A stretch of DNA of 37,400 nt from Theionarchaea archaeon (GTDB lineage: Archaea > Methanobacteriota_B > Thermococci > Methanofastidiosales > SZ-28-30): positions 18,196 to 55,595 of the forward strand of contig JACVGW010000010.1 of the NCBI GenBank assembly GCA_018992565.1, given 5' to 3'. A program made the position numbers and the translations under genes. Each line of letters opens with the position of its first letter. Position 1 is the stretch's first letter. Positions 1-37,400 of this stretch are shown piece after piece. Under the pieces are notes generated by a model that searched no databases, was not told the origin of the DNA, and worked only from the letters and a program-made list of their open reading frames with translations.

Positions 1-726
1 TGTCTCGGGGAAATCGAGGACTATCTCAGAGTCAGAAAACACTTCCTTTTGATACTCCAGGATTTATCAGAATCAATCGCCATTCCTGGATTCTTGAAAA
101 CCAGGGCCTGGCCAGAAGTCTGTCTGAATTCCTACTCCTCATGGGATAGCTATCTGGAATCGCAAAAAGGCAAGAGAGCGAAAAGCATTCGATATGAATA
201 CAGAAAAAGTGTGGACACCGGAACAAAGACGTTCATGGCAGATGATCTGGATCAGTATGGAGATCTACTTTATGACATGTATCTCAATGTATGCGACAAG
301 AATGAGAGCATAGTGAAATATCCCAGAGATTTCTTCAAGAGACTGGAAGATCATCTGTCCCCGTATACGAGGTGCATATTCGCAGAAACCGCCAATGATA
401 TCACAGCATACCTGTTCATTCTGGAGAATGAACACTGGATTTCATGCAAATTCGCAGGACGAACCTACGAGTCTGAAGATCCTTATGTCTATTTTCGGCT
501 CATGTACGAAATGATAAAATACGCTGCTAGCAAGGGAAAACCAATATCAGCAGAAAAGGCAGCTTATCAGGCAAAACTCAGGAGAGGATTCAAGATTGTC
601 CCCAAATTCAGTTACTATCACTCATACTATTCTATAGTTGGAGACATATATCTTAAATTAATCAAGAAGGTAACTGAGTTCAAAAAAATTGATCGAATGG
701 AATTGTTGGAATCGCTTCAGGATTAG
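1..726 (+). CDS. FemAB/GNAT-like acyltransferase, C-terminal part (cut by window edge)
   Basis: The reading frame is open from base 1, so the TTG at 49 is not the start and the N-terminal half lies outside the window. The visible 241 residues match the C-terminal half of the FemAB-like/peptidoglycan-recognition GNAT families. There is a W..YLES segment followed by a basic SIR.E.RKS helix, and near the end an ISAEKAAYQAKLRRGFK segment typical of these enzymes. The family transfers acyl or aminoacyl groups to glycans or other acceptors. The YLES...SIR pattern recurs in the gene at 8075. The gene's TAG stop and the TAA stop of the opposing flippase share bases 724-725. The substrate cannot be told from sequence. 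The family call is fairly secure; a role in envelope decoration is inferred from neighbours. Confidence 0.75.
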   Translation, partial: CLGEIEDYLRVRKHFLLILQDLSESIAIPGFLKTRAWPEVCLNSYSSWDSYLESQKGKRAKSIRYEYRKSVDTGTKTFMADDLDQYGDLLYDMYLNVCDKNESIVKYPRDFFKRLEDHLSPYTRCIFAETANDITAYLFILENEHWISCKFAGRTYESEDPYVYFRLMYEMIKYAASKGKPISAEKAAYQAKLRRGFKIVPKFSYYHSYYSIVGDIYLKLIKKVTEFKKIDRMELLESLQD

Positions 727-2177
727 GGGGGTTCCGGGTCGAAAAGGAATTTGCGTATGTCAATAATCTTGAATGCAACAATGCACAGAACGTAAAATCC
801 CATGCCCAGTCCAGCACCGATAATCATTCTGTTTCGGAATAGTACAGCCATCAGCAGAACGCCCATAGAGACACATGCTATCTTGAAGATATCGGACTTC
901 ACGGGACTGTAATAGGCGAAATCTTTCATTCTTATACTCAAATAGAAAAATTGCACAGACATTGATGCTAATGTGGCGAATGCAGCTCCATTTATTCCCA
1001 TTTTCGGAATGAGATATACGTTAAGTAGTATATTCAAAAGGAGAGCGAATACTGTAATATGCATGGGGACTTTTGGTTTTCCCATTCCCTGGAAGGTGAC
1101 AGAGAATATTGAGCAGAAGGACATGAAGAACATGGCCAGAGAGAGAACCATCAATGCAGTGGATGCTACTGCGTACTCAGCTCCAAAAAAGAGTCTGATC
1201 AATTCCTCAGCATAAATCACAAACAGAATGGTGAGCGGAAACGTCGCACCAGATGTGTATTTGAGAGCATCACAGAGATAGGTGCCGACATATCCCTTTT
1301 CCCTAGCCATGTCTTCAGAGACTGCGGGGAGCAGGGGAAGAGCCACACTTGAAGAGACAGATGTCATGATCCGTGCAATAGGAACTGCTGCATTGTACAG
1401 CCCCGCATCTGTGACTCCCAGGAAGTAGGTAATGCAAAAAATGTCAAAGCTCATCAAAATCATCATAGAAACACTGGTAATCGTCTTGGGAACAGCAAAG
1501 TCAATGAGCTTTCGCAAGAGTTGGAATGACTTTGATCCCGCAGTCAACGAGAGTTTCCCCTTGAACTTTCTCTTGTAAAACATGTATGCAGCTATCAGCC
1601 CCGAGATATCACCAAGGAGAATCCCAATGACTGCTCCTTCAGTACCCATGCCCAGAGATACCAGGACTATGGCAATAACGAGGACCGCCAGGTTATACAC
1701 AAGCAACGAATAGGTGTAGAAAGGAGATTCCTGGTATCCCAGAAATATCCCATCAATAATCAACCAGAGAGCTTCTACAGGCATGACCAGAACCACAATT
1801 CTGATGAGAATACCCAGATCAGGTTCACGGAAAATGGCACCCGCAATGGGGCTGGCCGCTGCAAAGATGATTATAGTGACAATGAGAGAAAGGGGGAAAA
1901 GATAGTACATGGCCGTAGCAAGGTAATCTTGAGCTGTTTTCATGTTTTTCATTGCTATTTCCTCTGACAGGTACTTCGAGAGGGCTGCAGCGAATCCTGT
2001 AAGGGTAAAAGAGGCAGTAATGATGATTACAGGCTCTACTGCGCTAACAAGTCCATATCCCCGCACATCCAGCATTCGAGCCATGCTTATCTTGTAAAAG
2101 TAGCGGACGAACCCTATGGCAAACATGGCCATGAAGACATTAAAGGTATGCCGGGCCAACCTACTACTACGATCCAT
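723..2177 (-). CDS. Polysaccharide flippase (Wzx/MurJ/MATE-like)
   Basis: This 484-residue integral membrane protein has about 12-14 hydrophobic segments across its whole length. Composition, length and pattern fit the polysaccharide-biosynthesis flippases of the MOP superfamily, which move lipid-linked glycans across the membrane. Features seen include an N-terminal R-H-T-F-N-V amphipathic entry helix, a conserved-looking IDGIFLGYQ region, and G.GKP near residue 370. I chose the ATG at 2177 because GGAGGGG lies four bases upstream of it; an in-frame ATG at 2195 has no such site. A TATA-like box at 2313 implies its own promoter and a leader of about 110 bases. It lies downstream of the first CapK-like gene on the same strand, which supports a role in exporting a modified surface glycan. 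The exact cargo is unknown. Confidence 0.85.
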   Translation of the reverse strand: MDRSSRLARHTFNVFMAMFAIGFVRYFYKISMARMLDVRGYGLVSAVEPVIIITASFTLTGFAAALSKYLSEEIAMKNMKTAQDYLATAMYYLFPLSLIVTIIIFAAASPIAGAIFREPDLGILIRIVVLVMPVEALWLIIDGIFLGYQESPFYTYSLLVYNLAVLVIAIVLVSLGMGTEGAVIGILLGDISGLIAAYMFYKRKFKGKLSLTAGSKSFQLLRKLIDFAVPKTITSVSMMILMSFDIFCITYFLGVTDAGLYNAAVPIARIMTSVSSSVALPLLPAVSEDMAREKGYVGTYLCDALKYTSGATFPLTILFVIYAEELIRLFFGAEYAVASTALMVLSLAMFFMSFCSIFSVTFQGMGKPKVPMHITVFALLLNILLNVYLIPKMGINGAAFATLASMSVQFFYLSIRMKDFAYYSPVKSDIFKIACVSMGVLLMAVLFRNRMIIGAGLGMGFYVLCIVAFKIIDIRKFLFDPEPP

Positions 2178-2243
2178 GGAACCCCTCCTTCTCATGGAGT
2201 TCAGGTATTCTTCTGGTTCCTACCGAGCTATTGAGTATCATGA

Positions 2244-2257
2244 GTACACCTGTGTAC
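2244..2257. repeat. Perfect inverted repeat in flippase leader
   Basis: GTACAC and GTGTAC form perfect 6-base arms around a 2-base centre. The repeat sits in the predicted 5' leader of the flippase mRNA, about 70 bases before its start codon. It could be an operator or a small hairpin; a 6-base dyad also occurs by chance. Confidence 0.4.
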
Positions 2258-2312
2258 AGTGACTCTTCTTCTGGAGCTGTGAGGCACCAGATGGTGACAC
2301 TTCCAAGAACCC

Positions 2313-2319
2313 TTTATAA
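2313..2319 (-). promoter_or_regulatory. TATA box for flippase
   Basis: Read on the minus strand this is TTATAAA within an AT-rich stretch. Transcription would start near 2290, leaving a leader of about 110 bases, which is long for this window. Confidence 0.45.
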
Positions 2320-2354
2320 CTTTAACCATTCGTTCTCTCCTTTCTGTGACCTTG

Positions 2355-3641
2355 CTAGTACGTAGCTCGTGAGGATGCGAGATCAACGTTCACGTGGGAG
2401 ATGACTGTTCTGAACTTCCCTCTGCCGGTCTCAGGTATGGAATCCACTCGCTCCAGTTCGACTGTTATTCCTTGGCCCACAGCCTTCCTGATGTTGTCCA
2501 TAAGCTGATTCTCCATGTTCTCAGTGAGTAGTTGGTGAGGTATCAACTGGACTATAATGTAGTCCAGGGTTTTCTGGGTCACTCTGAATTGTCTGATATG
2601 GGGGGTGGAGAAAAAATGTGCAATGAGGCGAGTGGGAGGAATCAACTCCCCAGAAGGAGACACAACAAAATCATCACATCTCCCTTCAATCTCCTTGAGA
2701 ACTGGAAGGGTTCTTCCACACTGACAGACTTCGTCGGAAGGGATTCCGATGTCCTGTAGCCGGTATCTGATAAAGGGCATGGCCCTGTTCCACAAGTTGG
2801 TGACGACGATCTCACCTCGCTCCCCTGGAGCTACTGGTTCCCCATCTTTCAGGAATTCCACAATTCCTCCGTCTGCATCAATATGCATGGTATGGTACTT
2901 ACATTCCCAGGCAATTGAGATCATCTCATACGCCCCGTATTTGTTGTATGTCGGGCACTGGAAGATTTTCTCTATGTAGGTTCGATGCCAGGGTAATGAG
3001 AGTTCTCCCCCCAGCAGGATCATTCTCGGAGTACATGGTAGACCAGTTTTTTCCACTGCGCGGGCCAGAGCCACCATGGCTGAAGGATGTCCTGCCAGAA
3101 TATATGGATATTCTTTTTGCATCTCTTCAACGAGTTCTGTGTCAGGTCGTCCTTCCATGATACCTTGGGTCCGCAGAAGAGACATTTTTTCATACTCCTG
3201 AAATTCCTCTGGATCTCTACAGAGGATGCAGAATTTGTGCCAGGGCCTCACTCCCTGGGCCAGATGAGTTCGCAACGACACTGCTCGCATCCTGGTGGCT
3301 GCATAACGATCATGCAACACTCTGAGTACACTTCCTGAAGCCCCTGAGGTTGACTCTATTACACAGTTCTGTTCAGAAAACCCAGCAGCCACGCTTCTCG
3401 AGGGGTATCCCTCTTTGACCTCGGCCTTGGAGGTAATAGGGATCTTCTTCAAATCATCAAGAGTCCTGATTTCCCCTGGCTTGATGCCAGCATTTCTAAA
3501 TTTCTCTTTGTAGAGACGTGTATTTCTATAGGCAAAATCTGCTATGTATCTCAATCGCTTTTCCTGAAACCTCTTGACGTAGTCCTGAGAAGCGTATTGC
3601 ATTTTGTATGCCAGAGGAACATATGCGAAAGCATTCCACAT
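2355..3641 (-). CDS. CapK/PaaK-like AMP-forming ligase, paralogue 1
   Basis: This is a 428-residue member of the phenylacetate-CoA ligase/CapK/coenzyme F390 synthetase-like adenylate-forming family. The ATP-binding loop reads STSGASGS (TSG.TG in the family), with one Ala in place of Thr. Further on come the NKYGAYEM motif, GEIVVTNLWNRAMPFIRYR...D, the CQCGRTLP Cys pair and a C-terminal GRGKFR, which carries the usual catalytic lysine. These enzymes activate a carboxylate as acyl-AMP. The open frame extends 97 codons further upstream, but the ATG at 3641 has a perfect GGAGGTGA four bases before it. It also gives a length matching the paralogues at 4504 and 5884. Substrate unknown; its place beside a flippase suggests envelope glycan modification. 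Confidence 0.85.
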   Translation of the reverse strand: MWNAFAYVPLAYKMQYASQDYVKRFQEKRLRYIADFAYRNTRLYKEKFRNAGIKPGEIRTLDDLKKIPITSKAEVKEGYPSRSVAAGFSEQNCVIESTSGASGSVLRVLHDRYAATRMRAVSLRTHLAQGVRPWHKFCILCRDPEEFQEYEKMSLLRTQGIMEGRPDTELVEEMQKEYPYILAGHPSAMVALARAVEKTGLPCTPRMILLGGELSLPWHRTYIEKIFQCPTYNKYGAYEMISIAWECKYHTMHIDADGGIVEFLKDGEPVAPGERGEIVVTNLWNRAMPFIRYRLQDIGIPSDEVCQCGRTLPVLKEIEGRCDDFVVSPSGELIPPTRLIAHFFSTPHIRQFRVTQKTLDYIIVQLIPHQLLTENMENQLMDNIRKAVGQGITVELERVDSIPETGRGKFRTVISHVNVDLASSRATY

Positions 3642-4011
3642 GGATTCACCTCCGTGATCGGGCAGCATCAGACCAGGAAAGACTCTCCAGGCTCCCTGGT
3701 TAATACTGCCAGTGATTGCTCCGGTGATTCCCATAGCAGCTAACAGTCTTAATAAGCTTTTCTTCAGTATTCTATACAGCGATACTGGCTGCCCGACCTG
3801 GTAGGAAGAGCCCGATCTGAGAAAGCTACTCTGCACGGAGAGAATCTGTGCAGAGAACGCTGCACGAAAGACAAGAGAATCTTGTGATACGAGAACTGCT
3901 GCAGTAATCTCTGCAGAAGGACACACTATCAATATCCTCTCTTATTGAGGCTACCAGCTTTCTTCTTGAAAAAATACACTCTCCTCACTAGATATCCGCA
4001 AGAAGGAGAAC
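3642..4011. other. Gene-free stretch between divergent units
   Basis: The minus-strand frame of the CapK-like gene stays open to 3932, but nothing in that extension resembles the family N-terminus. It does encode a hydrophobic patch (LLRLLAAMGITGAITGSI), which could be a remnant of a lost upstream gene. A weak TATA-like element on the minus strand lies near 3753. I see no RNA gene or repeat. Confidence 0.4.
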
Positions 4012-4409
4012 ATGGATTATTATTTCATGAAAAAAAAATACACCACAGGACTTACTCTCCTGATTGTCTTTGGGTTGGGTGGATGCTTGGTTTAAGATTT
4101 GTCTGAACATCCCGAAGAATCAAAGGAACCTCCTCAGGACTTTAATGAATGGTTTCAAAGACCTGTCATCCCCTTCACTACTATAGAACATGGAAGTGGG
4201 ATTGAGGATTTAATGCCATTGAAAGACGTGACCTGAGAAGAATAGGAGGCGGAAACCCTCTTACTGATTGGATGCTTGGACCTCATCCTTTCAGGCAAAT
4301 TGCGATAGCATATAACGATTCGAATCCTTCCCAATACTTCTACTACCACCTGGTTCTTTCTGATGGATTTGATGTCATCATATACTTTGAGGATACCTCG
4401 CCAATGTAA
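4012..4409 (+). pseudogene. Decayed lipoprotein gene (stop plus frameshift)
   Basis: AAGGAG at 4003 precedes an ATG at 4012. The first 27 codons encode a lipoprotein signal peptide: M-K-K-K, then a hydrophobic core and the lipobox LGGC. A TAA stop at 4093 falls two codons after the lipobox Cys. Past it the same frame stays open for 46 codons with protein-like content (PEESKEPPQDFNEWF) as far as the TGA at 4234. A +2 frame, open from 4206, then carries convincing coding text (PLTDWMLGPHPF..., DGFDVIIYFED) to a TAA at 4407. Together these look like one lipoprotein of about 125 residues broken by a nonsense codon and a frameshift. Sequencing error is the alternative. No known family recognised. 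Confidence 0.6.
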
Positions 4410-4475
4410 CTTCTCTATCAAGTCTAAACAGCATTCATGACCCAGACTCCTGCACGATGGTGCAGTGGCACAACC

Positions 4476-4482
4476 TTTATTA
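4476..4482 (+). promoter_or_regulatory. TATA box for second CapK-like gene
   Basis: TTTATTA is centred 25 bases before the ATG at 4504, predicting a leaderless transcript. It therefore decides the start codon. Confidence 0.55.
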
Positions 4483-4503
4483 GACATATTCAGAAGTTGT
4501 CAT

Positions 4504-5763
4504 ATGCTGCTCGAAACAGCTCAACTCTTGTGGAAGATCCGAAAGGAACAGTGGCTCTCTCCGGACATACTCGAGGACATTCAACAGGAACGACTGAGAA
4601 AAATGGTCGGCCATGCGTACAAGAATACTCGGTTCTACAGGGACGTATTCAATAGATGTGGGATTACTCCTCAGGACATCAAGACCAAAGAGGACCTTGC
4701 TACTCTCCCCCCTACGACCAAGAGCGACCTTCAGGACAGGTTTAAAGATCTGATTGCTTCAGGTTACTCCACTGAGAATTGCTATGTATACAATACTTCG
4801 GGGTCTACAGGTACTCCCGCTACTGTACTATATGATCCATATACCAAAGCTTATACAGGGGCTGAAGACTATGTCTTCATGTTTGATGTAGGGTACAGAC
4901 CTTGGGAGAAGATTGCCTACACCAAAAGAAAACCCTGGGCATCTCATCCTCTGCAGGCTCTTGGAATCATGCGAGCCTGCCACATACTGTCTTCTCTCCC
5001 TGAAGAAGAACAGGCCCGTCTCCTTCAAGAGATACATCCTTCGCTCATCATTTCATATCCCATTCTCCTGCACTCCATTGCCCGTGCTGCACGTTCTGAA
5101 CACTACACCGTCCATCCACGGGCTGTCATTGTGGGTGGAGAACTGCTCACCCCACAGGTGCGCTCTTTCATTGAGGAGGTCTTGTCCACATCTCTCTATG
5201 AGACATATGCTACAGTTGAATTTGCCACCATAGCCAAAGAGTGCTCCCACCACAACTGGCATATTCACAGCACCCGGTGTTTGGTTGAATTCGTTGAAGG
5301 GAAAATACTGGTAACAGGACTGATCAATAAGGCCCTTCCTCTCCTGCGCTATGAAATCGGTGACATGGGTGCACCCAAGAACGGACTTTGTCCCTGTGGA
5401 CGAGGGTACCCCATGATGCAGATTCTCGAGGGACGACTGGGAGACCTCTTCATTCTCCCCAACGGGAGAGAAATTCCCCCACTCCGCGTATTCAAGACGC
5501 GGCTGATACTGGATAGCAATGTGGCTGCAAAGAGATATCAGATAATCCAGGAGGACTATGACCATTTCATCATTCGCGTCGTCCCCACATCGAATTTCAC
5601 GAAAGCTATAGCCCAGCAATTGAGAGAGCAACTGGTAGAAGACCTGCAGTATCCTGTGAATGTTGAGATTGACGAGGTGGACGAGATCCCCTTGATTGAC
5701 GATCGCAAGCTGAGGGTCAATATCTCTCGTGTCAAGAAGAACCATTGCGAAGATTCCGTATGA
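4504..5763 (+). CDS. CapK/PaaK-like AMP-forming ligase, paralogue 2
   Basis: This is a 419-residue adenylate-forming ligase of the CapK/PaaK family. The N-terminus has the family pattern of a QQERLRKM...HAYKNTRFYRDVF helix. The nucleotide loop is YNTSGSTGTPATV, followed by LYETYATVEF, then LLRYEIGD, the CPCGRGYP Cys pair and GRLGD. The C-terminal catalytic-lysine loop is DDRKLR. A hinge motif is recognisable but GE(I/V)VVT is reduced to GKILVTG, so the protein has drifted. Start choice: the frame opens with a GTG at 4465, but TATA spacing and family alignment favour ATG 4504. The next paralogue follows after 120 bases with its own TATA box. Likely activates a carboxylate used by the acyltransferases downstream; the substrate is unknown. 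Confidence 0.82.
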   Translation: MLLETAQLLWKIRKEQWLSPDILEDIQQERLRKMVGHAYKNTRFYRDVFNRCGITPQDIKTKEDLATLPPTTKSDLQDRFKDLIASGYSTENCYVYNTSGSTGTPATVLYDPYTKAYTGAEDYVFMFDVGYRPWEKIAYTKRKPWASHPLQALGIMRACHILSSLPEEEQARLLQEIHPSLIISYPILLHSIARAARSEHYTVHPRAVIVGGELLTPQVRSFIEEVLSTSLYETYATVEFATIAKECSHHNWHIHSTRCLVEFVEGKILVTGLINKALPLLRYEIGDMGAPKNGLCPCGRGYPMMQILEGRLGDLFILPNGREIPPLRVFKTRLILDSNVAAKRYQIIQEDYDHFIIRVVPTSNFTKAIAQQLREQLVEDLQYPVNVEIDEVDEIPLIDDRKLRVNISRVKKNHCEDSV

Positions 5764-5854
5764 CTGCGACAATGAATGAGATATCAAAGTGACTCAAGGA
5801 GACACCAATAGATTCAAATATGAGAAGACGAGAGACATTCTCAGGAGGACTACA

Positions 5855-5862
5855 CTTATAAG
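5855..5862 (+). promoter_or_regulatory. TATA box for third CapK-like gene
   Basis: The palindrome CTTATAAG is centred about 26 bases before the ATG at 5884. A GGAGG at 5871 also precedes that ATG, so the gene may be read both from its own leaderless transcript and from upstream read-through. Confidence 0.6.
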
Positions 5863-5883
5863 GAACCAATGGGAGGAAATCAA

Positions 5884-7140
5884 ATGCTAATCCGGACAAT
5901 GTATTATCTGCCTCAAGTTCTGGCCAGGGAGTGGAAGACTACAGCCTCCATACAGAGACATTCGCTGGCCGAAGCACGCTCCCTGCTACGAGATGTACTT
6001 CGGACCAATGTATTCTACAAGAAGAAACTGGAACATATTACTATAGAGGAAATACAATCATGTGAAGATTTGTCTGTCATTCCTTTTACAACGAAAGATG
6101 AGTTGAGGAGAGGATTTCCCGATGTAATCTCGAAAGGGTACACTCCCGAGGGCTGTATCCATGAATCAACATCAGGTTCTACAGGTGATGTACTCAACAT
6201 CTACCATGATCCCGCTGCATACAGCTTCTATGATGCAGTATCTCTCAGGGAGTACATGGGGCTGAACTTATGGCCCTGGTATAGAATGTCATACATCAGA
6301 TTCGAGCAACAACCTGCAAGGATATTTGAGTATCTGGGGATTCTCCGTAAGCGCTACATTCCTGTGGCTGTTCCTGCAGAGGAACAGCTCCGTCTGGTGC
6401 AGAATCATAATCCTGACGTTGCCAGTGGGTATCCGTCCTCATTGTACGAAATAGCCCGCCTGTACAGGGAGAACCCTGGTTCACTGAGGCTGAAGATGGT
6501 TCTCTCCAACTCCGAACTGCTTACAGAATCCACAAGGGAGTACCTGGAGTCCACATTCAACTGTCCCGTTTATGATGACTACTCCTCTTTTGAATTACAT
6601 AACATTGGAGCTGAGTGTGCTCTCAAGAGCATGCATATACACATTGACAACAACATTGTGGAAATCATCAAAGACGGGGAACAGGCTGCCCCTGGAGAGG
6701 TTGGAGAGATAGTAGTCACCAATATCAGAAACAGGGCCATGCCTTTCATACGGTACAGGACGGGTGACTACGGCGCACTCGATGAAGAACCCTGCCCCTG
6801 TGGTCGAGGACTGCCAGTGTTCAAGAGCATTGAAGGACGGAAAGATGAGTATCTGGTCTTGCCTTCGGGCGGTCATGTTTCTCCCCGCGTATTCGACCCC
6901 CTGGACCTGATATTTCACCTGTACGTTTCCAAATTTCAGATTATACAGAAGAAGAAGGACGAATTCCTGATAAAAGTGGTTAGAGAAGCGAATTACCATG
7001 ATGATGTGACGAAAACACTTGTAAGAGAAGCAAAGAGGTGTTTTCCAGAGCCCATAGAGGTAGAGGTTATGCCAGTAGAGGACATTTCCAGAACAGGAAG
7101 AGGCAAGTTGCGTGCAGTCCTGTGTGAGGTGAACTCGTGA
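5884..7140 (+). CDS. CapK/PaaK-like AMP-forming ligase, paralogue 3
   Basis: This 418-residue protein is the most canonical of the three ligases. It has an ESTSGSTGDV nucleotide loop, the YDDYSSFE motif and GEIVVTNIRNRAMPFIRYRTGDYG. These are followed by CPCGRGLP, EGRKDEYLVLPSG and a C-terminal GRGKLR carrying the catalytic lysine. It is closer to paralogue 1 than to paralogue 2 in the hinge region. The ATG at 5884 is preferred over the earlier ATG at 5869 because both the SD and the TATA spacing point to it. The stop overlaps the GTG start of the GNAT gene by four bases (GTGA), so the two are translationally coupled. That coupling suggests the activated acyl group is handed to an acyltransferase. 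Confidence 0.85.
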   Translation: MLIRTMYYLPQVLAREWKTTASIQRHSLAEARSLLRDVLRTNVFYKKKLEHITIEEIQSCEDLSVIPFTTKDELRRGFPDVISKGYTPEGCIHESTSGSTGDVLNIYHDPAAYSFYDAVSLREYMGLNLWPWYRMSYIRFEQQPARIFEYLGILRKRYIPVAVPAEEQLRLVQNHNPDVASGYPSSLYEIARLYRENPGSLRLKMVLSNSELLTESTREYLESTFNCPVYDDYSSFELHNIGAECALKSMHIHIDNNIVEIIKDGEQAAPGEVGEIVVTNIRNRAMPFIRYRTGDYGALDEEPCPCGRGLPVFKSIEGRKDEYLVLPSGGHVSPRVFDPLDLIFHLYVSKFQIIQKKKDEFLIKVVREANYHDDVTKTLVREAKRCFPEPIEVEVMPVEDISRTGRGKLRAVLCEVNS

Positions 7141-8078
7141 TTCGGAGGCTTCGTATCTCTGACACGGATCAATTCGTGGACATCTTAAACAACGCCTTTG
7201 GCAGGGAGCTCCACCACATTGGAGGGCAGTATAGAGTGACCAAGAGGAGAATGAAGATCCAGTATCTGGGAATCCGGTTGCTGCAGAAATTATTCGGCGA
7301 TATAAGGAATCTGCAGGACATATTTGCGTACTATGATGGATCCACTGTGTTGGGTATTACCCAGATGGTTCTCATGAATGCACGGGGAGATCACTGGTAC
7401 ACGGAGATGACTGCAGTAAGGGAAAACCTCCAGAAGAAGGGAGTAGGGACTGCTCTGAAGCAGTTTACAGTAAATCACTACATGGGAAGAGCACGGCGAT
7501 TTTTTGGGAACCTCAGGGAAGAAAATGTGGCATCACTGAAAGCAAATACCCGGGCAGGATATATTCCATACGTGAGAAATATCCTGTTTAAGAAGGAACC
7601 ATCCAGCAGACGCGAGAACCGAGAGATTGAAGGGTTCAGGCGCTTCAAAGGAGATGAGAAAGGAGTGTTCGATCTCTATATGAAAACTACTCCTCCTGAA
7701 ATTGTAGAATTGGAGGACAAGACTCCCGAGGACTTCAGTTTGGGAATAATGATGAAACTACTCGGTCTTCTGCATGTGTTCACGGGAGAACACGACAGAC
7801 GGTATGTTATTGAACGTGATGGAATCATCTGTGCTTACTTTTCCTTTGAGCAGCTGTGGTTAACCTATGAGAATCTGGAGTTCATGGTTGATCCTGCCAG
7901 TGGTATATCCAAAGAGGCTGTGAATGATGTTATATCGACAGTCTCTCCTTCGAGCCATATAGTCTGCTATGTCCCTGAATACCGGGAACCGGAGAAGCAG
8001 AGCCTGATTGATGCAGGGTTTGAAGTAGAAGAACCGTACTTGAAGATTGTGCGAGTTTTCGAGGTGGATGAGCAATGA
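7137..8078 (+). CDS. GNAT-family acetyltransferase, two-part
   Basis: This 313-residue protein has an N-terminal GNAT domain. Strand and helix pattern ends in the acetyl-CoA pyrophosphate loop KKGVGTAL (residues 100-107), followed by N.ASLKANTRAGY, the usual final GNAT strand and helix. The second half (from about residue 165) looks like a degenerate GNAT repeat without a clear CoA loop. It starts with GTG inside the stop of the CapK-like gene and its stop overlaps the next ATG (ATGA). It is thus the middle member of a coupled three-gene unit. It may transfer an acyl group from CoA, or from an activated carboxylate, to an amino sugar or peptide. The substrate is not visible. Confidence 0.78.
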   Translation: MIRRLRISDTDQFVDILNNAFGRELHHIGGQYRVTKRRMKIQYLGIRLLQKLFGDIRNLQDIFAYYDGSTVLGITQMVLMNARGDHWYTEMTAVRENLQKKGVGTALKQFTVNHYMGRARRFFGNLREENVASLKANTRAGYIPYVRNILFKKEPSSRRENREIEGFRRFKGDEKGVFDLYMKTTPPEIVELEDKTPEDFSLGIMMKLLGLLHVFTGEHDRRYVIERDGIICAYFSFEQLWLTYENLEFMVDPASGISKEAVNDVISTVSPSSHIVCYVPEYREPEKQSLIDAGFEVEEPYLKIVRVFEVDEQ

Positions 8079-9103
8079 ATGAGGAACCGGAGGTATCAAT
8101 ACACACGACTGTCCGTGATTTTACAGAGGAAGAGTGGAACAGAGTAGCAGACAGTATGTTTCCCGAGTGTTGTCACGGCTGGTACAGGGCTGTGGAAGAC
8201 TCCTGTATGCGGGACATGTATTACGTGGCACTCAGGCAGAAGAATGCTCTGACAGCAGTGCTTGGCTGCTGCCCCTTTGTTGAGAAGCAGTTCGGGATCA
8301 GCATTCCTTTCTTGGAGGTAGGGAGTCCCCTGGGCACTGCATCATCATTCTTTCTGGAGAGCCCTGAACATGTTGCGCTTCTTTTGGGAGGCGTAGAACA
8401 GATTTTAGAGCTGGAAAAGATCAAAGGAATACTGATCTTTGATCTTAAACAAGAAGAAGCCGATCTCATCAAGGGACATCTCAGGGGATTCTCACCGTAC
8501 CACGAACCTGATAGAACATATATTGATCTCGGCTTTTCTGATTTTGAGGACTATCTGGAATCTCTCGATTCCAGCAACAGGAGGAGCATCAGGAAGACTC
8601 TCAACAGGGCTGAAAAGCGGTGGAAAATCAGGCACATTCTTACCAGTGAACTGTCAAAATGGGGAGCCACAGCTCACAGATTACAGGCGTATTTGTGCCA
8701 GGAACACCGTGACTTCCGCATGCATCTCAGTGTGCCGTTCTATGAAGCTCTGGAAAAAAACATGGAGAAATCGGCAGAACTCACCGTATTCCTGAAAGAT
8801 GACATACCTCTGGCAACTGGACTGGTATTGAACTCCCAGGAAGCAGCAGTCCACAAGTTTCCGGGCGTGGATCCTGGATACAGACAGTATCAGGCCTATT
8901 TTCTGCTGTACTACGAGGGGATACGAACAGCCATTGAACGGAAACAGAAGAGAATCTACTTTGGCACCACCACCTATGGCTTTAAGGAGAAGATTGGCTG
9001 TGGAAAAGAGCCACTGCTGGGATTTGTCAAGTTCATGAACCCGGTGGCAACTGGGTTGTTGGGGCATTTTCTCACCTGGAGATCATCGAGGCTGAATCGG
9101 TAG
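8075..9103 (+). CDS. FemAB-like acyltransferase
   Basis: A 342-residue protein with the two-lobed GNAT fold pattern of FemAB-like and BioF2-like enzymes. An N-terminal lobe ends near residue 140. It is followed by a DFEDYLESL...NRRSIRKTLNRAEK helix, and a C-terminal lobe with a DIPLATGL.L strand and KFPGVDPGYR.YQ segment. The final TYGFKEKIG.GKEPL resembles the FemAB end motif in which a lysine or glycine contacts the substrate. Families of this type link amino acids or acyl groups to glycans, often using aminoacyl-tRNA. Translation is coupled to the GNAT upstream through an ATGA overlap. It shares the YLES...SIR signature with the cut gene at 1. Last gene of the unit; 197 bases follow before the next promoter. 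Confidence 0.78.
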   Translation: MNEEPEVSIHTTVRDFTEEEWNRVADSMFPECCHGWYRAVEDSCMRDMYYVALRQKNALTAVLGCCPFVEKQFGISIPFLEVGSPLGTASSFFLESPEHVALLLGGVEQILELEKIKGILIFDLKQEEADLIKGHLRGFSPYHEPDRTYIDLGFSDFEDYLESLDSSNRRSIRKTLNRAEKRWKIRHILTSELSKWGATAHRLQAYLCQEHRDFRMHLSVPFYEALEKNMEKSAELTVFLKDDIPLATGLVLNSQEAAVHKFPGVDPGYRQYQAYFLLYYEGIRTAIERKQKRIYFGTTTYGFKEKIGCGKEPLLGFVKFMNPVATGLLGHFLTWRSSRLNR

Positions 9104-9252
9104 CCTGCGGGTCTATTCTCAGGAAAAACAGAGAAAAAAAGAGACAGAAATTCATTTGGGCTATGAAGATCTGAGGCCCGTGTGTGGAACTGTAGGGATC
9201 AGAACGCAGCCATAACTTTGCACAGTATTGTCTCCACTCTCTCTGAGGGAAT

Positions 9253-9279
9253 TTACCGTCTTCCGGTAATATTATAAAG
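9253..9279 (+). promoter_or_regulatory. Promoter with inverted repeat, KaiC-HAD gene
   Basis: TTATAAAG at 9272-9279 is centred 26 bases before the GTG start at 9301, implying a leaderless transcript. Directly upstream, TTACCG (9253-9258) and CGGTAA (9264-9269) form a perfect 6-base inverted repeat with a 5-base spacer, covering the BRE position. A repressor or activator bound there would control the gene. Confidence 0.6.
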
Positions 9280-9300
9280 GTAACCTGCAAAGAACCCTCG

Positions 9301-10617
9301 GTGACAGAAGAGCTTGCTCCAACAGAGATACTGGAACTGGAACTTCCTCCAGGAATAAGCATCTTGATTGTGGGTCCTCCTGGAAGTGGGAAAACCATTC
9401 TTGCCCAGCAGTTGGTACATCGAGCCTTGGAAAGAGGGAAATCAGCCATTATAATGGCCTCCAAGAGTCAGGTCAATGCGCTGCGCTCACAGGAAAAGCT
9501 ATTTGGATGGGATGTTTCTCAGTACCTCAGCGATGGACGTCTGGGCCTCATGGAAATCGAAAATGTCGGTGATCCATCTGAACTGAACATAGGACTCGCC
9601 CAGATCATACAGGAAGTCACTCCCTCCCTTGCTCTTGTGGTGGTGGATTCTTTGACAGTGCTGATGGTGGCTATGGAAGAGAGGAACATCATGAAGTTCA
9701 CCGAGGGACTGGCAAGAAAACTCCAAGACCACAGTGTCAGCTCGCTGCTCCTGGCTACTCCTACCAAGGAGACGGAGGATTTTCTCACCAAGATGAAATC
9801 TCTGGTGTCTTCCGTCATCGAGATACGATTGACAGAAATTGGGACCATACATAGATATATGCGCATTTTCAAGTTCCTGGACAGAAAGCATTCAACCTTA
9901 TGGTATCCTTTTGAAATTACCAGTGGAGGGATCATGTTTGCAGCTTCTGCGGTAAAGACCCCTGACACGTTTCTCTTTGATCTGGATGGCACACTGGTGA
10001 CCATGGAATTGGATTTTGTGAAGATCAGGAAAGAGGTGGACCGCATTCTTGTTAGATGGGGATATCCACCTGAGCTTCTGGAAGAGACCAGGTCCACCCT
10101 TGAGACTATTCGAGAGGCAGTGTCCTACCTCGACAGTCACAGCCAGGATGGAGAAGGCCTGAAGAAAGAGGCAGAGACATACCTGGAGCAGGTGGAAATG
10201 GAAGCTGCCTCCAGGGCCCAGCTTATTGAGGGAGCAAAAACTGTCCTGCAGATTTTGAAAAAAAAGAAAAAGAAGATAGGGATTATTACCCGGAATCATC
10301 GAGCAGTGGCACTGAAGGTACTCAAGAGATGTGGCCTGGAGCAGTTTGTGGATCTTCTTTTGGCACGAGATGATGTGGAACGGGTCAAGCCCCATCCTGA
10401 CCACATGCTGGAAGCAGTGAGACGCCTGGGATCGGAGCCTGAGAAAACTGTGGTTCTGGGAGATCACCACTACGAGATTGAAGCAGGAAACGAGGCAGGG
10501 TGTTTTACCATTGGTGTTTTGACCGGGTCAGGAACCAGAAAAACCTTAAAAGATGCAGATCTCATCTTGAATTCTGTTGAGGATTTGAAAGAAGTATTCA
10601 GAACCGTGGGACGATGA
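9301..10617 (+). CDS. KaiC-like ATPase fused to HAD phosphatase
   Basis: This 438-residue protein joins two enzyme families. Residues 1-220 are a RecA/KaiC-type ATPase with Walker A GPPGSGKT (25-32) and Walker B VVVDS (113-117). The domain ends in the usual RIFKF...PFEITSGG strand. Residues 224-438 are a HAD-superfamily hydrolase. Motif I is DLDGT (227-231), the motif II region is GIITRN, motif III is the lysine of VKPHPD (362-367), and motif IV is GDHHYE (387-392), where Glu replaces the common second Asp. The HAD part resembles phosphoglycolate phosphatases. Single KaiC domains in archaea often act in regulation, and I know of no established fused form. The leaderless GTG start is set by the TATA box. 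A run of eight A at 10258 lies in the HAD part. The last 20 bases overlap the end of the opposing DUF429 gene. Confidence 0.85.
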   Translation: MTEELAPTEILELELPPGISILIVGPPGSGKTILAQQLVHRALERGKSAIIMASKSQVNALRSQEKLFGWDVSQYLSDGRLGLMEIENVGDPSELNIGLAQIIQEVTPSLALVVVDSLTVLMVAMEERNIMKFTEGLARKLQDHSVSSLLLATPTKETEDFLTKMKSLVSSVIEIRLTEIGTIHRYMRIFKFLDRKHSTLWYPFEITSGGIMFAASAVKTPDTFLFDLDGTLVTMELDFVKIRKEVDRILVRWGYPPELLEETRSTLETIREAVSYLDSHSQDGEGLKKEAETYLEQVEMEAASRAQLIEGAKTVLQILKKKKKKIGIITRNHRAVALKVLKRCGLEQFVDLLLARDDVERVKPHPDHMLEAVRRLGSEPEKTVVLGDHHYEIEAGNEAGCFTIGVLTGSGTRKTLKDADLILNSVEDLKEVFRTVGR

Positions 10618-11095
10618 TCATGTCCTGGGTTCCATAAGCAGTATAGCGTCCTTGAAGATAGAATTCTCCTGTTAGGGCAGCTACTGCTGCGTCCAGTTCA
10701 TGAAGGTTGGACGGGATCACGTCAATTCCGTAGGAAGTGACATCTTCCATTCTGACAATGCCCAGGATTTTCTTTGCCGCGTGAGGATACACCTCAATCA
10801 CCTTGCAGGAGAGAGAATTCTTCAATCTTATACCTCTTTGAGTGAGAGACTGCATCCCCCTAAAGGTGAGAGGAAGGATGGGGAAGTGGGCTCTGAGTTC
10901 TCTGTCACCGTCTCTGAAGTGTTCTCCCCGGAATGAGAGAGGAGCGTCAAGTGCTGCCAGAGCAATATTATTCTGATTCAGTATGGTGAGGATTTCTGTA
11001 TCAGTATACACAGTGTGGAGATACACCTCCGTGTTAAGGATACACAGTCCCGTGGGACGGGATTCAATTCCAGCCAGATCTATGCCTGCAATCAC
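10598..11095 (-). CDS. DUF429 family protein (RNase H-like fold)
   Basis: This 165-residue protein matches DUF429, a predicted RNase H-like nuclease family common in archaea. It shows an N-terminal IAGIDLAGIESRPTG, then LAALDAPLSFR, D.ELR, PLTFRGMQSLTQRGI, VIEVYPHAAKK and a HELDAAVAAL segment, with Asp and Glu residues in the places expected of that fold. The open frame runs up to 11233, but the extra residues are hydrophobic and unlike the family. The GTG at 11095 lies 26 bases from a TATA-like ACCTTTATTAC; TTG at 11101 is the alternative. Its role is unknown. The 3' end overlaps the KaiC-HAD gene by 20 bases. Confidence 0.8.
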   Translation of the reverse strand: MIAGIDLAGIESRPTGLCILNTEVYLHTVYTDTEILTILNQNNIALAALDAPLSFRGEHFRDGDRELRAHFPILPLTFRGMQSLTQRGIRLKNSLSCKVIEVYPHAAKKILGIVRMEDVTSYGIDVIPSNLHELDAAVAALTGEFYLQGRYTAYGTQDMIIVPRF

Positions 11096-11115
11096 ATACA
11101 AAATGAGAGAGATTG

Positions 11116-11126
11116 TGTAATAAAGG
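11116..11126 (-). promoter_or_regulatory. TATA box for DUF429 gene
   Basis: On the minus strand ACCTTTATTAC is centred 26 bases upstream of the GTG at 11095. Confidence 0.45.
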
Positions 11127-11170
11127 TTCGGATATACGTTAAGACCAGGACAAGACAGAGAAACCACAAA

Positions 11171-11182
11171 CCATATATATGG
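11171..11182 (+). promoter_or_regulatory. Palindromic TATA box for TPR surface protein
   Basis: CCATATATATGG is a perfect 12-base palindrome centred 26 bases before the ATG at 11202, predicting a leaderless transcript. Confidence 0.65.
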
Positions 11183-11201
11183 AAGTTGTGTAGAGAAAGA
11201 G

Positions 11202-12542
11202 ATGAATAGCAAAGGGTTGCTCCTGATAGGCATTGTTATTCCTCATCTCATGATGGTTCCTGCTCAGGAGAAGATCACTATTACACAGTTTGACCAGTAC
11301 TATGTTCTGTTGCCTTCAGGGAATTTGAAAGCAACGTGGGACATTACCATTCTACCTGAAGGCATTGTGAAGAGCATGATTCTCCATGCTTTTTTTTCAA
11401 AGAGGGCGTATGTGAATGATGTGGTAGTGTCAGATGCTCAGGGTAGTCTCAATTCACGGATGATTGACAGGGAAAGTGTCCCCCTTATGGAAATCACCTT
11501 CAGAGAACGTCTGGTCCAGGGAGAAGAATATCACTTCACCTGCGAGCTGGACGTTTGGAAGGCTGTGGACATCGGAGAAACAGAAGGGAGTTTCACCCTG
11601 CTCACGGGATACAACTTTCCCATTGAGAAGCTCAACGTCACAACTGAACTGCCTGCAGGGACCAAATTGAGGAATTACTTTCCTGCAGACGGGAAGGTCA
11701 CTTCTGGAGAGACATCTTCAATCTTCTGGTCTATGGGTTCTGTTCCTGCTGGATACAACATCCAGATCAGTGTGTCCTTTGACTTGTTGTCTCAGGCTTT
11801 TGCTGACAACCTGTTTGCAGATGGAGTGAACTTATACACACTTCATGATTTCGATAATGCAGTTGAGAAGTTTCAACAGGCTCAGGAAATCTATCAATCG
11901 CTGAATTTCTATGAGAAGGTCACTGAATGCAGTGTTTATTTGGACCGTATTGAAGGGATGAAAATCGGACTCCCTGTATTTGAAGAAGCTCTCACACTGT
12001 ATCAGGACAAAAACTATGCACAGGCAGGTTCGAAGTTCACTGAAGTACAGGCTGTGTACCAGCTCCATCAGATATCTACAGATGAGGTCGATGGGTATAT
12101 TGAAAGGTGCACTACATACCTTGAAGCATACAGTGAGCTTGACAGAGGAGATGAACAGGCTGATGTGGGAAACTACCAGGAGGCTGTGGATCACTATACG
12201 AAGGCCCGAGAGCTCTTTTCTCAGCTGGGAGACACTGTCATGATGGCACAGGTCGATTCCCTCATTCAGCAGATTACCCCGGTCACTCCACAACCTACGG
12301 ATGCTCCTGCTGAAAGGAGAGGAGGGAACGTGTTGGTAGTGGTGGGACTCTTAGCTGCACTCGGCGTTGGAGGGGCACTGTATGTCACGAAGACGAAAAA
12401 GCCTGTCCCTGTGCGTACTGAGGATGAGATCAGAGAGGAGATGCGGCAGCTCAAGGCGCGGTTTGTCTATGGGGAAATCAACAAGAAAGATTATGAGGAA
12501 CAGCTTGCTTCTCTTGAGGAACAGATTAAGAACCAAACGTGA
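11202..12542 (+). CDS. Secreted TPR protein with C-terminal anchor and SHOCT-like tail
   Basis: This 446-residue protein has an N-terminal signal peptide (residues 1-21) followed by a beta-rich extracellular domain to about residue 195. Residues 200-350 form TPR-like helical pairs: three units of the type FADGVNLYTLHDFDNAVEKF, ALTLYQDKNYAQAGSKF and EQADVGNYQEAVDHYTKA. After a Pro/Thr-rich linker comes one transmembrane helix (VLVVVGLLAALGVGGALYV). A cytoplasmic end of about 45 residues follows, reading EIREEMRQLKARFVYGEINKKDYEEQL, which fits the SHOCT oligomerisation motif. The topology (outside TPR, inside SHOCT) suggests a surface scaffold or sensor. No exact family recognised for the N-terminal domain. 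Leaderless start set by the TATA box. Confidence 0.75.
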   Translation: MNSKGLLLIGIVIPHLMMVPAQEKITITQFDQYYVLLPSGNLKATWDITILPEGIVKSMILHAFFSKRAYVNDVVVSDAQGSLNSRMIDRESVPLMEITFRERLVQGEEYHFTCELDVWKAVDIGETEGSFTLLTGYNFPIEKLNVTTELPAGTKLRNYFPADGKVTSGETSSIFWSMGSVPAGYNIQISVSFDLLSQAFADNLFADGVNLYTLHDFDNAVEKFQQAQEIYQSLNFYEKVTECSVYLDRIEGMKIGLPVFEEALTLYQDKNYAQAGSKFTEVQAVYQLHQISTDEVDGYIERCTTYLEAYSELDRGDEQADVGNYQEAVDHYTKARELFSQLGDTVMMAQVDSLIQQITPVTPQPTDAPAERRGGNVLVVVGLLAALGVGGALYVTKTKKPVPVRTEDEIREEMRQLKARFVYGEINKKDYEEQLASLEEQIKNQT

Positions 12543-12694
12543 TTTTCAGAATTCTGGTGATTTCGTTTCATTTTCCGGGATGACCAGTGAGACGACTTAT
12601 GTTCCCTCAAAAAAAAGATGAAGGAGGAATGCGGGGTGATCTCTTATCTCTCAGTCCTCTTTTCTGGAGACATTCTTCTGCGACTTTTTTCACT
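12543..12694. other. Convergent intergenic stretch
   Basis: 152 bases between the converging TPR-protein and C11-peptidase genes. T-rich tracts occur on both strands (for example a run of six T at 12685 and of eight A at 12609), fitting archaeal U-rich termination in both directions. Nothing else seen. Confidence 0.4.
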
Positions 12695-14542
12695 TCACAA
12701 TTCGTCAAGGCACTTTTCAGCCTTTTCCATGGCAGCTGTTGCCTGCAGTGCCCAGTAGTTGGCTGCAATGTAATTTCCTCTTTGGTAGTTCTCTTCAGCG
12801 AGCCTGAGATACTCTTCTACCTCCTGGAGCAACTCTTCACATGGAGTAGTGTCTTTTCCTTCACTCTCCAATGAAGCAAACTGCTGATTGAGCGACTCCA
12901 GTATGGTTCGTACTTCCTGTATTCGATTGTTAGCCAGAGACTGGATCTGTTCGTTGTTGTCTGTGGGGTTATTAATCACCTGAGCGGGAGCAGGAATCGT
13001 GACCTTGTTGGATAGTGCCAGAGGAGAAAACACTGTTTCGGAGGTTGCGCTATCTGTTCCATGAGCATTGCCCGAAAATATTATTGTGCCTCCCGAATTC
13101 CCTGAAAAAACCTGGTATTCCCAGACGAAAACGACAGGTTGACCACTGACCAGATCAGCTTTCACTGGAGTCGGACCTGAACTCAGTACTGCTGAGGCAG
13201 CCCCTATAGTTATCATTGTCAAAGGGGAAGGAGCGACAGCAGTTATGGTTGCACCTGAGAGGTTGGTCACTTCCATTTTGACCGTCACTGTATCGCCTGA
13301 AAAGACGAGGTCTGGCTCCGCAACCAGAGTTGCACTGAGTGGATAGGTCGTGCTGTAATACTGCTTCAGGAACTCGTCCCAGAACGTCCTTTCAGCCAGT
13401 GCAGTGGAGGTTTCGTAGATTGATTGGTAACCCGTTGAAGTGGAAGGAAAGTAAATGGACATCCCGTGAGCATTGCGGTTCCCGTATCCGTGACTCTCTG
13501 CAACAACTGCATTGGTTATGGCTTTCATTACCTGACCTGCATCGCGCTGGAGAGCAGGGTGAGGTACAGAACCAGCTACTAATTGAGCGAAATGGTACAA
13601 ATCAACGTAGTCTAAATCCGAAAAGGTTTCTGTATGAGTCCTGGCTGTCTGGATTACAGGTTCGTATCCTTTTGCTCCAGCCAGGTGTTGGGCAAATGTA
13701 TCCAGAGCTTCTACAACTGTACTGGTGGGGTTGAGATGTGCTGCAGACTGGGTTTCAGGTCCCAGTCTTCCGTAGAAATCAATGTACGTCTTCACGATGC
13801 TGTTGCAGACAGCTCCCAGCGAAGCCTCCGGGTTGTTGACCAGAAAGTCCAGGAATTCAATGTAGTCCCAGCCATCTCCCGGTTCATATTCTTCTGAACC
13901 CACAGCATAGTGAGCGAAGGGCAAAATCTCATGATCTACTTCCACCATAGCCATGAAGCATGCGTCGAACCCCACAATGTCAAGGGGGCAGTCTCCATTG
14001 CAGGTGATGCTGTTCAGAGCTGTTCTCACTTCCGATAGTGAGAGTTCGTCGTTATCTGTGTCATCCACGCACACTGCTCTAACGGGAGCAGGGATTCCCT
14101 TCCATCCCGATCCATGATCCCACAGTATCAGGAGGTAGTGATCTGCCGTGTAGGTGGCCTGTGCCCACTGTACGAAGGTAACCAAGGTACTGGGGTCTCC
14201 CATGTTAACCTCTCCCAGGTCACCAACCATGTCAGAAGTAATGAGGTTGTCATATCCGTTGGCATCGTGGGTGACGTGATATCTCTTGGCAGTATCCCAG
14301 TCTCCATTGGAGTTGTCATACGCATCATGTCGATCAATCTGAACTACAATATTGACCTTGGATGTGGAACCCACAGCTTCCATCTCATTGAGATCATCAA
14401 TAGCAGAAGGTTCCAGGTTGTTGTCTCCGTCCATGTATACCATCACTGTCCAGGATGTTGTGGCGTGAAGGGGACAAGGAGCTACAGAAATCAGAATGCA
14501 GACCAGAAGAGGAACAACTATTATCAGGGTTCTGTTGTACAT
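12695..14542 (-). CDS. Secreted clostripain-family (C11) cysteine peptidase
   Basis: A 615-residue secreted protein. Residues 1-28 form a signal peptide. The peptidase C11 domain follows: SWTVMVYMDGDNNLE at its start, then ILWDHGSGW with the catalytic His (143) and IVGFDACFMAMVEV with the catalytic Cys (195). This family cleaves after basic residues and is often self-activated. After about residue 390 there is a CARDB/Ig-like beta domain (TLVAEPDLVFSGDTVTVKMEVTN). The end is a helical domain from about residue 525 with two or three amphipathic helices. No C-terminal membrane anchor is seen, so release or non-covalent attachment is likely. ATG 14542 is chosen over 14560 because of GGAGG six bases upstream. 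Confidence 0.88.
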   Translation of the reverse strand: MYNRTLIIVVPLLVCILISVAPCPLHATTSWTVMVYMDGDNNLEPSAIDDLNEMEAVGSTSKVNIVVQIDRHDAYDNSNGDWDTAKRYHVTHDANGYDNLITSDMVGDLGEVNMGDPSTLVTFVQWAQATYTADHYLLILWDHGSGWKGIPAPVRAVCVDDTDNDELSLSEVRTALNSITCNGDCPLDIVGFDACFMAMVEVDHEILPFAHYAVGSEEYEPGDGWDYIEFLDFLVNNPEASLGAVCNSIVKTYIDFYGRLGPETQSAAHLNPTSTVVEALDTFAQHLAGAKGYEPVIQTARTHTETFSDLDYVDLYHFAQLVAGSVPHPALQRDAGQVMKAITNAVVAESHGYGNRNAHGMSIYFPSTSTGYQSIYETSTALAERTFWDEFLKQYYSTTYPLSATLVAEPDLVFSGDTVTVKMEVTNLSGATITAVAPSPLTMITIGAASAVLSSGPTPVKADLVSGQPVVFVWEYQVFSGNSGGTIIFSGNAHGTDSATSETVFSPLALSNKVTIPAPAQVINNPTDNNEQIQSLANNRIQEVRTILESLNQQFASLESEGKDTTPCEELLQEVEEYLRLAEENYQRGNYIAANYWALQATAAMEKAEKCLDEL

Positions 14543-14587
14543 CTTTTTCCTCCTATTCATCTTATTCTTCTAATAAGGAGTAGTATC

Positions 14588-14596
14588 TTTATAAAG
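14588..14596 (-). promoter_or_regulatory. TATA box for C11 peptidase
   Basis: TTTATAAAG on the minus strand. Transcription would start near 14566, giving a 24-base leader that contains the GGAGG site. Confidence 0.6.
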
Positions 14597-14736
14597 TTTT
14601 CGGTAATAAGTGAGAATTACATGTGATTTTCAACGATACTTCAAGATTTGCAAGTTCAGACTATGGTAAAAGTTCTCACATAGCTGCAAGATGAGTATTG
14701 GTAGAAGTCCACGGACTCTTGGGGTGACCCGAGAAA

Positions 14737-15141
14737 TCAGGGACGGCGAGAAAGAGTAATGCGCATTTCTTCGTGAGGATCCTTCATTTTGTTGATAAGA
14801 TCTCTCCTCAAGTCTATGGCAGCTTTTGAAGCATGAATCATGAGAGTTCTGGGGCACAGAAATGAACTTTTCCTCATGATGATGGCTTTATTGTCGGTGA
14901 ACTGCAATGAGGGATGGACAAAGCCAGTAACTCTCTCTACTATATCGTCTGCTCTGATCTCGAGAGCGAGATGGGAGCCTCTCAGGGAACATAGCTCATC
15001 TTTCAAATCAGATAGCGCATGAGAAGCGCGAACTCCTATAATGCAATCACCTTTCCGGGTCAGCCAGTCCTCTGTGGTCACTTCAATAGTGGTGCGGTGG
15101 GTAGCCAGCACATTGGGATGGCCGTACGCTGTGATGTCCAT
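14737..15141 (-). CDS. DUF371 family archaeal protein
   Basis: This 134-residue protein matches DUF371, a small conserved archaeal family of unknown function. Features seen are the N-terminal GHPNVLATHRTTIEVT, then LTRKGDCIIGVRAS, IRADDIVERVTG, and the strongly conserved-looking IMRKSSFLCPRTLMIHASKAAIDL. Length is normal for the family. It starts at the ATG at 15141, whose TATA element at about 15165 is shared with the divergent GNAT gene. The 3' end is followed by 140-odd bases before the promoter of the C11 peptidase. The GHP, TTIE, GDCI and RTLMI blocks are those expected of the family. Confidence 0.88.
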   Translation of the reverse strand: MDITAYGHPNVLATHRTTIEVTTEDWLTRKGDCIIGVRASHALSDLKDELCSLRGSHLALEIRADDIVERVTGFVHPSLQFTDNKAIIMRKSSFLCPRTLMIHASKAAIDLRRDLINKMKDPHEEMRITLSRRP

Positions 15142-15160
15142 GAGCCGTGTTGGAACAAAG

Positions 15161-15170
15161 GCTTAAATCT
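15161..15170. promoter_or_regulatory. Shared bidirectional TATA element (DUF371/GNAT)
   Basis: GCTTAAATCT lies at the midpoint between the ATG of DUF371 (15141, minus) and the ATG of the GNAT gene (15192, plus). It is about 25-27 bases from each, the leaderless spacing on both strands. No second TATA-like element fits either gene. Confidence 0.55.
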
Positions 15171-15191
15171 GTTGCTCTTCTACCGAGGATA

Positions 15192-15986
15192 ATGATACGG
15201 AAAGCTGTCAAAGCTGATGAGGAGGACCTGAGACGATTGTGTACTGCCGTAAATGAGGAAGATTACGTTCTGGATCTGCTGTCTCTGTGGGTTGAAGAGG
15301 GTTCTCTCTGTGTATATGAGAGTGAAGGCACCACTGTGGGAATGATACGGTGTACCTCCTCAAGAGACAATCAGGGGCATCTCGGTGCAGTGAGAGTCCA
15401 CCCTCAGTACAGGAGGCAGGGCATTGCAACTGAATTGACTGAGTACTGCATTTCCCAGTGTCAGACTCCCCTGGTGAGGCTGGCTGTTGTGGACAATGAA
15501 GCCAGCGAGAACCTGGTGAGAAAGATGGGATTCATCCATGTTGGAACATTCACACCGCTGACCTGCACGCTTCTGGATGTGTCCCCCGTACCGTACAGAG
15601 CAATCACAGGGAAAGAAGCCCTCTCTGTGCTGGGAAAGTCCAGGATGTTCAAAGAGCATGCTTCAGTGATTTCAACCAGTTTCATGTTTTATACTCCAAC
15701 AGAGGAGCTCTTGAACCTCCTCTTTGCTGCCACAAGCAAGGATCAAGAGCGGCTCATACTGGTTGATTTTGCAGTTGAAGAGGCACTGGGAGTTGCTTCA
15801 CAGATTGCCTACTGTGATTGTGATGCTCAACTCGTTCGCGCAGCCCTTTGTGAGTCAAAAAAGAGGGGCATGAAAGAGGTATGGGCAATCATACCAAAAG
15901 AAGACGCGCTGGTAGCCCTGCTGAAAACGCTTGGGTTCCAGGGACGCGGGAAGACTATCAAGGTGTTTGAGCGACATACAGAGTGA
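15192..15986 (+). CDS. GNAT-family N-acetyltransferase
   Basis: A 264-residue protein with an N-terminal GNAT domain (residues 1-125). It has the opening MIRKAVKADEEDLRRL, the strand and loop LGAVRVHPQYRRQGIATEL holding the acetyl-CoA pyrophosphate-binding R..G.A, and VDNEASENLVRKMGF. From about residue 130 there is a second domain that looks like a degenerate GNAT repeat (VDFAVEEALGVASQ..., ALVALLKTLGF). ATG 15192 fits both family start and TATA spacing; the frame also offers a start at 15147, upstream of the TATA box, which I reject. The substrate is unknown. Its promoter is shared with DUF371, so the two genes are probably coregulated. Confidence 0.82.
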   Translation: MIRKAVKADEEDLRRLCTAVNEEDYVLDLLSLWVEEGSLCVYESEGTTVGMIRCTSSRDNQGHLGAVRVHPQYRRQGIATELTEYCISQCQTPLVRLAVVDNEASENLVRKMGFIHVGTFTPLTCTLLDVSPVPYRAITGKEALSVLGKSRMFKEHASVISTSFMFYTPTEELLNLLFAATSKDQERLILVDFAVEEALGVASQIAYCDCDAQLVRAALCESKKRGMKEVWAIIPKEDALVALLKTLGFQGRGKTIKVFERHTE

Positions 15987-16019
15987 ATCTCTCCGAGTGA
16001 GATGAGCGAGTTCTTTCTT

Positions 16020-16085
16020 CTGTGTTCTCTTGGATCACTCTCATAGAAACCTATATATAGGAAAGACTGAACACAGTACGAGGTG
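16020..16085 (+). promoter_or_regulatory. Alba promoter with flanking inverted repeat
   Basis: The TATA box is the palindrome CTATATATAG (16051-16060). CTGTGTTC (16020-16027) and GAACACAG (16069-16076) are perfect 8-base inverted arms on either side of it. GAGGTG at 16080 is a Shine-Dalgarno site for ATG 16091, giving a short leader of about nine bases. Confidence 0.6.
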
Positions 16086-16090
16086 TTTGC

Positions 16091-16393
16091 ATGCCGGAGA
16101 AGAAAACGAAGCAAGAAGTGAAAGACGAAGACGTCGTGTACATCGGTAGAAAACCGGTGATGAGCTACGTGCTCGCTGCCGTAACTCAGTTCAATATTGG
16201 AAATTCAAACAAGGTGGTGCTCAAGGCCAGAGGGAGGGCTATCTCCAAGGCTGTTGACGTGTCTGAAATCGTCAGGAACAAGTTCATTCAGGAGCTCAAG
16301 GTCGACGACATTAAGATTGGAACAGAGGAAGTCAAGCGCGAAGATGGTTCTGTATCGAACGTGTCCTCTATTGAAATCTACATGTCAAAGTAG
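16091..16393 (+). CDS. albA: DNA/RNA-binding chromatin protein Alba
   Basis: This 100-residue protein carries the full Alba signature. [20 protein letters not shown] includes the lysine that is acetylated in Sulfolobus Alba (the K of RKP). It is followed by [24 protein letters not shown] and DIKIGTEEV...VSSIEIYM. Alba dimers coat DNA and RNA in most archaea and are expressed at high levels, which fits the strong TATA box, SD site and T-rich terminator. The N-terminal 14 residues are charged and Lys/Glu-rich, slightly longer than in Sulfolobus. A clear single-copy gene with its own promoter and no operon partner. Confidence 0.96.
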
Positions 16394-16407
16394 TCCACCT
16401 CATCACA

Positions 16408-16434
16408 TTTCCTTTTTAATTCTTTCCTTTTCTT
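16408..16434 (+). terminator. T-rich terminator of alba
   Basis: A T-rich tract (TTTCCTTTTTAATTC then CTTTTCTT) begins 15 bases after the alba stop codon, typical of archaeal intrinsic termination. Confidence 0.55.
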
Positions 16435-16703
16435 GGAGCCGGTGGCATGCAATTCTGAACAGCTAGCCTGATCTCAGCAGCACGTGAGTTGTCCGGAAAG
16501 GTGTTTTATTCTGTCTCATGAGAACTATGATTGCTCCACAGTGATCACGCTGATGCGATATGAGAAAGAGCCCATCGCCGTATCCAGTACGTGATATAGC
16601 GACACCTCCGACAATTCTTCTTCAGAAAGGGGATAGGATTCTTATCTCCACCATTTATCATTCCTCAAATGGCAACAGAGAGATGGGGAGATAGACAGTA
16701 AAC

Positions 16704-16711
16704 CTTTTTAT
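16704..16711 (+). promoter_or_regulatory. TATA box for AIR-synthase-like gene
   Basis: CTTTTTAT is centred about 26 bases before ATG 16733, predicting a leaderless transcript. Confidence 0.55.
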
Positions 16712-16732
16712 TTCTCACATGAAACCACAACT

Positions 16733-17686
16733 ATGATGCGAGGAAAGCTGGAGCCAGAAAGGCTCAAGAATTTTGTTCTGCCTCACTTGGGTGCACTGAA
16801 TCCAAAAGTATGTGTTCCTCCTCGACTGGGTGAGGATGCTGCAGTCATAGACCTGGGTTGCACGTACCTTGTACTCGCTTCAGATCCCATCACAGGAGCC
16901 ATAGACAATATCGGCATGTACTGCGTCAATGTCAATGCCAATGATGTAGCCTGTATGGGGGCCACCCCTCAGTTTTTCCTGTCTGTGATATTACTCCCCG
17001 AGGCATATACTGATGACCAACTGGAGAGAATAGCTTCAGATATTTCAGCCGAGGCCAAGTCCCTCAATGTGGCTATCGTGGGGGGGCACACAGAAGTCTT
17101 TCCTTTCAGTGAACCCATCGTAGTGGGAACAATGGCAGGAACAGCAGACACTGTGGTGACCTCTGCTGGTGCTCATTTGGGCGATACTATTCTCCTGACA
17201 AAGGGGGCAGCCATCGAGGGAACCAGCATCCTGGCCACAGATTTCTATGATGTGCTCAAAGAAAAGGTGGATGCGTCTCTTCTAAAGCGGGCACAGAAAT
17301 ACCTCACTCATATTTCAATAGTGAAGGAAGCCCTGCTTTCAAGGACATATGCGACTGCCATGCACGATCCCACAGAAGGAGGAATAGCTGGGGCTTTGCA
17401 TGAACTGGCTGATGCTTCCCACGTTGGGTTCTCTGTAGACGTGGACAAAATTCCAGTATCTCAGGAGACCCGGGCCATCTGTTCTGCGCTTTCTGTAGAC
17501 CCACTGAGGCTCATCAGTTCAGGTTCGTTGCTTATTACAGCTCCCCCTGATGCCACTCCTTTGCTGCTGGACTCACTGAGCGAAGAAGGGATAGCAGTGG
17601 CAGTAATTGGTGAAATCACAGAGGACAGAAATCTTGAACCAGTGAAACAGGACGAACTGTGGCGGATACTTGAGGAGTCTGTATGA
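16733..17686 (+). CDS. AIR-synthase/HypE/SelD superfamily protein
   Basis: This 317-residue protein has the two-domain PurM/HypE/ThiL fold. The N-terminal half carries the nucleotide and magnesium elements LGEDAAVID and ASDPITG, then VNVNANDVACMGATPQFFL. The C-terminal half carries HDPTEGGIAGALHELAD, the glycine-rich ATP-contact segment of HypE-like proteins. Members phosphorylate or dehydrate small substrates using ATP: purine synthesis, hydrogenase cyanide ligand, thiamine phosphate, selenophosphate. The HypE C-terminal PRIC tail is absent, and no hydrogenase genes are nearby. It is therefore a paralogue of unknown substrate. Leaderless start from TATA spacing. Confidence 0.85.
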   Translation: MMRGKLEPERLKNFVLPHLGALNPKVCVPPRLGEDAAVIDLGCTYLVLASDPITGAIDNIGMYCVNVNANDVACMGATPQFFLSVILLPEAYTDDQLERIASDISAEAKSLNVAIVGGHTEVFPFSEPIVVGTMAGTADTVVTSAGAHLGDTILLTKGAAIEGTSILATDFYDVLKEKVDASLLKRAQKYLTHISIVKEALLSRTYATAMHDPTEGGIAGALHELADASHVGFSVDVDKIPVSQETRAICSALSVDPLRLISSGSLLITAPPDATPLLLDSLSEEGIAVAVIGEITEDRNLEPVKQDELWRILEESV

Positions 17687-17695
17687 AATCCATGA

Positions 17696-17923
17696 TCATA
17701 TAGCAATCATCGTTGAAGTCATCTGAACAGATGCGATGGTTCTCACATTTTCTGTTATGAAGGTGTCCAATTTCTTGAGTTCGTCTACAGCAATTTTCGC
17801 TATGACATCATATTCCCCGTACACCACGTACGCTTCTTCTACATACGGCATGCTCTTCATCTTCTGTACTACCTCTCTCTCTTTTCCTGCGTCAGTCACA
17901 CACAGGACAAATGCTGTAACCAT
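17696..17923 (-). CDS. Stand-alone Lrp/AsnC ligand-binding (RAM) domain
   Basis: A 75-residue protein matching only the C-terminal RAM domain of Lrp/AsnC regulators: VTAFVLCVTDAGKEREVV.KMKSMPYVEEAYVVYGEYDVIAKI and VRTIASVQMTSTMI. There is no helix-turn-helix, so it cannot bind DNA alone. Such stand-alone RAM proteins form rings that bind amino acids and may modulate Lrp partners or enzymes. TATA-like TTTATAAG at 17953 and AGGTGA five bases before the ATG support the start. It converges with the AIR-synthase-like gene (9-base gap). Confidence 0.9.
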   Translation of the reverse strand: MVTAFVLCVTDAGKEREVVQKMKSMPYVEEAYVVYGEYDVIAKIAVDELKKLDTFITENVRTIASVQMTSTMIAI

Positions 17924-17952
17924 GTTCTCACCTAATTTGAGGGTTTTCCTCT

Positions 17953-17962
17953 GCTTATAAAC
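17953..17962 (-). promoter_or_regulatory. TATA box for RAM-domain gene
   Basis: GTTTATAAGC on the minus strand; transcription would start near 17931, giving an 8-base leader. The SD site lies partly within it. Confidence 0.5.
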
Positions 17963-18090
17963 CTTTTGATTTCCAGTTCCAGAGTTCTACCAGATAGAAT
18001 CCTCCCATTCAAGAAAGGGGTACGTCCTGGAAAGCTGCAGCACGTATAACCAGGCAGTGTATGTTGAATCGACGGAACCCTCGGTTCCCT

Positions 18091-19035
18091 CTACAGCGGC
18101 TGCTCCCTTCTATTCTGGTAAATAGGAAGCACATATTTTATGTCTTCTGCTATTCCGTTGTCCTGCATCCAGTGAAGAGTGCCGAAGAATTCCTTGAAAG
18201 AAGAACTGCGGAGAATGTTAACCCAGGCAGCGAGATGATCCTCCACCTTGAAGGTCAATCCAGTGCAGGGGAGTTGCAGGAAGAAATCTGACAGCCCTTT
18301 CTCATAATCAGTTTTCAGGAGAAGATAGAAATCTGCATACATGGAAGCCCCTTCAGGGTAGTAAGGAACTGTGACAATGCAATTCTCTTTTACCCGATTG
18401 TAGCTCTGGTAGAAGAGCCACTTTGATATTTTGTGCTTCTTCACGATCTCGGTAAACGTCCTCCTCATGTTATACTTCAGATCGTAGTACAATCGCCATT
18501 CCAGATCAGTCCAGATAATCTCTCTGGGGAGTAGGTCTATAGGGAGACATCCTGGTTCCAGTTCTTCTTCATGGAGGGTTTTCTTGAATTCATCAAGCAC
18601 ATCACGGTAGGTGGTTCGGGTTACATGGGTGAAGGAGTAGTTACCTCGAAACCCTTCCAGGACTGTTCCTCTAAAATTGGGGTGGGACTCAAAGTCCATG
18701 GGTGACTCTGTAAATACGATGAGATCAAAAGCACCTGAAGTCAGACACTGAAAAATCACCTCCGGATTTCCTTCGAGTTCCTGAAACACTCTCATGGGTT
18801 TCTCAAACTTCATGAAGTATACATATTCTTTCAGATCCTGAAACATCTTGAGTCGCAGTCCGGGAGGAAAGAGTATTTCATGGTCAACCATGTACGTATA
18901 ATGAGAAGTCACGGTATTCCTGGCCAGCCCCAGTCTCCGTGATATGCTGGTGAGAGAGACCCTTTCATCCTGAACGAGTTGCTCATAAATGCTGTGACGA
19001 ATGTCTGCCTTCTGTGGTTCAGTCAATCTGCTCAC
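18091..19035 (-). CDS. Helix-turn-helix regulator, family unclear
   Basis: This 314-residue protein begins with a clear helix-turn-helix. LTSISRRLGLARNTVTSHYTYMVDHEIL (about residues 27-54) follows the Lrp/AsnC or MarR-like winged-helix pattern. The rest is a mixed alpha/beta region with a second likely DNA-binding or HTH-like segment near residue 195 (RRTFTEIVKKHKISKWLFYQSY). Two HTH-like regions plus alpha/beta parts resemble archaeal Lrp-like or Trp-repressor-like transcription factors with a sensor domain. I do not recognise the ligand. GTG start; the TATA box overlaps a 12-base palindrome, which may be an autoregulatory operator. A regulator by domain content; target unknown. Confidence 0.7.
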   Translation of the reverse strand: MSRLTEPQKADIRHSIYEQLVQDERVSLTSISRRLGLARNTVTSHYTYMVDHEILFPPGLRLKMFQDLKEYVYFMKFEKPMRVFQELEGNPEVIFQCLTSGAFDLIVFTESPMDFESHPNFRGTVLEGFRGNYSFTHVTRTTYRDVLDEFKKTLHEEELEPGCLPIDLLPREIIWTDLEWRLYYDLKYNMRRTFTEIVKKHKISKWLFYQSYNRVKENCIVTVPYYPEGASMYADFYLLLKTDYEKGLSDFFLQLPCTGLTFKVEDHLAAWVNILRSSSFKEFFGTLHWMQDNGIAEDIKYVLPIYQNRREQPL

Positions 19036-19066
19036 TTTATCTACCCATGTTTTTTTATACAGAAAG

Positions 19067-19078
19067 TCTTTATAAAGA
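19067..19078 (-). promoter_or_regulatory. Palindromic TATA region of HTH regulator gene
   Basis: TCTTTATAAAGA is a perfect 12-base palindrome containing the TATA box. Transcription would start near 19047, giving a leader of about 12 bases. Confidence 0.6.
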
Positions 19079-19132
19079 TTTGTACCGTTCAGCTCGATAG
19101 CTAAACTGGCACAATGTACTATCGCCCCCCTC

Positions 19133-19157
19133 GAGATCGGTCCCTTGGGCCGATCTC
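19133..19157 (-). terminator. Strong hairpin at the asparagine-synthase-like stop codon
   Basis: GAGATCGG (19133-19140) and CCGATCTC (19150-19157) are perfect arms. An inner CCC/GGG pair makes an 11-pair stem with one bulged T and a TT loop. The right arm overlaps the minus-strand TGA (19156-19158). There is no T run after it, so it may be a processing or stability element rather than an intrinsic terminator. Confidence 0.5.
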
Positions 19158-20331
19158 ACATCCGCTTCTGGCAGTGATTACCTGACAGAGCATTGAGGAG
19201 CGAGGTGTGATTTTTTACAATGTGGTGGATGCCGCTTCCATACTGCAGTGCCTTCTTGGGTCTGGAAACAAGTGTTCCGGGAATGCCAGCCATTGTTGCC
19301 ATCTTCCTGAGGAATTCTTTTCTCCGAGGGACAAAATGAAGATATGCGGGAATTCCCAATACAGCTTCTATGAGATGTAGATTCAGGTACGGATACCGTA
19401 TTGTCTTTGAAAAATGCTCAGCAACCTCATGATCCCTCTCCAATCCCAGATGGATGTTTTCAAGATCTCTCTTCATCATGGAGTTCACATGAATCCCCTC
19501 CCTGTATGCTCTCTCGTACTTGAAGTATCCACCGAAGAGCTCGTCTGCTCCCTGGCCAGATATGAGGAGTGTTCCTTTGTATTCCTGGCAGATAAAAAAG
19601 AGGAGCAGCCCGATTTCAACGTTCAGGAGCGTTATCTCAGGAAGCAAAGCGCACACATGAGGAATTGCCCTGACGATGTCTTGTGGGGACACCACTATTT
19701 CCAGCAGTTCTCTTTCAAGGATGGATGCTGCCTCCCTGGCATTTGCAATATCCTGAGAGGACTGCAGGCCGCAGCTGATCAACAGGCTATCAGTGAGAAA
19801 TGCCAGTACTGTACTGTCGATTCCACCTGAAAACATGAGGGCTGATCCTCTCTCAACCTGTTTTCCTGTAGTCTTCCGCAGCATGTCCAGGACTTCTGCA
19901 GGGTCATCAGTGGATGTCTCCTCCAGTACATGGCGGTAACGAATTGAATTCGGCAGCTGGACTACTTCACCGGGAAGCACAGGCTGGCCACATATTACGT
20001 TCTGGGAGGCGAAATTCAATCCACAGTAATACAGTGGCTTTAATCCAACAGGATCCCTCAAGAGATAGGTGACCCCATCTTTTCTTGCAGCGCAGGCGTA
20101 TCCACCTTCAACAGTATCAAATATGATCTTTGCTCCATCAATAGGATCTTTTCCTTGATCAAAAAGAGCATTCAAGTACTGAGCAGGATTAGGAATCCCG
20201 TAAAGGTCTGCATCGCACACCATATTCTCACTGGTTCCTTCAGGGTGAGAACATGCCATGGTCCCCTGTTGCAGGGTCATTCCCATGGACGCTGCTAGCT
20301 CTCCCACCCTGGTTCCACCACATATTCTCAT
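19156..20331 (-). CDS. Asparagine-synthase-like protein with altered glutaminase end
   Basis: The 391-residue protein has the synthetase domain of AsnB. The PP-loop is FSGGIDST (167-174) and the SGQGADELFGGY motif is at 258-269. The amino-terminal part is only about 130 residues and keeps RDPVGLKPLYY (92-102), the end of a class II glutaminase domain. The nucleophile Cys normally sits at position 2. Here the sequence begins M-R-I-C, so Cys 4 is not N-terminal unless processed. Glutamine use is thus doubtful, and it may use ammonia or another nucleophile. Similar short AsnB relatives exist in archaea and in amidotransferase or lactam pathways. Leaderless start; its TATA element is shared with the divergent gene at 20383. 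Confidence 0.82.
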   Translation of the reverse strand: MRICGGTRVGELAASMGMTLQQGTMACSHPEGTSENMVCDADLYGIPNPAQYLNALFDQGKDPIDGAKIIFDTVEGGYACAARKDGVTYLLRDPVGLKPLYYCGLNFASQNVICGQPVLPGEVVQLPNSIRYRHVLEETSTDDPAEVLDMLRKTTGKQVERGSALMFSGGIDSTVLAFLTDSLLISCGLQSSQDIANAREAASILERELLEIVVSPQDIVRAIPHVCALLPEITLLNVEIGLLLFFICQEYKGTLLISGQGADELFGGYFKYERAYREGIHVNSMMKRDLENIHLGLERDHEVAEHFSKTIRYPYLNLHLIEAVLGIPAYLHFVPRRKEFLRKMATMAGIPGTLVSRPKKALQYGSGIHHIVKNHTSLLNALSGNHCQKRM

Positions 20332-20352
20332 GAAATGGATTCCGGACGAAAC

Positions 20353-20362
20353 ATTTTTAAGG
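20353..20362. promoter_or_regulatory. Shared bidirectional TATA element (AsnB-like/TPD)
   Basis: ATTTTTAAGG is centred on 20357, exactly midway between the minus-strand ATG at 20331 and the plus-strand ATG at 20383, 26 bases from each. Confidence 0.55.
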
Positions 20363-20382
20363 TTTTGGCGAAAGGATGAGCA

Positions 20383-21153
20383 ATGAATGAGGATTTATAC
20401 CTTCGCATTTATCGCAGATTAAATAAAAAAGGGGATGTATTTAACCTTTCCAGCAAATTTGAGATTCCCAAAGAAGTACTATTTGCAATCTTATCTCAGA
20501 AAATTGTAAGGAGAACAAAACGAGATTATCATGGACTGAAACGGCAGAGTTCGCGTCTGCTTGAGCAGTGGAAAAAGGGGAAGAGCTTGCTGCAACTTTC
20601 AGAGGAGAGGCACTTCCCTCCTGTCCTGCTCTCTTCTTTTGTCTTGAGGGAAGGTGGAGTCACAAGAAAGGAATTCTATGAATACCTCCGGAATCCGGAG
20701 AAGATCAAAGACTCCAGAATACGAAAAGAGATTATGGAAGTCCTCGCTGAAGAGGTGGTGTACTCACCTGAAGCGATAGAGATTCAACATAAGAATGGTA
20801 AGTCTGCTGAAGGCAGAATCAGTCAGTGGCTGGATGAACAGGGTGTTTCATACATTACAGAAGGTGAGGTTCGGGACCTTTACAAGAAAACACCCGACTT
20901 CCTCTTGCAGGAATGTTTCACTGTCAATGGAAATGCAGTTCATTGGGTAGAAAGCAAGGCGTCCTTTGGAGACAATATTCAGATGAAAGGGGACTATCAC
21001 CGACAGCTCAAATACTACGTCAACCTCTTTGGGAGAGGGCTGGTAATATACTGGCATGGCTATCTAAATGATACTGCATGTATACAGGACTTCAATTATG
21101 ATTCTCAGATCTTGATTGCCAATTCTGGCATGATCGAGGGAGATAATGTTTGA
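20383..21153 (+). CDS. CDIN1/TPD-family nuclease-like protein
   Basis: A 256-residue protein that matches the TPD family (human CDIN1/C15orf41 and archaeal homologues). The N-terminal 110 residues are helical with HTH-like segments. The conserved core is SAEGRISQWLDEQGVSYITE (141-160), KTPDFLL (169-175) with the namesake TPD, and WVESKASFGD (188-197). The D of TPD and the E-x-K of ESK fit a PD-(D/E)XK nuclease active site. YHRQLKYYVNLFGRGLVIYW completes the fold. In humans mutations cause congenital dyserythropoietic anaemia type I; archaeal function is unknown. The stop overlaps the next gene's start by eight bases. Confidence 0.88.
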   Translation: MNEDLYLRIYRRLNKKGDVFNLSSKFEIPKEVLFAILSQKIVRRTKRDYHGLKRQSSRLLEQWKKGKSLLQLSEERHFPPVLLSSFVLREGGVTRKEFYEYLRNPEKIKDSRIRKEIMEVLAEEVVYSPEAIEIQHKNGKSAEGRISQWLDEQGVSYITEGEVRDLYKKTPDFLLQECFTVNGNAVHWVESKASFGDNIQMKGDYHRQLKYYVNLFGRGLVIYWHGYLNDTACIQDFNYDSQILIANSGMIEGDNV

Positions 21154-21697
21154 GTTGAAGCGGAAACTCATACATGTCATTGGATTGTGTGTTCCTGTGA
21201 TTTACTGGCTGACATCCAGGGAGTTCACGTTGCTGTTTCTGGGAGTTGTTGCAGTGGGCGCCATGGTTATCGAAGCACTGCGCGCGACTTGGAAGGATTT
21301 CAATCAGTTCTTGCTCAAACTGATCGGCAGATTCGCAAGAGACCACGAAAAAACGCACATTACTGGAGCAACATGCTTTTCAGCAGCAGCTTTCCTCGTG
21401 GTGGCTTTGTTCTCAGAACCTGTGGCAGTTTCCAGTCTGCTGTTTCTGACTCTGGGCGATTCGGCAGCTGCACTTGTAGGGACTCGATATGGGGCGCATC
21501 GGATTTACGGAAAGTCTCTTGAAGGGAGTGGAGCATGTTTTGGTGTGTGCTCTGTGGTGGGATGGTATGCCTTGGGGTGGATAGGTGTGGCAGGAGCTGC
21601 AGCGGCCACTCTCGTTGAATTATTGCCCAGTCCTCTCGATGATAATCTGAGGATTCCTCTGGCATCCGGAGGTGTCATGCACCTGCTCCTGATTTAG
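21146..21697 (+). CDS. Polyprenol/diacylglycerol-kinase-like (SEC59/VTE5 family) membrane protein
   Basis: A 183-residue protein with five or six hydrophobic segments. It carries the family motif LGDSAAALVGTRYGAHRI.GKSLEGSGA, and the N-terminal ELKRKLIHV.G. These mark the CTP-dependent dolichol/phytol/diacylglycerol kinases related to CdsA. A PLDDNLRIPLASG end is also typical (here PSPLDDNLRIPLASG). The reaction is phosphorylation of an isoprenoid or glycerolipid alcohol in the membrane. AGGGAG precedes its ATG, which overlaps the end of the TPD gene, so the two are coupled. In archaea it probably supplies polyprenyl phosphate or recycles a prenol; the precise substrate is not set. Confidence 0.85.
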   Translation: MFELKRKLIHVIGLCVPVIYWLTSREFTLLFLGVVAVGAMVIEALRATWKDFNQFLLKLIGRFARDHEKTHITGATCFSAAAFLVVALFSEPVAVSSLLFLTLGDSAAALVGTRYGAHRIYGKSLEGSGACFGVCSVVGWYALGWIGVAGAAAATLVELLPSPLDDNLRIPLASGGVMHLLLI

Positions 21698-21763
21698 TCA
21701 TATGCAGGTGGTGATAATAGTGCCTTAGTCCGGAAAGCTGTTATCTTAATAGGAGCTTCGAAA

Positions 21764-21774
21764 CCTTTAAAAGG
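21764..21774 (+). promoter_or_regulatory. TATA box for surface protein gene
   Basis: CCTTTAAAAGG is centred about 27 bases before ATG 21796, giving a leaderless transcript. Confidence 0.6.
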
Positions 21775-21795
21775 CTTCACTCTTCTCACACCACA

Positions 21796-22737
21796 ATGAA
21801 GCTCCCACTAGTACTATGCATTTTGATGCTAGCTGCAGTGACTGCGTATCGGGATCCGAATATGACTGTCCCTGACCAGGTTGAAATCAGAAGCGGGGAA
21901 ACGGGACAAATAACGGTTACACTGGTGCATACACAGACTACCATGTGGAATATCAAGGTCTATGTAGACACTGCACAGATTGATTCCACCTTCTTGCAGC
22001 GATTGGACATATCTGCAGATGAACAAAACCCCATTGATCTGGGCGAAGAAATCTCCTTCGGAACGGAAGTCACTGCAACCATAGACATTACCGTGGAGGC
22101 CAACTCCCCTGCCGGAGAAGTGAGAATTCCCATTATTGCAGCAGGCAAGAAGGGCCCATGCCTCAAGGGATGTGAACCGTTTCTCATGCAAAAGTCTACC
22201 ACTCTGGTCATCAAGAGGCAGGATCCCAAACTTGCGCTGTTCTTGCCAGAATCGGAGTTTGAAGTACTCCAGGGGGAAAATGTCACCCTCACGGTACAAT
22301 TGAGAAATTACGGTGCATCCACTGCATTCGTAGAGGAGCTGAACGCTGCCCCTGACAGCCGGCTGACCTACAAGATGCAAGATCCACCTCGTCAGGTAGA
22401 GGCAGGTATCACCCAATCTACTGTCATGACTGTGTTCACTGAGAATGCCACACCGGGAAAATATCTGGTCCAGGTAAAGCTGGTTTACCGGGATGAAATC
22501 CAGAACAAGTTCACAGACAGCAAGACCATATATATTACAGTGGTAGAACAGAAAACAGAGCCACCATCAACTACACCACCTTCCAGCTCAACTCCGACAG
22601 AAACCCCCTCCGTGGTGGAACCTGGAACTCCCACAGAATACCAGTATTTTCTGGCCGGAATGTTTACAGGAGGAGGCAGTTTTGGCGTGGCGGTCATGCT
22701 GGGCTTATTCTTGAAGAAACGGCGCCCTCCAAAATAA
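21796..22737 (+). CDS. Surface protein with Ig-like domains and C-terminal anchor
   Basis: This 313-residue protein begins with a signal peptide (about residues 1-18). Two beta-sandwich regions follow. The first has GETGQITVTLVHTQTTMWNIKVYV, and the second has QGENVTLTVQLRNYGAS, typical of NEW3/CARDB-like cell-adhesion domains. A Ser/Thr/Pro-rich linker of about 30 residues, likely O-glycosylated, leads to one C-terminal transmembrane helix (residues 287-306) and a short KKRRPPK basic tail. This is the standard archaeal surface-protein plan. No enzyme motif is seen. It is monocistronic, with a leaderless start. Confidence 0.7.
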   Translation: MKLPLVLCILMLAAVTAYRDPNMTVPDQVEIRSGETGQITVTLVHTQTTMWNIKVYVDTAQIDSTFLQRLDISADEQNPIDLGEEISFGTEVTATIDITVEANSPAGEVRIPIIAAGKKGPCLKGCEPFLMQKSTTLVIKRQDPKLALFLPESEFEVLQGENVTLTVQLRNYGASTAFVEELNAAPDSRLTYKMQDPPRQVEAGITQSTVMTVFTENATPGKYLVQVKLVYRDEIQNKFTDSKTIYITVVEQKTEPPSTTPPSSSTPTETPSVVEPGTPTEYQYFLAGMFTGGGSFGVAVMLGLFLKKRRPPK

Positions 22738-22747
22738 ACGGGAGGGT

Positions 22748-22769
22748 TTCCACTGATTTCAAAGTGGAA
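22748..22769. repeat. Inverted repeat upstream of RuBisCO gene
   Basis: TTCCACT (22748-22754) and AGTGGAA (22763-22769) form perfect 7-base arms with an 8-base loop. The repeat lies just after the stop of the surface-protein gene and about 40 bases before the RuBisCO TATA box, so it may terminate the first or regulate the second. Confidence 0.5.
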
Positions 22770-22793
22770 TCGGACTGCTCGCGGCTGCATAGG

Positions 22794-22800
22794 TTTATAT
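22794..22800 (+). promoter_or_regulatory. TATA box for RuBisCO gene
   Basis: TTTATAT is centred 26 bases before ATG 22823, so transcription starts at or next to the start codon. Confidence 0.6.
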
Positions 22801-22822
22801 TGTAAGAATTCTTCTCAATACC

Positions 22823-24115
22823 ATGAGTATTGACTGGTACAACGAGTTTGTAGATGTCGACTATACCCCGGCCAGGGATGATCTTGTTGCTCTTTATTAC
22901 TTTGAATCACCTGAAGGAATGACCAAGGAGGAATCTGCGGGAAGGATAGCATCTGAGAGCTCCACTGGAACCTGGACAACTCTGACCAGCCTTCCACCCA
23001 GAATGGAGGCTCTCAAAGCCAAGGCATTTGATATAACAGAAACCTATGTGAAGGTGGCATATCCTCGAGACCTATGGGAAGATGGCAACTTTTGCCAGCT
23101 CAAAAGTGGAATAGCGGGTAACATTTTTGGTATGAAAGGGATCAAGAACTTGCGATTGTTAGACTGCCGATTTCCTCAGGATTACATTAAGTATTTCAAA
23201 GGCCCAATTTTGGGAATAGAGGGACTGAGAAAGATATGGAAAGTGCATAAGAGACCCTTGACTGGAGCTGTTCCCAAGCCCAAAATAGGATTCAGTGCCC
23301 ATGAACATGCGGAAATAGGCTATGAAACCTGGATGGGCGGTTTTGATTTTGTGAAGGATGATGAGAATTTAACGTCCGTGAAGTTCAATAGGTTTGAAGA
23401 AAGAGTCAATCTTCTGGCTAAATACAGAGATAAGGCAGAAAATGAGACTGGGGATCGGAAAGGGGCGTTCATTAATATTACAGCTGAAACAGAGGAAATG
23501 AAACGGAGGGCTGACCTTCTTCATCAGGCTGGATTTGACTACGCCATGATGGATGTTGTGATCGTGGGCACTGCAGCTTTGATGACTATGCGGGAGTATC
23601 TTGGGGACCTGGGAATTGCCATCCACGCGCATCGGGCCATGCATGCAGCCCTGGACAGAAATCCTCGGCATGGAATCACCATGCAGTTCATTGCCAAGGA
23701 GATGCGGCTGATTGGGGTAAACCAGCTGCACTCAGGGACAGCAGTGGGAAAGCTTGTGGGAAGCAGAGAAGAAGTCACCTCCATTGCTGATGTTCTCAGA
23801 GAGAAAGAGACTCCAGCAAGAGAACACATGCTCCTGGGACAGGACTGGGGTTCCATCAGGAGTGCATTCCCCGTGTCATCAGGAGGGCTACATCCAGGAT
23901 TGGTCCCTGATGTCATTGATATTTACGGGCTTGATATGATTTTACTCATCAGTGGAGGGATACATGGTCATCCTCAGGGTACGCGGGCAGGTGCACGAGC
24001 ATCAATGCAAGCTATCGAAGCAACCATGGACGGGGAATCACTGGAGGAGAAAGCCAAGACCTCTCCAGAGCTCAGATCTGCGCTGGACAAATGGGGTCGC
24101 CGCAGGCCGAAATAG
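22823..24115 (+). CDS. rbcL: Form III RuBisCO large subunit
   Basis: This 430-residue protein carries the full catalytic set of RuBisCO. ASESSTGTW (43-51) holds the active-site Glu. PKPK (151-154) has the two lysines. FVKDDEN (176-182) has the carbamylated Lys 178 and the Mg ligands. HAHRAMH (268-274), LHSGTAVGK (302-310) with the loop 6 lysine, SSGG (352-355) and GGIHGHPQG (378-386) complete the site. Length and text fit archaeal form III. It acts in AMP salvage, turning ribulose bisphosphate and CO2 into 3-phosphoglycerate. AMP phosphorylase and ribose-1,5-bisphosphate isomerase, the usual partners, are not in this window. Monocistronic with its own TATA box. Confidence 0.96.
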   Translation: MSIDWYNEFVDVDYTPARDDLVALYYFESPEGMTKEESAGRIASESSTGTWTTLTSLPPRMEALKAKAFDITETYVKVAYPRDLWEDGNFCQLKSGIAGNIFGMKGIKNLRLLDCRFPQDYIKYFKGPILGIEGLRKIWKVHKRPLTGAVPKPKIGFSAHEHAEIGYETWMGGFDFVKDDENLTSVKFNRFEERVNLLAKYRDKAENETGDRKGAFINITAETEEMKRRADLLHQAGFDYAMMDVVIVGTAALMTMREYLGDLGIAIHAHRAMHAALDRNPRHGITMQFIAKEMRLIGVNQLHSGTAVGKLVGSREEVTSIADVLREKETPAREHMLLGQDWGSIRSAFPVSSGGLHPGLVPDVIDIYGLDMILLISGGIHGHPQGTRAGARASMQAIEATMDGESLEEKAKTSPELRSALDKWGRRRPK

Positions 24116-24209
24116 CAACAGGCTCATGTTGCCAGGAGAAATGTGAGAACCTGGATTGTAACAACCAGGTGGCAGTGACATGAGGTTCATGGCCGTGGGT
24201 TCAGCAGGA

Positions 24210-25211
24210 CTAGAGTGGAATGTATTCTATTAATGGGTTGGTATACGTAGGATACCTCTTCTCTATCCCAATCTGAATGATGCCCTCCATGGGTTTGATC
24301 CAGGGGACAGCTTCTTCAGCCAGAGCCCAGTGAGTCTCAACCCGCTCTCCCAGAACCTCAACGAAGGCTTCAGGAACATCCACTCTTTCCAGCAACAGTG
24401 TCCTGATATTCCGGGCAGCTCTACCGCTGCAACATACTATCACTCCTTTCACGAGCATTCCGTCTTCAATATCTTCATACGGTTTACGTGTGAGGGCTGC
24501 TCTACGGATAAACCTGTTTCTCAGCTGGATACTGTCTTTATCGTGAGCAGTGCAGTAGTGCACAACTTCATCCTGCACCACCTGCGCAGCGGCTTTTCCG
24601 CTCTCTTCTATGACACACGTGTCGTTGCTCAGTGTCAGCTTTCGCTTTCGCATCTCCTCGATGGTCCGGTCTGCATATTCCAGCTCGTTAATATTGATGA
24701 AGTGGATACCTATCCCCTTGAGACGCTGGATGAGGTGCTGGGTCTCCCTGACTCTTGAAGGGATCATGGGGATTTCCACTCCCACATCAAACCGGTATTT
24801 CAACGCACGGGAGACAAAAGAAATGTCTGAAAAATCGATGAGGTGGAATCTCAATTCATCAATGAGTCCTTCCATCACCTCGAGTGTTTTCTCCTTCAGG
24901 TGAGATGCAGTATAGAGGTGAATATGATGGTCGGGCCATTCCTTCTTCAGTAACGTTGCATAGTGCAGTGTCCTCTCCAGGCAACCCACTGGATCGCCTC
25001 CCGTGATTCCAGTGCCCAGTGCATTCATGGCGCGGGCTTCTTCCAGAACATCGTCATCACACAGTACAGGCCGTTCATTTGCATATACTACATCCTTCTG
25101 CCATCTTTCTTCTGAGAGAGGACAATACCAGCAGGAAAACCCACACACACCGGTGACAAACAACACCATCTTTGCTCCTTTCAAACACATGTTGCAGCCA
25201 GTTGCCACCAT
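24210..25211 (-). CDS. Radical SAM protein, conserved archaeal type
   Basis: A 333-residue protein with the 4Fe-4S signature C-G-F-S-C-W-Y-C (Cys 23, 27, 30), i.e. C-x3-C-x2-C. The N-terminus adds a GCNMCLKGAKMVLF segment with a second Cys pair (6, 9). GITGGDP (about 68-74) is the S-adenosylmethionine-binding GGE-like motif, and HIHLYTAS follows. The domain ends near residue 210. The last 120 residues form a separate part with two further Cys. The opening pattern is that of a widespread archaeal radical SAM family whose substrate is unknown. It begins with GGTGAT before the ATG, four bases after the stop of the zinc-ribbon gene, so the two form an operon. Confidence 0.85.
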   Translation of the reverse strand: MVATGCNMCLKGAKMVLFVTGVCGFSCWYCPLSEERWQKDVVYANERPVLCDDDVLEEARAMNALGTGITGGDPVGCLERTLHYATLLKKEWPDHHIHLYTASHLKEKTLEVMEGLIDELRFHLIDFSDISFVSRALKYRFDVGVEIPMIPSRVRETQHLIQRLKGIGIHFININELEYADRTIEEMRKRKLTLSNDTCVIEESGKAAAQVVQDEVVHYCTAHDKDSIQLRNRFIRRAALTRKPYEDIEDGMLVKGVIVCCSGRAARNIRTLLLERVDVPEAFVEVLGERVETHWALAEEAVPWIKPMEGIIQIGIEKRYPTYTNPLIEYIPL

Positions 25212-25215
25212 TCTA

Positions 25216-26226
25216 TCACCTTTGAGACCTCAGAGACTCTGCTTTCTCTTCTAATTCCTCAATAGCCTGCCTCAATTGTTGAGCTTTCCCTTGTTTCTCT
25301 GTGATGTGCATTTCATACCATGCAGCGACTTCTCTCTTCAGCTGTAGCTTATTCACTTCTATTAGAGAGCTCATCTCTTGTATGCCCAATTCAGCCAGGA
25401 GACTTGCATGTTCTGTGTTCCCAATTTCCAGTTGATGGGCAGCTTCAGATAGACTGTCCAGTGCTTTCTCCAGGTGCTCCAGGTTGGTCAGAGAGTCATC
25501 TATATATGAAATATCGATAATTCTGGCGGCAGCAATATAGGCTTTCTCTGCATTTGTGAGACTTTCTATGGCAGATTCGTAGGCTGCAAAGGCAAATTGA
25601 TAGTCTTTCGTTTCTAAATGATCATTTCCTCTGTTCATGTCCACCATGACAGCAAGAAGAAGTTGTTCTCCGTCAAGGTAGCAGGAAGCGAAATCATAAT
25701 ACATGATATACGACTCGCTAACCTCTGATAGGACATCACAGTACTCTCTCCGTATGCTGACAATCTCCAGCTGTGTTTCCACATATTCGTGATACCACCC
25801 GGGAAGCCTCAGCCCTTTACAAGAAACAAGAAAAGTTGCTGCCCTCTCATACGAGGAAGAAGCATCTTCAAGCAAGGGGAGCAGACGTTGAATCTCTCCT
25901 TTTGTCCTCACAGCGTACTCCCATTCAGATTTCGAATGACTGTCTGATTCAAACTGAATATCTTCTGCTGCATTTAGCCTCCCTTCCACTAGTTGGAGAA
26001 TTTCATCCCCCTCGCGCATCTCTTTGAGTGCTGCCCTCACAAGGGTGTCTGCATCCTCTATCTTGTAGTTCATGAAATAAACAGCAGATGCTCCCAGCAA
26101 CACAACTACAGCCAGAGCTGCGACCTTATCTGCGGGGAACTTGTCCCGGGGGGTGAAGTTCACTCCACAGTACTGACATACTGGGCTATCTGCTGGGATG
26201 TATCGACCGCAGTTGGGACAGAACAT
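25216..26226 (-). CDS. Zinc-ribbon membrane protein with long helical domain
   Basis: A 336-residue protein. It begins MFCPNCGRYIPADSPVCQYCG, a zinc ribbon with two CxxC pairs. A single transmembrane helix follows (VAALAVVVLLGASAVYFM, about residues 33-50). The rest is almost all helix, with TPR-like or coiled-coil segments such as DHLETKDYQFAFAAYESAIESL, ending in a Gln/Glu-rich coiled coil. The ribbon is most likely cytosolic and the helices external. The frame continues up to 26274, but the TATA box places the start at ATG 26226, where the family-typical M-F-C-P begins. Coupled to the radical SAM gene downstream. No function known. Confidence 0.75.
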   Translation of the reverse strand: MFCPNCGRYIPADSPVCQYCGVNFTPRDKFPADKVAALAVVVLLGASAVYFMNYKIEDADTLVRAALKEMREGDEILQLVEGRLNAAEDIQFESDSHSKSEWEYAVRTKGEIQRLLPLLEDASSSYERAATFLVSCKGLRLPGWYHEYVETQLEIVSIRREYCDVLSEVSESYIMYYDFASCYLDGEQLLLAVMVDMNRGNDHLETKDYQFAFAAYESAIESLTNAEKAYIAAARIIDISYIDDSLTNLEHLEKALDSLSEAAHQLEIGNTEHASLLAELGIQEMSSLIEVNKLQLKREVAAWYEMHITEKQGKAQQLRQAIEELEEKAESLRSQR

Positions 26227-26248
26227 ACTCTCCAAGACCAGAGCACTG

Positions 26249-26255
26249 ATATAAA
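26249..26255 (-). promoter_or_regulatory. TATA box for zinc-ribbon/radical SAM operon
   Basis: On the minus strand TTTATAT, centred 26 bases upstream of the ATG at 26226. Confidence 0.6.
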
Positions 26256-26274
26256 GGTTATCAATGCACGTCAC

Positions 26275-26607
26275 GTCATATACTTCACTATGTTGACCTC
26301 ACGCGCACCTTTCTGATGTATCTTTCTTCTTGACATTTCCCCACTTTTTTGCCATTCTTTCCTTATCTTTCTAAGACTTTGCGTTAAGAAATCAGGGTAC
26401 CAGAATGGACTATTGGTTTCTGTGTTGGGATATGTAGCTATGATCTTTTCATATTTTAGCAGCCGCACATTTCAAATTCTGATGCGATTGGATGTGACTC
26501 TGTGAGAATGTGTGACAAATAGATATTTAAGGGTATGAAACATGAATTATATATCCGAGCATCCGCATGAATGCAGTTCTTGGGCATGATATTCGGTCTG
26601 AGGGGCC
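26275..26607. other. Gene-free stretch with unassigned promoter elements
   Basis: No supported gene. Plus-strand TATA-like boxes ATATTTAAGG (26523) and ATTATATAT (26546) are followed by an ATG at 26567. The only frame there is a 46-codon one running antisense into the CorC-type gene. Confidence 0.4.
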
Positions 26608-26611
26608 TCAG
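26598..26611. repeat. Palindrome at the CorC-type gene stop codon
   Basis: CTGAGG and CCTCAG are perfect 6-base arms with a GG centre; the right arm covers the minus-strand stop codon (26608-26610). May form a 3'-end hairpin. Confidence 0.4.
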
Positions 26612-27876
26612 GCCTCCCTTTCATCAGGAGGGAGGGGGACACGTTTAGCCTTGACTTTCATGATGCGGACTTTATCAGTCTGGAACACAACGAAATCCAC
26701 CCCGTTGTAGGTGATTTTCTCTCCTTCTTCTGGGATGTGGCCAAATTGATCCAGCATGAATCCTCCAATCGTTTCAAACCCATTTTCTGGTATGTTCACA
26801 TTGAGCAATTCATTGACCTCGTCAATGGGAACCATGCCATTGATGAGAACAGTATGATCATCCAGTACTCGAATGGGAATCCTGGTCACATCGTATTCAT
26901 CAAAGATCTCTCCAACAATTTCCTCCAGCAAGTCTTCAATGGTGACAATGCCTGCAGTTCCCCCGTATTCATCCACCACGATTGCCAGGTGAACTTTGCT
27001 TTTCTGCATCCTCTCCAGGAGTTCATCCACCTTCTTTGTCTCAGGAATGAAATAAGGATCTCGCAACAGATCTCTCAAGACGGTCTTCCCCTCCGTGCGC
27101 AGCAGGTCTTTGGCATACAGAATACCCACAATATGATCTACATTATCTTCATACACGGGGATTCGAGAAAATCCGCTCTTGACAATAAGGTTGCGTGCAT
27201 CTTCCAGTGAGGTATTCACATCCAGGCATATCATGTCTGTACGAGGAGTCATCACTTCTTTGGCTACTGTGTCCGAGAATTCGAAGACATTATAGATGCG
27301 CTCTCGTTCTTCCTCTTCCAGGCTTCCTTCCTCTTCTGCAATGGTGAGAAATGTCTTGAATTCTTCTTCTGTCAGGAAAACACTCTTGTCCATCTCCCCG
27401 CCGAGCAAGCGAGAGACCCCTCTTGAGATGGCATTCAGGGCTGTGGCCACAGGTGAGAGTACTCTGGTTATTACATACAGCGGTCTGGCAAAGGTAAGGA
27501 CAAGGTGCTCTGCATTTTTCACGGCGAATCCCTTGGGAGTAATCTCTCCCACCACCAGAATAAGAAATGTCATAATGCCAATAGCAGCCCCTATCCCTTG
27601 ACTCCCAAAAACGCTGATAGCCATGGATGTTGCAATGGAAGAAGCTGCAACATTCACAATATTGTTCCCGATGACAACCGCAGCAACCACCTTGTCTGGC
27701 TCTTCCATCATGCGACGGATCGTTTCAGCCTTGGCATTTCCCTCTTCAGCCAGATGTCTTATTCGGATTTTTCGGGAAGAGAGAAATGCGGTCTCTGAAC
27801 TGGAGAAAAAAGCAGACAGTAAGAGGAAAAAAGCCAGACTCATCAATTCGAGCCACAGATATGATGCTTCGAACAT
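26608..27876 (-). CDS. CNNM/CorC-type transporter (DUF21, CBS pair, CorC/HlyC)
   Basis: A 422-residue protein with the complete domain order of this family. The DUF21 membrane domain (about residues 1-180, three or four helices) includes [14 protein letters not shown] near the start and [14 protein letters not shown], plus [15 protein letters not shown] pair follows, with EVMTPRTDM...[10 protein letters not shown]...[10 protein letters not shown] (about 200-260) and [29 protein letters not shown] (285-315). The CorC_HlyC nucleotide-interacting end ([21 protein letters not shown]...) closes the protein. Members move Mg2+ or Na+ and are sometimes annotated as hemolysins. TATA at about 27925 and AGGA before the ATG support the start. 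Confidence 0.94.
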
Positions 27877-27918
27877 GGTATATCCTGTCCTTTTGTTCTG
27901 CCCTTTATTCTACATGAA

Positions 27919-27930
27919 GGCTTAAAAATC
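27919..27930 (-). promoter_or_regulatory. TATA box for CorC-type gene
   Basis: GATTTTTAAGCC on the minus strand; transcription near 27899 gives a leader of about 23 bases. A second, weaker GAATAAAGGG at 27901 lies closer. Confidence 0.45.
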
Positions 27931-27941
27931 TTTCTCCCCTT

Positions 27942-28817
27942 TCATGTGAAGATTTCACATCCTTCTTCTGTTACAATTATTGAATGCTCTGCCTGGGTGA
28001 CTGGAGCTCCCGTCTTTTCCTTGAGCACATGATAGGGGAATAGTGTACCGTTCTTTAGGAGCAGCCTCAGCAGGAACTCTCCTTTCTTGTCTTTTACCAC
28101 CCAACGTTCTGCAAATGGTAACTGAGGGTAGGTATTCTGAATGTGATACATCAGCTTTCTGGCAGGCTCAAGCCTCAAGGGACGGGGAGCAACAAAGCTG
28201 AAAATATAGACTTTGTCATCATCCACAACCTTCCCTGCTCCCGTGGTGGCAAAGGGTTCCACAGCCACGATATCTCCTTCCCTCAGCCTGACTGTAGATC
28301 CATCATCGAAATTGGGAATGGAAGGTGAGGCATGGATGGAGTACTGTGACAGACCGTGACCGGTGAGATTCTCGATGGGACAGAATCCGTGAGCAGTAAT
28401 GACTTTTTCAATGGCTTTCCCGATTTCGCCTGTGGTGATACCTGCCCGAATAACAGAAAGTGCAGCCTCCAGTCCCTCTCGGCTTGCCATTATGAGATCA
28501 TCATCAGGTTCTCCTGCTTTCACGGTATAGGCAGTATCTGCAATGTACCCCTCAATATGGCATCCAATATCAACAGTCACGTAGTCACCTTTTTCCACCA
28601 CTGTCTCATCCTGGGCAGGGGGAGTGTAATGGGCCGCAATTTCATTGAGCGAGATATTCACCGGAAAAGCAATTTCAGCCCCGTATTCTGCAATTTTCCC
28701 TTCGATGAAGGTCGCAATATCCAGGAGCTTTACACCTTCGTTAATATGCTCTTTGGATTCTTCTACAACTTTTCTGACAATTTCGCCTGCTTGACGATGC
28801 TTCTCCAAATGATCCAT
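27942..28817 (-). CDS. map: Methionine aminopeptidase, type 2
   Basis: A 291-residue archaeal MetAP2-like enzyme that removes the initiator methionine. The metal ligands are in place: D83 and D94 (VDIGCHIEGYIADTAY), H154 (TGHG), E187 (AVEPFAT) and E277 (AEHSI). The substrate-contact His 63 is in AHYTP. The open frame begins at 28934 but its extra 39 residues have no family match. ATG 28817 has GGTG five bases ahead and a TATA box (28850-28856), giving a leader of about ten bases. The 3' end carries a perfect hairpin overlapping the stop. The CorC-type gene follows downstream on the same strand after 65 bases. Confidence 0.96.
   Translation of the reverse strand: MDHLEKHRQAGEIVRKVVEESKEHINEGVKLLDIATFIEGKIAEYGAEIAFPVNISLNEIAAHYTPPAQDETVVEKGDYVTVDIGCHIEGYIADTAYTVKAGEPDDDLIMASREGLEAALSVIRAGITTGEIGKAIEKVITAHGFCPIENLTGHGLSQYSIHASPSIPNFDDGSTVRLREGDIVAVEPFATTGAGKVVDDDKVYIFSFVAPRPLRLEPARKLMYHIQNTYPQLPFAERWVVKDKKGEFLLRLLLKNGTLFPYHVLKEKTGAPVTQAEHSIIVTEEGCEIFT
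27944..27960 (-). repeat. Hairpin at the methionine aminopeptidase stop codon
   Basis: ATGTGAA (27944-27950) and TTCACAT (27954-27960) form a perfect 7-base stem with a 3-base loop, ending inside the TGA stop (27942-27944). Lies upstream of the CorC-type promoter. Confidence 0.5.
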
Positions 28818-28849
28818 GTATACACCAGTATGTCCATTTTTGGACTGTG

Positions 28850-28856
28850 TTATAAA
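28850..28856 (-). promoter_or_regulatory. TATA box for map
   Basis: TTTATAA on the minus strand; transcription near 28827 leaves a 10-base leader with GGTG. Confidence 0.55.
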
Positions 28857-29114
28857 CTTTTGCCTGGATACTGTCACGGCGCACAGTTGTTTTTGCCGGG
28901 AGGGTTCTCGTGGTATCTCCTCACAAAAGGGCATGGATATTCATCCTAAGGGTCTGTGAATTGAAATTCACGGTCCTGCAGTACATGTGCGATATGGAGA
29001 AGACCCGGAATCTTGTGAGCTGAAGTGCGTGTGAGGCTCTCTTTCGCGTAATCAAACCAGAAGCAACTTGTACAATCGTGTAACCTGCAGACATAGTGAC
29101 TTTTCATGTAGAAC

Positions 29115-29124
29115 ATTTTTAAGG
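29115..29124 (+). promoter_or_regulatory. TATA box for fumarase operon
   Basis: ATTTTTAAGG, transcription near 29145. A GGGGTGTGAT stretch lies before the ATG at 29153. Confidence 0.5.
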
Positions 29125-29152
29125 AGTTGACCTAAGTAAGGGGTGTGATACA

Positions 29153-30019
29153 ATGATTAGCGAGGAAACAATTCAGACCACGGTGGTGGAGCTGCTGAAG
29201 AAAGCAGTCACCAAACTTCCTCCAGATATTGAAGCTGCTCTCAATGCAGCGTACAAGAAAGAGACCTCTGAAGCAGCAAAGATGCAGTTCAAAGCAATCC
29301 TCGATAACATCAAACTGGCAGAAGAGACTACCACACCCATGTGTCAGGATACAGGTGTACACATTTTTTACGTTAACAAAGGAAAACCTGCTACCGGCAA
29401 TATTGAGAAAGCCATAAGGGCAGGAGTGAAAGAAGCTACGGAGAAAATTCCCCTGCGTCCTAATGCAGTTCATCCTCTAACGAGAAAGAACCCTGGAACA
29501 AACCTAGGAGAGAAAATGCCCTACATCAACTACACACTGTCAGACAATGATTACCTGGAAATTCACGTGATGCCAAAGGGAGCTGGGAGTGAAAACATGT
29601 CCAGGATGGCAATGCTCAATCCGTCACAGGGTATTAAGGGGATCAAGCAGTTTGCTCTGGATACACTGCTCAATGCAGGATCCAAACCATGTCCTCCTGT
29701 GGTACTTGGCATAGGTATTGGTGGCTGTGCAGATATTTCGCTGAAACTGGCCAAACAAGCACTGCTGCGTCCCATAACCAGCCATCATCCTGAGCCAGAC
29801 ATTCATGCTCTGGAAGATGAATTGCTGGAGGCCCTGAACGAGATAGGCATCGGCCCCATGGGATTGGGAGGCAACACTACAGTCCTGGGAATTAACATTG
29901 AGTACGCCTACTGCCACACAGCTTCTCACCCTGTGGCCATAAATGTGCAATGTTGGGCTGCTCGACGGGCTTCGGCAAGAATTTATGAAGACAAAGTTGA
30001 ATACGGGTGGTTCACATGA
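29153..30019 (+). CDS. Class I fumarate hydratase, alpha subunit
   Basis: A 288-residue 4Fe-4S fumarase/tartrate dehydratase alpha subunit. The cluster cysteines are visible: C64 in TPMCQDTG, C192 in GIGIGGCAD and C254 in AYCHTASHP. RPNAVHPLTRKN and PKGAGSENMS are further family motifs. With the beta subunit it interconverts fumarate and malate in the cytosol. L-tartrate dehydratase is a less likely alternative, given archaeal context. The 3' end overlaps the beta gene by four bases (ATGA), so the two are co-translated. Confidence 0.94.
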   Translation: MISEETIQTTVVELLKKAVTKLPPDIEAALNAAYKKETSEAAKMQFKAILDNIKLAEETTTPMCQDTGVHIFYVNKGKPATGNIEKAIRAGVKEATEKIPLRPNAVHPLTRKNPGTNLGEKMPYINYTLSDNDYLEIHVMPKGAGSENMSRMAMLNPSQGIKGIKQFALDTLLNAGSKPCPPVVLGIGIGGCADISLKLAKQALLRPITSHHPEPDIHALEDELLEALNEIGIGPMGLGGNTTVLGINIEYAYCHTASHPVAINVQCWAARRASARIYEDKVEYGWFT

Positions 30020-30612
30020 AAACACTGTCCATACCGTTAACCGAAAAGGATGTACGAGAATTGAAGCTTGGAGAGACAGTCTACCTCAATGGGGAATTCT
30101 ATACAGCTCGCGATGAAGCACATATGACTGCTCTGGAATATGCCAGAGAGAAAACCCCTCTTCCCGTTGATTTTAAAGACAAAGCAGTCTTTCACTGTGG
30201 ACCCATCATGCGCAAGCTCAATGGAACATGGGAGCTTGTGGCTGCAGGTCCTACAACCAGTACCAGAATGAATTCACTGGAACCTGAATTCATCAGAACC
30301 TTCGGGCCACGGGCTATAATTGGAAAGGGTGGCATGGGAAAGGAAACCTCAGATGCTATGAAGGAGTACGGGTGTGTTTATCTGGCTATCACAGGAGGTG
30401 CTGCAGTTCTTGCAGCCAAGGGAATAAAGAAAGTTAAAGGCGTGGAATGGCTGGAACTGGGAATGCCCGAAGCAGTATGGATTCTGGAAGGAGAAGGTTT
30501 TGGACCTCTGATCGTAGCAATGGATGCACAGGGAAATAGTCTCTTCGAGAACGTGGAAAAACAGGTCAAGGAGAACGCTCAGAAAATCAGAAAGACCCTG
30601 GGATTAGTATAA
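30016..30612 (+). CDS. Class I fumarate hydratase, beta subunit
   Basis: A 198-residue protein, the C-terminal half of class I fumarase as a separate subunit. Motifs seen are LKLGETVYLNGEFYTARDEAH (near residue 15-35), FHCGPIM, AAGPTTSTRMNS, and IGKGGMG, all in the usual order. LAITGGAAVLAAKGIKKVKGVEWLELGMPEAVW forms the C-terminal core. ATG 30016, which overlaps the alpha stop, is preferred over the in-frame GTG at 30007. A T-rich terminator follows at 30619. Together the genes give a complete two-subunit enzyme. Confidence 0.94.
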   Translation: MKTLSIPLTEKDVRELKLGETVYLNGEFYTARDEAHMTALEYAREKTPLPVDFKDKAVFHCGPIMRKLNGTWELVAAGPTTSTRMNSLEPEFIRTFGPRAIIGKGGMGKETSDAMKEYGCVYLAITGGAAVLAAKGIKKVKGVEWLELGMPEAVWILEGEGFGPLIVAMDAQGNSLFENVEKQVKENAQKIRKTLGLV

Positions 30613-30618
30613 CTATCC

Positions 30619-30648
30619 ATTCCTTTTACTTTTTCTTGTCTCTCTTTT
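30619..30648 (+). terminator. T-rich terminator of fumarase operon
   Basis: Several T runs (CTTTTACTTTTTCTT then CTCTTTT) begin seven bases after the beta-subunit stop. Confidence 0.5.
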
Positions 30649-30710
30649 GGGAGTGAAGTAATGCACCGACTAGCAGGAAGCACAACACAAAAATCCCGAC
30701 CGCATCACAC

Positions 30711-31022
30711 CTACCTGTACACGCTGAACTTGGAAAGCAGTCTGGTCAGTCGCAGTGCCACATCATGTTCAAGGACGCCTTCTCTCTGTTTTTCCCAGAT
30801 GAAGTCTTTTGCCTCCCGGACACCGATCTTTGAAGCTTTTGCATAAATTGCACCTTTTACTGCAGAAACATTCTGATCATCGACATCACCAAGAATCTGG
30901 GAGAGACTCCACTTGAAATCATCGATTCTACTCATATTCAACTTTCGCACTCTCTTGGACCTTCTGAGCACTTTGTTAGGTGAATATCTGGATTTTGTTC
31001 CTCTTGGTCTTGGACGAGCCAT
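30711..31022 (-). CDS. Small basic protein of unknown function
   Basis: A 103-residue protein with a very basic N-terminus (MARPRPRGTKSRYSPNK) and a second half that is helical and could form a winged helix (AKDFIWEKQREGVLEHDVAL, then RLTRLLSKFSVYR). Such a layout suits a nucleic-acid-binding protein, for example a small ribosome- or chromatin-associated factor. I do not recognise the family. A TATA-like TTTAAA at 31045 sits 26 bases before the ATG, so the transcript is leaderless. The predicted product has no cysteines. Confidence 0.7.
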   Translation of the reverse strand: MARPRPRGTKSRYSPNKVLRRSKRVRKLNMSRIDDFKWSLSQILGDVDDQNVSAVKGAIYAKASKIGVREAKDFIWEKQREGVLEHDVALRLTRLLSKFSVYR

Positions 31023-31044
31023 TGGTTCCTCTTCAAGGTGGGGC

Positions 31045-31050
31045 TTTAAA
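31045..31050. promoter_or_regulatory. TATA element between divergent small genes
   Basis: TTTAAA within CTTTAAAAGG. Distance 26 bases to the minus-strand ATG (31022) and about 39 to the plus-strand ATG (31087), so it can serve both with a 13-base leader on the plus side. Confidence 0.45.
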
Positions 31051-31086
31051 AGGTTTTGGGCACAGCCTTCTTTGTAAACTATTCAT

Positions 31087-31422
31087 ATGTTGAAGTTCTT
31101 CTCCTTGAGGGGCACAGAGGAAGGCATGAATGAAGAATTCAGATTGATGGTTACTCCTTCGGTGCAAAATCTGGATGTGAACGATGGACCAATCGTTGAA
31201 GAACCAGTATACTGTTCTTTTCGAAAAAGAGGAGTGTTTGAGTTACCAGCAGACATTTCTCTTCTACTGCACTATGCTTTCCTGCATCAAGAGAACTACT
31301 CATTCTGTGAGGACAACCCTCACATAGTATGGGGTAGAGAAAGTCCCATGGGAAGGGCAGTTGCTGCTCGTATCATGAGTTCTCTCCTTTCCTTGAGCAC
31401 ACGAACACCACACGGTTCATGA
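31087..31422 (+). CDS. Small hypothetical protein
   Basis: A possible 111-residue protein without a recognised domain. The N-terminus and a middle stretch (PIVEEPVYCSFRKRGVFELPADISLLLHYAFLH) read like real protein with alternating strands and helices; Cys occurs twice. An internal ATG at 31126 is an alternative start. Support is the open frame and a shared promoter region only; I have no family match. It lies divergent from the small basic protein and 60 bases before the NMN adenylyltransferase gene. Confidence 0.45.
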   Translation: MLKFFSLRGTEEGMNEEFRLMVTPSVQNLDVNDGPIVEEPVYCSFRKRGVFELPADISLLLHYAFLHQENYSFCEDNPHIVWGRESPMGRAVAARIMSSLLSLSTRTPHGS

Positions 31423-31454
31423 CCGGGTGATACCCCATTCCTTTCTGCAAACTG

Positions 31455-31461
31455 TTATATA
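31455..31461 (+). promoter_or_regulatory. TATA box for NMN adenylyltransferase
   Basis: TTATATA, centred 25 bases before ATG 31483; leaderless. Confidence 0.6.
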
Positions 31462-31482
31462 GAAGTCTGTCCTGTTTCTTTC

Positions 31483-31998
31483 ATGCGTGCATTGTATGTG
31501 GGTCGATTTCAGCCCTTCCACAGAGGGCATCTGGAAATCTTGAGGAGAATACTCAGGGAGTATCATGAGTTAATTATCATTGTGGGTTCAGCCCAGCACT
31601 CCCATACCCTGGAAAATCCTTTTACAGCAGGAGAGCGCATCCAGATGATTACCGAAACACTGGACGAGGAAAGAATTACCAAGAGGATATATATTATCCC
31701 TGTTGATGATATCCATCGACACGCAGTATGGGTGAAGCACGTGGAGTCTTTGACTCCTGCCTTTGATTGTGTATTCTCTAATGAACCTATTACCACCCGG
31801 CTCTTTAGAGAAGCGGGGTACACAGTCAAGAATACAGAGCTTCTGCAAAGAGAAGAATGGTCAGGAACAGAAATCCGAAAGATGATTCTCACTGGCCAGC
31901 TATGGGAATCAAGTGTCCCACCTGCTGTGGTCAGGGTCATCAAAGAGATTGATGGAGTCGCCCGGATGAAGGAGCTGGCACATACTGATACTGTCTGA
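31483..31998 (+). CDS. Nicotinamide-nucleotide adenylyltransferase, archaeal type
   Basis: A 171-residue nucleotidyltransferase that joins NMN and ATP to make NAD. The N-terminal GRFQPFHRGHLE holds the HxGH motif (HRGH), and EWSGTEIRKMI has the S-x-T-x-x-R signature near residue 128. The intermediate strands (IIIVGSAQHSHTLENPFTAGERI) match the archaeal NMNAT family. Length is usual. It is the last gene before the long gene-free stretch preceding the large surface protein. Start agrees with the TATA spacing. Confidence 0.94.
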   Translation: MRALYVGRFQPFHRGHLEILRRILREYHELIIIVGSAQHSHTLENPFTAGERIQMITETLDEERITKRIYIIPVDDIHRHAVWVKHVESLTPAFDCVFSNEPITTRLFREAGYTVKNTELLQREEWSGTEIRKMILTGQLWESSVPPAVVRVIKEIDGVARMKELAHTDTV

Positions 31999-32519
31999 TG
32001 GAGATGACTCTGTTCCTCTTAAGAACCTGGAGTTGATTTTTTTCAGCTAGAACTGATTCGTTGGAGGGAAGATCTGTGGCTGAAAGAGAAAGTGTTGAAT
32101 TCTGATTCTGGCTATTGAGCTCTTGAGACCTGTGCTGTGGTAACCCTTGATCCAGCGAGAGGAGAGGAAGGCAAGTATCTGCAGTATATGGGGTTATCTG
32201 GCGGAAGTAACACAAGTTCACTCCTCTTGCTCCCATAGGACTTTGGGTTCGAGCCATTGAGTCACAGTATCAATCATAATACTGTCTTGAATAGCTTCAA
32301 GTCTATATCCTGGATCTACATGTGAGATTATTGAATATGAACAGTGAATGGCACTAAAAAAGCGGTCTGACTCTACCTATCGATGTACGGGGGCGAGTAT
32401 TCTCGTGGCAGATGCATAGAAAGTCTTTTATATATGCACTGTAATACTATATTAAGAGTATTTCGAACAATTTTTCACCGAAAAGTTTATAAAGGGTAAC
32501 TTACTATCTAAGTAGTAAC
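31999..32519. other. Long gene-free stretch before surface protein
   Basis: 520 bases with no supported gene. T runs at 32037 may terminate the upstream transcript. The right-hand end carries three TATA-like elements. A short minus-strand frame here is considered spurious. No tRNA, though one T-arm-like motif at 32245 was checked and rejected. Confidence 0.5.
32426..32518 (+). promoter_or_regulatory. Triple-TATA promoter region of surface protein
   Basis: TATA-like elements TTTTATATAT (32426-32435), CTATATTAAG (32447-32456) and TTTATAAAG (32486-32494) lie in tandem. Only the last gives a short leader (start near 32516). TTACTA (32501-32506) and TAGTAA (32513-32518) form a 6-base inverted repeat over the predicted start site. 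Confidence 0.55.
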
Positions 32520-32540
32520 TTGCCCCATGAGGTGAACATT

Positions 32541-35500
32541 ATGACCATGAGTTTGAAAGGAAAGGTAGTCATCAGTTCGTTAGCATTCCTTCTTATCGTG
32601 AGTGTAGTTGATATTGGCGCATATGTGGCGGCACCTACCATAAAGTCACCTACTATCGGTGCCACCGGAGTGAGCTGCACCCCTCTTCTCAAGTGGGAAA
32701 CAGTAGTGGTAGCTTCTAGCTACGAATTGCAGCTCTCCAAGTACACCAATTTCAGTGTTAACGTGGTGGAGAAGTCAGTAAACAACAATTATTATCAGGT
32801 TACCAGTACTCTGGATGCCTCTACTAAGTATTACTGGAGGGTGAGAACTATAAGTTATGATGACCTGAGTCTGTGGTCCACTGCTTACTTTACCACGGGT
32901 ACGTGCAGCGGGGAAAGCACAACAACACTTTCTGCCCCTACGCTGGTGTCCCCTGCGAATAACACGTCGTGGACCCAGAATCTGTATCCCACGTTTCAGT
33001 GGCAGGCCGTTACCGGTGCCACTAGTTATACGATTCAGATTTCTCGCAGCACAGATTTCACAAGTACGTACAAAGAAAAAGAGGCCACAGTGTACAATAC
33101 GTATTATATTATTGATACTGCCCTGACCAACTGTTCCAGCTATTATTGGAGGGTGCGGGCTCTAAACAGCGATGGTTCAGGAAGCTGGTCAAGCACATGG
33201 AAGTTTACTATCCTGTTTCCACCCAGCCAGCCCATACTGACCTCTCCTACAAGCGGAGCAGTGGTTACTATTCGCAGGCCAGCCTTCACCTGGGAGAGTT
33301 CTACAGGTGCTACGGCCTATACGATAGAGATTGATGGTGCCACGTACTCTGTGTCTACCACCACCTTCACGCCCTATTCCAATCTCAGTACAGGCGCTCA
33401 CACATGGCGTGTGAGAGCTACAAGTTGTGGTGGCGGTCAGAACAGCGACTGGTCTCAGTCAAGGACCTTTACTATTGACCTGAATGATGTCGTCTTGAAG
33501 AAGCCCGCCAACAACAGCACTGTCACCACTGCTACTCCAACATTTGAGTGGGGGACAGTGGAAGGTGCTACCAAGTACAAGCTGGAGGTGAGAAAATCCA
33601 CAGTTGATGGTACCAAAGTGTTTGAAGTTGAAGTGACAGGTACCTCATTTACTCCCACCGCAATCCTCAATCCCGGTGTCTACATCTGGCGGGTCATGTC
33701 GTATATGAGCGATGCGTGGACAGGTTCCTGGTCCAGCCAGCCCTTCACATTTACCGTTGAAACTGCAGGGGCTCTGACAGCGCCACAGCTTCAGTCACCC
33801 ACCAATGGATCGACAGTGGACTTCCCATTGAATATCCGGTGGTCTTCAGTGACCAGTGCTTACAGCTACACCCTGGAGTATTCCCGTGATACTGATTTTG
33901 ATGATTCAACGTCAGTGACCCTGTACGGAACAGAGTATACTGTCAGCTCTGAACTTGATGAGGGTCGCTGGTACTGGCATGTGAAGGCTAACAATTCCCA
34001 AGGAGATTCAGGTCCCTGGTCTACAACCTGGAGTTTTGAAGTGGGACTTCCCGTTCCTCAACTGACATCTCCGGATAACGGCTCCACCCAGGGAATGTCT
34101 TCAGTCACCTTTGACTGGAGCGATGTGACAGGCTCTCAGATCGAGGGGCAGCTGTACGATCTCAGTTATTACGTACTACAGTATTCTACCAGCAGCACTT
34201 TTGAGAGCCAGAGTACTATCAGCATCAGCAGTTCTGGTGGCTCCCCACTGAGAGAGTCACGCTATGGTCCCATAAATCTTGGGGATGGCACATACCACTG
34301 GAGAGTCATGGCAGTTTATGTCAAGTATCCTGAAGGGACGCTCCGAGAAGGCTCATGGTCTACTGCGTATTCGTTCACCATATCTACAGGGGGATCAAGC
34401 GTTCCTACGCTAGTCTCACCGATTGCGGGCTCAATCATGAAAGGTACCAGAGTCACGCTGGCCTGGAGTCCCATAGAGAGCACAGGTATTACTGGCTATG
34501 TTCTGGTGTACATGAAAGGGTCAAGTACTAACCCGGGCAACCCATCCCAGTGGACTTCAGGTTCTTACACTGAAGTCATCATTACGGGACAGGCAACATC
34601 TTCGTATTCAGTGACCCTGGAGGAGAACACGCAGGACAAACCCTACTACTGGTGGGCTATAGCCACAGTCAATAGCAGTGGCCAGAAAGGGACTTTTCCG
34701 TCTCCCATCAACTTTTCAATTGATAATACTCCCCCCAGTATCTCTACAGTAGAATTGGTTCAGCCAGTTAATACTACACTGGCTATCAGAATCCCCACTT
34801 TCACGTGGAGAATACCGCTTACTAGTTATCAGGATGTGTCAAGCTGGACGCTGGAATATGCCAGTGACACCCAGCTCCAGGAGAATAGAAGAACAATCTC
34901 CGGATTGACCAACCTTTCCACGATTATCTCGGGAGACAAGGCTTCCATCTCGTATACCTTGCCCTCTTCTCAGGCCCTAACCAACGGAACATGGTACTGG
35001 CACATATCTGCTGCAGACCCAGCGGGAAATGTTTCTACCTTTACTGCAGTCGTCAGTTTCGTGGTTAATGCAGGAGAAGAAGAGCCGGCAAAGGTCGCTC
35101 TGGTTTCACCTCCCAACGGATTTGAGGATACTCCCAGCAGACCAACCTTTTCGTGGCTTCAAGTTCAGGGTGCCACCACCTATCACTTGCAGGTAGATGG
35201 TAATAGCAACTTTTCGAGCCCGGAAATTGATCAGGAGAACCTTACGACCACCTCCTTTATGGCTACTTCAGAACTGGAATCGGGTACATACTACTGGCGC
35301 GTGAACTCTAACGCGCCCAATCCAGAGTGGTCGGATGTATGGTCGTTCGAAATTACTGGGGAAGCTCCCCCGCAGGTAGTCCTCCTTTCGCCCAGCAGCG
35401 GTGCTCAGAACATGCCTCCTACTCCTGTATTCCAGTGGCAATCTCTGGAAGGAGCCAGCACCTACACTCTGGAAGTATCTACTACCACCAGCTTTTCCAC

Positions 35501-37124
35501 TACCCTGGTGAATAAGTCAGGATTGACCACAACCACCTGGGGGACTGCATCAGACTGGGAAGCAAACACTCCTTCAGAACTGGAGTCAGGTACATACTAC
35601 TGGAGAGTCTCCTCAAATCTTTCCCAGACAACATCTGCGATCTGGAACTTCACTGTTCCTGGAGAAGAAGGAGGTGGAACCATCACGTATACAGTCGTGC
35701 TGTCTGACTTGAATGGTGATCCCGTCTCAGGCGCAAGTGTGACTCTTAGCAAAGACAATGAGACAGTGGGAACAACAACCACTGATACTTCCGGAAGAGC
35801 AGTCATTGGTGATCTTGAAAGCGGAACCTACACTGTGGCGATAACAGCTTCCGGCTATTCTGGCTATTCAGAGACCATCAGTCTTTCCTCAAGCACTACC
35901 AAGAACGTCACTCTGTATCGGGGTGCTGTGATCCATGGATATGTGTACTATGACAACACACAGAATCCTGCAGCTAATGTGGCAGTAAGAATCTATGACA
36001 CTGAAACCCAGCTGCAAGTTGTCTCCGATATAACTGATACCAGCGGGTACTTCGCTGTGGACAACATTACAGACAACAAGACGTACTACATCATTGTAGA
36101 GAACTACGAAGACCAGAAGAAACAGGGAATTGTCCCCGTAGATGCCCCCACCACAGCCAATGCCCTGACCATCATTGTGAAGACCGAAGGGGAAATTATC
36201 GGAGTGATCCAGGATGAGGAGGGAGCTCCTCTTCCCGGTGCGAAGATTACCCTGCGGGACAGCCAGGGCCAGTTTGTCAACAGCACTTCATCCAGCAATA
36301 TTGGATCCTTCAACTTCAAGGTCACACCTGGACAGTTCTACGTAGAGGTAACCCTGCCGGGGTACGAAGATTACAGGGGTGATCTATTCACCGTGGAGTA
36401 CAAAGAAGTGGAAGATTTGGGGCTGATCACGTTGTTGTCCAAGACAGGAAGTCTGGTGATTAATGTACAGAGCTCGGAAGGAATGCCTCTTGAGGCCACG
36501 ATTACAGTCAAGGATGAAGCGGGGAATATTGTCGACAGTTTCTCTGTTTCAGGAACAAGCTCTGTTGAGGTTTCAGTGGGAACCTATACACTGGAAGCAA
36601 CTGCAGAAGGGTATGAAGCCCAGATGGTCAGCAACATTACCATAGAATCTGGGACCACTGTGTCTCAGGATTTTGTGCTCAGCCCAGCAGCAGGGTCCAT
36701 CAAGGTGTACGTTACAGATATTGCGGGAATGCCTCTTGTTGACACTGAAGTATTTCTGGACGGAGAGTCAGTTGGAACAACGGATGATGCAGGAACACTG
36801 GTTGTCGGAGATGTTTCTCCTGAGGAACACACTATCAGTGTACACAAGGAAGGATACGTTGACCACAAAGAGATACAGACCCTCAATCCGGGTGAGAGCC
36901 TGATTCTGGAGCTGGCATTGGATGAAGCAGGGCTACCATTAACGTATGTGGTTATCCCTATTGTAATTGCTGCTCTGGGAGGGGCTATCTACTACTTCAT
37001 GAAGAGCCGGGGCGGTGAGCCTACCATGAAGGAGAGAAAACCCTCATCAGCGAGAGAAAAGACCAGAATTCCCACCGGCGTACGGAAAGAAGGACTTCCT
37101 CGAAGATCATTCAGGGGAAGATAA
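32541..37124 (+). CDS. Large surface protein with Fn3-like and carboxypeptidase-regulatory-like repeats
   Basis: A 1,527-residue protein. The signal peptide is about residues 1-31. About ten Fn3-like domains follow, each of roughly 90-115 residues. Each has P.L.SP..G at the start, F.W at the B strand and YYWRV or TWRV near its end. From about residue 1055 there are five carboxypeptidase-regulatory-like (PEGA/CarboxypepD) repeats, with GD..SGASVTL, GAPLPGAKITL and DTEVFLDG text. The C-terminus has one transmembrane helix (VVIPIVIAALGGAIYYF) and a basic tail of about 45 residues. It fits a cell-surface or S-layer-associated adhesin. Start: GAGGTGA lies five bases before ATG 32541, whereas the frame's first codon, TTG 32520, has no such site. 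A T-rich terminator follows. Confidence 0.88.
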   Translation: MTMSLKGKVVISSLAFLLIVSVVDIGAYVAAPTIKSPTIGATGVSCTPLLKWETVVVASSYELQLSKYTNFSVNVVEKSVNNNYYQVTSTLDASTKYYWRVRTISYDDLSLWSTAYFTTGTCSGESTTTLSAPTLVSPANNTSWTQNLYPTFQWQAVTGATSYTIQISRSTDFTSTYKEKEATVYNTYYIIDTALTNCSSYYWRVRALNSDGSGSWSSTWKFTILFPPSQPILTSPTSGAVVTIRRPAFTWESSTGATAYTIEIDGATYSVSTTTFTPYSNLSTGAHTWRVRATSCGGGQNSDWSQSRTFTIDLNDVVLKKPANNSTVTTATPTFEWGTVEGATKYKLEVRKSTVDGTKVFEVEVTGTSFTPTAILNPGVYIWRVMSYMSDAWTGSWSSQPFTFTVETAGALTAPQLQSPTNGSTVDFPLNIRWSSVTSAYSYTLEYSRDTDFDDSTSVTLYGTEYTVSSELDEGRWYWHVKANNSQGDSGPWSTTWSFEVGLPVPQLTSPDNGSTQGMSSVTFDWSDVTGSQIEGQLYDLSYYVLQYSTSSTFESQSTISISSSGGSPLRESRYGPINLGDGTYHWRVMAVYVKYPEGTLREGSWSTAYSFTISTGGSSVPTLVSPIAGSIMKGTRVTLAWSPIESTGITGYVLVYMKGSSTNPGNPSQWTSGSYTEVIITGQATSSYSVTLEENTQDKPYYWWAIATVNSSGQKGTFPSPINFSIDNTPPSISTVELVQPVNTTLAIRIPTFTWRIPLTSYQDVSSWTLEYASDTQLQENRRTISGLTNLSTIISGDKASISYTLPSSQALTNGTWYWHISAADPAGNVSTFTAVVSFVVNAGEEEPAKVALVSPPNGFEDTPSRPTFSWLQVQGATTYHLQVDGNSNFSSPEIDQENLTTTSFMATSELESGTYYWRVNSNAPNPEWSDVWSFEITGEAPPQVVLLSPSSGAQNMPPTPVFQWQSLEGASTYTLEVSTTTSFSTTLVNKSGLTTTTWGTASDWEANTPSELESGTYYWRVSSNLSQTTSAIWNFTVPGEEGGGTITYTVVLSDLNGDPVSGASVTLSKDNETVGTTTTDTSGRAVIGDLESGTYTVAITASGYSGYSETISLSSSTTKNVTLYRGAVIHGYVYYDNTQNPAANVAVRIYDTETQLQVVSDITDTSGYFAVDNITDNKTYYIIVENYEDQKKQGIVPVDAPTTANALTIIVKTEGEIIGVIQDEEGAPLPGAKITLRDSQGQFVNSTSSSNIGSFNFKVTPGQFYVEVTLPGYEDYRGDLFTVEYKEVEDLGLITLLSKTGSLVINVQSSEGMPLEATITVKDEAGNIVDSFSVSGTSSVEVSVGTYTLEATAEGYEAQMVSNITIESGTTVSQDFVLSPAAGSIKVYVTDIAGMPLVDTEVFLDGESVGTTDDAGTLVVGDVSPEEHTISVHKEGYVDHKEIQTLNPGESLILELALDEAGLPLTYVVIPIVIAALGGAIYYFMKSRGGEPTMKERKPSSAREKTRIPTGVRKEGLPRRSFRGR

Positions 37125-37140
37125 CCCTTTCTTTTTTTTT
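37125..37140 (+). terminator. Poly-T terminator of surface protein
   Basis: CCCTTTC followed by nine T, directly after the stop codon. Confidence 0.65.
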
Positions 37141-37381
37141 GTTGCTCAGAACGAGAACTCACATTTGTTATGCTTCAGGAAAGTGTTCTTCATTACTGGA
37201 TCAGGGACTCTCTACTGAAATGATACGTGGTTCATTGCCAGTCTTTCAAAATCCCGTATAGAGGCTACTCACTATTCCTTCTAGGATTCCTCATTCTGTC
37301 CTGGAGTTCAAGTTTGCACAGGAGAGTGTAGACCCAAAATTCTTAGGATTTGAAATCTAATAAGAAGGGAGGTGACAACCA

Positions 37382-37400
37382 TTGAAAAACAGGAAGACCA
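37382..37400 (+). CDS. Start of a new gene cut by the right edge
   Basis: A perfect GGGAGGTGA at 37367-37375 is followed, six bases later, by TTG 37382 and an open frame reading M-K-N-R-K-T. A basic N-terminus of this sort often begins a signal peptide. The rest lies outside the window, so no product can be named. Confidence 0.5.

What the first reader, a model, noticed from the sequence alone, without database searches (positions are those of the whole stretch)
1..9103. Candidate envelope acylation/aminoacylation system built on three CapK-like ligases
Three paralogous CapK/PaaK-like adenylate-forming ligases lie with a flippase, two FemAB-like acyltransferases and a GNAT. Ligase 3, GNAT and FemAB-like genes are stop/start coupled. 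Seen: the motifs and the coupling. Known: CapK-like proteins occur in capsule loci, and FemAB-like enzymes attach amino acids or acyl groups. Inferred: the ligases activate distinct carboxylates that the acyltransferases attach to a lipid-linked surface glycan, which is then flipped. I know of no described archaeal system of this exact make-up.
Basis: partly seen in the sequence, partly recalled or inferred. Interest (0 to 1): 0.65.

Follow-up and report, generated by a model that had tools for sequence, protein, structure and literature searches.

The report
Archaeal surface-sugar decoration gene cluster
A sediment archaeon carries a conserved block of genes that probably activates small acids and attaches them, together with amino acids, to a sugar chain destined for the cell surface; similar gene sets are known from bacterial capsule loci, so this is an unusual archaeal variant rather than a new kind of system.

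Summary
Window 1-9103 encodes, in order, a FemAB-like protein (5' end lost in an assembly gap), a MOP-type flippase, three CapK/PaaK-like ligases, a GNAT and a second FemAB-like protein. Ligase 3, GNAT and FemAB2 overlap by 4 bp, and the block is conserved gene for gene in a second Theionarchaea species (74-85% identity, dN/dS 0.07-0.14). The ligases group apart from catabolic PaaK with full support and lack its YGxFTGG motif. They belong to a family expansion (11 copies in this genome) restricted, with the FemAB and GNAT families, to 2 of 115 genomes of the phylum. A second locus joins three ligases to four FemAB paralogues, a glycosyltransferase and an exosortase-type polysaccharide deacetylase. 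Envelope-glycan decoration is the best reading, but a single chain from ligase to FemAB is not shown. The GNAT keeps a CoA-binding motif and no acyl-carrier protein was found, which points to ligase, acyl-CoA, GNAT. FemAB2 lacks that motif and folds like FemX, which uses aminoacyl-tRNA. CapK, FemAB, deacetylase and flippase already occur together in bacterial exopolysaccharide loci such as that of Rubrivivax. Verdict: new variant of a known kind.

The parts
1..726 (+). FemAB-like acyl/aminoacyltransferase 1, 5'-truncated by an assembly gap (241 of about 358 aa)
   Evidence: PF04339 E 3.6e-10; N run before window base 1; full-length homologue L013:5724-6800
723..2195 (-). MOP-superfamily lipid-linked glycan flippase (Polysacc_synt/MurJ/SpoVB-like), 490 aa
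   Evidence: PF13440 4e-25, PF01943 3e-21, PF03023 2e-16; 85% identity in L013
2355..3641 (-). CapK/PaaK-like adenylate-forming ligase 1 (class I), about 428 aa; upstream ORF extension to 3932 unlikely to be coding
   Evidence: NCBIfam 2e-36; start from alignment A1 and an upstream GGAGGTG; dN/dS 0.08; class I clade 100/100
3642..4503 (.). divergent intergenic region between ligases 1 and 2, with a stop-interrupted lipoprotein-like remnant
   Evidence: translation; about 250 bp in L013
4504..5763 (+). CapK/PaaK-like ligase 2, 419 aa, most divergent paralogue, found only in locus A
   Evidence: NCBIfam 1e-33; tree; 83% identity in L013
5884..7140 (+). CapK/PaaK-like ligase 3, 418 aa
   Evidence: NCBIfam 9e-44; tree
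7137..8078 (+). GNAT acyltransferase, 313 aa, CoA-binding motif QKKGVG at residue 99; start overlaps ligase 3 stop
   Evidence: PF00583 2e-6; motif; only 2 of 115 genomes of the phylum
8075..9103 (+). FemAB-like transferase 2, 342 aa, FemX-type tandem-GNAT fold, K304 invariant in all aligned homologues; start overlaps GNAT stop
   Evidence: PF04339 2e-14, PF13480 3e-12; model pLDDT 88, best PDB match FemX E 1.5e-14; four paralogues in locus B

Best explanation
The block is an envelope-glycan decoration module. CapK-side ligases adenylate small carboxylic acids and load them on CoA; the coupled GNAT transfers the acyl group to an amine or hydroxyl of a lipid-linked glycan on the cytoplasmic side. 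The two FemX-fold proteins add amino acids (or other acyl groups) to the same precursor, more likely from aminoacyl-tRNA than from the ligases. The flippase exports the product. Shown: gene content, conservation, 4-bp couplings, separation of the ligases from catabolic PaaK, motifs, FemX fold, second locus. Inferred: substrates, CoA as acceptor, glycan as target, tRNA as donor, export.
For: Ligases separate from catabolic PaaK (100/100) and lack its YGxFTGG motif. Single CapK relatives sit in glycosyltransferase, flippase or deacetylase loci of Methanosarcina, Methanohalobium, Sphingobium and Pseudoalteromonas. Locus B pairs ligases with FemAB paralogues, a glycosyltransferase and an XrtA-type deacetylase. 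GNAT has Q-x-x-G-x-G. No PP-binding carrier protein in the genome, while the same model rings in 11 of 14 control genomes. FemAB2 fold matches FemX, Sbb17 and MprF/A-PGS. All genes are under purifying selection.
Against: No glycosyltransferase or sugar-nucleotide gene in locus A. GNAT assignment rests on a weak domain match and its structure model failed. Three of five ligase loci show no FemAB gene nearby. Fold similarity does not fix the donor: tandem GNATs that use acyl-CoA share it. The genome is 88% complete, so a carrier protein could be missing.
Confidence: 0.5

Rival explanations
1. One reading: the ligase products (acyl-AMP or acyl-CoA) are themselves the donors for the FemAB-like enzymes, each ligase serving one transferase on the glycan.
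For: Ligase 3, GNAT and FemAB2 are translationally coupled; ligases and FemAB recur in locus B.
Against: FemAB2 has no CoA-binding motif and its best structural matches use aminoacyl-tRNA; numbers do not pair (3 ligases with 2 FemAB in locus A, 3 with 4 in locus B); other ligase loci show no FemAB.
Confidence: 0.15
2. A small-molecule pathway: the ligases and transferases build an acylated amino compound or peptide that the MOP protein exports.
For: FemX-fold enzymes build peptide natural products (PMC12945691); PaaK-like AjiA1 is among the solved matches; locus A has no glycosyltransferase.
Against: The exporter matches polysaccharide flippase and MurJ models better than MatE; no carrier protein found in the genome; locus B holds a glycosyltransferase and deacetylase.
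Confidence: 0.15
3. Catabolic aryl- or fatty-acid CoA ligases beside unrelated transferases.
For: Same superfamily; NCBIfam PaaK models hit; some relatives sit in acyl-CoA degradation operons.
Against: Catabolic PaaK form a separate 100/100 clade; YGxFTGG motif absent in all 18 ligases of this genus; no beta-oxidation or symporter/ACT neighbours as seen for PaaK in the same order.
Confidence: 0.05
4. Independent surface and housekeeping genes gathered without a joint pathway.
For: Ligase pairs also occur away from any FemAB or glycan gene on C79 and C113; divergent and convergent gene orientations within locus A.
Against: 4-bp overlaps conserved between species; complete synteny; FemAB-ligase proximity repeated at two loci, p about 0.005.
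Confidence: 0.12

Closest known systems
Rubrivivax gelatinosus EPS cluster 1 (PEP-CTERM/EpsH-type exopolysaccharide locus, PMC3684757)
   Same: One locus with an XrtA-type polysaccharide deacetylase, adjacent FemAB-related protein, CapK and wzx flippase; capK was among the genes hit in a biofilm screen
   Different: Bacterial, 63 genes, one CapK and one FemAB listed; here three ligases, a coupled GNAT, no glycosyltransferase in locus A, and an archaeal host
Caulobacter holdfast modification by HfsK (FemX-like tandem GNAT) and HfsH deacetylase (PMC5362036, PMC8449245)
   Same: FemX-fold transferase proposed to acylate amines of a lipid-linked polysaccharide exposed by a deacetylase before flipping
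   Different: No CapK ligase mentioned in the passages read; HfsK donor and acceptor also unproven
CapK-like 'phenylacetate-CoA ligase family' genes in archaeal glycan loci (Methanosarcina and Methanohalobium plasmids)
   Same: Closest ligases outside the genus among those compared (430 and 347 bits); flippase-like and glycosyltransferase neighbours
   Different: A single ligase, no FemAB match at E 1e-3
FemX/FemABX aminoacyl-tRNA transferases and Orf11/DhpH-type natural-product relatives
   Same: Tandem GNAT fold; Phe-Lys pair at a similar place in the sequence
   Different: 13% identity; substrates are peptidoglycan or antibiotics; equivalence of the lysine not superposed here
Catabolic PaaK phenylacetate-CoA ligase
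   Same: Adenylation motifs, CxCGR, solved homologues
   Different: Separate clade, YGxFTGG motif missing in the window ligases, different neighbours

Membership tests
PaaK/CapK (COG1541-type) adenylate-forming ligases | P-loop TSGxxG, CxCGR, GRxDD and C-terminal lysine | tested here: met
   Present in ligases 1-3, with GRLGD in ligase 2 and GRKDE in ligase 3 in place of GRxDD; lysine present in all three
Catabolic PaaK (phenylacetate-CoA ligase) | Clade membership and YGxFTGG motif | tested here: not met
   Outside the 100/100 PaaK clade; motif absent; equivalog cut-offs not reached
CapK-like EPS/capsule ligases | Grouping with ligases of glycan loci | tested here: inconclusive
   100/100 split in the first tree, but weakly resolved base once long rows are removed
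FemABX / FemAB_like | Profile match and tandem-GNAT FemX fold | tested here: met
   PF04339 and PF13480 above cut-off, PF02388 28.3 vs 24 bits; FemX top structural match
FemABX / FemAB_like | Aminoacyl-tRNA as donor | not testable with these tools
   Needs biochemistry; only fold and a conserved lysine are known
GNAT acyl-CoA transferases | Q/R-x-x-G-x-G/A CoA motif | tested here: met
   QKKGVG at residue 99, PF00583 28.6 vs 20.7 bits
XrtA/PEP-CTERM EPS system | Exosortase with PEP-CTERM targets | not tested
   Only matches far below cut-off to its FemAB and deacetylase models; exosortase not searched
MOP flippase (Wzx/MurJ) | Polysacc_synt/MurJ profile above cut-off | tested here: met
   PF13440, PF01943, PF03023 above cut-off

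The most novel reading that the evidence does not exclude
Theionarchaea of this genus have turned a capsule-type acid-activating ligase into a multi-copy unit: every multi-ligase locus (four of four) holds one class I ligase beside at least one other ligase, so two ligases may act together or successively to make a combinatorially decorated archaeal surface glycan bearing both acyl and aminoacyl groups, a chemistry I know of no description for in this lineage.
Probability: 0.2. Interest if true: 0.6.

Novelty: new variant of a known kind. Interest (0 to 1): 0.38.

Why it matters
Little is known about the cell surface of uncultured Theionarchaea. If right, this locus shows a bacterial-style EPS decoration logic (acid activation plus FemX-type amino acid transfer) inside an archaeon and gives a testable set of soluble enzymes for it.

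Tried and rejected
GNAT structure prediction from two sequences failed (pLDDT 34) and was not used. Search for solved relatives of FemAB2 and GNAT by sequence gave none. Plasmid search with FemAB2 gave only weak hits; the one neighbourhood read was not a glycan locus of this type. A locus-B 242-252 aa protein that starts like a GNAT could not be linked to the window GNAT or FemAB by profile comparison. Defence-system link: no PADLOC hit for ligases 1 and 2, GNAT or FemAB2. A carrier-protein route was set aside for lack of a PP-binding gene. The paper search for archaellin threonine addition found nothing.

Full report
WHERE IT IS. The window is part of contig C21 of a 2.8 Mb, 154-contig archaeal genome. 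The only relative found in the genome collection scan is the MAG Theionarchaea archaeon SZ_20-22.3 (L013); its coordinates match G015, a second species of the same genus. The window starts directly after a run of about 100 N, so its first gene is cut.

OBSERVATION. The seven genes are as described, with start corrections for the three ligases. The layout is FemAB1 (+), flippase (-), ligase 1 (-), then ligase 2, ligase 3, GNAT, FemAB2 (all +). Ligase 3/GNAT and GNAT/FemAB2 share 4 bases, also in L013. L013 has the same genes in the same order and orientation at 74-85% identity, and the neighbours beyond are syntenic too. dN/dS is 0.07-0.14 for the seven genes, close to that of the neighbours (0.08-0.10). 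These are selected genes. Synonymous sites are near saturation, so the ratios are rough.

LIGASES. The genome has 11 strong family members. G015 has 8, and other members of the order have only weaker, PaaK-type proteins (about 110-235 bits), several of them next to a sodium symporter and an ACT protein (the neighbour names are my reading of the sequences, by comparison with the annotated locus). In a tree of 38 ligases the 18 full-length members of this genus form one group (90/86), and a 100/100 branch separates them and the ligases of glycan loci from a side that holds the PaaK and acyl-CoA degradation ligases. With long rows removed the PaaK clade stays at 100/100, but the base of the remaining part is unresolved. 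The YGxFTGG motif occurs in the haloarchaeal PaaK and most PaaK/ACT proteins and in none of the 18. The adenylation motifs and the C-terminal lysine are kept in ligases 1-3; the lysine is replaced in two paralogues at other loci (C113_b, C79_b). Class I (ligase 1 and kin, nine sequences) is a firm clade (100/100). The ligase 3 group is not firm (47/62). Each of the four multi-ligase loci holds one class I member and at least one other.

SECOND LOCUS. On C68 (L016), and with two fewer FemAB copies on G015:C12 (L066), lie a GT2 glycosyltransferase, four FemAB2 paralogues (43-49% identical to FemAB2 over the alignment), a polysaccharide deacetylase closest to the XrtA/PEP-CTERM type (E 2e-20, below its cut-off), a methyltransferase, a conserved membrane protein, and then ligases running to the contig end. 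Random placement gives p about 0.005 for two of four FemAB loci lying within 6 kb of one of five ligase loci; this treats loci as points and is only a guide. Ligase pairs on C113 and C79 (the latter matching G015:C25) show no FemAB but sit at contig ends; the single ligase on C138 and G015:C8 has none on either side.

TRANSFERASES. FemAB2 was modelled with pLDDT 88. The best solved matches are FemX, the streptothricin-type enzyme Sbb17, FemA, and A-PGS/MprF, all known or titled as aminoacyl-tRNA-dependent; acyl-CoA-using GNATs follow. It has no Q/R-x-x-G-x-G/A motif. Its K304 is invariant in the seven aligned homologues, and in FemAB2 it follows F303; FemX uses Lys305, and DhpH-C uses Lys329 next to Phe328 (PMC12945691), but I did not superpose the structures. 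The GNAT keeps QKKGVG. No PP-binding domain was found in the genome. Hence the preferred split: ligase to CoA to GNAT on one side, aminoacyl-tRNA to FemAB on the other, both acting before the flippase. The split is inference.

DISTRIBUTION. The FemAB family and the GNAT are found in 2 of 115 genomes of the phylum. Beyond the phylum only plasmid records could be surveyed. There, CapK relatives stand in glycan loci of Methanosarcina, Methanohalobium, Roseobacter, Sphingobium and Pseudoalteromonas, and in acyl-CoA degradation operons of other bacteria.

KNOWN SYSTEMS. Rubrivivax gelatinosus EPS cluster 1 holds deacetylase, FemAB, CapK and wzx genes (PMC3684757). HfsK and HfsH in Caulobacter holdfast are the nearest functional precedent for a FemX-like protein working with a deacetylase (PMC5362036); in Hirschia baltica loss of HfsK had no holdfast effect (PMC8449245). 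The archaeal block is therefore a variant of a known bacterial logic, with ligase amplification, the coupled GNAT and lineage restriction as its own features.

VERDICT. Observation confirmed, interpretation partly supported, new variant of a known kind, interest 0.38.

Noticed in passing
window 9301-10617: KaiC-type ATPase domain fused to a HAD phosphatase domain in one 438 aa protein, 89% identical in L013; its role is unclear.
   Followed up: partly
window 3642-4503: Divergent gap between ligases 1 and 2 is about 860 bp against about 250 bp in L013 and holds a stop-interrupted lipoprotein-like remnant.
   Followed up: partly
L016, L017, L018, L066, L068: Ligase clusters sit at contig ends in both genomes, as if the paralogues break assemblies, so neighbour genes are visible on one side only.
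   Followed up: no
L017:18086-19366 and L018:17805-19103: Two ligase paralogues have RHNRPRP where others have the C-terminal catalytic lysine, so they may not adenylate.
   Followed up: no
window 22823-24115: RuBisCO large-chain homologue (PF00016 and PF02788 well above cut-off).
   Followed up: no
window 32520-37124: 1534 aa protein with repeated carboxypeptidase-regulatory-like and Ig-like domains, probably a surface protein.
   Followed up: no
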